Assembly: GCA_001460835.1 (NCBI GenBank)
Contig: CYKH01001779.1
Location: 1 to 53,708 of the forward strand
Source of the DNA: Bodo saltans
Lineage: Eukaryota > Euglenozoa > Kinetoplastea > Eubodonida > Bodonidae
Length of the DNA stretch: 53,708 nucleotides
Direction: 5' to 3'
The position numbers were made by a program, and so were the translations under genes. How positions within the stretch are numbered: the stretch's first letter is position 1; each line of letters begins with the position of its first letter. The notes under the pieces are model-generated. The model was given only the letters and a program-made list of their open reading frames with translations, was not told the origin of the DNA and did not search any database. Positions 1 to 53,708 of the stretch are shown here, one piece after another.

Positions 1-2
1 CA

Positions 3-623
3 GAGAATGAAGCATTGACGCTTCTGAGCACCGAAAAAATGGCTGAAATGCAGCGAGTTTGCGAAGATCTTCAGCGCCGAGCAGTGAACGAAGCGGAGTA
101 CCGCAAGTTGAAAAAAGACTTTGCTGACACAAAGAAACGCGTTGAAATGCTCGAACGCACCAATGACAAACTTCAACGCGAATTGTCGTCACGTGTTCCA
201 ACCCCTCGTCGCACAGCTCCTTCTACCACCGCGCCTAGGGTTGTCAGCCGAACTGGTCGCTTCGATACTCCCCCAGCAACTCGAACCTCAGTTGAGCACC
301 AGCGCGGTCGCTCTCCTGTCTCTTACCAAAATCGTTCCCAAACATCAAGTCGTGCATCCACTCCTCCAAGAAGCCCACGACCGGCATGGGGTCAACACCA
401 ATCTACCGTCGCGAAGCACCTTTCCCCTCGTTTCATCGGGCTGAGCACTTCTGGAGAATCCAACTTCTCTTCGGTTGGTGATTCTCAGTTTGGTTATGGA
501 GCTCGAAAGCATGCCTCACCCGCCAACCGCAGCTCTCCCCATGATCGGCTTTACATGATGGACCCCGCCGCCTCAACAAATTCGCGACGAATCAGAGATC
601 CGAATCGCGCGTTATTCCACTAG
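3..623 (+). CDS. C-terminal part of a coiled-coil protein (5' end outside window)
   Basis: The reading frame is open to the left edge, so this is the last 206 residues of a longer protein; the true start is not in the window. Roughly the first 60 visible residues are charged and heptad-like, rich in Glu, Lys, Arg and Leu, and predict a coiled coil. The rest is a Ser/Pro/Arg/Thr-rich, probably disordered tail with several SP and TP pairs that could be phosphorylated. It ends in TAG at 621-623. I do not recognise a family. A cytoskeletal or flagellar coiled-coil protein would be a reasonable guess for a kinetoplastid, but nothing in this fragment proves it. Confidence 0.75.
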   Translation, partial: ENEALTLLSTEKMAEMQRVCEDLQRRAVNEAEYRKLKKDFADTKKRVEMLERTNDKLQRELSSRVPTPRRTAPSTTAPRVVSRTGRFDTPPATRTSVEHQRGRSPVSYQNRSQTSSRASTPPRSPRPAWGQHQSTVAKHLSPRFIGLSTSGESNFSSVGDSQFGYGARKHASPANRSSPHDRLYMMDPAASTNSRRIRDPNRALFH

Positions 624-944
624 AGGCAGTGTTTGCCCTTCATTCATGTTTGTTTTGTTTTGTCATAGACGCGAATACAACAAAAAAAAAAAACCTCCAC
701 CAGCACTGCATAGACGCTTGCATTTATTTTTATTTTATTTTGACCATTCCCTCATGTTCAAGTCTGCACTCTCTCAACGCAGTGCACAGTCGGATCCGGA
801 CGCAGAGATTGATAGATCAAGTACACCGACAAGTCGAAAACGAAAAAATGTGGATGACAAATTTGCAATTTCATCACCTTTCGTTTTCGATTTCCTTCAC
901 TGCGAAGAGATTAAGGTAAGAAATAAACCCGCATATCGTTGCAA
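624..944 (+). other. Intergenic spacer with pyrimidine tract and splice acceptor
   Basis: No convincing gene is seen. T-rich runs occur around 720-760 and 870-900, and the AG at 906-907 is a good candidate trans-splice acceptor for the gene starting at 945. Short open frames here have biased, low-complexity translations and no recognisable domain. Confidence 0.6.
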
Positions 945-1658
945 ATGCTGCGAGCTACTCCAATGTGGAGCCGCTTCCTCAAGACGCCTGGTCGCAAGAG
1001 TCTTGATGAAATTTGCAAAGTATCGCTCCTTGAAGCAACCCCTGCTGCCCAGGTTGCCACCATCTGGAATGAGCACCATAAACAATTTGTTCAATATTGG
1101 GGCAGAACTTATTCTGTTCAGGCGTATGAAGCCCTTCGCCCCCGGCTTGCTCAATCCCCGTACTTCGTCATTCCTGTATTTCGCGACAAAGGTCTCTTCA
1201 ACGTGGTGACCAATTTTCACAACGACCTTGTTGGTGTTGCCCCTCTCGGAGAGTATCAAAAGAAACAGGATCACGCAGGCATTCACATGACGATTCAGTT
1301 CTTCACCGAGCTGAGCCGATCAAAGCAGCTCGTCTTGGTGCGCTGTGAGATCAAAGATCAAGTTCTCATGCGACAAGATTGTTTGTTTCTGACCCAGATG
1401 TTACTGAAGTACTACACATTCCCAAAGTTGTACGAAGGATTCGTGGAGACGTTTAACAAGCGCCCCAATCAGTTCGATTACCATCAGTACCTCCGCCAGA
1501 TGAAAGACGAAGCCCAGAAAGACGATATTAAGATTGAGGATAAGAAGACGGGGCATATGATGGACCGCTATGGACCAGTGATTGACATTCCCCCGGATCA
1601 TATCGCGCGAACCATTTTGCAAAATGCTGACAAAGGACCATCACCGCCGTCGCAATAA
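945..1658 (+). CDS. ATP11: ATP11-family mitochondrial F1-ATPase assembly chaperone
   Basis: A 237-residue protein resembling ATP11/ATPAF1, the mitochondrial chaperone that binds free F1 beta subunits during F1-ATPase assembly. The N-terminus (MLRATPMWSRFLK) is basic and lacks acidic residues, as expected for a matrix targeting signal. The middle carries the family pattern: a segment like SPYFVIPVFRDKG, then a segment around IQFFTELSRSKQLVLVRCEI, then QDCLFLTQMLLKYY. These correspond in order to the conserved blocks of ATP11 proteins. The frame is open a few codons further upstream to a TTG at 939, but ATG 945 is the first ATG after the pyrimidine tract at about 870-900 and the AG at 906-907. 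Length is typical for the family core. Family identity is fairly secure; binding to beta is inferred from the family. Confidence 0.85.
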   Translation: MLRATPMWSRFLKTPGRKSLDEICKVSLLEATPAAQVATIWNEHHKQFVQYWGRTYSVQAYEALRPRLAQSPYFVIPVFRDKGLFNVVTNFHNDLVGVAPLGEYQKKQDHAGIHMTIQFFTELSRSKQLVLVRCEIKDQVLMRQDCLFLTQMLLKYYTFPKLYEGFVETFNKRPNQFDYHQYLRQMKDEAQKDDIKIEDKKTGHMMDRYGPVIDIPPDHIARTILQNADKGPSPPSQ

Positions 1659-1710
1659 TGCTAAAAAGACGCATGGCGGCATGATGCCCCTACTGCCCTG
1701 TTCACATTTA

Positions 1711-1735
1711 CTTTATCTTTTTTTTCATTTCACAG
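1711..1735 (+). promoter_or_regulatory. Trans-splice acceptor (pyrimidine tract + AG)
   Basis: A T/C run ends in CACAG (AG at 1734-1735), 113 bases upstream of ATG 1849. This is the classic arrangement for spliced-leader addition in kinetoplastids; usage is inferred. Confidence 0.5.
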
Positions 1736-1848
1736 CAATTTGACTGTCTCAAAAACTGTAGTTGACGCTAATTTACCTTCACTTCGCCGCTGCTCGTGTT
1801 GATTTATTGGCCCACTGAAACAAAGTTCAATTCAGTTACACATCTCTT

Positions 1849-2535
1849 ATGTCGATCGACCTCGCACAGTACGACACTGCAAAAGTGTTCGACTACAGCG
1901 GGAAAAATCAGAAGAATATTGCAGTGTACTGCTGGTCACGCACTGAGCGTGGAACCGAATGGTGGGCGGAGGCGGAGAAGCTTGGAAAGCTTGCCGCTGA
2001 GAGTGGCTACTCCGTAATCACCGGCGGATACTGTGGGTCGATGGAGGCTGTGAGTGAGGGGGCGCGTAACGTTGTCGACACACTCGCCGCCGCCGCGGCA
2101 GAATCTGGTGAGAGCAGCTCTCAAGAGAAGCGACCTGAAGTGATTGGAATTGTCGTGAATGGTCAGTTTCCAGACAGGGCACTATCCGGCAACAAGTTTT
2201 TGACCCAGTGCGTTGATGCACCAAACTTTCCTCGACGTGTAGAAATTCTTGCGAGCCAGTCCCGCTACTTTGTGATTCTCCCAGGGACATTAGGCACTCT
2301 CCAAGAATTGTCTACTGTATGGACCCTTTCTTACATTCATCCTTCGGGCTTGCCACGGCCCGTCATCTTAGCATTCCGTGACCCGTGGGAGAAGGTGGTT
2401 AAGTCCCTTACCGATTTGCTGAAACTTCCCGACTCGGTTTCATCGTTGGTCCAGTTTGTGGATGATGCTGAGGACTGCATGCGCGTGATTCTTGCGGACG
2501 CTGCCGCAAACGGCGCTGCTGCTCCACCGTCATGA
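1849..2535 (+). CDS. LOG-family (lysine-decarboxylase-like) nucleotide phosphoribohydrolase-type protein
   Basis: A 228-residue Rossmann-type protein of the LOG / 'possible lysine decarboxylase' family. Characterised members hydrolyse nucleoside 5'-monophosphates, including cytokinin ribotides. The first glycine motif is GGYCGSMEAVSEGA at residues 59-72. A basic RR pair at 129-130 sits where LOG proteins have their catalytic Arg. The second signature is PGTLGTLQE at 145-153, where the usual motif is PGGxGTxxE, so the second Gly is replaced by Thr but the Glu remains. An Ala/Ser-rich insert lies at about 80-95. The start is the first ATG after the acceptor at 1734-1735. The fold call is strong. 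The substrate cannot be told from sequence, and the old 'lysine decarboxylase' label should not be taken literally. Confidence 0.85.
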   Translation: MSIDLAQYDTAKVFDYSGKNQKNIAVYCWSRTERGTEWWAEAEKLGKLAAESGYSVITGGYCGSMEAVSEGARNVVDTLAAAAAESGESSSQEKRPEVIGIVVNGQFPDRALSGNKFLTQCVDAPNFPRRVEILASQSRYFVILPGTLGTLQELSTVWTLSYIHPSGLPRPVILAFRDPWEKVVKSLTDLLKLPDSVSSLVQFVDDAEDCMRVILADAAANGAAAPPS

Positions 2536-2725
2536 TGACAACACACTTTTGGCGCTGCATTTTCTTATTCATTTTTTGTTTGCACTGGCGCATCAAAAAA
2601 CTATTGTTATTGGTGTGTTCGCTTCTGCTACTGTCTTGCGTATTATGGAGCTTGCTACTCGCCACTTTATTCGGGGAAAAACAAAAACAGTTTTCTTACA
2701 GTGGAGGTATTTCACACATCAAACA

Positions 2726-3700
2726 ATGACTGATATCGGTGCAACCTTGGAGCGTGACTATGGAGTGCAAATCTCGTGTTCCCGCGGGACACTCGACGAG
2801 AATATGGAGCGCGCAATCAACATCCCGCGCTTCCTCGTTGTGTACCTTCACAACCCTAACCATGGTTCAACCGATGACTTTATTGACAACGTTCTGTCTT
2901 CAGCGCGAATGACTGCCCTCGTGAATGACCGTGTGATGCTTTATGGCGCAGATGTCACGACAAAAGAGGGTGCGCAACTTGCGTCTCGACTAGAGTGCAC
3001 AACTTACCCGTTTCTTGCTGTGTTCTTCAAAAAGCAAATAATTTGCAGACTCCAAGGTGCAAACGCCGTCAAGCCAGACTTCACTTTCGCAGAACTGGAA
3101 AAGGGGCTCGATGTGTGGGACCACGAACTGTCTAAGGAGATTGCGATTCGAATGGAGCGAGAAAGAAGCCAGGTGCAACGTGTTGTGGAAGAAACGGCAG
3201 AAAGTGAGCGAATGCAACGTGACCGTGCTCTGCTTGAAGCGTTTGATCAAAAGGAGGCGCAGAGAAAGCGAGACGTTGAGGCAGCGGCAGTCGCAGAAAG
3301 AAATCTAAAGCGTCAGCGAGAAGAGGAAGCGCTTGCCTTAGCGAAGCAAAAAGAAGAAGCTGAGGCTGAAGCCCGGAGGGTCGAAGAGGCGTTGCAGCTT
3401 GCCAAATCGCTTGCATTGTCACGAGTCACCGCGCCGCCTTCTGCAGACACCGACCCTTCACTTGTGTTGTGTGTCAACATTCGTTTCCCAAAGCGCGCGA
3501 TTGAACGGCGGTTTTTGCTTTCAGAACCTGTAGAATCACTTTACAGTTTTGTGGAGACAACTGAAGAATTTTCAGGTGCGCCCTTCAAGATGATGCTGAG
3601 CGGCATGCCACCGAAACCTATTGTGCGAAGTGATCACCAAACGTTGGGCGATGCTGTTGGTGGACAGCTCCGGGTTGCCATTATGTTCCGTGAGGGCTGA
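2726..3700 (+). CDS. FAF2/UBXD8-like UAS-UBX domain protein
   Basis: 324 residues. Residues about 20-130 form a UAS (thioredoxin-like) domain, with the recognisable stretch FLVVYLHNPNH followed by TTYPFLAVFFKK. Residues about 135-235 are a long Glu/Arg/Lys coiled coil, and 244-324 a UBX (ubiquitin-like) domain. This order matches FAF1/FAF2 (UBXD8), adaptors that connect substrates to the AAA ATPase p97/VCP, in FAF2 at the ER in ERAD. No N-terminal UBA domain or membrane hairpin is present in the chosen ORF. In-frame codons upstream include an ATG at 2645, but AG acceptors at 2649-2650, 2689-2690 and 2700-2701 lie after it, so ATG 2726 is preferred. The UBX loop that usually reads FPR is MPP here, which could weaken p97 binding. 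Confidence 0.8.
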   Translation: MTDIGATLERDYGVQISCSRGTLDENMERAINIPRFLVVYLHNPNHGSTDDFIDNVLSSARMTALVNDRVMLYGADVTTKEGAQLASRLECTTYPFLAVFFKKQIICRLQGANAVKPDFTFAELEKGLDVWDHELSKEIAIRMERERSQVQRVVEETAESERMQRDRALLEAFDQKEAQRKRDVEAAAVAERNLKRQREEEALALAKQKEEAEAEARRVEEALQLAKSLALSRVTAPPSADTDPSLVLCVNIRFPKRAIERRFLLSEPVESLYSFVETTEEFSGAPFKMMLSGMPPKPIVRSDHQTLGDAVGGQLRVAIMFREG

Positions 3701-3999
3701 ATTTCAATGTGCGAACTATTGGGCCGATGTTCGAAACCCACAAAATAGTCCTCGTACCGTCGTTTGTGATTTGTTTTCTATTTCTTTTTAGTTCTATTGC
3801 GCGCTTGGGCTTTGCCAGCAAAATCCTTTTTACATATTCTTTGCTAGAGCGCACAGTGACAACAACAAAACCTTTTAGCGTTCTTCTTCGATGTATTGCC
3901 CTTTCACGTTATAGACACAGAGACGTTCCATAAAAATAAATAAGACGAGAGGTAGTCTCTCTGTACCTGCACGTATAAAATCGGCATACAAGAACAGGA

Positions 4000-6900
4000 A
4001 TGAGTGCAGCAGCAGCCCCTCACACCAGCAGCAGCAATAGCAGTGCTGCAGGTCCTGCTGGTGCAGCTGGGCCAGACTCTGTCATCCTTCAAATTTGGGT
4101 CATCCCAGACACGCGGGAGCACTACGTTCCATACGCTGTGCTTCTGTCTGACATCACAAAATTAGTCAACCTCGTTCCTGAAGTTCAACAAATCTCCAAG
4201 AATCAATTTCTAATGCGGCGCGACAAGTCTCATCATCGACGCGGTGGTGCGGCAGAAACATTTGACGCATCGCTCAATCAAACGTTCTCAGGGACTCAAA
4301 TGTCAAGAACCTTCGCGGCGTTTGAAAACGACGAAGAGCTTGGTGAACACACATTTAATGACCTTGCCATGACTATGCAAACAAGAAGGGACAAGGCACT
4401 CGAGGAAATCAGCAGATCTGGATTTCAAGAACCAGGATCCCCTGGACTCGCATCTCCTGGAGGCTTTTCCCATCATGATCAGCGCAAGTCGCTAACGAAG
4501 CATTTTCGACTGTACTCTGAAGTCGTTCTCACCGACGAGCTCCAATTGTACATAGCCTACATTGAGTACAGAGCGGACCGTCGACTTATCCAACAGAACT
4601 GCACCGGCTTCACTCCCGATGGAATGGAGTGCTTTCCCATCTTCGACGCGTTGAACACGCCTTGCCTCGATGAAGACGAGCATCGTCAACAAGCCCAACA
4701 ACAAACGGTTCACCACTTTGCGCAGTTTCTTGTTCAGACGATCCATGACATGAACCACATCGCAACGTCTACCATTCGTCCGCATGTCAAGCAAGTGGTT
4801 GATTTCTACACCAAGAAGTCACGCGATGTTGCTGGTGTCACGTTTGCCCTAAGTGAACTTGGGAGTCGCCTTGACACTCTGCACCCGCGCCAACGTGTTA
4901 AGGTCGAGCGGCTATTCCGCCGCACGCACTTCACGGTCAAAATGCTGCAAGAATATTGTGACCACAATCGCCTGATTGTGACAAAGCTCGTGGAACATTT
5001 TGTGCAAGCAACGCATCAATCCACTAGGTCAGTAGATGCTCTCGATCATCTTGTGTTTTTCTCTCATCCACATTCTGGACCACTCGCTATGCTCGACCGG
5101 GCGTTGGTGAAGCAATTCGCAGACCTTTTTTGCGATGGGAATGAAAATGAAGCGCTGGACCGCATTAAGCTTGATCAAGTGAGCACGCGCAAGAAAGCAC
5201 TCACGAAACCACTTCTGTTGCTTGAGGTTGGTTTGCTAGCTGGTATGATGTTCGCTTTTGGGTGCGCATGCATCGTTCTCTACTCATACGCGATTGACGA
5301 GTACAAAGATCTGAAATATTCCGATTCGGACTTGTTTATGTTCAGCGTCTCAGGAATTCTTATTCTCCTCGCAAATCTCTTCGCCATCGATGTCGTGATT
5401 TGGGAATACTACGAGATCAATTTCGTATTCTCGTTGCATTTGAACCCCGTGAAGCATTTTGGAGGGCTTCAGCTGCTTCGTGATCAGCTTCAGTATGCGC
5501 TACTGTGGGTTGTCATACTTTTTTGTTTCGTACACGCCGCGCTCGAAGAATCTATCGTAGGGACAGAATTCCTCGCGCTAAACAACTCCGCTGCTGTATT
5601 GATCGCCGAGGTGCGAAATGCCGCTCTCAATCAGTCCGATGTAAGCTGCTCAGCGAACATGTCGGCCCTCGCCGATCAACTCATTGCCTCAAGCCATCCG
5701 TCGCGATTTATCTTCTATGGCCATACGACGCTTTACTCATGGGTTTGGGCATACTCCGTATTCCCGTGTCTGGCCGTGCTGTACCTCGTTCACTGGTTCT
5801 TAGGGCGGCATAAAGAAAATTGGCTTTCACGAACTCTGTGGCGAATTCTCTGTACTCCCTTCTACCCAGTTGAGTTTCCTGACTTTTTTGTATGTGAGCA
5901 GCTCGTCTCACTCTCCACCACTCTCTTCGAAGTTCAATTCTTGTGGTGCACTTTCAACGCCTCAGATGTGGAAAGTGCGTGTCGAAATGCCCGCGGTGAT
6001 GGCTATTGGGTGCTTCTGATTCTCCCAGCCGTGTGGCGCATTCTGCAATCACTACGCAGGTATCACGACGAACCATTTCACCGCTCGTTCTATCCGCATC
6101 TCCTCAACGCAACCAAGTACCTCAACAACTGCATCGCGTACTCGTTTTACGCTCTGGTCAATGTCTCGAAGTTCGAAGATTGGCATGCAGCGGCAAAGGT
6201 ATCCATCCTTACGCTTTTCTTCGTGACGTTCGCAGGAGACATGATCTTCAAGTGTTGGTATGAATTGTGGATTGAATTTGGAGTTCTGCGCTGGAACGCG
6301 AAGCATTTTCTGATTCGAGACGAAATCCTTCTTCCCCAGTGGACGTACTACGCCGCCGTCGCTGCGAATGTTTTACTTCGTGCGTTGTGGATCATTAAAT
6401 ATTTCACAGAGAAGGTTTGGACCACTGGCTCAAGGTGGACATTTCCTGTGTTCGCTGTCACTGAAATGATTCGCCGCGCGGTGTGGAATGTGTATCGCGT
6501 TGAACACGATCAGGTATCCAACATCGAAAGTTACAAAGTTGTCAAGTTTGCTCCAACGATGCACCATGAAGCACCGCAGAAAGCACTTTGGGATGTCAAC
6601 ACAGACCACTTAAAGAAAAGTATGCCAGAGACACTTCGGACGATTGAATTCTTCGAGTCTTCAAAATCGTTTTTTAGAAGCCTTTCGCGTCAAGAGCGAA
6701 TGAAACTTCTGAAAAAATTGGCCGATGCCGATGCCATTCTACCAAAAGCCGCCGCCGCTGGATCTGCAGCAACGTCTGCCGTGCCAGCGGAAGGGGGGAG
6801 TGACGGCGCATCGATTATCGTTGACGGATCCACCACCAGTGCTGCCGCCGCTTCCTCACTCCGAATGAGCCACGAACCGTTGTCCCCCTCGCCTTCTCGG

Positions 6901-7473
6901 GAGCCGTTTCCAGCATTTCACTTGCAATCATCCGCATCGCATCACCCACATCATGCCGCCTCTTCCATGTATCACGCCGTTCCACCTTCATCGGCGGTCA
7001 GCAACAATCGTGGGGGGATCGATCTCATCCGTGATCCGAGAACTGGCGTGATGAAGACACCATTTATGATGTTTGGGGAGATGTTCGAGGAGGACCGTGC
7101 ACGGGCACTGCTGCTACACATGGACGGCCGCTCATTGGATGTCTACCTCAACGACTTGGTGGAATCAGGCGATTTGGAAAGGGGGTACTTAGATGAGCTC
7201 AATGATGCAATGCTCCGCCCGCAGCGTGGGGCATCGTCCATCTTACAGCGAACAACAGGGCCGCTCACTGATTCTAGCAGTAGTGGTGTTGCCGCCACTG
7301 GTGTTGCTGCTTCTGACCATTCAATTCGTGCACCATCTCGGTCAATCTCTTTGGTGTTACGCCGGGGAACGCTTGCTGGGGAGAGCACAGGCATTGGTCC
7401 CGTGGCCCCAACTTCCGGTGCTACGCATGCCGATGTCGGGCGCTCCGAGTCGGCGATCAGCAAACGCGACTAA
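4000..7473 (+). CDS. SPX-EXS domain membrane protein, XPR1-like (putative phosphate exporter)
   Basis: 1157 residues. The N-terminus resembles a divergent SPX domain: a segment with REHYVPYAVLLSD near residue 40 recalls the SPX start, and helices follow up to about residue 345. Transmembrane helices are visible near 403-428, 446-469, 499-516, 577-601, 734-754 and 782-802. The EXS hallmark is at about 667-727: a Trp-Arg-x-Leu-Gln-x-Leu-Arg-Arg-Tyr stretch, then HLLNATKYLNN. XPR1/PHO1 proteins export inorganic phosphate, gated by inositol pyrophosphates bound to SPX. From about residue 860 there is a roughly 300-residue Ser/Ala/His-rich tail not typical of XPR1. Likely splice acceptors are AG 3790-3791 (after TTTCTTTTT) and AG 3846-3847; ATG 4000 is the first ATG of the long frame. 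Confidence 0.8.
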   Translation: MSAAAAPHTSSSNSSAAGPAGAAGPDSVILQIWVIPDTREHYVPYAVLLSDITKLVNLVPEVQQISKNQFLMRRDKSHHRRGGAAETFDASLNQTFSGTQMSRTFAAFENDEELGEHTFNDLAMTMQTRRDKALEEISRSGFQEPGSPGLASPGGFSHHDQRKSLTKHFRLYSEVVLTDELQLYIAYIEYRADRRLIQQNCTGFTPDGMECFPIFDALNTPCLDEDEHRQQAQQQTVHHFAQFLVQTIHDMNHIATSTIRPHVKQVVDFYTKKSRDVAGVTFALSELGSRLDTLHPRQRVKVERLFRRTHFTVKMLQEYCDHNRLIVTKLVEHFVQATHQSTRSVDALDHLVFFSHPHSGPLAMLDRALVKQFADLFCDGNENEALDRIKLDQVSTRKKALTKPLLLLEVGLLAGMMFAFGCACIVLYSYAIDEYKDLKYSDSDLFMFSVSGILILLANLFAIDVVIWEYYEINFVFSLHLNPVKHFGGLQLLRDQLQYALLWVVILFCFVHAALEESIVGTEFLALNNSAAVLIAEVRNAALNQSDVSCSANMSALADQLIASSHPSRFIFYGHTTLYSWVWAYSVFPCLAVLYLVHWFLGRHKENWLSRTLWRILCTPFYPVEFPDFFVCEQLVSLSTTLFEVQFLWCTFNASDVESACRNARGDGYWVLLILPAVWRILQSLRRYHDEPFHRSFYPHLLNATKYLNNCIAYSFYALVNVSKFEDWHAAAKVSILTLFFVTFAGDMIFKCWYELWIEFGVLRWNAKHFLIRDEILLPQWTYYAAVAANVLLRALWIIKYFTEKVWTTGSRWTFPVFAVTEMIRRAVWNVYRVEHDQVSNIESYKVVKFAPTMHHEAPQKALWDVNTDHLKKSMPETLRTIEFFESSKSFFRSLSRQERMKLLKKLADADAILPKAAAAGSAATSAVPAEGGSDGASIIVDGSTTSAAAASSLRMSHEPLSPSPSREPFPAFHLQSSASHHPHHAASSMYHAVPPSSAVSNNRGGIDLIRDPRTGVMKTPFMMFGEMFEEDRARALLLHMDGRSLDVYLNDLVESGDLERGYLDELNDAMLRPQRGASSILQRTTGPLTDSSSSGVAATGVAASDHSIRAPSRSISLVLRRGTLAGESTGIGPVAPTSGATHADVGRSESAISKRD

Positions 7474-7667
7474 TTCGGAAGTTGCTCGCCTTCAGTACTT
7501 TGTGGCTCCTTCCGAAAACTTTGTTTGTTTGTAATTTGGCTCTACAAAAAACCAGCACTCCATGCCGCGCTAGATTTATTATTTGCGTGTCCTGCTCGTG
7601 TTCGTGTGTGAACGCTGGGATGCCCTTGGCTTATTATTCGGAGAGATAAGGTAAGGGAGGAAAAGAA

Positions 7668-8648
7668 ATGATGACAGCCCGCGGAGAAGTGATCGCCGAA
7701 GAAGTAGTGCAGCAGGACATAGACCGCTCTCTTCGACGGATCCAAGAAGCCATTGATGACCCTAGCGGAAGGCTGAAATTGTACCTCAACAATTTGTCGT
7801 TTCCCCAAGTAGACTACAGCATCGAGCGCATCAAAAGCTTGGAGCAGCTTTTCTGTAACCACAATCCACTGCTCTCCACGCTGCCTTTCTCCGTGTGCCA
7901 GCTCTCACACTTGCGCGTGGTGGACTTAAATCACTGCGCCTTGACCCACCTTCCTGAGGACTTATCACGGCTGCGCAGCTTAGAGCGCCTTGATCTTTCG
8001 CACAATCTGCTCACGAGGCTCGTGTGGGATGTTTCGCGGTGGGTAGACTCATTGAAGTACCTCAACGTAGGCAACAATCGGCTTGAATACTTTTCTCCCT
8101 CTTGCATGGAGCTATTCCTTGCACTTCGTAGGAAGCAGCAGGCGAACGAAAAAGTGCAACTGAGCACAGAGCAAGCGCTGACGCTGTTCCCAAATCCCTG
8201 TCTATTCAAGCCCAATGCAACATCCCATATGAGCAGCGTCCAAGAAGAGCAACACTTACTGGGCGCTATGTTACCTGATGGCGTTGAGAACTGCGCGAAC
8301 TGCGGTGCAATGGTCATCGTCGGCCAGCCGCGCGTGTATGTCCACTTTTGGGTGTGGTTGTCAGGAGAAGCACAACAACGGCTGCATGAAGGAGGAGAGA
8401 CGACGTCAGACGGTGGCTCTTCAGTTCCAACGCGCTCGTTGCCAACGTCTGTAGAGGAGCGCCATGTGGCGCCGGCTGATCGTGCGACGGCCAATCCTCA
8501 GGCACACCATCATGGCCTCCAGAGCAGAATTCCAATCTTTTACGCACTGTGCACAAAAGTGGAATGCCACATGCAGCTTCACAAACATGTGAGCATGAGT
8601 GATTTCTATACAGAGGCTGGAGCTCCGCAACGTCCTCGAGGTTTGTAA
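7668..8648 (+). CDS. Leucine-rich-repeat protein with C-terminal Cys pairs
   Basis: 326 residues. Residues about 50-150 hold at least four LRR units of the x-L-x-x-L-x-L-x-x-N/C-x-L type, for example LRVVDLNHCALTHLP, LERLDLSHNLLTRL and LKYLNVGNNRLEYF. LRR blocks normally form a protein-binding solenoid; the partner is unknown. The C-terminal third has a CxxC pair (CANC, near residue 208) and a later C-x4-C next to His residues (CTKVECHMQLHKH), so a small metal-binding module is possible. No signal peptide or membrane helix is seen. The first ATG of a tandem ATGATG was taken as the start. Function is not recognised beyond the LRR fold. Confidence 0.75.
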   Translation: MMTARGEVIAEEVVQQDIDRSLRRIQEAIDDPSGRLKLYLNNLSFPQVDYSIERIKSLEQLFCNHNPLLSTLPFSVCQLSHLRVVDLNHCALTHLPEDLSRLRSLERLDLSHNLLTRLVWDVSRWVDSLKYLNVGNNRLEYFSPSCMELFLALRRKQQANEKVQLSTEQALTLFPNPCLFKPNATSHMSSVQEEQHLLGAMLPDGVENCANCGAMVIVGQPRVYVHFWVWLSGEAQQRLHEGGETTSDGGSSVPTRSLPTSVEERHVAPADRATANPQAHHHGLQSRIPIFYALCTKVECHMQLHKHVSMSDFYTEAGAPQRPRGL

Positions 8649-8853
8649 ACTTTTTTTTTTTGCTGCTGGCCATGTAGGCTTACAGTCACAAGTCTGTACA
8701 GTGTTGCAACACCAAAAAAAATGATGGAAAAGAGTGATTGTTTCGCCATTGACAATATGATACGATGTTTTTTCCCCCGTACCAACTGTGTTTGACGTCG
8801 CTCAAAAGAACAGGGGGATATAAAATTGTAAGTGAACCAACGACGTGGTTGAT

Positions 8854-10551
8854 ATGGTCCAGTTTCGCCCGTACAGTTTTTCGATTCAAACACGCTTCAA
8901 GTGGCGGCACAAAGAAACGGACAGATGGCGGCGGCTCATGGACGGCACTTGCTTTTCTGTAGACTGGCTGACCCAAACAGCGGGGCCAACCATGAGTCAA
9001 TATGGAGGTAACTGGTCTCACATCTTAACGTGCGCGCATGTTGTGTGCCCGTGGCAATACCCCAATTTCTATCCTCCCACCGGTCACACGAGGTACGTCT
9101 CCCACATTACGTTGCCTGACACGCAGATTCAAGTTCGTGCTGCATCATTGCAGGGCGACATCGTGCATCGGCACTTTGTGTCGCACCACAGTGTGTTTGT
9201 ACACACGAACCCGCGCTTGGACCTCTGCGTTGTTCATCCCGAACAGCTCATGAAGCGCTCTGGCGAAATGAAGATGCTCTGGATGCAGAACGAGGGCTTC
9301 GTGATGCGGCCAAGGCTCGAGGTCAACGAAGAGCTCCAGGTCGGAGACTACGTTTGGATCTACGGCTTGACGGCGCATGAAAGTTTGTTCGACGAGGAAA
9401 AGGCGCCAGAGCCGATAATGGTGCCCACTGGCATCCGAGCACGGGTGCACACTAAGACAAGGGAGCACTTCTTCCTCGATACACTGAACGTTGAGGGAGC
9501 CGACAAAGGACAAGTGCACATGGGTATGTGTGGATCCGTAATCATGCGGAATGGGCGATGCGTTGGCATGCTCACGGCGACTGTCCACGAAGATTCAAAT
9601 TGCAAGGAGCTTGCGGGAACGGCGATGTGCACCTACGCTTCAGATATCTTTGAATTTCTCTTGGAAGTTGAGAATCAATTGAAAAATATACCCGAAAATC
9701 CAAACTCGGAGAAAACGAGATTTGAGGCAAATCGTGAGGCAGAAGGCGTGGGGCTCAAAAAAAGCAAAGATTGGAACTTGGACCTCACTCGTATTGCCCG
9801 TCACGTCCCAGCGCCACGATCTCTTTGGAGAATGGAGGAGAAGTGGGTGACAGAGGAGGACAAAATATCTGCGAAAGTATTTGGAAATGGTGGCGTATTC
9901 GATCAAGAAGTTCAGGAAAACGCCCTTGGATACAACATGAACACGTCTAAAGAAGATGGCTCCAAACCCGATGGCGCAATACCGTTCTCCTCAGTGCACG
10001 CGGGAGGACGAGTGCACGCTCAAGGCGAACGACGTGACTCGAGTCCTCGCGATATCTACTCTCCGCCAGATGCTATGAAACAAAAGGAGGAGGGGAGTCA
10101 CATTGACTTTAGAGGCCTCTTCGACAGTCAAGATCTGGACACTGACCATATTTCTCTCGTCAACGGCTTTCGACAAAATATGGAGAACTCTCGGGTTGAA
10201 AAGGAGAGACAGAAGATGAAGGAGAATGTCTTTAAGCATGCGTCTACCACTGGATTCGCTGATCCGATGAACGCAGGGAATACAGGGCACTACGGCGGCA
10301 GCAGCGATCTCGGCAACCAAAACTTTTCCGAAGAAACTGGTAAGAAACCGATCGACGTTTCCAAGACTCCATTTGGTTCAACAAGAGGATTTGAGCAACA
10401 GTGGCAGGCGCCTCCAGCTTCGACTCCGTCGAGCGCAAAAGAAGAACGTGCCCGCGCGAAACGCGAGAAAGAAGCCAAATATCAGGAGGAGCTTCGCAAG
10501 CGACACAATCTGCATCAGCCCGAGAATTTTGGCAACTTTGAGCGTCACTAG
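8854..10551 (+). CDS. Chymotrypsin/trypsin-fold protease-like protein with Cys in the nucleophile position
   Basis: 565 residues. The first 280 or so look like a PA-clan (chymotrypsin-fold) peptidase: a GTCFSV strand, His62 in LTCAHVV, Asp123 in NPRLDLCVV, and the nucleophile loop HMGMCGSVI with Cys226 where serine proteases have Ser in GDSGG. A following strand, GRCVGMLTA, fits the fold. A His/Asp/Cys arrangement with a GxCG loop is the pattern of viral 3C-type cysteine proteases and is unusual in a cellular gene. Residues about 290-565 are polar, probably disordered, and end in a Lys/Arg/Glu-rich helix. The frame is open to a GTG at 8845; ATG 8854 is the first ATG. An acceptor AG lies at 8676-8677 after a T run, or at 8807-8808. 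The substrate is unknown, and it may be an active cysteine protease or a non-catalytic relative. Confidence 0.75.
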   Translation: MVQFRPYSFSIQTRFKWRHKETDRWRRLMDGTCFSVDWLTQTAGPTMSQYGGNWSHILTCAHVVCPWQYPNFYPPTGHTRYVSHITLPDTQIQVRAASLQGDIVHRHFVSHHSVFVHTNPRLDLCVVHPEQLMKRSGEMKMLWMQNEGFVMRPRLEVNEELQVGDYVWIYGLTAHESLFDEEKAPEPIMVPTGIRARVHTKTREHFFLDTLNVEGADKGQVHMGMCGSVIMRNGRCVGMLTATVHEDSNCKELAGTAMCTYASDIFEFLLEVENQLKNIPENPNSEKTRFEANREAEGVGLKKSKDWNLDLTRIARHVPAPRSLWRMEEKWVTEEDKISAKVFGNGGVFDQEVQENALGYNMNTSKEDGSKPDGAIPFSSVHAGGRVHAQGERRDSSPRDIYSPPDAMKQKEEGSHIDFRGLFDSQDLDTDHISLVNGFRQNMENSRVEKERQKMKENVFKHASTTGFADPMNAGNTGHYGGSSDLGNQNFSEETGKKPIDVSKTPFGSTRGFEQQWQAPPASTPSSAKEERARAKREKEAKYQEELRKRHNLHQPENFGNFERH

Positions 10552-10863
10552 GCGCAACATCGTGCCGTGTTCATTCTTTTTATGATAATTCAGAAGTGAT
10601 TTGTTTTGTATCTGACATAACTCGTTATCATTTGCCACCACTAGTCTGGTTGGTTTTCTCTTTCTCTCACTCATTCAAACAGGATTTGCATCCAGCGTTA
10701 TTCAGTAACGAAAACAGATAGAAGCACTTTTCCCCCAAAGAAGGACTTCGATCTGTTCTCGTTGTGATTGACTTTCGTGTTTCGGTGAAAAAAAACACTG
10801 GATTCTTTAGGATCTGGATCTCGAAATATCATCACTTTCAAACGAAAAAAGGACGAGAAGAAA
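10552..10863 (+). other. Intergenic spacer (312 bp)
   Basis: No gene seen. It contains the strong pyrimidine tract and AG described at 10648-10682, then about 180 bases of A/T-rich leader before ATG 10864. Confidence 0.6.
10648..10682 (+). promoter_or_regulatory. Trans-splice acceptor (pyrimidine tract + AG)
   Basis: A long T/C tract (TTTTCTCTTTCTCTC) is followed by CAAACAG, with AG at 10681-10682. It is the best acceptor candidate for the TPR-CHAT gene starting at 10864. Confidence 0.5.
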
Positions 10864-13800
10864 ATGATGAACATTGATGCGAAGCCGTGGTACCCAACAG
10901 CTTGCGTTGACGGGGCTATGGCTGATGTTGATATGTTCGCCGCTTTGCAGGCTAACGAGAGCAGCGAAATGGTGCTTGGGACGACCAGTTCCGCAGCATC
11001 GTACACTCCTACCCCTGACCCGTCCCCGCACCTCCACTCTGGGGTGCGACGCAATGACCCCTATCGCAGCAACTCTTTCACTCACGGTGGTGGTGGTGGC
11101 GACGGGCCATACACCAGTGGTCAAGTTTCGTACACGGTTGAGGGCACAGCGAATGCATCCTCAAACCACCACATCATGATAGGAGGGGGAGGAGGAGGAG
11201 CGAAGCCTTACACCAGCGGCAGCAACCCTTCTTCTGGCAGCGGCGGTCAACATGCCCATATCATGGATTACTCGGAGCTCATGTACAGCGCGATGCAGCA
11301 ACAAGGGTTGTTAGATGGACCGCCGAGTTACACCGACTTTGTTGCCCAGCCGTATCGCTCCGCTCAGTTCCGCTCGTCGCACGATCTTGACGGTGAACAC
11401 CATGGCGTGTCCTCAGGTTCAAACAGCGGGTCCAACGGCAGCAACTCTCCTCGACAGCCTGCTGCCTCAGCCGCAGCACAACAACCACCGTCGGCAGAGA
11501 AGAAGCCAAAAGCTCCTCCAGTACCAGTTGCGATTCCCCTGCCTCGTTCCCGCCGTACAGGGAGCGACGCGGCACCAGGTGCCGTTGCACCTGCAGCGGT
11601 TCCTGTCCAATTAAAGTCAACGTCGACGACTCCAACGGAATCCCAAAACGCATCCCCCACGAAGCCCAGCGTCGCTGACTTTCCTCTACCAGCTCCCCGA
11701 TCGCAACGCGCACAAGTAAAACTGGACTCTCCAACATCGTGCGATGCGTTTTACGACGACGCTGAAGAAAACATTGTTGCCAGGCTGCAGGACATGCTTG
11801 CTCGAAATCGCAACAACACTAACAGCACGACAGGAGCGTTCACGATTCACTCCGCAAGTAGTCCTCCAACACCACCACCCGTCGAAAAAGAGAAAGATCG
11901 TTCAGAACACAACAAGGGCAAGTTGGCGACCAAGGAAGTAGAGGACGACGCACTCCAAGCAGGCAGCCCCACATCTGAGACGGCAGAAGAATTTCCGAAG
12001 AAAGACTTTGCTGCTTCTTTAGCCGCGCTCAAGAAGAAAAAGGCTCCAGCAGCGAAGAAGAAAGATGAGTGGAAGACAGTGGAGAAGCATGGCAACAATC
12101 ACGTCTCAACCCACAGCACAACGAACCGTCACTCTTCGGCAACCGCACCTACGTTGGTCGCTGCGTCAACAAACAAATTCGAAATCGTCACTCAATCCCA
12201 ACAAGCGAAGAGTCTCAATGGTAAGAAAGCTGCAACGAAACGTAACGAGGATTCTGATGACAGCGACCATGACACCACAACAACCATCGTGTTCGCGTCC
12301 GCCAAGCCTCAGAAGCATCACAGCCACGTCAACAAGCATCACGCTCATCATAACGCTGATGAAGAGGATGCATGGCTCGAAGAAATTTCTCGCGCTGGCG
12401 CAGCTGCCCAAGAACAACATCAACGCCAAGCACTTGAGCACGCATGCTACAAAGATACTTTGTGTTTTTTGGGCCAACATCGTGTTCGCGTCCGCCAAGC
12501 CTCAGAAGCATCACAGCCACGTCAACAAGCATCACGCTCATCATAACGCTGATGAAGAGGCGTGGCTCGAAGAAATTTCTCGCGCTGGCGCAGCTGCTCA
12601 AGAACAGCATCAACGCCAAGCACTTGAGCACGCATGCTACAAAGATACTTTGTGTTTTTTGGGCCAACAGATTTCACTGAAGTCGTTGCCAAATGTCGGT
12701 GCACTTCTTCCGATCAAGCCCACACAGGCGCAAATTAGCCTGGCCTCGACGTTTCAACGCATCATTGACGAACCACACGGTGATCACAATGTCAATGCGA
12801 AGCACAGTGCACTGCGTCGACTTCTTGACAAGGTACTCAGCCATTCGCAGAACACCGCTCCGCTTGTGATCTGCATTCATGTTGAGCTCAGTGAATCCGC
12901 TATCGACCTCGACTCTGGCCTTCAACACGTTCGTCAAGCACTTCACTTAGCCCGCCTGCAGCAGTCGCTTCCACTCGAATTACTGGCATTGATTGCATAT
13001 TTCAAGTTTACCCAGAAATTGTCCGAGTCGGTAGAATCGAGCAGCGATCTTCAGCGCGCCCTCGATATCGCACTTGAACTCGGGGAAATGCAAGCCCTTG
13101 GCTGGACTGCCAGTATGATCGCCATCTCGCTCGAAGTGGTAGGTGCGTTCCCTGAAAGCGTCTCCTGGCAGGTCCTCGCCTGGCGCATCGGTCACTTCAC
13201 CGACGACAATCGGTTGGAGGCCGAGTCTGTTGCCCACGTGGCCCTTTCATTAGCTGCCGCTGGAGCATTCGATGAGGCTGAGCGGTTGTTGGATGTGGTG
13301 GTGGGAATCTGCAAGTCCAATGATCGAAGCGTCACGCAACGGACGACGCTGAACATGTCACAGATTGCGACTCAGATCGGCGATATGGACCGCGCCATTA
13401 CCCTTCTTACCGAAGAGCGCGACGCACACCGTGCTGCCCGGGAGCAAGTTCCCCAGCCGCTGATGCACAACATCGCACAAACCCTTCGCGGTATGGGTCG
13501 TGTGGAAGAAGCACTGCAAGCGCATCAAGGTGATTCCTCGTCGGATGTCACCATGTCAACCGTTCCTCGAGACTTGGACTCCATGATGTGCATCGCAACA
13601 TGCCTGAAACTGCTCGGTCACACTGCGAAAGCACGCGATGTGCATCGCAACATGCCTGAAACTGCTCGGTCACACTGCGAAAGCACGCGACACCCTCGTG
13701 AAGCTCCTACGCGCCGCGCGAGAGACGCAAGACAACGGAATTGCCGCCAAAGCTCTCGCTGAAGTTGGCGACCTCGATGCCAAGGATGGCAACTACGAAG

Positions 13801-15693
13801 AGGCCGTCATTCGACTTGTGGAGGGTCTTCGATTGATTGAGCAAGCAGCTCCCACTGAGTGCAAGCAATTCTACTTGAAGATTCACTTGTGCGAAGCTGA
13901 ATGGAAAATCTGTGAAGTCCTTGAATGTATTCACGCTGATCGAAATGAAATCGTCGATGCCGTGCGCTTCAGTGATGCCATGCGTATTCCCAACACCGCC
14001 AACGTCGTTGGGCTTCTGCAAAAGAAGCAACAACGTGCGATGCAACAAATTGCAGTCCATTCAGCCGCTGCCACGACAACGACGGCTTCTGGGTCAGAGT
14101 CGAATTGCGTCGCCACTACGACCGCGTCGTCAAGCAAGAAGGTCGCGCTGGCAACCCCCGTGAACGTTCCTGGTCCTCGTGCTCTCGCGCAATTCCAAGC
14201 ATCACTACAGTTCTTGAAGAATCGTTTCTTTGATCCCGCCCACCTCACCCGCATGCTTGCAGACAAGGCCGTCGCTGGTGTGGACACTATGATCGTTTAC
14301 TCCCTTCACTGGAACGATTCCTTCGACTACAATATTTTTGCTCTTCGTCATGACGATGCCACCAACGAGCTCGTCACGAAGCGTGTGTCTCTTTCCTTCG
14401 CTCGTCACGAAGCGTGTGTCTCTTTCCTTCACACCCCAGGCGATTCGTGTGATTGCAGGGACTCATAGTGCCTTCTACTCTGTATTTCATCGCGAATCTA
14501 ACTCTGCGGTTACACGCGAAAATGGTAATGCAGCGAGCACAACCACCGACAAAATTGACAGCGACACACCATTGTTTCCCTCTCAATACTTTCACGTTCA
14601 GTGCAAGTACGCGAGAGAGCACCCTGAAGATGCAAAGCGTATTGAGCATGACCTCGAGTATTGCCTCTCGATTTTGTACGATGCACTCGTGAAGCCCATT
14701 GAGGAGTTCCTTCAGTTGGACGCGACCAATGTACCACGACTTTTGTTCGTTGGCGATGGTGCTATCAGCATGGTTCCCTTCCCTGCGCTTCCTATGGGCA
14801 ACAGCGACGAACAAGGTTCATCCCAGCGTCTTCTTGATGTCTGCATGAGCACCAAGCTCCCTTCAGTAGAGCACGCATTGACATTGTACACCAAACGTTT
14901 GGCCTCTGCTGCTGCTGCTGCCGCCGCTCAACCCGCCGCCGCCATCGTTGCTTCTTCGACGCAAGCGGAGGAGCCACCAACAGTCATTAGTGGGTTTACG
15001 GAAGCCGACAGTGGTATCACGCTGCTGCGCGCTGCTATCAAATCCATGAAACTAATCTCTATCGTTGACAACGAGAAGGCAGTGGCGGAGCACGCGGCAA
15101 AGCCGTCGCTCCCAACTCAACGCGACATCGAAGCATGCGAAGTGGACGACGTTCCGCAGCTTTGTCGACGATTGATGGAAGCAACCCTCAACACACACCC
15201 GCGTGATAAAACGTTAAGCAATGAGCTCTTCCGCGCCTTGTTTGTGGATGCAAACCGCTCAGCTCCGCTGTTCCTTGACATGCCTGTCGTCACAGATGTG
15301 AAGGAAGACTTCAGCGGAGTCATGACCACCGCTATTGGCACCACGTTAGTGTCGTCATCAGAGATTTCAGTCACTTGGGATTTATCAGCGTTCCCCCTTG
15401 TTATTGCAACGCGTTTCGGTGCCCACGGCACTCGCAGCATTCACGAAACGGGCATTCCGGTGAACAGAGCTCTCCTCCTCGCGGGTGCGCAGCGTCTGCT
15501 GATTCCCATCGGTAGCAACGCTATGGTGAAGTGCAGCGCGGAGAGCATGTCTGTTCCCAGTGCAGCTGCAGAGGCTGTGAAGGCCGGGAAATCAGTCTTC
15601 CTCGCCATTCACGATTCGATGAAGGCCTTGCGAAATACAGGTGCCCCAACGAGTGTGTGGTCGGCCTTCACGTTCTTCGGTCTCCCCATCTAA
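10864..15693 (+). CDS. TPR-CHAT domain protein; reading frame broken three times by tandem duplications
   Basis: One gene of about 1518 codons, read here as four overlapping open frames: 10864-12546, then frames running to 13762, to 14468 and to 15693. Each frame change coincides with a tandem duplication (12285-12667, 13585-13688, 14369-14430). Counting each duplicated unit once restores one continuous frame. The first ~470 residues are low-complexity (Ser, Pro, His, Asn, Ala). The middle (nt ~12670-14070) is helical with TPR-like units such as GAFDEAERLLDVVV, GRVEEALQAH and GNYEEAVIRLVEGL. The last part (nt ~14580-15693) matches a CHAT domain: LYDALVKPIEEFL, LLFVGDGAISMVPFPAL, RALLLAGAQRLLIPIG and SVWSAFTFFGLPI. 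CHAT proteins belong to the caspase/separase clan, but the His-Gly and Cys positions look lost here. The start is the first ATG after the AG at 10681-10682. The breaks could be assembly errors or real inactivation. Confidence 0.75.
12285..12667 (+). repeat. Tandem duplication, 193 bp + 190 bp
   Basis: Copy 1 is 12285-12477 and copy 2 is 12478-12667, both running from CATCGTGTTCGCG to TTTTTTGGGCCAA. They differ by one whole-codon deletion in copy 2 (an Asp codon in GAGGATGCATGG versus GAGGCGTGG) and three synonymous changes (GCA/GCG, GCC/GCT, CAA/CAG). The extra unit is one more than a multiple of three, so it shifts the frame. Confidence 0.95.
13585..13688 (+). repeat. Exact tandem duplication, 52 bp x 2
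   Basis: Copy 1 is 13585-13636 and copy 2 is 13637-13688, both beginning GATGTGCATCGC and ending GCGAAAGCACGC, with no difference. The insertion shifts the TPR-region reading frame by one base. Confidence 0.95.
14369..14430 (+). repeat. Exact tandem duplication, 31 bp x 2
   Basis: Copy 1 is 14369-14399 and copy 2 is 14400-14430, both beginning GCTCGTCACGAAGC and ending CTCTTTCCTTC, with no difference. The insertion shifts the frame by one base just before the CHAT domain. Confidence 0.95.
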
Positions 15694-17088
15694 ACGCAAA
15701 AAAAAAGACTCAAAAAAGTCGTTTTGTTGCAAAAATTGATGCATGGGAGTGTCCACATTCAAGAACAGTGTCTCTATGTTTCCTCCCTCCGTCCATCAAT
15801 GGCTCTCTCACAAGGGCCGCTTTTTCACTGATATTTTTTTCCTCCTCTCTCACTCAGTTTATTTCCCCCCTCTCTACCCACTTTCTTCACATGGAAATCA
15901 AAGGGCGAGTGAGAACGACAAGTGTTTTCAGCTGAATGTGCTGCCAAAAGAGGCATCCGAACACTTCAGCTCTTTTTAACGAACGTCAAACTCAACCTCC
16001 CATGTTTCCGAAAACGAAGAAGTGTTTTCACATACCTACGTCGTCAGCGCGGTGATTTTTGGAACACCTTTCCCCCCTCCTCGTTTCTATTAAAAATGGA
16101 GTGCGTTTAACGGGAACGGGGGAAAAAGGATTATGTTGTTGCTTGGGGAATTCACAATCGAGTGCTTTGGGGGTGCTCGATTTTGCTCAACCTGGGTGAA
16201 AAAACAAGACAAAAAACAAACTCAGCGTGTCTGAGAAGAAAAAAAGAGGAGAAATGTATTTGTTAAAGAAACTTTTATCAGATGCCTCACCAGCACAGCA
16301 ACAAAAGAAGTTCAGGAAACATGACAAACAAGGAGGGGGTGTTCCACACAGTGTATCTGGCGGGGGTTCGGTGCTTTACTGTTTTCCTTTTTTCAACCAA
16401 TTTCATCAAAAACAAAAGACGACACAGTTGCGTGCGTGTCTTCCCTTTTCGTGTCTTCACTTCCCCGCACCATAGAAAGACACGCTCACGAACAAAAAAC
16501 GAAAATCAAGAGACGACGAGTGGTGCGCTCCAGTAGCAAGAAGAAGGAAGAAAAAAAAAAAAGCTCACAAACAGCCAATGTTACAACCCATCAATCATGC
16601 TTCAGTCCAAGTTCAAACAAATGAGTGACACACACATACGCAAGAAGGCACAAAAAAACGGAAAACCTCTTCAATTCAGGCACTGCTTGCACAAACAAAG
16701 AATTTTATTGCAACACGAGAGGCGGAGAATTTTTTAAAACGAGAGAACATCAAAACCAACAAAAATGGCAAGTCTTCACACAAAAGCCGAATAAACAATC
16801 GTCGACAGGAGTAAGTTCAAAAAAAAAAAAACACAAAAATGAGCACTCACTCTGTGGTCACCTTATTAAGTGACGCCAGAAGTAGTGTTCTATAACACAA
16901 CGCGCACACCAATTGTTCACATCACACTTTACACGAATCTGAAAACGAAACTTACCCATTGACCTCAGACAATTTAGACAACATCAATATTGTGCCTGAT
17001 TGCACCTCCCTCTTTTTGTTTTATTTTGCACCAGTGGTGAGGGAAACGACAAAGAGAACCGCGCAGCTTCCAGCAGAACACATCAAAC
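15694..17088 (+). other. Long gene-free spacer (1.4 kb)
   Basis: By far the longest unassigned stretch in the window. The first part (15770-15880) is T/C-rich. From about 16200 to 16870 the + strand becomes markedly A-rich with many poly-A runs. Open frames here are at most about 130 codons (one, 15531-15935, overlaps the preceding gene), with Lys/Gln- or Phe/Ser-rich biased translations, and I do not accept any as genes. I see no tRNA-like B box or other RNA gene by eye. It probably holds a long 3' UTR of the TPR-CHAT gene and the leader of the next gene. Confidence 0.6.
17005..17034 (+). promoter_or_regulatory. Trans-splice acceptor (pyrimidine tract + AG)
   Basis: CTCCCTCTTTTTGTTTTATTTTG is followed by CACCAG (AG 17033-17034), 55 bases before ATG 17089; no ATG lies between before 17089. 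Confidence 0.55.
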
Positions 17089-18327
17089 ATGGCAGCAGCA
17101 GACCTCTGGGTTGGTGATTTCACTGCGAAAGTATCCCCTAGTCGTGGGATGCAGTTCTGGAGCGAATCTGCGTGGGGAGGTGAGCCTGATGCAGCTTCAA
17201 CTTTCCCAACTGTAAGCAGGGGCAACGTTGGGCGAATGGGCGATTTTGAGAGCGCCACCAATGCCGCCGTCACGATCACGCCAACATCACAATCTTCTCA
17301 CACCCCAGCAGCCACTGCCACGTTTCTTGCCACTCCACCGTCCATCGCTCCGTCCAGCAATGCCACAAAGGACAGCACAATTTGCAAATATTTTGCAACA
17401 GGCGGCTGCACTCGCGGTGAGTTATGCAGCTATCGCCACGACCTGACCATCGACGCAGCAACTGACGCAGATGTCTCTCGTGGCTTCGTACTGATGGGCC
17501 AGGTAGTGAACCTCAAGCACTCTGCCGCAGCACAAAAACAACAGCAATCCCAACGAGGCGCTGCCAACGCTACGCCACCTCACTCGATGAACCCGGATGC
17601 GCGCCCTTTCGTCTCCGTGGGTGAAGACGCCGCCGTCAACGACGTTGCTGCCATGATGGAATCTCAATATGCCGCTGCAACATCGTATCAGCACAACATT
17701 CGGCAACCCCCGCTACGTTTCCAAGCAGCAGCGGCTCCTCCTCACATGGAGGGGTACTACGGTGACAACGGCGGCTACAGCGGCGCTGAACAGCAACAGT
17801 ACGAACACTCTACTTACAGTGGTGGATACAGCGACTACTATGAGGGGCAGCAACCTTATGGTGGTGGAGGTGGTGAGGATATGTCGATGTACCAAAACAA
17901 TCATCACTATGCCTACAACAACAACCAGTACTCCTCGTCGATGGAAGCAAAGTGGAAGCCTACTGGAGTGTTTTCAACGACAGCAGAAACAGCGGCAGCA
18001 AAATCCGTTCTTGCTGGGTACTACGACCATGCGCTCCTCAACAAAGAGGCGGTGTACCAGCACCGCAGGTTCCAAGCGATGCGGCCACCACTGCAAAGCA
18101 ACAAGCCTGGGGGTGCCGCCAACTCGTCATCCTCGAGCCTTGAGGATGACTCCTTCGACGCCAATGCTCGTGGTGCCGCCATGCGCACACAGCAGCAAGG
18201 AGGCCAGGTTGCTTCTGCGCCAACTACATGGACGTACTACCCAAAACCATCGTCGATGGACACCGTTCATCACAATTACCAGTCAGCAGACACCCATCGC
18301 AAACTGCGCAATCGCCCTGAGTTCTAA
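17089..18327 (+). CDS. CCCH-type zinc-finger protein
   Basis: 412 residues with one CCCH zinc finger at residues 99-117 (C99-x7-C107-x5-C113-x3-H117). Such fingers usually bind single-stranded RNA, and CCCH proteins are major post-transcriptional regulators in kinetoplastids, where transcription itself is little regulated. The rest is low-complexity: Ala/Thr/Ser-rich before the finger, and Tyr/Gly/Gln/Asn-rich at about 205-285, a composition common in RNA-granule proteins. A more ordered helical segment near residues 290-330 (AKSVLAGYYDHALLNKEAVYQ) could be a second conserved module. The start is the first ATG after the acceptor at 17033-17034. RNA binding is inferred from the finger; no target can be named. 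Confidence 0.8.
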   Translation: MAAADLWVGDFTAKVSPSRGMQFWSESAWGGEPDAASTFPTVSRGNVGRMGDFESATNAAVTITPTSQSSHTPAATATFLATPPSIAPSSNATKDSTICKYFATGGCTRGELCSYRHDLTIDAATDADVSRGFVLMGQVVNLKHSAAAQKQQQSQRGAANATPPHSMNPDARPFVSVGEDAAVNDVAAMMESQYAAATSYQHNIRQPPLRFQAAAAPPHMEGYYGDNGGYSGAEQQQYEHSTYSGGYSDYYEGQQPYGGGGGEDMSMYQNNHHYAYNNNQYSSSMEAKWKPTGVFSTTAETAAAKSVLAGYYDHALLNKEAVYQHRRFQAMRPPLQSNKPGGAANSSSSSLEDDSFDANARGAAMRTQQQGGQVASAPTTWTYYPKPSSMDTVHHNYQSADTHRKLRNRPEF

Positions 18328-18897
18328 CTTTGAAAGCGAGGAAGCAAGCTGTCCAAGAGATCTGAGCGAGAGTGAACTATTTCTTGTTGGATCCTTTTGT
18401 CGCTGCTTTGTGACTTGAAACGAGAAGAAATTTTTAGCGACCTTGGCGTCGGTTTGTATTGTACGTGGCTTCGCACGATTGGTTGTACAAAAAATCACAC
18501 AAAACACACAAAACACCTCCTTGCATGCGACGTCGTCGGACTCGGGCGAGGAGAGAAAAATAAAAAATGAGAGAAATACAAAATGCTCCTCCTGAGATGA
18601 AGATTTTGTGACGGACTGCAGATGAAAACGAAGGAAAAAAAAAAAAGAAACAACGCGCAGAATTGGATTGCAGCTGGTGGGAATCACCAGCAACAAAAAA
18701 AAGAAACAACATGCCCCAAACTCACTCACCAGACACACATTCTTCACTCTTAGAAAAGACAACGCCAACTATCAACATCAAAAACAACAGATCAGCATTC
18801 AACAGTGCCCCCTCAAGTTATCTCACTGCAACACACGCGGCTTTATTTCTTTTTCTTCTCTTGTCTGATGATACATACTACAAAAAATAAAGGAGAG
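18328..18897 (+). other. Intergenic spacer (570 bp)
   Basis: No gene seen. It contains several poly-A runs (18634-18648, 18695-18703) whose reverse complement gives Phe-rich, spurious hydrophobic frames. The strong T/C tract at its right end serves the next gene. Confidence 0.6.
18841..18892 (+). promoter_or_regulatory. Trans-splice acceptor (pyrimidine tract + AG)
   Basis: The T/C tract 18841-18864 is followed by an A-rich stretch and AG at 18891-18892, only five bases before ATG 18898. This favours ATG 18898 over the upstream in-frame codons. Confidence 0.5.
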
Positions 18898-21800
18898 ATG
18901 CCTGCCCAATCACAGTCATCCGCCATCGAACAGTCAGTGAAGCGGTGTGAAGAGCTCACCGCGGTGTTCAACCAACGCGACATCTTCAGCAATGATGTGA
19001 ATTTGACACGCGCCAGAACACTAGCAATTGCTGCAGATAGCAGCAGCGGTGGCGCTACTAGAAAGAAGAACTCGTCCTCTCCCGCACCCCATATGTTTTC
19101 TACGTCGGTGTTGGGCAAGTCATCCATGTCGGCCAAAAGTCATCATACGAATCATAGTGCAGCACTGATGGGGAATATGTCTGGAGGAGAGAAGGCATCC
19201 AAAATTCCCATCGGGATGCAAGCCCTTCAGAATCGACTGTTAGAAGTCGAAGAAGCGTCTGCCACTGCACAGGCGAGAGGGAGCTCGGTGGACGCAGAAC
19301 TCAGTAAAATTCGCGCACAAATCTACGAAAAGGAAGGGGCCAATGGTGGCGGCGCTCCATCACCCCCTGTTCCAGCACATCGGCGCAACAACAACGCAAA
19401 AACGAACGGTGGCGGGGCGGGAAAATACGCAACCACAAACAACAGCAGCAACAACAACAATAGTCGCCATGCAGCTGGTGGTGGTGCGAGTGCCGTCATG
19501 GCTCAAATGAAGCAATACGGCCATAGCTCCTCTCCTGCGCCGTACCCAACCGCCGAGACGCCTATCGGATACCGAGCGAGTAGTGATGGATCGTCTCGTC
19601 GGCTGGATGGCGTTGACCACAGCTCCGTCCAGAATTCTCGGATCCAGGAGAGCCATGTCCAAATGCTTGGGAAGGTTCCAGAGCCCGTCGAACGTGGAAC
19701 GCTTGCACCTTCGGAGTGGTTCCAAAAGAGCACTGAGCATCTTGAGTATCCTGAAGCAGAGAAAGAAACTCGTCAGCATTTTAAGAAACGTGATGAATTG
19801 AAGCGCGGTGTGACGCCTGTGGAACGCTACACGGTACCCTTCACCACCAAAATGACGGAAAAAGAAAGAGCCTGGCAAGAAGGAAGCGCTAAAGTGTCGA
19901 TTTCTATTATTCACCCAGATCCACTAGCAGCACTTCGTAAGTCCAGCAGTCAGCCCGCGAAGCCAAAAGACGATGGGGATGATGAGCCTCAGCCTCCGCG
20001 CGTGGTGAACGGGAAGTCACGAATGATCAGCCCAACTGATCGTGCCGTGTCTCCCATTCAAAAGAGGCAGCGCCCGCCACCACCAGCAACAAGCAAACCC
20101 TCTGCTGCGAAGAAGTCGAGTGTTGCGTCGCCTAGTGGCGGTGATGAACCTGCAGCTGATAATTTTGAGAAAATGCAAGATCGCGATCAGTTTATCCGAC
20201 TTGCTCGATCTTCTCGACAGGCGCGAAAAGTCTACGAAAGTTCCATTGCAAAAGAACTGCTCGCTGCTGCGAATATGTTGGGGCCTCATGTGCCGCTCTT
20301 TGCAAATCAACCACGGAAGCAAAAGCGTACGAAACCTCAGCTTGACGATGGAAGTGGTGACGAGGGAAGCTTTCTAAAACGGCCCGACGACGACGAAGAT
20401 GACGAGGACGCGCAGAGTCAGCTGTCGTTCTCCAGCAGCGACAGTGAGGAGATGTGCGAGGATTCACACATGGAGGCGGAGCGCGAGGGTATTCGCCATT
20501 TGGGTGATGATGACTCGGCACCTCAAATTCCTGGCCTTCGTGGATTCACTTCCGACGAAAAAACAAATGATCTTCAAGATACCTGTGATCTTGTCGAATG
20601 TTGCGTTGTCTGTTTGTGCCAACAGCTAAGTGGAAGTAGATCGGCCATCACACGTGAGCAAGTCATTCTTCGGTCGATTCTCATTCACGCCCTCCACACA
20701 GCGCTGCCTCCGCTAGAGGATGAATTGTCACGTCGCCTCGCGTTTATCAACAAGAAAGTTTCTGTTCCTCCAGCACAAAGACGTACCGATGCAGCACTCA
20801 TCAGTCGGCTCCTACGATCGTGGGTGAAGGGCATAGAAGTGCTTCTCACACTGGACATGGGTACCATCAACGAAGAAGGCATTCCATTCTCTGTTCACAA
20901 CGAAGGGCATCTCTCACGGATGATTCAAAACTACTGCCGGCTCCATGAAGGCAAAGATGATCGTGTACAGAGGCTCTTTGAGCGTTGGAGAGCCAATAAG
21001 GAAGAAGCCGATTCCGCTATCATTCGAAATGACACCGCCAAACTTCTCAAGCCGCCGCCTCCACAGCAATCCAAAGCGTTAGATATCGTAAACCACTTTC
21101 GAAACGTTGCTGCTGTCACCACGGATGACTTGGCGTTGTTAGACCACCAAACGGCCACAGTGACAGCAAAGCAGCGAGACTTAGCGCAGGTGTTTCTTGA
21201 TCGCATCACAAAGTTCCTTCCACTTCCCGATGAGTCCAAGACCATTGCTCAGCGCCGTGTTGAACAAGTAGCGGAGTTTACAGAAGCCGATCTGATGCTT
21301 CGGCATCAGCCACCAAACTTAAAGCACGTGTTGCTCCACTACACTGGACTCCTTCGCCATGCACAGCACTTGTCGACAACCAACAGCCTTGTTCAACCTT
21401 CCACAAATAGCACTGCAGGTGCGTCGGTTCCCTCACAACATTTATTAGCCACTCCTGCGGCTGGCAATGGTAGTGCGGAGTCCTTCTCCCTCCTGCAGCA
21501 GAACTCGACGAACTTCTCATTTGGAGCAGCAAACGTTTCTACCGCGGGGGTGACTAAGTTCTTGAATGTATTCCGCACGTCGTGGGGACGCACGCCACTT
21601 ACCGGAGAAGTAGAAGAAAGTGAAGCCGCCGATCGTGCCACGACAATGCAGAATAACACCATGATTATGCTTTTCGACGCATACTTCCGTTTGTTATCGC
21701 CGCTACTCCAAGAGCGAGTCAAATTACTCGTGCGCGATGAGAAAAAACGCTCAGCAGAGCTGCGCGCAAAAATGAAGGCAGATGCAGAAGCATTCCACCG

Positions 21801-22533
21801 AGCCCTTGATGAAATCGGGCACGTCGTCAAAGCAGATCCGCAGATGGAAGCTCGTAAAGAAGCTCTTCACCAAGTCGAGCGGTATCAGCTCATTGACAAG
21901 TACACTGTTTCCAAGATTGATCCTTCCACTTCGGATAAACTTCGCAAGTCTATTGAGAGTTCCGAGGCGTGGTTCGGATATGAAACGTCTCGGCGAGCTG
22001 CGCGTGCAGCTGCTGCAAATCCACAGAACGATGATTCGACCTGGAACGACGATGCGGAATCTGATAAACAAGCAAACAACAACAATCGTGGATCCCCTGC
22101 AGGCGGCACCAGTCGCATGGAAATGATCCGCATCCGAAAACTGCAAGAACTCGAAGCATGTTGGCAAAAGTTGAACATTGGGTACAGTCTTCGCGTGACG
22201 TTGCATGACAAATGGAACCACCCGACCAAAGAGCTTCGACATATTGACACAGCGTTAAAACTCTATCGAGACTGTATTGCTGCAGTTGAGCTTCGTGAGG
22301 CCGCCGTCGCTAAAGTGATCGACAATGAGAAGTGCAACGATAAAACAGAGCGTAATGCCAACCGCAACGAGCTTTTCTCAACCATGTGCTCTGCAGGGCA
22401 GCGATGTGAGCTGGTCGCAAAGAAACTCTTTAACGACACTGGTGATGAACTGTTCGTGAAGAGTGATATGTACTTGGCCAAAATCCGAGATGACTTCACT
22501 CGAATCTCAAAGATGATTCGTTCCACTACGTGA
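18898..22533 (+). CDS. Large protein of unknown function
   Basis: 1211 residues; no family recognised. The N-terminal ~500 residues are mostly low-complexity: Asn/Ser/Gly-rich stretches around 160-200, then Pro/Lys-rich segments with basic patches. An Asp/Glu/Ser-rich acidic stretch follows at about 495-530. From about residue 560 onward the sequence is a more regular helical protein, with cysteine-containing helices near 560-600 and a conserved-looking C-terminus (ELEACWQKLNIGYSL, then a long charged helix with AVELREAAVAKV). A coiled-coil or helical-bundle cytoskeletal/axonemal protein is possible but unproven. The frame is open upstream to 18805, but the acceptor AG at 18891-18892 makes ATG 18898 the likely start. 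Confidence 0.7.
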   Translation: MPAQSQSSAIEQSVKRCEELTAVFNQRDIFSNDVNLTRARTLAIAADSSSGGATRKKNSSSPAPHMFSTSVLGKSSMSAKSHHTNHSAALMGNMSGGEKASKIPIGMQALQNRLLEVEEASATAQARGSSVDAELSKIRAQIYEKEGANGGGAPSPPVPAHRRNNNAKTNGGGAGKYATTNNSSNNNNSRHAAGGGASAVMAQMKQYGHSSSPAPYPTAETPIGYRASSDGSSRRLDGVDHSSVQNSRIQESHVQMLGKVPEPVERGTLAPSEWFQKSTEHLEYPEAEKETRQHFKKRDELKRGVTPVERYTVPFTTKMTEKERAWQEGSAKVSISIIHPDPLAALRKSSSQPAKPKDDGDDEPQPPRVVNGKSRMISPTDRAVSPIQKRQRPPPPATSKPSAAKKSSVASPSGGDEPAADNFEKMQDRDQFIRLARSSRQARKVYESSIAKELLAAANMLGPHVPLFANQPRKQKRTKPQLDDGSGDEGSFLKRPDDDEDDEDAQSQLSFSSSDSEEMCEDSHMEAEREGIRHLGDDDSAPQIPGLRGFTSDEKTNDLQDTCDLVECCVVCLCQQLSGSRSAITREQVILRSILIHALHTALPPLEDELSRRLAFINKKVSVPPAQRRTDAALISRLLRSWVKGIEVLLTLDMGTINEEGIPFSVHNEGHLSRMIQNYCRLHEGKDDRVQRLFERWRANKEEADSAIIRNDTAKLLKPPPPQQSKALDIVNHFRNVAAVTTDDLALLDHQTATVTAKQRDLAQVFLDRITKFLPLPDESKTIAQRRVEQVAEFTEADLMLRHQPPNLKHVLLHYTGLLRHAQHLSTTNSLVQPSTNSTAGASVPSQHLLATPAAGNGSAESFSLLQQNSTNFSFGAANVSTAGVTKFLNVFRTSWGRTPLTGEVEESEAADRATTMQNNTMIMLFDAYFRLLSPLLQERVKLLVRDEKKRSAELRAKMKADAEAFHRALDEIGHVVKADPQMEARKEALHQVERYQLIDKYTVSKIDPSTSDKLRKSIESSEAWFGYETSRRAARAAAANPQNDDSTWNDDAESDKQANNNNRGSPAGGTSRMEMIRIRKLQELEACWQKLNIGYSLRVTLHDKWNHPTKELRHIDTALKLYRDCIAAVELREAAVAKVIDNEKCNDKTERNANRNELFSTMCSAGQRCELVAKKLFNDTGDELFVKSDMYLAKIRDDFTRISKMIRSTT

Positions 22534-22702
22534 GTAGCAGAACGAAAAATGTAGAATGTTGTAGACGCAGTTGACTTACTGATTTTCGTTTAATTGCTTC
22601 ATTCTTCTTAAAGTTCAATATTGTCACGTTGTTGATTTTATTCTGTGACTTTATTTCGCTCGACAATCAAGAGAAGCTTAAAAGTAAGTAGGTGTCAAGA
22701 GG

Positions 22703-25384
22703 ATGTCTCGTTCACGTGCGATCGACACACGCTTGGAGAAGCTCGTGCCTTCGGTAGAAGAGCTTTTGGTCGCGGGCGTTTTCACTCGTCCCGAAATAAA
22801 AGAAATTAACCGCAAGCGAACGGACTGCGAGTACCGTCTCGTTGCCAAACCGCTGCTACTCCTCGATGTGAGACTTTCCATCGCTCTTGAGATGGGCATT
22901 GAAGAAAAAATCACAGAGTATTGCGCTGCTTCAAAGGTAGTGCTCAAGCATCGATGGGCAGTGCAAGAACGCATTGAGCAAATCTACAAAATTGGCCTGA
23001 AGCATCTTCATCACCCTGACGAGTATGAGTCGCTTCGCAAAGAATTCGTAAAATTCTTGACCAAATACAAGCGAGCTTCAAGTTTGTCGCAACACTACGC
23101 AGATTTGGTCATTAAGAATCCCCTGAAAGCTCCGTTTTGGGTGGAAGCAGCGTTGTGGCAGTCCGAGGTTGGTGAGATCGATAATGCTCGCACAAGTGTT
23201 CAGCACGCGATTTCACTTCTTCCAAACTCCGATGAGGTCTACTCTTGCGCCCTCATAATTGAGCTCCAGTTTGCTGGAAAACTGTTCACCGCGATGGTCA
23301 AAGAGCATCAAGAGCGAGTGGAAGCGGCGAAGGCCAACAACGGCCCAGCTGCGGGGAACATGATTGATCGTCTCCGCAATGAGAATACGTCCTTAGCTGT
23401 CGTCGCGCTTGACTTAGGTCTTTGCAAACTGGTGGTGAACGACGCACTTAGCAAGGACGGCGCTGCCACGCCAGCTCTTGTTTTACGTTTGTATGACACA
23501 GCAATGCGCTACCCATTCGCCAAGCATCTCGGTAGCTTTATTCTGCAAGAAGGCATTCGTCAGCGGTTCATTCCTGCTATTCAAAATGGTGCTGGAAGAT
23601 TGGAAGAGCGTCGCTGGGAGGCGAAGTGGCTCACTGCTGAGTCTGGCAAAGTCATCTGCAAACTCGCTGGTCATGAGTTGCACTGCTGCAGCGGATTCAA
23701 TATGAAGCATCCAGTTGTCCCCGTCGAGCGGTACTTGGAGGATGCTGCTCGAGGGCTCAAAAAGCGAAAGAGTACCACGCCGGGGGAGCTTCGTAGTGCA
23801 CTCTTGAACAGTATTGCTACCTGCTTCGGTTTGCTCTTTTCGACAAGATGGCAGCCTGCTGCAATCAGTTCAAAGCAGTTGTTCGATCTCGTTTACGAAC
23901 CCCTACAGTCGTTTTTCACAGTGTCGCTCCTCGGCTTCGAAACCACCGTCGCAGGTCCTCATCAAAAAGGTGCGGATGTTGTCACGCAGTCAGTAGTCGA
24001 CGTGCCTGTGCAAAGTACCGTCCTAAGAACTGTGATTGGATTTGTTTGCTCGAACTTGAAGCCATCAAAATCGAACTTGCACTTGTGGTCTGACGCGCCG
24101 CTAAAGACAATTGCCACAACGTTGGCAGTTGAAGAAGGGAACGTACCTGCATGGAAAGAATTAGTGCAGCGCGCTTCGGCGCTTTTCAACACCGCTGACG
24201 ATTCTGCGCCTCAGTCCTCGACACACTACACAAAACCTCCAACATGGAGCATCCCTGTTGCGTTGAAGTGTTTGACCCCAGGTGAGCTTGTGAGTATCGG
24301 TCTGACATCGTCGTCGTCCTCGGCAATCATCACCGGGTCGACCGCCATTGACACGGATGCGGTGGACGATCATCTTGTGCAACAGCTCGTGTCACTGGAA
24401 AGCAGCAATGAAGAGGTGCCATCAGCGCTTTGCCAACTGCTCGTGGGAGCTGGACTCGTGTCAACTGACATGGCGACGACGCAACGTGTTCCTGCAAAGT
24501 GTCCGTTGTGGACGAGCGTGTCTTTATCCGTAAATGCATGGAAATTGTGGTTCGTTGCGGAACTTGCCAAACCAACGACTGTTTCATCAGTTCTCAACAA
24601 GCCAGGCTCGGTAGGAAGCAGCAGCAGTGATAGCGATGACGATGAGTCAAGTCGCCGTCCCATCAAGAAACCTCGAACGGAAAATGCTCGCGGTGCACTC
24701 CCTGCCGCTTTCCTTGGAAGCTTTGGCGCAGTTGGAGCGTTGCTTGCTGGTCGAAGCGCAAAGGCATATGCAAAATTGAGCAACGATGAAGCGCTTCATC
24801 GTTGTCTTGGGTTTACTCGTCTCACGCACTTGACTCTCGTCAACATCTTGAACGTCAGCACCCTTTCTCGCGACGAAATTGTGTCTAGATTACAAGAGTC
24901 ATCGCCTGAAGTAGCCAAACAGCAGATCCGTGCCGTGGAACAAGTATTTGGCTTTGTGCTTGCGTGCCCTCCGTTGCCTCGGCAGATTTTGAGCGGAATG
25001 CTTGTCCCTTTCAGAGAAGCCTTAGTGGTCCTAGCGTCGACTCCAGCTGAGCGAGCAACGGCCATCAGGGAAGCTCGCAATGCGCATGAGCAGGTCATCT
25101 CTCATTATCGACAAGCGCGTGCAGCGAACGACGATCGCTCTCCATTGACCAATGCAGTGTACCGCCTCAATCGCGACACCCCTGCGCTCAACCAGCACAC
25201 CAATACAGCTGAGTACACTGCCATGTCTTCTGCTGAGCTTAATTGCCGAGATTGGACATCGTACGTTCAGTTCGAACGTCACGTCGCTAAGGACTTGAGC
25301 ACAAGTATCAAAATCGCTAGCCGTGCCCGGCAAGATGCCATTGACCCGCATCAAGTCGTTGTCATGATGAGTACGAGCCAGTAA
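22703..25384 (+). CDS. UTP6: UTP6-like U3 snoRNP / small-subunit processome protein (HAT repeats)
   Basis: 893 residues. The N-terminus follows the UTP6 pattern closely: LEKLVPSVEELLVAGVFT, then EIKEINRKRTDCEYRL, a basic helical region, and HAT-type units such as PFWVEAALWQSEVGEIDNAR and SVQHAISLLPNSDEVY. UTP6 is part of the UTP-B subcomplex of the nucleolar SSU processome needed for early 18S rRNA processing. Yeast and human forms are roughly 440-600 residues, so this one has a long extra C-terminal half with a basic/acidic stretch near residues 640-660 (SSSDSDDDESS then RRPIKKPR), possibly a nuclear localisation signal. The start is the first ATG after AG 22670-22671. The N-terminal assignment is good; the role of the C-terminal half is unknown. 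Confidence 0.8.
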   Translation: MSRSRAIDTRLEKLVPSVEELLVAGVFTRPEIKEINRKRTDCEYRLVAKPLLLLDVRLSIALEMGIEEKITEYCAASKVVLKHRWAVQERIEQIYKIGLKHLHHPDEYESLRKEFVKFLTKYKRASSLSQHYADLVIKNPLKAPFWVEAALWQSEVGEIDNARTSVQHAISLLPNSDEVYSCALIIELQFAGKLFTAMVKEHQERVEAAKANNGPAAGNMIDRLRNENTSLAVVALDLGLCKLVVNDALSKDGAATPALVLRLYDTAMRYPFAKHLGSFILQEGIRQRFIPAIQNGAGRLEERRWEAKWLTAESGKVICKLAGHELHCCSGFNMKHPVVPVERYLEDAARGLKKRKSTTPGELRSALLNSIATCFGLLFSTRWQPAAISSKQLFDLVYEPLQSFFTVSLLGFETTVAGPHQKGADVVTQSVVDVPVQSTVLRTVIGFVCSNLKPSKSNLHLWSDAPLKTIATTLAVEEGNVPAWKELVQRASALFNTADDSAPQSSTHYTKPPTWSIPVALKCLTPGELVSIGLTSSSSSAIITGSTAIDTDAVDDHLVQQLVSLESSNEEVPSALCQLLVGAGLVSTDMATTQRVPAKCPLWTSVSLSVNAWKLWFVAELAKPTTVSSVLNKPGSVGSSSSDSDDDESSRRPIKKPRTENARGALPAAFLGSFGAVGALLAGRSAKAYAKLSNDEALHRCLGFTRLTHLTLVNILNVSTLSRDEIVSRLQESSPEVAKQQIRAVEQVFGFVLACPPLPRQILSGMLVPFREALVVLASTPAERATAIREARNAHEQVISHYRQARAANDDRSPLTNAVYRLNRDTPALNQHTNTAEYTAMSSAELNCRDWTSYVQFERHVAKDLSTSIKIASRARQDAIDPHQVVVMMSTSQ

Positions 25385-25655
25385 GAAAGAGAAAGTTTCC
25401 ACACACGGTTAACGTGCATGAACCTTTCATGTTACTTCTTTAAGAACACACAAAGAGCTATGCAAGAACTGACTAACAACAACAGATTGCATGCATCATT
25501 CGAGTAAGCAGCATCAAGCTTTACGCACACACCATTCAAGCACTCAATATTGCCTGTCAACCTGTTAATTGCGATATTTCATTCGTTTACAGCTCGAATT
25601 CTCTCACTCAAACATTAGCAATCTCAAAACATTGTTTTCAGGTTTAGCAGTGCAT

Positions 25656-27914
25656 ATGAGAAGGCCATCGACGTTCTTAACGTCCATCTCTTTCAAAAAA
25701 GCTGGTTCATGGGCCCGACCTCCCACCGCAGTGATTCACGCCGAGGGCCGCCCATCTTTTGGTGATGTTATGGCCGTCGCGTGTTGCTCCTCCAAATCTT
25801 CATTTGATGCTCGGCAAGCAGTGTCTCAGTTGACGTCGTCAAGTGCGCTTCTTACAGAAGAAAAGCTGGCTCCCCATACGATCCGCATCATGTGCGGGTT
25901 GCTCTTTCACGTACTGTCTCGGCAAACGTCAAGTCCTTCGGCGTCACTTCATTCTCTGCTAAGTGGAGAGCATCGCTTTGCGAACGCGGAACTGCTTGCG
26001 GCGTTACTCACTGCGCAAGGCTGTCGCTCGCGAGGTGAAGTCGACGCGGGGATGCGTGCGGTTCTTGTCCCTTACGTTACCCTCGCAGAAGTCGATGACC
26101 CTCCCAAGTCATCCTCGGCAGCTTCTGCGCTTGAAGTTTCACAGTCAGATCGATGCTGGTCTCGCACGTTCATTGGTGGCCTAATCAATGCGTTGAAGCC
26201 AACTGATGAGGACCTTGTTGTGACTTGTGCAAGCCCTGATGAACTGGAAAGCCCCAGACCCAGCGCGAAACCGTTCTTGCAACTTTGTGTGTTGTCGCTG
26301 TGCAACAATGCTAACGAGGTGCGTCAATGGTTCTCGAAACCTGCCTCCGCACCTTGCGTGACGGAATGGCCGCTCCACACGATGATCGCTGCTGGATCAG
26401 CGCTGCGATTACTCGACGACAACAAAGGCGGCGAAGACCAGAATGCACAGGATTACCTTCGCATCATTGCTGAGCGAATCGCACCGTTGTCGAAAATTGA
26501 CGACTTGATGCCGCTTGACTCTCCCCATTCGCAGTCGCCGATTGTCGTCGCGGCCTTCATGTATTTAGTGGCGGCGCTCAGCAACTGTGATGCCTATGTC
26601 GGTGAAGGTGCACGGCTGCTTGCCAAATACAACCGGTCTCGCATGGTCGTATCGGCATTGTCACATGCCACTGGCCGATCATCGTCTTTATCTCAACCCT
26701 CGTCAAGCGCGTTTCTTCCCAGTGGACTGTTGCACCGCTTAGTGTGCCAACAGCTTGTACAAGTGCAGCAGTCGTCCGCTGTAATGCCTGCATCGACGAT
26801 GATTGACGTCAGCACTGTCGTTGGACTCATTCAGCAAGAACGCGGTCGCTTTGACACGTTGGCTTCCTCGTCCACTTTATCCAAATTTGAACTCGCCGCA
26901 CTCCAGCCGAAGTTGGCTGGTGACCCAAAAACAATCACATGGTCGCTTCGGTGCTTAACATCTCGTCTCCGGTCAGACGTTGATAATGCAGCAGCAGTAT
27001 CCCAGCGCAACTTCGACGGCGATGCGGCGGTGGCCTCACAGATTCTTTCTGTGCTCACGAGTGTGTATCCTCGGTCGATTGTAGGCGCCTGTGTTCCAAG
27101 CGGTCAACCATTGGAAACCTTGCTTGAAGCAAATGTGCAGATTGAACGCAAAAATTTGGTTGCAGACCTCATTGGAGCGATCGCAGATGCTGCAAGTGCC
27201 GTCATCCGAACATCAATTCGCCATCATGACCACAGCGAGAGAATTGTCGCAGCTGCAGCGACGTTACTCTCGGATTTGCTTAGCCTGTGGGCGAGCAAAG
27301 AAGCTCTCGACAGTCGAAGCCGTAAACCCTCTCGCACACCGCTTTGGAAGCAACGCCTGGAAGCAAACGGTATTACTAAGATTCGGACTCACAAAATGGA
27401 AGTGATGCGGGATGAACTTCCCCACGGTATTCTATCAGCCATGTGCTGGGATTGGTTAAACCGAGGATTCACTGCTCCATCCTTGGTGGTCCTCGGCACG
27501 CTGCTCAGTAAAGACTTCTTAGATGTCCACTATTATCCCCTGGCGTTACTATCCAGCGCTCGATGCTCGGTGCGCCTCGAACCTGCTCTCCTCGGTCCAT
27601 CGGAAACCGTCAAGCTTTCCGCTGTGTTTCACCAGAGGTTCTCACTTTTTGATGAACCCACGCCGAACTCCTTACCGCTTCCTCACCGCCACCAGCAGGC
27701 GGTATCCTCGCAGCTCTTGGTGGTGGAACACCGAGAGAGCTTAGTGTACCCAGATCTTCATCGAATGAAGCAGTCGGCTGTGGTCGGACCGTTCGGGTCA
27801 ACCACCTTTGGATATTTTCCTCGCTCGGAGCTTCAGAACTCCTCAGGGAGGGGCGTGACGCATCGTCGCCCAGCAGTTGAGTGGAAGTCTGTGTCCAGTG
27901 CAGTGGTCATGTGA
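25656..27914 (+). CDS. Helical protein of unknown function
   Basis: 752 residues, no family recognised. The sequence is rich in Leu, Ala and Ser, with many amphipathic helices throughout (for example LLAALLTAQGC, VVAAFMYLVAALSNC, IVAAAATLLSDLLSLW). It suggests an alpha-solenoid of HEAT/ARM type without clear repeats. The first 30 residues (MRRPSTFLTSISFKKAGSW) are basic and lack acidic residues, so a mitochondrial presequence is possible. The frame continues upstream to a TTG at 25569. Acceptors lie at AG 25591-25592 (after ATTTCATTCGTTTAC) and AG 25640-25641 (after TTGTTTTC), and ATG 25656 is the first ATG after both. Confidence 0.7.
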   Translation: MRRPSTFLTSISFKKAGSWARPPTAVIHAEGRPSFGDVMAVACCSSKSSFDARQAVSQLTSSSALLTEEKLAPHTIRIMCGLLFHVLSRQTSSPSASLHSLLSGEHRFANAELLAALLTAQGCRSRGEVDAGMRAVLVPYVTLAEVDDPPKSSSAASALEVSQSDRCWSRTFIGGLINALKPTDEDLVVTCASPDELESPRPSAKPFLQLCVLSLCNNANEVRQWFSKPASAPCVTEWPLHTMIAAGSALRLLDDNKGGEDQNAQDYLRIIAERIAPLSKIDDLMPLDSPHSQSPIVVAAFMYLVAALSNCDAYVGEGARLLAKYNRSRMVVSALSHATGRSSSLSQPSSSAFLPSGLLHRLVCQQLVQVQQSSAVMPASTMIDVSTVVGLIQQERGRFDTLASSSTLSKFELAALQPKLAGDPKTITWSLRCLTSRLRSDVDNAAAVSQRNFDGDAAVASQILSVLTSVYPRSIVGACVPSGQPLETLLEANVQIERKNLVADLIGAIADAASAVIRTSIRHHDHSERIVAAAATLLSDLLSLWASKEALDSRSRKPSRTPLWKQRLEANGITKIRTHKMEVMRDELPHGILSAMCWDWLNRGFTAPSLVVLGTLLSKDFLDVHYYPLALLSSARCSVRLEPALLGPSETVKLSAVFHQRFSLFDEPTPNSLPLPHRHQQAVSSQLLVVEHRESLVYPDLHRMKQSAVVGPFGSTTFGYFPRSELQNSSGRGVTHRRPAVEWKSVSSAVVM

Positions 27915-28105
27915 GCCAACAACAAAAACCAGTCATATAGTCATATCAAGTAACAACAGTCATGCATTTTTTTCTTTGTTTAGTGTTTAACTGTTGTTGA
28001 CTCGACTAATTGAGTCTTCCTTTGAGTGTATTTGATATTCACAAATCTGCTTCTGTTCTGTATCATTGCTCAGCAAACAGCTCACACAACCTCCTAAGCT
28101 CTCCA

Positions 28106-29317
28106 ATGTCTGCCGACGCCGCTACCCCTATTGCCAAGCGCGAGCGCGAAGAGTCAAGCCCCCAGGCCGCAGTGCCAATCGGCAAGTCCCTTGTGGATGC
28201 CGACGAACCTGCCGCCCGCCTCTCCGGCAACGACGCCGCCTCCACCGTGAAGCGTGCGCGTGTCGAAGGCTCGGAGGGCGCTGCCAACGGCGCCAGCCCC
28301 AGCAACGCCTCCGAAGCGGACGCTCCCGCCCTCGAGGTGGCCGTTGTCACCGCCGATGAGCCGCTGCTGCGTGAAAACCCTCACCGCTTCGTGCTCTTCC
28401 CCATCACCTATCCGGACATCTGGAAGAAGTACAAGGAGGCCGAGAGCTCGTTCTGGACGATGGAGGAGATCGACCTGGGCAGCGACATGAAGGACTGGGA
28501 CGCGCTGAACGACGACGAGCGCCACTTCATCAAGCACATCCTTGCGTTCTTCGCCGCCAGCGACGGCATCGTGCTTGAGAACCTCGCCGAGCGCTTCATG
28601 ACCGACGTCAAGATCCCCGAGGCCCGCTGCTTCTACGGCTTCCAGATCGCGATGGAGAACATCCACAGCGAAACGTACAGCATGCTGATCGAGACCTACA
28701 TCCGCGACACCACCGAGAAGCAGCGCCTGTTTGAGGCGATCGAGACGATTCCCTGCATCCAGCGGAAGGCGGAGTGGGCCATGCGCTGGATCAAGTCGAC
28801 AACCTCCTTCGCCGAGCGCCTCGTTGCGTTCGCCGCGGTTGAGGGCATCTTCTTTTCCGGCAGCTTCTGCTCCATCTTCTGGCTGAAGAAGCGCGGCCTG
28901 ATGCCTGGCCTCACCTTCTCCAACGAGCTGATCTCGCGTGACGAGGGCCTCCACACCGACTTCGCGTGCATGCTGTACGAGAAGTACCTGGTGAACAAGC
29001 TGAGCGAGGAGCGCATCCGCGAGATCATTGGCGACGCCGTGGCGATCGAGAAGGAGTTCATCTGCGACGCGCTCCCCGTGCGTCTGATCGGAATGAACTC
29101 CGATCTGATGGCCCAGTACATCGAGTTCGTTGCGGACCGTCTGCTGATCACGCTTGGCCACGAGACGATTTTCGGCGCCAAGAACCCCTTCGACTTCATG
29201 GAGATGATCTCCCTTCAAGGCAAGACGAACTTCTTCGAGAAGAAGGTCGGCGAGTACCAGAAGGCCGGCGTGACCTCCAGCGAGTCGAAGGTCTTCTCCC
29301 TTGAGGCTGACTTTTAA
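28106..29317 (+). CDS. RNR2: Ribonucleoside-diphosphate reductase small subunit (R2)
   Basis: 403 residues, a full class Ia R2. It houses the di-iron/tyrosyl-radical cofactor and, with R1, reduces ribonucleoside diphosphates to deoxy forms in the cytosol. The iron ligands are all visible: Asp153 (AASDGIV), Glu184 and His187 (AMENIHSE), Glu246 (VEGIFF), Glu280 and His283 (DEGLH). The radical Tyr is Tyr191. The C-terminus FSLEADF keeps the acidic, Phe-terminated tail that docks onto R1. An extra ~85-residue Ala/Ser/Glu-rich N-terminal extension precedes the conserved core. Codon third positions are overwhelmingly G or C, unlike most neighbours, pointing to high expression. ATG 28106 is the first ATG after the acceptor at 27982-27983. 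A second copy begins at 29852. Confidence 0.97.
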
Positions 29318-29851
29318 TGCCATTGTCGTCACAAGCACCATCACTTATCAACCACAACATAGATGCAGAGAGATGAAGCCCGGCTTGATCTCTAGATAGA
29401 ACCAAGGAAGAATGAGTCAGAGTGCATCCACTTTGTATGTACGATGCAATGAAAAATAGAAACACAGAAAAGAAACACAAAAACATCGAAGCAAGATTGT
29501 GGAACCTCGACGACCAATTCGTAAAGTTGTTTGCCAGACTGATGCAATTATGGCCTTTCGATGGCGAAGAGAAGAAAAAGCGTCGAAGATAGACAATTTC
29601 TTTTTTGTGCGAGTGATCGCCATCCCCCATCCCCCGACCTGTGTCTCCAATTGCGCAACCCAATTTTTTATTATGTTTGAACTCATTGTGCTCGTGCAGA
29701 TGGAATGCACACTTCGCCAAACAAATCTAAAGACAACATTCATCCCTGACCAAGATTTTTTCAGTGGTTCTGACTGCAACTCACAATTGAACATCCTACT
29801 CATGCTTTTCACGAAGTGTCACAAACCTAGAGTCCCACCACTACTATCAGT
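29318..29851 (+). other. Spacer between R2 copies (534 bp)
   Basis: No gene seen. It differs from the 191-bp region upstream of the first R2 copy, so the duplicated unit does not visibly include the upstream flank. An AG at 29849-29850 immediately precedes the second R2 start. Confidence 0.6.
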
Positions 29852-29935
29852 ATGTCTGCCGACGCCGCTACCCCAATTGCCAAGCGCGAGCGCGAAGAGT
29901 CAAGCCCCCAGGCCGCAGTGCCAATCGGCAAGTCC
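29852..29935 (+). CDS. RNR2: Second ribonucleotide reductase R2 copy, 5' end only (runs into N gap)
   Basis: 84 bases from ATG 29852 match the first R2 gene exactly except for one synonymous change at 29875 (Pro8 CCT/CCA). They encode the first 28 residues of the N-terminal extension, after which the sequence becomes N. The remaining ~1.1 kb of the gene is not present in this window. It may be a full second copy hidden by the gap, a truncated copy, or a collapsed array. Confidence 0.8.
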
Positions 29936-30235
29936 NNNNNNNNNNNNNNNNNNNNNNNNNNNNNNNNNNNNNNNNNNNNNNNNNNNNNNNNNNNNNNNNN
30001 NNNNNNNNNNNNNNNNNNNNNNNNNNNNNNNNNNNNNNNNNNNNNNNNNNNNNNNNNNNNNNNNNNNNNNNNNNNNNNNNNNNNNNNNNNNNNNNNNNNN
30101 NNNNNNNNNNNNNNNNNNNNNNNNNNNNNNNNNNNNNNNNNNNNNNNNNNNNNNNNNNNNNNNNNNNNNNNNNNNNNNNNNNNNNNNNNNNNNNNNNNNN
30201 NNNNNNNNNNNNNNNNNNNNNNNNNNNNNNNNNNN
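29936..30235. other. Assembly gap (300 N)
   Basis: Exactly 300 undetermined bases. It lies inside the second R2 copy and is too short for the missing ~1,128 bases if that copy is full length, so the size should be treated as nominal. Confidence 0.99.
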
Positions 30236-30797
30236 TTTTTTCTGCGTTCTGCTTCAATGAACAACGCAGTCAGAACGAACGAGCACTTCCTTTTGCTTTG
30301 AAGTTGTGTGATTCATCGAACATGGCGAACGATGTTGATCAATTAAACAACGAGTATAGAACCACACGAAAAAAGTCACGCAATCTTCCCGATTCGCAAA
30401 CGAGTTAGGAAGAGAGCCTTCTTTTTACATTGGGCACAATCAAACAAGATCCCAACAAAACACACTATCGGTGTCGAGCTGAACTCGATTTTTTTTTTTC
30501 GTTCTCGAGCACCCCCTCTCCAGACATAGCCCGAGAGCACTTCGGTGCTTTAGACAGGCTCTTTTCCATCAGATTTCTCCTTTTTTTTTTCTTTTTTTTC
30601 AAGGTTGAATGACTGCTATGTTTCCCCTTGGAATTTGTCGGTTCATAAGTGTCTGGCACAGTGCTCTTTGGCACCGCCTTCCACTTTGAAAGGACTACCT
30701 AGTTGCTTGCTTTTCGTTTTTTACAGTTGTGTATGAATATGATTTTCTCTTATGTCCTTCGTCTCGTCGAAATCACAGTATTTTTAGGACTGCAGGA
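30236..30797 (+). other. Spacer between N gap and eS6
   Basis: No gene seen. It has very long T runs (30490-30500, 30581-30600), a 7-bp stem with a TTCG tetraloop at 30534-30551, and acceptor-like sites at 30725-30726, 30786-30787 and 30794-30795. No R2 3' end is visible after the gap. Confidence 0.6.
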
Positions 30798-31592
30798 ATG
30801 AAGCTGAACATTGCGTACCCACGCAACGGCACCGTGAAGCAGGCTGACATCCCTGATGAGCAGCTCCGCCGCGTGCACCTTGGCGATTACCGCCTCGGCA
30901 ACGAGGTTGAGGGCGTCATCTTCGGTGATGAGTTCAAGGGTTACACCTTCCGCCTCACCGGTGGATCCGACAAGGATGGTTTCCCCATGATCCAGGGTGT
31001 CATGGCCCCCTCCCGTGTGTCCCTGCTGATCAAGCGTGGCGCCAAGGGCTTCAACGCCTTCCGTGGTGGCGAGGGCGAGCGCCGCCGCAAGGCCCTCCGC
31101 GGTTGCATCCTCGGAAACGACCTTGCCGTCATCAACGTGATCATCACCAAGACCGGTGAGCAGCCCATCGAGGGCGTCACGGACGTGTCCCTCCCCCGCC
31201 GCCTTGGCCCCAAGCGCGCCAACAACATCCGCAAGCTCTTCAACCTGAGCCGCGAGGACGACGTGAGCAAGTTCGTTGTCCGCCGCAAGGTGACGAAGGC
31301 CGGCAAGAAGGACCGCTTCAAGGCCCCCAAGATCCAGCGCCTGATCACCTCCACCATCCGCGCCCGCCGCGCCAAGAAGGTGAAGGTTGCCATCGAGAAG
31401 GTCCGCGCGTCCGCTGTCGAGCGCCGCGAGTACCTGTCCCTGCTGGCCACCCGCCGCCAGGCCGCCCGCCAGCGCAAGAACTCTCTGCTCCACCGCCAGC
31501 TTGTCGGTGCCCACAAGGCTGACCTCAAGGCCTTCACTGCCGCCAAGGCTGCCCCCAAGGCCGCCGTCGCTGCCAAGACCGCCAAGAAGTAA
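30798..31592 (+). CDS. RPS6: 40S ribosomal protein eS6
   Basis: 264 residues, starting MKLNIAYPRNGTVKQ as eS6 proteins do, with the conserved LGDYRLGNEVEG, GGSDKDGFPMIQG, RRRKALRGCI and PRRLGPKRANNIRKLF blocks. It is a structural component of the small ribosomal subunit. The C-terminus is an Ala/Lys-rich tail and lacks the RRLSS-type serine cluster that S6 kinases phosphorylate in animals. Third codon positions are almost all G or C, matching high expression. The frame is open upstream to 30729, but acceptor AGs at 30786-30787 and 30794-30795 make ATG 30798 the clear start. Confidence 0.97.
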   Translation: MKLNIAYPRNGTVKQADIPDEQLRRVHLGDYRLGNEVEGVIFGDEFKGYTFRLTGGSDKDGFPMIQGVMAPSRVSLLIKRGAKGFNAFRGGEGERRRKALRGCILGNDLAVINVIITKTGEQPIEGVTDVSLPRRLGPKRANNIRKLFNLSREDDVSKFVVRRKVTKAGKKDRFKAPKIQRLITSTIRARRAKKVKVAIEKVRASAVERREYLSLLATRRQAARQRKNSLLHRQLVGAHKADLKAFTAAKAAPKAAVAAKTAKK

Positions 31593-31691
31593 GCTTGACG
31601 ACTCGCATCAATTTCATAGTTTGTAGTTGACATCAAAAAATAACGCGAATTAATCTATCACATTGTCTACTGAAACCATCTCCCTCATTTT

Positions 31692-31726
31692 GATTTTTTT
31701 TTTTGCTTGTTTTGTTTTGTTTTTAG
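31692..31726 (+). promoter_or_regulatory. Trans-splice acceptor (pyrimidine tract + AG)
   Basis: An uninterrupted T-rich tract of about 30 bases ends in TTTTTAG (AG 31725-31726), 40 bases before ATG 31767. This is one of the clearest acceptors in the window. Confidence 0.6.
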
Positions 31727-31766
31727 TTCAAGAGAAGAACAAGAGCAATAACTGAGTAAAGCGAAA

Positions 31767-32885
31767 ATGTCACGCAGACAATTCGCACGAACCCTAAGCG
31801 GTGATCTCTCTAGCAATTGGCGAAGCCAAGGATCGGAGGCGAACGCGATGAACATCAACGTAGCAACCTTCGGCGCCACTGGTCACTTAGGATCGTATGT
31901 TCACGCTAGTTGCTGCCTTCACGGCTTCACCAATATCATTCCTTTTCGTTTCCGTGCTGGTACTTCAGGCGTTCGTATGCTGAAGCACTTGGGCGACGGT
32001 ACTGTAGGACAGAATTTTGATACCGACTACGAAATCGATAAGGAGTTCGTCGTGAAGTCCATTTTAGAAAAGGTCGACAACGTCATCAACGTTGTCGGCG
32101 CGTGGCAAGAGCCCACCATTTACGAGCACAGCCAATCGTGGTTCAGCATGGAGGCTGTGAACGTTGAGTGGCCTCGTATGTTGGCCCGCTGGTCCCGAGA
32201 GATGGGCATTCTACGCTTTGTACACATCTCGATGGTTGGCGCTGATCTGAACAGTCCGTCCAAGCTGTTGCGACAGAAAGCAATGGCCGAGCAGGCAGTC
32301 CTGGAAGAATTCCCCACCGCGACGATTATCCGGTCCACTGATGTGTTCCATGAAAATGACTTTCACTACTCCAAATATCTGAAGGCGCAAAAGTATTGGA
32401 AGGTAGTGCCGGTTGCGAACCGCGGGCTTAGAATCCACCAGCCGGTGTTTGCTGGAGATATCGGCGAAGCTGCCACTCGCGCGTTGTACTTGAATCACAC
32501 CGAAGGTAGAATTGCCGAACTCGGTGGCCCTGTTCGCTTTACCACCAACGACTACCTCCGATGGTGCTCAGAGTGCAATGGCACGCTCCATTTAATTGCT
32601 CACGTGCCCAAGTGGATGTGGAGGATTGGTACCAAGCTGAACGAGCGATTGCCCTTCCACAAGGGTTTTATCCTCGGTACTCGTGCTCCTTCTTGGAATC
32701 AAGATTGGCTTGACCGCCAATTTTTGGACAATTGTGCGATGCCTGAGCGTGATCCCGAGTTGATGGATTGGGAAGACTTTGGCATCCCTCGTGAAGATCT
32801 GTACCGCATGGAGGAGAAGTATTTCATCACTTCCCTGATGTGGACAAGAGAAAATCCTCTGCTCGAAAACGGAAAGGGTCTGTAG
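31767..32885 (+). CDS. NDUFA9: NADH dehydrogenase (complex I) NDUFA9-like subunit
   Basis: 372 residues of the atypical short-chain dehydrogenase family found in complex I. The Rossmann nucleotide motif is G36-ATG-HL-G42 (TFGATGHLGSYV). Family features follow in order: IIPFRFR, NVINVVGAW, FVHISMVGADLNSPSKLLRQK, then ATIIRSTDVFHENDFHY and the HQPVFAGDIGEAATRAL segment. NDUFA9 binds NADPH and stabilises the junction of the matrix arm; it is an accessory subunit, not catalytic. The N-terminus (MSRRQFARTLSG) is Arg-rich, compatible with mitochondrial import. A shadow R2/eS6-like codon bias is not seen; codon use matches ordinary neighbours. Confidence 0.9.
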   Translation: MSRRQFARTLSGDLSSNWRSQGSEANAMNINVATFGATGHLGSYVHASCCLHGFTNIIPFRFRAGTSGVRMLKHLGDGTVGQNFDTDYEIDKEFVVKSILEKVDNVINVVGAWQEPTIYEHSQSWFSMEAVNVEWPRMLARWSREMGILRFVHISMVGADLNSPSKLLRQKAMAEQAVLEEFPTATIIRSTDVFHENDFHYSKYLKAQKYWKVVPVANRGLRIHQPVFAGDIGEAATRALYLNHTEGRIAELGGPVRFTTNDYLRWCSECNGTLHLIAHVPKWMWRIGTKLNERLPFHKGFILGTRAPSWNQDWLDRQFLDNCAMPERDPELMDWEDFGIPREDLYRMEEKYFITSLMWTRENPLLENGKGL

Positions 32886-33338
32886 TGCTTTCACATTTTA
32901 TTTATCTTGCTGTTTTGGGCAACTCTCGCGAAAGCATGGGAGAGAGTTCGCAAAGCTATCTCCCGAGCGCTTGCGCCTGAGTTTTGTGGGTTTCCTTTTT
33001 CAAGTTCATTTCATTAGCTTCGATGAATTGTACCCCCCTCAAAGAGAGTATGACTTCTCAACACGCTGCGGTACGCCGCCATGTGTGATGTGAGCGCTTT
33101 GCGCCGGATGTGTGTGTGTTACGAGTTTTGCGTATGTGTGAGTTTGTGTGCATATGGCACCTCAAAGTGAAGGTGCAGAACGATTACAACAACAATTAAA
33201 AACAAAAATCGGTGATGACAAGACATGATAATATCGCACTCTGTATCCTTGCGTAAATGATTCGATCGTCTTCTTTTGGCAACATGTCGACGCACACAGC
33301 ATTTTTTTTTCATTAGAAAAGAAACATTACGCAATCAA
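32886..33338 (+). other. Intergenic spacer (453 bp)
   Basis: No gene seen. It contains a 7-bp inverted repeat (32921-32927 with 32942-32948), two copies of a GAGCGCTT(T)GCGCC element at 32965 and 33092, and short GT runs near 33108-33118 and 33137-33149. The right end carries the acceptor for the EF-hand gene. Confidence 0.6.
33302..33316 (+). promoter_or_regulatory. Trans-splice acceptor (pyrimidine tract + AG)
   Basis: A T run followed by CATTAG, with AG at 33315-33316. It lies downstream of the earlier in-frame codons at 33276 and so supports ATG 33339 as the start. Confidence 0.55.
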
Positions 33339-36300
33339 ATGTTGCGAAAAATTCATCGTAGGTCATTCAACAGCGACTTTGGTCTTCCGCTGTTTCTTGT
33401 AGATAACCTGGCCACCGCATTTTCTGCTCTCGACACAGACCATAGTGGAACATTAGAGCCAGCCGAACTTCGTCAAGCTGTTCAGTCTATTTTTCCGACA
33501 TTCGATAGCGATGCGCTTGATCAAATCACAGATAGCATTCTGAGCGGTGCCGATGATAACCACGACGGGAAGATTGATTTCGACGAGTTCATGCGGTTTG
33601 TAGAGCGTCGCCGAGATGAATTAGAGAAGACGGTTGGCGCCGTGCGATTCACTACCGCGGGCTGTGGCAATGGAATCTCCTCTGCACTTGTCGAGCATCT
33701 CTCCGCGCAGTGTGTCTCGTCGATGTTCTACACCTTCATTGGTGGATCTGCGGTTGAGATTGTCGGCGGTGACAGTGTTGAGGTTCATCCCAAATCTCAC
33801 GTGGTGCGCGAGATCATTCTTGATCTGTTTCCTGACCTTCCAGATTTGTGTGAGAAGGAACTTGAGAATGCGTTAAACGATATTCTAAACGCTGCAGGTC
33901 AAGGGGTCCGCGCAAAGCACCTTATCACAGCGCTAGCTCTCCCATTTGAACACACGAAGTACAAGAGTAAGAAGCTAGTGCCGCTATCCCAACGCAGTGC
34001 AGGTTCCTCGTCTGCTGCCATTGCTGAGCTCCGTCGCGAAGACTCGGTTCTTGAAACTCCACTAAGCTTCTTGAATGAATATCAAGTTGAGCTCCTTTAC
34101 AAGAATGTTATCGCGAGCACAGCAAAGCAAATGGCACATCAGTACTTCCGTGACGCCAGTAGTGTTCAAATTGGGTTGCGCGCGTGCTTCACGGAGGATC
34201 AAGTTGACGACGAGCTCATTGAGGACGTCACCAATATTCTTTGCCGAACGCAGCGCCACGGCGCCAATTTTGGCGTTGGTGAGTTCTTACGTGGGATTCA
34301 AGCCGTCGCTCATCAAGCAGCCGTTGCAAACGCTCAACACATGGCGCGGTTCCAATTCTACTCGTATGCGTCACTTCCGTTGTCAACCCTTCAGGCAGTT
34401 GAGGCGGCTCTTAGCGCCGAGGAGATGGACCTGCTTCGTGACACATTTATCCGACTAGACCTCAATGGAGACGGATTGGTGTCTGAATCCGACTGCGCGA
34501 TGATTACAGAAGACATCTTAGAAGAGAAATTTTCTACGTTCCAGCCGTACTTGAAGGCATTGTTCGCCATCGCCGATAAAGACGGTGATGAGCGCCTCTC
34601 TCTCGGAGAATTTTTGTTGTCATTTCTGGAAGGCCCTGGTGTCGTGCCACAAGAAATTATCACTTCATGTGTTGCTCCCATTCGCCTGCGCTTGTCAGAT
34701 GATGAGCTCGGTCTCGTCCAGCGTGCCTTCCATTGCATCGATGCAGATGGCGACGGGACATTAGACTTCGAGGAACTCTTCAAGGCGGTGCAGTCGGTGC
34801 TGAGACCAGTCTACCCTGAAGTAGAAGACAAGCAGTACCAAGATATCGTCGACGTCATTCTTAGTAAAGCTGACCGTGATATGGACGGAAAGCTGAATAT
34901 CTCAGAGTTCTGCCGCAGCTTGCAGGAAGAGCACGGTGTGATTCCGATTCAACTGATTGAAGCCTACGGCAACATCCAATTCTTTACCGAAGTCAAGGGT
35001 GGATCTCAAGGTAACAACGGTGGTGGCGGTCTGCTGTCAACATTGACTAAAGTGGTGTTAACCGACGTCCCTATCGTAAGTGAGCAGCATCTTGGGCAAG
35101 GACCACTCCCTCGCTTACCATCGGATGATCCCACACCACTGCAGTCTCTCACTGGATCTGTCAACGTCTCTGGGAATCACTTCAATGGCTTCGAAGACGC
35201 CCTTAAATTCTTAACGCTTGACGATATCACCGCAGCAAATAATTCACTTGTGAAGTTCATTGCCTCTCCACGCGAGTTCAATTCAGTGGATGTCACGAGA
35301 AACATTCTCCGCGCTGAGCTTCAAACGGCGGCCTCGCTATCGCCAGAGACCATCGAGCGCCTGATTGATGTATTTATTTCCTACGGACACAAGAACGCCG
35401 CCGATGACGTGACTGTTGCTGACGTCATTCGTAGATTCAGCCTCGGCAAGATTCAAAAGCCTAAGAAGCACTCTGTCGCGTTACCAGAATCGACGCACCT
35501 TCTGCAAGGCAGCATCACAAACACATCGTCAAAGGGTGAAATCTTGCGAGTAAGCCAATCCGCCATCCTCTCCACCTCACCAAATGGCGAGCCCAACACA
35601 CAAAGCAACCCGTTGGCAACTGCTGATGTGACTGGCCACACTCAAGGCAACGCGAGCACTGCTACCGACGATTCGTCATCCGTTGCGGAGGTGTATGTAC
35701 CGGCCGCCGAAACCAGCATCTTAGAGAAGATGTTTGCCCGCTTCGACACCGATCGAGACGGTTACCTTTCCCTAGAAGATGTGGCTCCCACCATGCGCCG
35801 CTTGTTTGAGGAGCGCAATACCACGTGGTCCAAGAATGATGTTGATGTTCACACTGTCTCCCTGTTCCAAGCGGCAGATGAAGACAAGGACAACCGCTTG
35901 TCGTACAACGAATTTGCGGAAGCGTTCCGCGCAGATCACGGCCTTTTCCCTGATGATTATGTGAAAGCACTCAGCGAACAAGTACTTTTGGACCTTCACT
36001 CTGTCAATCTTCGGGCTATTCTTGAGTCTCTTCACATGCTAGCGCAAGTGCGCGAGCCCCATGGTGGGTTTGCGACGCAAGGTGAACTTGCCGAAGAACT
36101 TGAACGCGTCGTAACTCCGTTTGTTGAAGAGGGAAACTACGCTCGCGTGAGAACCATGGTCGACTACATGATGCTGTTCTGTCCACATTCTGAGGGTCAA
36201 GGGCGTGTCTTGTTGAGCGGCCTGTTGCGCTTCATTCGTCGAGATCTTCTTGGGGAGATTGAACCACAAGAATGCGAAGTTGCCGCCCAGCAACAGCTGT

Positions 36301-38690
36301 CGGATGCGCCATCAGTAGATTCCACGCAGGTGGGTGCCCAATCAACGGTGACTCTCGAGGAATCCAAGACGGCAGAGCCACAGACTGCCGCTGTCCCTCA
36401 GCACGCGGATCCCTCACCAACAAACGAAGAAGTCGAGGTAAACAATGAGGCTGCTTCGCAACCACAACCACCAGTATCGGAATCTGAGGGCGCCGCCACG
36501 CCTGACCTCGTTGTGGCACCGTTCGAGTGGTCCTCCATCCGCAGCATTCTTACCTCCATTGCTCAAGCATCTGATAAACTCTCTGCCGCTGATTTAGAGA
36601 CAAAACTTCTTGCGGCATTGACTGAGCTGTTCCTTGATGACGCCGCGGTGGCATCGGAAGCCGCTGTCCGAATCATCAGGGCCGCATCGGCATTCATTGC
36701 CGACGGCATCGTAGACTTGGATACATTTGTGACTTGCACTATTGGATCAGAGATCTCATCAAGCGTTCTTGGATTCTCCGTGGGAAGTAAAGACGAGCGG
36801 CGCGCGGCGGCTGTCAAGGCGATCTACACGATCCTGACAACGTCAGACCGCCGTAGGGCTCTTGCAGAAGCGCTACTTCAAGTTGACGTTGAGCGCACTG
36901 GGGAAATCAACTTTGACGTTCTTGCCGTGAAAATTCACGAGCCGCTGCGAGACTTGCCGGAGACCACCTACCATCAATTAGTTCGTGCTCTGCGCCTCGT
37001 CGGAGAACAAACAGTTGTCAATACCTTCAGCATTTCTGACTTCCTGCGTCCTTTTGCAACCATTTACTACGTAGAGCCGCAGCAAGCACTTCCTAGCGAG
37101 GGTGTTCTCCGGCGGCTCAGCACTCGAGAAGATGAATTGCTGATCGAGACAGTTCGCACGCTCATCTTCGCCTTTGATGACCCTGGTGCTTCTCACGAAA
37201 TCAGGATCGCTGAACTTGCTAAAGCACTCGAGCTTGCGCTCGTGAAAAATGGCTTCACAGACACAGTGACCCTCCACGACACAGGTGTCATTTGTAAATT
37301 GCTTGGCGAGCTTGCAGTGACTGGTGAGCACTCCCTGGAGGCGCTACAAGCCAACACAAAACTTATTCGTATTGTCTGGACATTGCTGCCATCGCGTCTT
37401 CGCTGCGAGTATGCACTGCGCAAACTTCGCGTGGAAGTTGGTGAGGTGCCGTACCTTCGCAAACTGTGTCGTGTGGCCCTTCTTACCGATAGACATCGCA
37501 ACGGAGTGTTTACCCACTCTGTGCTCAGTGAAGTGCTGAACACCGAGTTGCGCCTTCTGCATCGTGATTGGACTGCCCATCGTGTTGGCATGTCTGTGGA
37601 AGAGTGGATCCTTGCCGGAGAAGTTGACGAGAAGAACTTTATCCACTTTAGTCGCATGTTAGACACAATGCTTGACATCTTCCCGTTAGTCCACCCTGCA
37701 CTTGTTGGAGAAGTTCGAATTCAGCACCCTCTTGAAGCGCCTGATGCGTTGCGCGCGGCGATTAGCCACTTATGTGCAACAGAGGAAATTCCTGTGGCAC
37801 AGTTGCGACTTTTCTCCAGCGATGGAAACGGACCTGTTGCTCCCATTATGAGCTTCCTCAGCGCCGTTGGTGCCATCCCCTCTCGCGGTACCGTGAACTT
37901 CGGTGCAGTATATCCAGCGTGTAGATTTGACGTCGATGGTGTCACTGTGTTCCTCGATGGTCTCGATCAGGCGTTGGCCCAACGCGCTATTTTCCATGTA
38001 TTGCCTGTCGCTCGTCAACGAGACCTTTCTTGTGCCTTCACCGTCATCGATCACAAGCATGACAACGTGCTCGACTTCGAAGAGCTTGAGGGAATTTTGA
38101 TGCACCACGAACGAGAATTGATCAAGTTGATTGGAGGGAAGAGCCCAACTGGATCGACTATTCGCGGCGGCCGTCTTGCAGATATCGAATTATTGGAAAG
38201 AGCAAAGAAACTGTTTGTGTCAGCTGACAAACTGCGTGTGGGTCTCATTGGGTTAGAAGATTTCCTTGCGGTATTCGCACAAGGTATTTTTCATTATGAA
38301 TTGATTGAGTCAGTGATTGCTGTCAACAACAGCTCACCTCACCGAGCAAGAAGTGCGCTTGGTGAGCCAGATAATGGTGATTCTGGTGAAGCCGTCAAGC
38401 GTGCCACAAGCACTGAACCGCACCGCCCTGCACGAGGAGGACCAAGGCAGTCAGCTGCTACCCAAGAGATCAACAAAGATCTAGAGCACGAATTTGCAAA
38501 GTACGATCGCAACAAGTCTGGATACCTCAGTAGAGCTGAATTCGGAGAAGCGTATCTTAAGCTTGAGCACTTCGGATTGGTGCCGTCCAAAGCAGAAATT
38601 GACAAGCTCTTTGGTTCTATCTGTGTTGACAAGGAAAAAATGAGCTTCGACGAGTTCTGTGTTATCATGCTGCGACGCAGTCGCATGTAA
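33339..38690 (+). CDS. Giant multi-EF-hand calcium-binding protein
   Basis: 1783 residues with about ten EF-hand loops, mostly in pairs. Loops begin near nt 33431 (DTDHSGTLEPAE), 33553 (DDNHDGKIDFDE), 34459 (DLNGDGLVSESD), 34576 (DKDGDERLSLGE), 34739 (DADGDGTLDFEE), 34871 (DRDMDGKLNISE), 35748 (DTDRDGYLSLED), 35880 (DEDKDNRLSYNE), 38050 (DHKHDNVLDFEE) and 38506 (DRNKSGYLSRAE). Most keep Asp at 1 and acidic at 12, so several should bind Ca2+; the 8th and 9th lack the usual Gly6. Regions between are helical, with Ser/Glu-rich linkers near nt 35480-35690 and 36280-36510. No kinase or other enzyme domain is visible. It could be a cytosolic or flagellar calcium sensor/scaffold. Confidence 0.85.
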   Translation: MLRKIHRRSFNSDFGLPLFLVDNLATAFSALDTDHSGTLEPAELRQAVQSIFPTFDSDALDQITDSILSGADDNHDGKIDFDEFMRFVERRRDELEKTVGAVRFTTAGCGNGISSALVEHLSAQCVSSMFYTFIGGSAVEIVGGDSVEVHPKSHVVREIILDLFPDLPDLCEKELENALNDILNAAGQGVRAKHLITALALPFEHTKYKSKKLVPLSQRSAGSSSAAIAELRREDSVLETPLSFLNEYQVELLYKNVIASTAKQMAHQYFRDASSVQIGLRACFTEDQVDDELIEDVTNILCRTQRHGANFGVGEFLRGIQAVAHQAAVANAQHMARFQFYSYASLPLSTLQAVEAALSAEEMDLLRDTFIRLDLNGDGLVSESDCAMITEDILEEKFSTFQPYLKALFAIADKDGDERLSLGEFLLSFLEGPGVVPQEIITSCVAPIRLRLSDDELGLVQRAFHCIDADGDGTLDFEELFKAVQSVLRPVYPEVEDKQYQDIVDVILSKADRDMDGKLNISEFCRSLQEEHGVIPIQLIEAYGNIQFFTEVKGGSQGNNGGGGLLSTLTKVVLTDVPIVSEQHLGQGPLPRLPSDDPTPLQSLTGSVNVSGNHFNGFEDALKFLTLDDITAANNSLVKFIASPREFNSVDVTRNILRAELQTAASLSPETIERLIDVFISYGHKNAADDVTVADVIRRFSLGKIQKPKKHSVALPESTHLLQGSITNTSSKGEILRVSQSAILSTSPNGEPNTQSNPLATADVTGHTQGNASTATDDSSSVAEVYVPAAETSILEKMFARFDTDRDGYLSLEDVAPTMRRLFEERNTTWSKNDVDVHTVSLFQAADEDKDNRLSYNEFAEAFRADHGLFPDDYVKALSEQVLLDLHSVNLRAILESLHMLAQVREPHGGFATQGELAEELERVVTPFVEEGNYARVRTMVDYMMLFCPHSEGQGRVLLSGLLRFIRRDLLGEIEPQECEVAAQQQLSDAPSVDSTQVGAQSTVTLEESKTAEPQTAAVPQHADPSPTNEEVEVNNEAASQPQPPVSESEGAATPDLVVAPFEWSSIRSILTSIAQASDKLSAADLETKLLAALTELFLDDAAVASEAAVRIIRAASAFIADGIVDLDTFVTCTIGSEISSSVLGFSVGSKDERRAAAVKAIYTILTTSDRRRALAEALLQVDVERTGEINFDVLAVKIHEPLRDLPETTYHQLVRALRLVGEQTVVNTFSISDFLRPFATIYYVEPQQALPSEGVLRRLSTREDELLIETVRTLIFAFDDPGASHEIRIAELAKALELALVKNGFTDTVTLHDTGVICKLLGELAVTGEHSLEALQANTKLIRIVWTLLPSRLRCEYALRKLRVEVGEVPYLRKLCRVALLTDRHRNGVFTHSVLSEVLNTELRLLHRDWTAHRVGMSVEEWILAGEVDEKNFIHFSRMLDTMLDIFPLVHPALVGEVRIQHPLEAPDALRAAISHLCATEEIPVAQLRLFSSDGNGPVAPIMSFLSAVGAIPSRGTVNFGAVYPACRFDVDGVTVFLDGLDQALAQRAIFHVLPVARQRDLSCAFTVIDHKHDNVLDFEELEGILMHHERELIKLIGGKSPTGSTIRGGRLADIELLERAKKLFVSADKLRVGLIGLEDFLAVFAQGIFHYELIESVIAVNNSSPHRARSALGEPDNGDSGEAVKRATSTEPHRPARGGPRQSAATQEINKDLEHEFAKYDRNKSGYLSRAEFGEAYLKLEHFGLVPSKAEIDKLFGSICVDKEKMSFDEFCVIMLRRSRM

Positions 38691-39110
38691 CGTAGTAGAA
38701 AAATGTATTGTTCCCAAACCGAACTCCCTGCAAAGCAACAACGAAACAAATTAGCACCGAAAACAAAAAAACGAAGAAAACGTCACGACATAAGAAGCAA
38801 TTCTTGTGGAACACACCAAACAGGGTATCTCATCCCAGGTCTTTTTACTTCTGTACAACCCACTCGAAAATGATATCGTCCTCTTGGGGGAAACTGATGA
38901 AGTCTCGATAACCATTTTGATCCGCCTCTCATTCTCAATAAAAAAATCTTAAGGAGAAATAATTTACTCTGGACATCAAGTAGTGGTAACCAAAAGGACA
39001 TAGATACTCCTTTTGCTTATTGTTTCACAAAACCGCCGCCACGATTCCACTTCTGCATAGAAAGAACCTACCAAGCAACTTCGCGACCGCTCATTCTTCT
39101 TTTTAAGAAA
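38691..39110 (+). other. Intergenic spacer (420 bp)
   Basis: No gene seen. An A-rich region (38760-38800) follows the EF-hand gene, and a TTCTTCTTTTTAAG acceptor lies just before the ankyrin gene. Confidence 0.6.
39091..39107 (+). promoter_or_regulatory. Trans-splice acceptor (pyrimidine tract + AG)
   Basis: TCATTCTTCTTTTTAAG ends with AG at 39106-39107, three bases before ATG 39111, giving an extremely short leader if used. Confidence 0.5.
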
Positions 39111-42100
39111 ATGCATCACCCGGCGCCAAGCAACTCCAAGCCTAAAATGCTTCCCAAGAGGCTTGGACAGCCCACCCCGCTTGATGCACCAGTCCTTTGC
39201 CTCATTCGAACGGCAAACGCTACTGGGACAAACTTGGTCGCGACTCTGCACACAACCTTAGAAACGTCGTTAAGCGACCTTCGCATCAAGCTCCACGGGA
39301 TAGCGGCCGCCGCACGAACTCGGATGCCTCTTGAATCTTCAGCAGACCAGAACATTCCACAAGCGACGTACTTACATTCCACTCCTCAAGTATCGAAAGG
39401 AACACCAGTGAACTACACATCTGCGAGCGATTTGGATAAAGTCATGACGGCACGGCTACACGCGTTTGATTTGACTGCCCCGTTCCGTTTCGTTCGCCTC
39501 GGAGGTGCGAGGACAATTCCAAGGGCACGGGAAGCGAAACTTCGCCTCGTTGACGTCCTCCCCATTATTCATCCCGCTGGCCTGCCGCAAGATCCACTGT
39601 GGCAATGTTCACCGCCCTACGGCACGGTGGTTGTGAAGCCGAAAGTCGACGACAGTCCTGTGCGCGAAGCGATTGTTGCTCTCTTTGTAGCGCAGGGAGA
39701 GTTTATTGATGATATGCACAGCGAGAAGATTATCATGGAGCGTCTGCTGCTGCAGCAGCAAAGCTATGGTCGTCAAACCAACGTGAAACAGCTGAGTACC
39801 GTTGTTCACAAGTGGAATGCGAACGCAAAAGATTTCCTTGGACGTACTCCTCTACATGAATACTCATTCGAGGGCAATTATGCCGCAGTGAAGTACCTCG
39901 TGTCGCTGCCTTTTGTTCGTATTGAAGAGCGCGATCAACAAGGCAACACCGCGTTACACCTAGCGGCCCAATCCGGGCATATCGACTGTGCCACCGCATT
40001 GCTAGATAACGGTGCGCATATCCTCATCATGAATCACATCAAGCAAACTCCGCTTCACATCGCCCTGTACAAACGTAATGACACGCTCGTTGATTTACTC
40101 TGCCGTCGCTTGAAGCAACAAGGTATTCCACTGAAGGACTTAGCCCCGCTCACTGACTTGAGTGGTGCCAACCCAATGAAAATATTCAAGGATCTTGCCC
40201 CACCGATAGAAGAACTGATTCTTAACGGCAACGTGGAAGAGCTCAGAGCGATGACGCGTCACTACTTATTCGGGTCGGTCACGAAACTCGTCCAACCGAG
40301 ACGATGTTTTAACAACGACACGCTACTCCACGTTGCTGCGCAATCTGGTCGTGAAGAGATGGTGAAGTTTCTTATTGACGAAGTTCGTTGGTTGTCGTTA
40401 GTCCCTTCGTCTGCTCACGACGCGTTCCTTGACGGAAGCAAGCGCAGTCCCCTCCACCTTGCTGCAAGCAAAGGCCACACGAATATCGTTCGTCGCCTCA
40501 TCCCTGTGATGGCACAATTAAGTGCAACGACTGACGTGACCGGCTGCACGCCGCTGATGCTTGCATTGCAGCACGGCAACGTACTCACCGCCCAATTCAT
40601 TGTCGAGAACTTTGAAGATGTTGGCGTCAATTGCGTAAGCCGTCGAGGTCTGACGGCATTGCATTTTGCAGCGATGGTGGGGGCTGTCGATGTTGCGACA
40701 AGGCTCATCTCTCAGTTTGGAGCGCAAGTCGATGCGCATCATACATCAACTGTCGTTGCAAAGCGGAAAATGATGACGAGCTCCAGTCGCCCAACTGGCG
40801 ACGACCGCCAAGAATTGCTTCGATTTTTGCGCTTAGTGCGATCGAAATATTCTCGAGGTACCAGTCGTCGTCGACTTGCTCCGTTGCCAATGTATGAACG
40901 GACTACACGGGTGCTGCATGGACCGACACCTCTATGGTGCGCCCTTGCCTCGTTGCCCAAAGAAGGCCCGGCCGTTGCGTCGCTGCTCCTTGTTCACGGC
41001 GCTGGTTCTACATTCATCGACGATTCGTACTTGACCCATCTCCTCAAATTTTCTCTTGCAAGCAAGCAGTGGGACATCAGTGGTGCACTCGTGCGGCTGA
41101 TGGGCACCACTGCTCCAACGGAGGGCGCTATTCTCGCGTTTGTCTGTGCTGAAATCCCTCGGTTTGGCTCAGATTGCGTGAGGTGGCTGATCGACCGTAA
41201 AGTCGGCACCGACAGCGTTTTCAACGCACTGAAGCAAGTGACAAAGATCGGCGACATCAAAACGGTGAAGTATCTGCTGGACAATGGCGCAACGCTCTCG
41301 AACCAATCAGCATGTGAGCTTCTCGCGACTGCCGTCTTGCATCGTCATGCAGCTTGTGTTGAGGAATACGTGCGGCGTGGTGCACCGCTCACTAATGTGG
41401 ACGAAGAAAAATCGCCCCTCTTGATTGCGGCAAAGCTTGGCTTTGAAACTGCAGTGCGCGGCTTTGCGTTTGCTCCCTCGGTATCGACCTTCGATGCAGT
41501 AAACGCCCTTGTAGTGTTGTTGCGCACAGCAACATCAACTCGTGCTCAGATTCGACGTTCCAATGCCTCCGCACCGCTCATTGACTCATGGAATGCGATG
41601 GGGTGCAGCCTGCTGAAGAGAGTCTTGCTCACCGATGCCCATGTACATCCCGTTGAACTGCTGCACTTGTCTTGTGCAGCAGGTTTGTTTAAGGTAGCGG
41701 ATCTTCTTGTCGAGAAGCTTGCCGCGCTGCCTACCGACGCTAGAGTGGCCATCATTCGCTCGACTCCAAGCGCCGCCCTTCGTCCCTCTGTTACCATCAC
41801 CCCAAAGCCGCTGCCTGGCAAAAAGAAGAGCACCTCAGATTCTGCAAAAAAACGGAAGCCTCTGTACAAACCCCAATTGAGTTTCGAACGCTTTTTGTAC
41901 ACCGCACCCTCAGCCACTACCCTTGAGCACCGTCGCGTATTTCGTGACGCGTTCAGCTACCTTGCTCAACATGGCATGCGCGACTTGATTGAATCGTTGA
42001 TTGTCGACATCCGACTCTCCCCTTGGCGAAATGGAGACCTCCGAGGGTGGAACGCTGTGGATTACGCTCTTGAGTGTGGTCACTACGACACCGTCGTTGC

Positions 42101-45100
42101 TCTCGTCGGTAGTGGCGTCATTCCTTTGCGCAGACATGTGAGCACAGCCTCCTCCAAGTGTGGCCTGTTCTGTGCTGCCGCCTCCGAAGCGTACGCTCGA
42201 CTCAAACGTAGCGGTGACATTTCCTCTGCTGCGACGTCGCTACGAACGTTGCTTGAGGTCATTGCGGAACTTGGCTTCGTTGAGGTTCTGAACGATATTC
42301 TCAAGCAACTGTGCGTGACGCTTCGGCAGTCAAACCTGCAGCAGCTACCGTGGGTCCTCGCAGTGGTGCGTGCCGCCGTGCAGCATCATCAAATCGGTGT
42401 GCTAAAGTTGCTGGTCCAACAGTTTGTGCCAGATCTCGGCTCCCCGCTGTCCGACGGAGGAGAGGAGTTGCTTCTCAGTGCTGTCGTGAGCAATGCCCCT
42501 CAATCCATGATTCATCTGCTCCTTTGTCACCGTGTCCCAGTGCACGTTCCCTCACCACTTTCGAAGTCAACACAACGACTGTTGAAATCAAAACTTCGAG
42601 ACGGTGCGGATGGGAAAACAAAACTTATTGCAGCAGCTGCCGCAGCCACACTTTTTGCACACGATACGTTGTCAAAGATTCTTGTAGCAGCTGGTGCCCC
42701 AACAGCAGTATCGGCGGATGTTTCGCAAGATCTCGTCACTATGAGCGTCTACAGCACAAAGTGTGATCTCACTGGTGCGAACGAAAATACTCTTTTCGCC
42801 ACACTTGAAAACTTATTCGCCCTTGGGTGCGCTTTGCCGCCCCTCTCTACGATGAAGTTAGCAGCTGAGAAGGGCTTTACGCGCGTCACGCGACTACTTC
42901 TCGTAAATGTTGGGATTGTTGACAAGTTGCGAGAAGATTTCGAACAGTGTGAAGAGGGTGTGGAGGAGTCTATCCTGTACCAGTTGATGGTTCACGGTGG
43001 CACTGCCGCTGATGAAATCCTCCCCCATGCCATTGCAACTGTTGAGCCTTCGCAGTCAAACGAAACCGATGCAGATGATGGTGCAACAGAGCCTGCTGGG
43101 CTTGCAAAGTTGATCGAGGCGCTGAAACTGGCGTGTGCGAAGAATCCAAAGAGTGCAAGCACAATGCTCCAGAGGGCACTGCTCAATGGGTGCATCCACA
43201 CGAGCATCTTCCTCGCGATGCTGGGTGTCGGCCTCACAAAAATGCCATCGTTTCTTGCGTGGGAGAATCGTAGCAGTATGCCAGAGGGAGGCGGGAGCCT
43301 CTCAAAAGCGCTTGCGCGTGTCCTTATCTCCGCCTCTTCGTCGAAGAGAGAGGATGCTGAGAGATCTTCTGATCCTCGTGAATTGCTCCGCGTCGCTGCG
43401 AAAGTTAACAACGTTCAACTTGTGCGTCTGCTGTTGCAGGCCAACCGCGTGGTCGACGTAGTTTCGGAGCCGCTCGATGTGTTGGTAGAATCAGCAGTTT
43501 CAGGCGCAGCACAAGCAACGCTGGCACTTGGGCTTCGAGAAGCAGAGGAACTCTCGTTGTCAATTGCGCCGAGCTCCACTGCTCTTGTTCAAGCGATCAT
43601 CTGTGACACGCTCTCTGGGCGGCACGCCAAAGGCCTATCATACTCTTTGCTGCTCGGTAATATTCGGCGCACATCCTCTAGCCACGTTCCCGTGTCGCTC
43701 TGGAAGGCACTGTCGGACTCTCACCAACCACTTCTATCGGCTGTCCTTCGGTCTCGCACATTGCGTCGCTGCCTTATCGTCCAGCAACTTGCATTTACTC
43801 GTATCACTCCCATCACACTTGCAGCTGCCCTTGGTGATGAGCAGCTTCTCTTAGACTTGGTTCGAGCAGGTGCCAGTGTGACGTGCCAGCTGAGCGAGAT
43901 GGGCCTGATTGGCACATCTCTCGGAGTGCAGCAGAACTCTTGCGCTCTCTTCTCGTCATCTGGGTCCAAGAAATGGCGACAATCAAATGTGGACGACGGC
44001 TTGCGGCTGGAAAAAGCAGTAGCTCCAAGCTGCCCGCCGCTTCTATCTGCCGTCATTGACAACAGTACTATCATCGAGGCTCAATGCCGCGTATCACCCA
44101 TTATTGTTGCCACGCGTTTGTTTGCGATGGCTCATTTCAGCAAACGCACCTCATTAGTGAGTCGCTACATCAGCCTCTTACGCACACTGATTCGTCGCGG
44201 TGCTCTCACTCGAGACGTTCTCCACGTCGTTGCCATTGTCGTGACACGCTTCCAATGCTGGGACTTAGTGACGGATGTGATTGAAGAGGGCGTTCGCTTA
44301 TCGAGTGTTCACGAGTCAACCGATCGATTCTTCCAAGTACTCAAACTTGATGACGTTCCACTGCTCCTTCGCCCCATCGTTGGCACCTCGAGGCATGTTC
44401 TGCATACTGCTTGCCGATACGCGACCAGGGATATCATCATTCTCCTTGCCCGTCACTGTGTGCGTCAAGATGTCGAGGGTTGCCGCGACGGTGTGGGTAG
44501 AACACCACTGTACTACAGCCTCCTCAACCCCAGCAATATTGAGGCACTGGAGACGCTCGTTGCACTTCAAGTACCAGCGACAACACTATGCGACTACACC
44601 ACTCGTCGCACCCCTCTCATGATTGCAAGCCGTGCAGGAAACGCCGCTGCGGTTGCGAATCTTCTGAAATTCGGGCATGTGGATGCAACGGATGCTTATG
44701 GCAACACTGCACTCATGTTTGGTGCAACATCAGGGAAACAAGACGTTGTCGAACTTCTCTTGTCTGGCCAAGCGGACGCAACCACCACGAACAATCGCGG
44801 TCTCACCGCCACGATGCTCGCCGCTGCTGCTGGTCTGGATCATATCGCACTTCCGATGGCGCAGCACTTCTCCCGTTTGGCTTCGTTCCTGACGTCAACA
44901 ACGTCACTCCTGCATTGCGCAGCTATGGGCGGGTGCCAACGAGTGGTGGATTACATTTTGCGAACATATGATTCACTTGGCATTTTTCAAGAAGACTCTT
45001 GTGGGTTGACACCAGTGTACTTAGCCTACGCCTTTGGCCGCGGCGCAATCCTTCGCCAGATGCTCTCAGAACTTCAGCACCGGACTGAGAGCGCTGCTCT

Positions 45101-48100
45101 TGCACTGGACGAAAAGTTACTTAACTGCGACTCTCGACTTCACAGGTATGGATGGCTCTCTCAGGCCATGACTATGGGAGAAGCGTTGGCCCAGGAAACC
45201 AAAAAACGGGCCAAGTTCTCTCTAGCACCGTTCGAACTGATCTGTGCCCCACAGAGCGATAGACTTCGTCACCGGCGATCTCGCCTGCTGTGGTGTGCTG
45301 AGAATCGTAACGTCGTTGGAGTCCGTGTGCTCGCTGATCTGAACGTATGTGACGATTGTTTTGCTATCCATGGGGCCGCACGTCGAGGATCGGTTGATGT
45401 GATTCAATTGCTGATCGCGCTACGCATGAGCGATCCGAACCAGCGTGATCGACGAGGATTCCTGCCCATTGAGCACGCCATCCTCGCTGGACACAAGGAG
45501 ACTGCCTCATTCTTGATGCAACAAATGCGCATTACGGTTGACACTATTCATGATAGCATTCATCAGTCCGGCACCAGTGTGTTGCACATGATCGCCATGA
45601 GCGGATCTCATTCCCTCCTTGGTGCACTTGTTCCGATGCTTCTTCAACAAGGAGCACCAGCCGACCCGAAGACATCGATTCGTGCAGCCACAGACTCTCT
45701 TGCAGCAGAGGCAACACTCAGTGCGCTTCTTGCGGAAGATGTTGAAGGCAGAACTCCATTTGAAGTCGCCGTCTTATTCGGTTCAGCTGCAACAACTCTG
45801 CGCATTGCGCAAGCGATTCAGCAAGTGTCTGCCCTTGCTGTCAAGGACGTCACCATCACCATACCCAGCTCACTGTTCGAACTGAAGCCGTGCATAAGTC
45901 CATCTGTGCGTGCTGCACTGTATGACTTTTTCGATGTAGAAGAAGTCTTCACACAATCCATCTTTGCAGAAACGTTCAATGGAACACGCAAGCGACGGTA
46001 CGCCACTGGTGGAGACGCGGGAGACCGGCTTCTGTTTGGAGATATTCGCATGATCGGCGTTGCTACCATGAAAACGGACCCCTTCTGTGCCTCGAAGCTT
46101 GAGCAGGTGTACACCGTTGACCGAGAGCGTCAAGTCTTGAAGCAGCTCATCAGTGCGATGTATCTGCCCTTCCGCCTCAAGTTCCGCCCGGAGGGACTGA
46201 AAGGTCTCACCTCACCAGAGCAGGTTGATGTACTTCAGCGACTCTGTACGTCGACATTGCTGGGGAAGTACCTCTCGTTGCCACCCAAGCTACACCCTGT
46301 AGGGACGTTAGAATTGGAGTCCGTCCAGAAGCGCTCTGAAGTTGGCGTGGCACTGCAAGGAACTACGGTGGTGGAGCGCTTTATGTGCACCAAGAACGCG
46401 ATGCACTCCATCGACCTTCATTCCGCTATTGTAGATTTCCACTTCATTGAATGCCGAAAGGAACTTGCCCGCACGCAAACTCTGCTGCAGGAAATCGTGA
46501 AGTCTCTTCGCGAACTCAGTCACCCCTTGCTGAAAAGTCTTGTTCTGCGCATTGACTGGAACGGACTGCGATTGGAAGGCGGAGTCAGCAACAACAACAA
46601 ATCAACAGGAGACGAAGGTGCGATTGTTGACCCTACCGAAAGCAAGAATCAGCTCGCTATTGCAGTCTCCAGCGTTCGTTACCTTAACAACGAACTTCTT
46701 CCCGAGCTGCGACTGTCGCTTTGTGGGGGTGCCATTCACGACCTTCTCCTTAACGTCAGCGCAGCGGAGCTGTCCACGGTAGACTGCACACTAGACAAAT
46801 ATCACTCCGTCACGCTGCGGTGCTACGAGTCGCTGCTTGACATCCCAAATGCTGCAAAGACAGACCTCGTCACCACTCAAGGCGATGCAGCGTCGGTCCC
46901 TCCGCTGTTTGAAGGCCGTGATATTGTGATTCCCTTCATTGCCTCCTCGGGGTTACCTTTCGGTGCTTCAAAGAAGGCAAGTCAACTCCACAACGCCGCA
47001 CTCGTTGGTCTTGTACGCCGTGCTACTGATCCAATCGAACAAATCGTAAAGAAAGACGTCGTGCTCCTCGGGGTCCAACGACTTCGCGATAGTTTCATTC
47101 AGACAGTTCACGAACTGTTGATGAGCAGCGCTGCCTCCGCACCCTCCTCACCATTGCGGTTCAAGCTAGAAATCGAGGGTGTCGAGATGGACGAGCTACC
47201 ACTCGAGCTCCTTCAGCAGCTCTTGAGCGACACCATTGAAGCGTTACGAACCATCCTCGGTGTTCGCAGTAGTGGCTCAATATCGGATGCCAAGAGCAAG
47301 CAGAAGAAATACAACGGTCCCTCGTCTTGGAAGTACTTGACATCTGCTCATCTCGTCGCTCAGTCCGTCGCAAACGGAGTGAACGCCGTCACTGTTCTCT
47401 TCTCCAACCGCAGGGCTCACATTGTCCGAAGGAACGCTTCACGGTTAATGTTGTGCTTCACTCCCACAGTGGCACCGTGCAGGCATGAAATCGAACAATG
47501 CATTCGCGCTGACACCATCGAAATGGAACTTGAGAAACTGAAAGAACTCATTCCCCAGACGGTGCATGACATGTCACAACGGCTCAACACGTATTTGCCC
47601 ACGACGTCACTTGTGGTCGACCTCCCGTCACTGACAGATCTTCCTAGCGACGACGATGTCCTTGCAGCGCTCGCTCTGCTGAACCACGACAGAAGCGCGG
47701 TGATTCTTCAAGAACTCATTCGAGGTATTTCCGTTGGCTGGGATACGAAGCTCGGCTCCCTCGTGCGTCGCCATGTACGAACGTTGACCGTTACGTTGCA
47801 GCGAAGCGGGTCTAATGCAACCGTTTCCCTTCTGCAAAACGGCAACCTTGTCATCCACTACCCCCTGCAGTGCGTTGAATACGCCCGAGGGCGCCCGCAT
47901 AACATCTCCACTTGGGCAGTACCATCCTCTCAACAAATCGCGTCGTTGCTGCTGCTTCAACTTAGCTCTCTTCACCCCGAAGTCAAGACACTTGTTGATC
48001 TCACCAAAGGGTATGCGTGTTGGTGCAATGTCACTGGAGCTCATACTCGCCGCGTCATTGCGGGTGATGTTCGATGTGGTTTCACCATTACAGTGCGCAA

Positions 48101-48872
48101 CGTGCTCAATTTGCCTCCGAAGGATTCGCTAGAAGAGACGTTCGAATTTGTGTCAGACAAAAGTCTTTCATCTCTGCGTGTCAAGAGGCAGCCGGTCACC
48201 ACTGCGACGAAGGCCAAATGTGTCACGGTCTACTACGTCAAATTCTCTGCCCCAACTGAAGGGCCGTTCCTAAACCTTGCTGTCAAATTGCACGGACAGC
48301 ACGTTCTCAACAGTCCTTTGAGGATTCGTGTCCGTCCATCATCTTGCAGTCCCTCCCAAACAATCTGCACGTCAGCGTTCAATTGTGTTGTCGCCAAGGA
48401 AAAATCTCGCTTGACGTTTCAATTACGCGATCAGTTCGGCAGTGCTGTTCTCGCAACTCCGTCTAACCTGCAGGTCGATGGGCCTTCTATCAACAATCCA
48501 GACAGAGTTATGTTGGCCTCATGGGCTTCAAAAGTTCCTGGAGTTGTTTCTGTGCTATTCTCTGTCGAAAAAGAAGGTGCTGAGATCCCAGTTCCCATCA
48601 GGTTCCAGGTTGGTGGAGAGTCTCACGTTGTGGTGAAGACAGTTGAAGTGGTGTCGCCTGACATCTACAAGGCGATAATTGACATCAAAAAGGGCTCCAT
48701 AGAGGAAGCCAACAAAAACCCTAATGATGATCATTCGAAGAAAGGTCAAAGCAAGGCAAAGCTTTACTTCCGAGCCGCTGTTCGCAGCAGTGAAAGAGCC
48801 AAGAAACAGCGCGCATGTCGCCGAGTGGGCGGGGTGAAACATCGAAAGTTTCCCCCTTCCTCCGACAAATGA
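39111..48872 (+). CDS. Giant ankyrin-repeat protein with C-terminal filamin-like Ig domains
   Basis: 3253 residues, the largest gene in the window. Ankyrin repeats are clear in several blocks: nt ~39830-40100 (GRTPLHEYS, GNTALHLAAQSGHIDCATALLDNGA, QTPLHIAL), 40310-40720 (DTLLHVAAQSGREEMVKFL, SPLHLAASKGHTNIVRRL), 41250-41440, and 44390-45000 (GRTPLYYSLL, RTPLMIASRAGNAAAVANLL, YGNTALMFGA). Degenerate repeats fill much of the rest. Near residues 2960-3077 the sequence changes to a beta-rich domain ending in LNLAVKLHGQHVLNSPLRIRV, matching the end of a filamin/ABP280 Ig repeat. A second similar domain (about 3080-3190, with LTFQLRDQFGSAV) follows. The C-terminus is Lys/Arg-rich. It is likely a cytoskeletal or membrane-linked scaffold; partners are unknown. 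Confidence 0.85.
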   Translation: MHHPAPSNSKPKMLPKRLGQPTPLDAPVLCLIRTANATGTNLVATLHTTLETSLSDLRIKLHGIAAAARTRMPLESSADQNIPQATYLHSTPQVSKGTPVNYTSASDLDKVMTARLHAFDLTAPFRFVRLGGARTIPRAREAKLRLVDVLPIIHPAGLPQDPLWQCSPPYGTVVVKPKVDDSPVREAIVALFVAQGEFIDDMHSEKIIMERLLLQQQSYGRQTNVKQLSTVVHKWNANAKDFLGRTPLHEYSFEGNYAAVKYLVSLPFVRIEERDQQGNTALHLAAQSGHIDCATALLDNGAHILIMNHIKQTPLHIALYKRNDTLVDLLCRRLKQQGIPLKDLAPLTDLSGANPMKIFKDLAPPIEELILNGNVEELRAMTRHYLFGSVTKLVQPRRCFNNDTLLHVAAQSGREEMVKFLIDEVRWLSLVPSSAHDAFLDGSKRSPLHLAASKGHTNIVRRLIPVMAQLSATTDVTGCTPLMLALQHGNVLTAQFIVENFEDVGVNCVSRRGLTALHFAAMVGAVDVATRLISQFGAQVDAHHTSTVVAKRKMMTSSSRPTGDDRQELLRFLRLVRSKYSRGTSRRRLAPLPMYERTTRVLHGPTPLWCALASLPKEGPAVASLLLVHGAGSTFIDDSYLTHLLKFSLASKQWDISGALVRLMGTTAPTEGAILAFVCAEIPRFGSDCVRWLIDRKVGTDSVFNALKQVTKIGDIKTVKYLLDNGATLSNQSACELLATAVLHRHAACVEEYVRRGAPLTNVDEEKSPLLIAAKLGFETAVRGFAFAPSVSTFDAVNALVVLLRTATSTRAQIRRSNASAPLIDSWNAMGCSLLKRVLLTDAHVHPVELLHLSCAAGLFKVADLLVEKLAALPTDARVAIIRSTPSAALRPSVTITPKPLPGKKKSTSDSAKKRKPLYKPQLSFERFLYTAPSATTLEHRRVFRDAFSYLAQHGMRDLIESLIVDIRLSPWRNGDLRGWNAVDYALECGHYDTVVALVGSGVIPLRRHVSTASSKCGLFCAAASEAYARLKRSGDISSAATSLRTLLEVIAELGFVEVLNDILKQLCVTLRQSNLQQLPWVLAVVRAAVQHHQIGVLKLLVQQFVPDLGSPLSDGGEELLLSAVVSNAPQSMIHLLLCHRVPVHVPSPLSKSTQRLLKSKLRDGADGKTKLIAAAAAATLFAHDTLSKILVAAGAPTAVSADVSQDLVTMSVYSTKCDLTGANENTLFATLENLFALGCALPPLSTMKLAAEKGFTRVTRLLLVNVGIVDKLREDFEQCEEGVEESILYQLMVHGGTAADEILPHAIATVEPSQSNETDADDGATEPAGLAKLIEALKLACAKNPKSASTMLQRALLNGCIHTSIFLAMLGVGLTKMPSFLAWENRSSMPEGGGSLSKALARVLISASSSKREDAERSSDPRELLRVAAKVNNVQLVRLLLQANRVVDVVSEPLDVLVESAVSGAAQATLALGLREAEELSLSIAPSSTALVQAIICDTLSGRHAKGLSYSLLLGNIRRTSSSHVPVSLWKALSDSHQPLLSAVLRSRTLRRCLIVQQLAFTRITPITLAAALGDEQLLLDLVRAGASVTCQLSEMGLIGTSLGVQQNSCALFSSSGSKKWRQSNVDDGLRLEKAVAPSCPPLLSAVIDNSTIIEAQCRVSPIIVATRLFAMAHFSKRTSLVSRYISLLRTLIRRGALTRDVLHVVAIVVTRFQCWDLVTDVIEEGVRLSSVHESTDRFFQVLKLDDVPLLLRPIVGTSRHVLHTACRYATRDIIILLARHCVRQDVEGCRDGVGRTPLYYSLLNPSNIEALETLVALQVPATTLCDYTTRRTPLMIASRAGNAAAVANLLKFGHVDATDAYGNTALMFGATSGKQDVVELLLSGQADATTTNNRGLTATMLAAAAGLDHIALPMAQHFSRLASFLTSTTSLLHCAAMGGCQRVVDYILRTYDSLGIFQEDSCGLTPVYLAYAFGRGAILRQMLSELQHRTESAALALDEKLLNCDSRLHRYGWLSQAMTMGEALAQETKKRAKFSLAPFELICAPQSDRLRHRRSRLLWCAENRNVVGVRVLADLNVCDDCFAIHGAARRGSVDVIQLLIALRMSDPNQRDRRGFLPIEHAILAGHKETASFLMQQMRITVDTIHDSIHQSGTSVLHMIAMSGSHSLLGALVPMLLQQGAPADPKTSIRAATDSLAAEATLSALLAEDVEGRTPFEVAVLFGSAATTLRIAQAIQQVSALAVKDVTITIPSSLFELKPCISPSVRAALYDFFDVEEVFTQSIFAETFNGTRKRRYATGGDAGDRLLFGDIRMIGVATMKTDPFCASKLEQVYTVDRERQVLKQLISAMYLPFRLKFRPEGLKGLTSPEQVDVLQRLCTSTLLGKYLSLPPKLHPVGTLELESVQKRSEVGVALQGTTVVERFMCTKNAMHSIDLHSAIVDFHFIECRKELARTQTLLQEIVKSLRELSHPLLKSLVLRIDWNGLRLEGGVSNNNKSTGDEGAIVDPTESKNQLAIAVSSVRYLNNELLPELRLSLCGGAIHDLLLNVSAAELSTVDCTLDKYHSVTLRCYESLLDIPNAAKTDLVTTQGDAASVPPLFEGRDIVIPFIASSGLPFGASKKASQLHNAALVGLVRRATDPIEQIVKKDVVLLGVQRLRDSFIQTVHELLMSSAASAPSSPLRFKLEIEGVEMDELPLELLQQLLSDTIEALRTILGVRSSGSISDAKSKQKKYNGPSSWKYLTSAHLVAQSVANGVNAVTVLFSNRRAHIVRRNASRLMLCFTPTVAPCRHEIEQCIRADTIEMELEKLKELIPQTVHDMSQRLNTYLPTTSLVVDLPSLTDLPSDDDVLAALALLNHDRSAVILQELIRGISVGWDTKLGSLVRRHVRTLTVTLQRSGSNATVSLLQNGNLVIHYPLQCVEYARGRPHNISTWAVPSSQQIASLLLLQLSSLHPEVKTLVDLTKGYACWCNVTGAHTRRVIAGDVRCGFTITVRNVLNLPPKDSLEETFEFVSDKSLSSLRVKRQPVTTATKAKCVTVYYVKFSAPTEGPFLNLAVKLHGQHVLNSPLRIRVRPSSCSPSQTICTSAFNCVVAKEKSRLTFQLRDQFGSAVLATPSNLQVDGPSINNPDRVMLASWASKVPGVVSVLFSVEKEGAEIPVPIRFQVGGESHVVVKTVEVVSPDIYKAIIDIKKGSIEEANKNPNDDHSKKGQSKAKLYFRAAVRSSERAKKQRACRRVGGVKHRKFPPSSDK

Positions 48873-49035
48873 TTTTTTTTTAGATGAATCTGGTGTGTCC
48901 TTTGATCGAAAAAGGGACGTATAGAAATACAACAAGAATTGCTCGTTTAGAATACGCGAATTGTTTTTTTCGAACAGAAACGAAGTGATTGTATCAAGTG
49001 GATAGAATTTCGATGGTTTGGTGATCATCAATACT

Positions 49036-49054
49036 TATTGCTCCCTTTCTAAAG
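49036..49054 (+). promoter_or_regulatory. Trans-splice acceptor (pyrimidine tract + AG)
   Basis: TATTGCTCCCTTTCTAAAG with AG at 49053-49054, 29 bases before ATG 49084. It argues against the upstream in-frame codons from 49018. Confidence 0.5.
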
Positions 49055-49083
49055 AACACGAGAAGTTGCATCACACCTCAATA

Positions 49084-49761
49084 ATGTCCGCTCCTCCAAG
49101 GAAGCCAAAACTTTGCCTTGCTACAAGTGCAAAAGTTGGAGCTGAAGCCGACCTACTGAACGTTGTCGAGCAGGCCCTTCGAGGCGGCCTCGATGCGGTG
49201 CGATTGACCGATGTTGCGTTGGACCGTGAAGCATACTGCCGCTTGGCTCGAAAAATTCGAGAGTTGTGTGCCAAGTACGACGCAAAGCTGGTCATTCACA
49301 ATCGTGTGGAATGCGCCGCTGAAGTTGCTCCTGATGGCATTGAGTTGACCATGGTCGACAACCCAGCTGCGAATGAGGCGTCTGTACAAGCAGCCCGGGC
49401 TGCTGTGTCGAAGGACTGCTTAGTGGGAATGTCATGCCCTTTGTCGGTCGCGGTTCAGCGGCTTCCAACGAGCATCGATTTTGTTGGTGTCGGTCCGCTG
49501 TTTCCTGACTCTGATCGTCTCCCGGCAAGCGCTGCATTTCTCACGCTGCAACAACTCGGAGAGTTCGTCAAAGCCTCCAAAGTTCGTCGTGTTGCTGCTT
49601 TTGGCGAACTGAATCGACGAAATATTTCTCAAGTGCTATCATCCGGCGTGGAAGTGGTTGTCGTAAGTCGAGAAATTCTTGCTAGTGGCGACCCTCAAGG
49701 TGCAACCAGAGGATTGAAGAGGTTTTTGGAAGAGGTTTCTCGTGGGAAAAGCAAGCTGTAA
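49084..49761 (+). CDS. ThiE/TenI-fold protein (thiamine phosphate synthase-like), active site degenerate
   Basis: 225 residues following the thiamine-phosphate-synthase TIM-barrel from end to end: LLNVVEQALRGGLDAVRL, AKYDAKLVIHNRVECA, DFVGVGPLFPDSDR, and VVVVSREILASGDPQGATRGLKRFL. ThiE joins the thiazole and pyrimidine phosphates to make thiamine phosphate. The motifs that hold substrate are altered: VRLTDV (39-44) for QLRxK, HN (72-73) for ND, GIELTM (85-90) for GVHLGQ, DSDR (142-145) for TxTK, and FGEL (173-176) for IGGI. It may therefore be a TenI-like or non-thiamine relative rather than a working synthase. ATG 49084 is the first ATG after the acceptor at 49053-49054. Confidence 0.75.
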   Translation: MSAPPRKPKLCLATSAKVGAEADLLNVVEQALRGGLDAVRLTDVALDREAYCRLARKIRELCAKYDAKLVIHNRVECAAEVAPDGIELTMVDNPAANEASVQAARAAVSKDCLVGMSCPLSVAVQRLPTSIDFVGVGPLFPDSDRLPASAAFLTLQQLGEFVKASKVRRVAAFGELNRRNISQVLSSGVEVVVVSREILASGDPQGATRGLKRFLEEVSRGKSKL

Positions 49762-50195
49762 GGTTTCTTTGGTACAAAGACAAGACGTGAGCGCACACGC
49801 ACTTGATCACTGCAGTGGAACCTTGTGCACTGAACGAAAGGAACTCAGTCACTGCATCAATTCCACAGCTACTCGCACAACCAAATAATATCATCCTTGT
49901 TTCTTTTTCTGGTGTCGGGGGCTCCTGCGAGCACTGCCAACCTGTACGCGTGTGTGACTTCTGTCTATTCCGATCGCTTCGCATCCCCTCATCGTTGCGT
50001 TCGCAAATTGATTCACCTTTTGGGCATTCTGAACAACGAATTGGCCTGTTGCGCATGTGCCATGTTAGATGGTTATTTTCTACAAATGGATTGCTTTTTA
50101 AAAAAGGAGAAGCGTCAAACGTATATTTTCTTCACTAGAAATTTAGTCAACGTCGCGCTCCCCCCGCGGTAGGAAGCACTCTTGTGGTGGTACAA
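49762..50195 (+). other. Intergenic spacer (434 bp)
   Basis: No gene seen. Acceptor-like AGs lie at 50137-50138 (after TATTTTCTTCACT) and 50145-50146, just before the K+ channel gene. Confidence 0.6.
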
Positions 50196-52346
50196 ATGTT
50201 CATTGAGGAACCACCAACCTCTGCGAGGAGGGGTTCTTCCGCGGGGCCTTTGCGCAGAAAACGGAGCAACTCCCAAACAGGCGGTGGGAGCATCGCAGGT
50301 AGCAGCACAGGTGGCCCAGTAGCGAACCCCTTTGAAACGGAGATGCAAGCGATTGAAGCCAATCCAGGTTGGTTCTTCGCGGCAGAAGACTCGGACGACG
50401 CCTTCATGGACAAAGACGAAGTGTACCGCATCTTGGACGGCGAGCACCTCACGTGGAAGCGAAGGTTTCAATACATTTTCGATGGAGTTCCACACAGAAG
50501 AGATGGCACATTACATTTCGTCATCAACTTTGTTAGTATTGTTGCCATCGTTGTGTCATGCGTCACATTCTGTGTGTTGACACTTCCCCAAAATGTCAAT
50601 ACCAGATCTGAAGCCGGTGTCGACTATGATGTTTGGTTCATCATCGACACTGCATGTGTTGCAATCTTTGTGGTAGAGATTCTTATTCGAATTTGGGCTC
50701 GCAAGGGTTGGAAAGAGATGATCGACGTGTTCTTCGTGATCGACGTCATCACAGTCGTTGGCTTCGTTGCCGACGTGTTACTTGATCAGTTTTCGACAAA
50801 CGCAGGTGGCGTAGCAGTAGTGAGGCTTTTGAGACTATTTCGTGTATTTCGTGTGTTCAAGTTGTCACGGCACTCGAAGTCGCTTCAGCTTGTAGTAATT
50901 GTGCTAAGAAAGAGCGCCGCTGGCCTCACTGTTCTCACGCTCCCACTACTGATTGCAGTGCTGTGCTTCAGTAGCGTGATTTACTTTTTTGAAGTTCTTG
51001 GCGCGACGTGGAACCCAGGACCTCGGTTGTGGCTAGATAGCAATGGCCTTCCTACGAAATTTCAGTCGATCCCAGACGCCATTTGGTTTACCATGTCCAC
51101 CGTGACGACCGTTGGATTCGGTGATATTGTGCCCAAGTCTATTCCTGGTATGGTGGTTGCAGTCATTGCCAGCTTTTTTGGTATCCTAATATTGTCGTTT
51201 CCCAATATTGTGCTTGGTGGCAACCTTCAGTACGCATTCCGAACATTCTATCAACTCCGTGCGCGACGCACACTTGGCCGACAATTTCGTAAAGTGTATT
51301 TTATGATAGTATTCTGCCGTGAGCTTCAAAGGCTAGCTGAGCAGCGTGCGTCAATGCGGGAATATGAACTTCCACAAGAGATCGACGTCGCATCGTCGCC
51401 GCCTGTCACAGTTGCTCCAGAGTTCGTCGTTGCGTTTGACACCGCTGCCGATGTCAAATCGAACTCTGTCTCATCAGGTGGACTCCGCGTTGGTCGAGTG
51501 AATTCGCAAATCGGACTACTCTCTGTCTCCACTGGCGCATCACCACCAGGTGCGCCTGGTTCAAGCAAATTGCCGAAAACAAGCGTCAACTTCATCGCCG
51601 GCAAGCAAGAACTTGATTTCTTTCGCCGAGATGATGTTCCAAGTATCACAAACGATAATATTCGGCAATGGCGGCTCGAGAATATTTTAGGCGTTCGTTT
51701 GCTGCAACGGTTGCTTGAGCTTTGCAGTGGAGTGGGTACCGTGCAGGAACTGCACCACTGCTGTGCCAAGCGTGGTGAGACCATACGATCGACAGACATT
51801 GCTACCGCCGCCTTGTACCTGATGGAGGCGGAGTTCCTTCAAGTTTTTGTGTTTCGTCGTGGCGCAACAAACATGCTTTTGTCGCTGACACAAAAAGCTT
51901 GCCAGGAGCTGATGCTGCACTCCGAAGAAGGTCAAGTAGATTGCATTCGCAGCATCGATGTTGCTCGCATTTTGTGGAAACGAACAGTCGCAGCCCTTCC
52001 TCAGTATTCCTTGCACTTGTTGATCCCTCTGTATCGCATTTGGGCGGCTACCGAAAAGGTTGTCGACAACAAAGAGCATACGCTGAACATGGATGCCAAG
52101 ATTACCTTCTGGAAGATGTCTGGAAGTAGCAATAGCATCGGTGGTGGTGTTGCTGGAGGCGCCGCTATGCGCCGCCCTTCCTCTCTGCCGTTACCGCTAT
52201 CACGGCCGTCGAACGTAGAAATTGAAACTGCAAAATTAGCGTTGCAAATGGTAGTGGATAAGCAGCGCAGGAGGATCGCAGATTTGGAGCAAGAGATTAC
52301 TCAAGCTGCGCAAGACAAAAACTTTCCCCCAATCAAAATGGAATGA
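50196..52346 (+). CDS. Voltage-gated potassium channel (six-TM, Kv-type)
   Basis: 716 residues. After a ~100-residue Ser/Gly-rich and acidic N-terminus come S1 (about 108-132), S2 (147-167), S3 (175-197), S4 (208-226), S5 (240-265), the pore helix, filter and S6 (about 318-342). S4 has Arg/Lys at every third position (RLLRLFRVFRVFK), the voltage-sensor signature. The selectivity filter is TVGFGD at 305-310, with GFG in place of the common GYG, which still conducts K+ in known channels. S6 carries SFPNIVLGGN near its inner end. The C-terminal ~340 residues are a helical region of no recognised family, ending in a coiled coil (about 680-712) that may help tetramerisation. No cyclic-nucleotide or PAS domain is evident. 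The first ATG after acceptors at 50137-50146 was chosen; a GTG lies in frame upstream. Confidence 0.9.
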   Translation: MFIEEPPTSARRGSSAGPLRRKRSNSQTGGGSIAGSSTGGPVANPFETEMQAIEANPGWFFAAEDSDDAFMDKDEVYRILDGEHLTWKRRFQYIFDGVPHRRDGTLHFVINFVSIVAIVVSCVTFCVLTLPQNVNTRSEAGVDYDVWFIIDTACVAIFVVEILIRIWARKGWKEMIDVFFVIDVITVVGFVADVLLDQFSTNAGGVAVVRLLRLFRVFRVFKLSRHSKSLQLVVIVLRKSAAGLTVLTLPLLIAVLCFSSVIYFFEVLGATWNPGPRLWLDSNGLPTKFQSIPDAIWFTMSTVTTVGFGDIVPKSIPGMVVAVIASFFGILILSFPNIVLGGNLQYAFRTFYQLRARRTLGRQFRKVYFMIVFCRELQRLAEQRASMREYELPQEIDVASSPPVTVAPEFVVAFDTAADVKSNSVSSGGLRVGRVNSQIGLLSVSTGASPPGAPGSSKLPKTSVNFIAGKQELDFFRRDDVPSITNDNIRQWRLENILGVRLLQRLLELCSGVGTVQELHHCCAKRGETIRSTDIATAALYLMEAEFLQVFVFRRGATNMLLSLTQKACQELMLHSEEGQVDCIRSIDVARILWKRTVAALPQYSLHLLIPLYRIWAATEKVVDNKEHTLNMDAKITFWKMSGSSNSIGGGVAGGAAMRRPSSLPLPLSRPSNVEIETAKLALQMVVDKQRRRIADLEQEITQAAQDKNFPPIKME

Positions 52347-53034
52347 TTACTCTCCTATCTACCAAAACGCTCACAACACGTCAACTCAACATCGACAGGA
52401 CACTTTTTTTGAAAAAAAACAATGAAAGGACGTTTGATTGCCAAGGAGGAGCGCAACAAATCTAAATCTGCTACCGATGACGATACTCCCCTCGCAGTCT
52501 AACATATCTGATCGTGTGAAAATGCCTTTTTTTGAGCGTGCCATTTTATTCCCCTGCATCGTGAAACTTTGTTTGCGGTTCGTGCGCATACTTTTCTCAA
52601 GCTTGTGATGAGCAGCGAGAGTGCAAAAGAATCTCGTCTGTCAAAAGAATCAAAAATCGCACCAGGCCAGACCGAAGCGCTGGTTACTTTGTGTGTTGTG
52701 TGTGTGTGTTCTTTTTGTGTGACTTGTATCCTTTGCTGAAAGATGATTGTTGGCATTCCAGCAGCTACTCTCACAGGCAATCCTTGTGTATGTGCAGCAG
52801 TGGCGTGCCATTACCCATCCTCCTCATGATTTGCACAAATTTTATTGCCCCACGGCGACAATCCCCCGTTGTCGTTGGGATTGTACAGTCTTCTGGCAGA
52901 TACTCTGCACTTCCCTTGTGCCAAGTCTGGTGGCCCGAGAACAGCGTGACGAGACGATGAGTTATTCCATGAATCTTGCTACTGTTCCCTCTTTGTGTTC
53001 TCCGTATTCATTATCACAAGAATAACAAAGTAAA
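52347..53034 (+). other. Intergenic spacer (688 bp)
   Basis: No gene seen; short open frames have no recognisable domain. It includes the GT-rich run at 52689-52710 and an acceptor-like AG at 53019-53020 just before eL32. Confidence 0.6.
52689..52710 (+). repeat. GT microsatellite
   Basis: An almost pure GT dinucleotide run (TTGTGTGTTGTGTGTGTGTG) in the spacer upstream of eL32. Confidence 0.8.
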
Positions 53035-53430
53035 ATGGTGAAGCCCGTCGTCCCCAAGCGCATCGTGAAGAAGCGCACCAAGAAGTTCACCCGCCACCAG
53101 TGCGAGCTGTTCAAGCAGATCGGCACCAGCTGGCGCAAGCCCCGCGGTATCGATTCCCCCGTCCGCCGTCGCTATAAGGGACAGAAGGCCATGCCCAACA
53201 AGGGTTATGGTAGCGACCGCACGACGAAGTTCATCAACCCCTCCGGTTTCAAGCACTTCCCCGTGAACAACGTCCAGGACCTCTACATGCTGCTCATGCA
53301 GAACCGCAAGTACGCTGGCGTCATTAGCCACACCGTCGGTGCCAAGAGCCGCAAGGCCATCGTCCGCAAGGCCCAGGAGCTCGACATCCGTCTCGTCAAC
53401 GGTAACGCCAAGCTGCGCAAGCTCGAGTAG
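53035..53430 (+). CDS. RPL32: 60S ribosomal protein eL32
   Basis: 131 residues matching eL32 over its whole length: VPKRIVKKRTKKFTRHQ, SWRKPRGIDSPVRRRYKGQ, MPNKGYGSDRTTK and the SGFKHFPVNNVQDL region. It is a structural protein of the large ribosomal subunit. Third codon positions are nearly all G or C, as in eS6 and R2. ATG 53035 is the first ATG after the AG at 53019-53020. A second copy begins about 600 bases downstream, so the gene is at least a tandem pair. Confidence 0.97.
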   Translation: MVKPVVPKRIVKKRTKKFTRHQCELFKQIGTSWRKPRGIDSPVRRRYKGQKAMPNKGYGSDRTTKFINPSGFKHFPVNNVQDLYMLLMQNRKYAGVISHTVGAKSRKAIVRKAQELDIRLVNGNAKLRKLE

Positions 53431-53635
53431 GTCCGTACGTTGAGGGCGACATGCGTTAACTAAATGACTCATGTGACCTCCTCTTCCGTGACGTGAAAAG
53501 TGAAACTCTAATACCCTCCCGTTTATGGGCTGGTACGAAAATGGCCTGTCAAACTGCAATTTTGAAATGATCACATTGAAGTTTCTTTTTTTGTGTGTTT
53601 TTGTCACTTCACATAGATTTCTCAGGAACTTCAAG

Positions 53636-53708
53636 ATGGTGAAGCCCGTCGTCCCCAAGCGCATCGTGAAGAAGCGCACCAAGAAGTTCCCCCGCCACCA
53701 GTGCGAGC
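53636..53708 (+). CDS. RPL32: Second eL32 copy, 5' end only (cut by window edge)
   Basis: 73 bases from ATG 53636 match the first eL32 gene except at 53690, where ACC becomes CCC, changing Thr19 to Pro. The coding frame is otherwise identical up to the window end. It is preceded by its own pyrimidine tract and acceptor (TTTTTTTGTGTGTTTTTG, AG at 53615-53616, and a second AG at 53624-53625), a separate leader from that of the first copy. Confidence 0.9.
   Translation, partial: MVKPVVPKRIVKKRTKKFPRHQCE

Follow-up and report, generated by a model that had tools for sequence, protein, structure and literature searches.

The window analysed here, a stretch of 53,708 nucleotides from a contig of the kinetoplastid Bodo saltans, contains a gene for a 565-aa protein with a putative protease domain followed by a long tail (Table 1). 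Its neighbours, an ORF for a leucine-rich repeat (LRR) protein (7668–8648) and one at 10864, share its strand. A pyrimidine-rich tract followed by AG dinucleotides, located upstream of the start codon, is compatible with a kinetoplastid trans-splice acceptor. A search with the whole protein against the 29.3 Mb genome (934 contigs) returned the gene itself as the sole match. In-frame codon-usage scores (0.007 for the domain and 0.002 for the tail) exceed those of the other two frames on the same strand but not those of all reverse frames; UBX, one of the two neighbouring genes checked, behaves alike, and the comparison is uninformative for the 565-aa ORF.

Table 1. Coordinates of the 565-aa protein gene and its features within the window.
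Feature	Position	Strand	Remarks
PA-clan-like gene, 565 aa	8854..10551	+	ATG at 8854; stop codon ends at 10551
Predicted chymotrypsin-fold (HtrA/Trypsin_2-like) domain, residues 1–279	8854..9690	+	profiles and guided model
His62 codon CAT (TCAHV), predicted general base	9037..9039	+	alignment
Asp123 codon GAC (RLDLCVV)	9220..9222	+	matches the DLAVL-like HtrA strand in the alignment
Cys226 codon TGT (GMCGS), predicted nucleophile, Ser position	9529..9531	+	alignment
Tail, 286 aa (residues 280–565), with Lys/Arg/Glu-rich end	9691..10548	+	
Pyrimidine tract with subsequent AG dinucleotides, 5′ of the start codon	8768..8813	+	read by eye

Elsewhere in the window, the EXS-domain protein at 4000–7473 is probably a phosphate exporter, since SLC53A1, a SYG1 homologue and PHO1 homologue 1 are its relatives of solved structure. 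A run of 300 N (29936–30235) presumably represents a scaffold gap. Ribosomal protein eS6 is encoded at 30798–31592; its closest solved chains are 4v8m, 5opt, 6az1 and 5osg (E 2.7e-109 or better), which we take to be trypanosomatid, followed by 6zj3 (E 1e-71), presumably from Euglena, in agreement with a kinetoplastid host.

The first-pass annotation had proposed that the gene encodes a chymotrypsin-fold protein with a His62–Asp123–Cys226 triad, and all three residues were found exactly where it had placed them. They occur in the His-Asp-nucleophile order together with the strand motifs of Trypsin_2, and a PA-clan signal is present at the level of sequence profiles. When residues 1–279 were compared with the 24,736 Pfam models, Trypsin_2 (PF13365) was the only family retrieved at E≤10 (E 0.028). 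The match spans residues 52–239 and extends to the last model position, scoring 15.6 bits against a gathering cut-off of 27.6, which the domain does not reach. A profile built from 35 HtrA domains gave 6.1 bits (E 0.76). Alignment to HtrA with hhalign (probability 22%, E 0.00095) covered residues 110–271, hence only the part with Asp and the nucleophile, without His62. The profile of SpoIVB (PF05580) matched merely 28 residues, with 13.7 bits against 25.

Given such scores, the resemblance might be due to chance and the protein not be a member of the PA clan. Scores below the curated Pfam cut-offs would fit this explanation, as would the absence of any Pfam family at E≤0.1 for the full-length protein, and the outcome of a Trypsin_2 search at E≤10 in the B. 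saltans genome, which returned two other loci and not this gene. One of 2000 shuffled sequences scored higher than the query on the HtrA profile, and structure prediction without guidance failed (see below). However, non-overlapping pieces of the domain each match PA-clan families in Pfam, in the right order; the hhalign score was reached by none of 200 shuffles; and with the end of a single SpoIVB protein, picked after the Pfam match, residues 203–279 scored above all 5000 shuffles. We regard a chance resemblance as very improbable. Further searches yielded no family for residues 1–279 in PHROGs and PADLOC and none in NCBIfam for the full-length protein or either of its two parts. Sequence searches of the PDB returned nothing but unrelated weak matches (best E 0.47, 0.44 and 0.17), and a search of the genome for the whole SpoIVB family at E≤10 produced no match. 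At the sequence level, the resemblance to the PA clan exceeds chance, although every individual score is weak.

The unguided structural model of the domain failed, with a pLDDT of 35. A better model was obtained under the guidance of 32 HtrA-like domains, with 89 of 283 residues remaining below pLDDT 50; this guidance in itself forces part of the model's agreement with HtrA. Structural matches of this model cover residues 27–273, the best PDB fold match having an E-value of 1.1e-6, and query-normalised TM-scores range from 0.40 to 0.50 among the best 50 PDB matches listed by Foldseek. On the guided model, residues 1–279 are predicted to form a double-barrel fold. Sequence profiles and the guided model together back the chymotrypsin fold suggested earlier.

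In order to place the nucleophile, the alignments around Cys226 were compared. MAFFT positioned Cys226 in the Ser column of HtrA with a gap directly after it, the nucleophile hairpin being one residue shorter than in HtrA, whereas hhalign left a gap at Ser and placed Cys226 on the following Gly, off by one residue. The SpoIVB protein of L093 has an equally short hairpin, GMSGSPIIQDGRLIG, which aligns without gaps to GMCGSVIMRNGRCVG, with Cys on Ser. Since this GMSGS hairpin is of the same length and aligns ungapped, Cys226 is taken to occupy the nucleophile position; on this point MAFFT and the SpoIVB alignment agree with the original proposal. The nucleophile loop has retained G224 and G227 in a domain that is otherwise highly divergent and carries long insertions, and Cys226 would be expected to lie close to His62. 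Among comparison loci, 84 of 92 were scanned (all except five from the B. saltans genome and L008, L010 and L012). A domain was obtained from 82 of these, each with Ser (GNSGG in 81, GSSGG in one), although a nucleophile-adjacent motif was among the selection criteria, so that the rarity of Cys cannot be judged fairly from this set.

A Cys codon at this position could also be produced by an error in sequencing or assembly, in which case the true residue would be Ser and the protein an ordinary cellular serine peptidase. The TGT codon is a single base away from AGT and TCT, both of which encode Ser, and reading frames of other genes in the assembly are broken. On the other hand, the ORF is intact, no direct repeats of at least 25 nt occur in positions 8000–10800, and the frame breaks of a nearby TPR-CHAT gene accompany duplications rather than substitutions. 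That a substitution should hit precisely the nucleophile codon is improbable a priori, and we consider this source of the Cys highly unlikely.

The TPR and CHAT-domain gene (12285–14430 of the window) appears to be split over several frames by three short direct duplications, each with a spacing of 1 mod 3. One duplication has a spacing of 193 (83 nt, 100% identity) and is adjoined by a 120-nt pair with 95% identity and a spacing of 190; exact tandems of 52 nt and 31 nt lie at 13585–13688 and 14369–14430, respectively. A scan of the window with units of 13–399 nt revealed no near-exact adjacent tandem duplications other than these two. The frame breaks are either an assembly artefact or the mark of a decayed gene.

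Two proteins of the genome exceed the Trypsin_2 cut-off: an HtrA-like protein with Ser (L002) and an ARM-repeat fusion (L003). They are present although S1 peptidases are reported as absent from all trypanosomatids in the excerpt consulted of a T. brucei survey (PMC4376731). A recent duplication from either was rejected as the origin of the gene studied here, as BLASTP revealed nothing significant. In L002 (1081–3284; GNSGGP) the protease ORF ends at 2361 and an ORF in another frame, PDZ-like by eye, starts at 2394; a frame break is possible.

In L003 (1435–2949), which combines a Trypsin_2 domain with ARM repeats, Ala stands at the Ser position and a Cys follows two residues later, and this protein is likely to be a PA-clan pseudoprotease. 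Because L003 appears to have no nucleophile, dead members of the clan may occur in this genome, and the 565-aa protein itself might be one, its fold retained, along with the tail, for binding or as a scaffold, and Cys226 being a relic or a chance residue. The Ala in the HMM alignment of L003 and the strong divergence and long insertions of the domain are in line with this explanation, and in five families of serine proteases from 91 prokaryotic genomes 42 of 966 members were putatively inactive, as given in the excerpt of PMC2605481. Conversely, all triad residues are chemically competent and correctly ordered, the two glycines of the loop are kept, and a decaying site would be expected to lose His or Asp more often. 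An inactive domain is, in our estimate, unlikely, albeit with an appreciable chance of being correct.

Lack of a secretory signal was another feature claimed initially, and indeed the highest mean hydropathy of 19-residue windows starting before residue 25 is only −0.53; the N-terminus therefore has no segment resembling a signal peptide by hydropathy, which would be consistent with an intracellular, non-secreted protein. The long tail, described earlier as disordered, has a composition that would fit this: disorder-promoting residues make up 66% of residues 280–565 versus 45% of residues 1–279, and the tail has no Cys. In a Pfam search at E≤10 the tail revealed no PDZ domain, its sole match being CR6_interact (E 0.17, not significant). 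A CSPP1-like or flagellar role might be read into a putative resemblance of the tail end, but plays no part in the interpretation given here.

Leishmania has three ecotin-like inhibitors, of which ISP1 has an intracellular role that is described as unexplained in the excerpt of PMC3440592, which would make a PA-clan protein inside the cell a candidate ISP target. A search of the B. saltans genome for ecotin-like inhibitors at E≤1 found none, with the E. coli control being detected, and the idea of the 565-aa protein as an endogenous ISP target is unsupported here.

The first-pass annotation had further likened the Cys to that of viral 3C proteases and offered two origins, an independent Ser-to-Cys switch or acquisition from an RNA virus. 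A specific link to 3C is not supported: no viral Cys-protease family, C3 included, was retrieved with pieces of the domain from Pfam at E≤10 (where HMMER filters drop most matches above ∼0.1), and the hairpin is closest to that of SpoIVB, a cellular serine peptidase. 'Viral-3C-like' is therefore a description of the residue and not of a demonstrated ancestry. No close relative of the 565-aa protein was found in IMG/VR or phage records and no relative in prokaryote genomes, the IMG/VR and prokaryote searches being able to reach close relatives alone. Collections of this kind (IMG/VR, phage and prokaryote) hold few RNA viruses.

Comparison of the guided model with a library of viral folds, biased because the model is HtrA-guided, gave 93 models at E≤0.001. 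The best match, an unnamed model of 210 residues (E 1.1e-8), surpasses the best match in the PDB. RNA-virus polyproteins and other RNA-virus proteins are present among the best 50 of the 93 (for example at ranks 8, 26, 27, 35, 40 and 47), with rank 35 being a Picornavirales polyprotein and rank 40 a potyvirus polyprotein. Eight of the first 20 matches are without a name, six name no enzyme, and the six that name one are all serine, trypsin-like or HtrA proteases (one from an archaeal virus, two from phages, one from a giant virus and two from RNA viruses). Capture of a 3C-type Cys protease from a positive-strand RNA virus would agree with these fold matches and with the excerpt of a 2019 account in which PA-clan Cys proteases are described as coming from such viruses (PMC6524800). 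Against it stand the Pfam, IMG/VR and phage-record results, the serine-type character of the named enzymes in this HtrA-biased comparison, and the local sequence matches, which are to the cellular serine families Trypsin_2 and S55. We consider viral capture improbable; of the two origins proposed, the independent switch is the one favoured.

With modest confidence, we lean towards the gene encoding an intracellular chymotrypsin-fold Cys peptidase of cellular HtrA/Trypsin_2 descent. Its lineage would belong to the HtrA/Trypsin_2 side of the PA clan, with the catalytic Ser swapped for Cys. Asp123 would orient His62, His62 would activate the thiol of Cys226, and the thiol would attack the peptide bond of the substrate. 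By analogy with chymotrypsin, Gly224 and Cys226 would contribute their backbone amides to the oxyanion hole. The tail might serve in targeting or self-regulation. Catalysis, the substrate, the intracellular location and the polarity of the Ser-to-Cys exchange are our inferences.

More tentatively, and short of calling it probable, we suggest that a kinetoplastid lineage possesses its own cell-encoded, active PA-clan Cys peptidase, the product of a natural Ser-to-Cys switch within the HtrA/Trypsin_2 branch. If true, this would be a natural case of such a switch outside viruses, paralleling in a cell the event that may have given rise to viral 3C-type proteases, and an unlisted kind of intracellular peptidase for kinetoplastids. 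Excerpts of the literature matches listed gave no account of a cell-encoded PA-clan Cys peptidase or of this protein, which does not amount to proof of absence.

Among known systems, human FAM111A, a Trypsin_2 protease, has a triad spacing of 54/102 (excerpt of PMC9798293), close to the 61/103 found here. FAM111A and FAM111B are proteases of the cell interior, in keeping with the lack of an evident secretory segment in the B. saltans protein, but they have Ser, N-terminal UBL domains and a C-terminal protease, whereas the putative protease domain described here is N-terminal and precedes the tail. SpoIVB (MEROPS S55) shares the GM-[S/C]-GS hairpin, of equal length and ungapped, with Ser in place of Cys; the similarity is confined to ∼28 residues. 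The S1 pocket of picornain 3C contains a His that accommodates Gln/Glu at P1. Picornavirus 3C (MEROPS C3 and others) resembles the predicted domain in its Cys nucleophile, chymotrypsin fold and His-Asp/Glu-Cys order (excerpt of PMC6524800), and differs in that no 3C profile match is listed and the gene here sits among ordinary cellular genes. The ARM-fused L003 has LDYC at the Asp where LDLC is found here, and is set apart by its Ala, its displaced Cys, its ARM repeats and the BLASTP result. With HtrA/Deg (MEROPS S1C) the domain shares the order of the triad, a DLAVL-like Asp strand, a G-D-x-V strand and the predicted double-barrel fold; it departs from these proteins in having GMCGS instead of GNSGG, no detected C-terminal PDZ, long insertions, a hairpin shorter by one residue and a sub-threshold score. 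Lying outside the HtrA/Trypsin_2 class with respect to Ser, PDZ and the profile cut-off, the protein may nevertheless work like a peptidase of that class.
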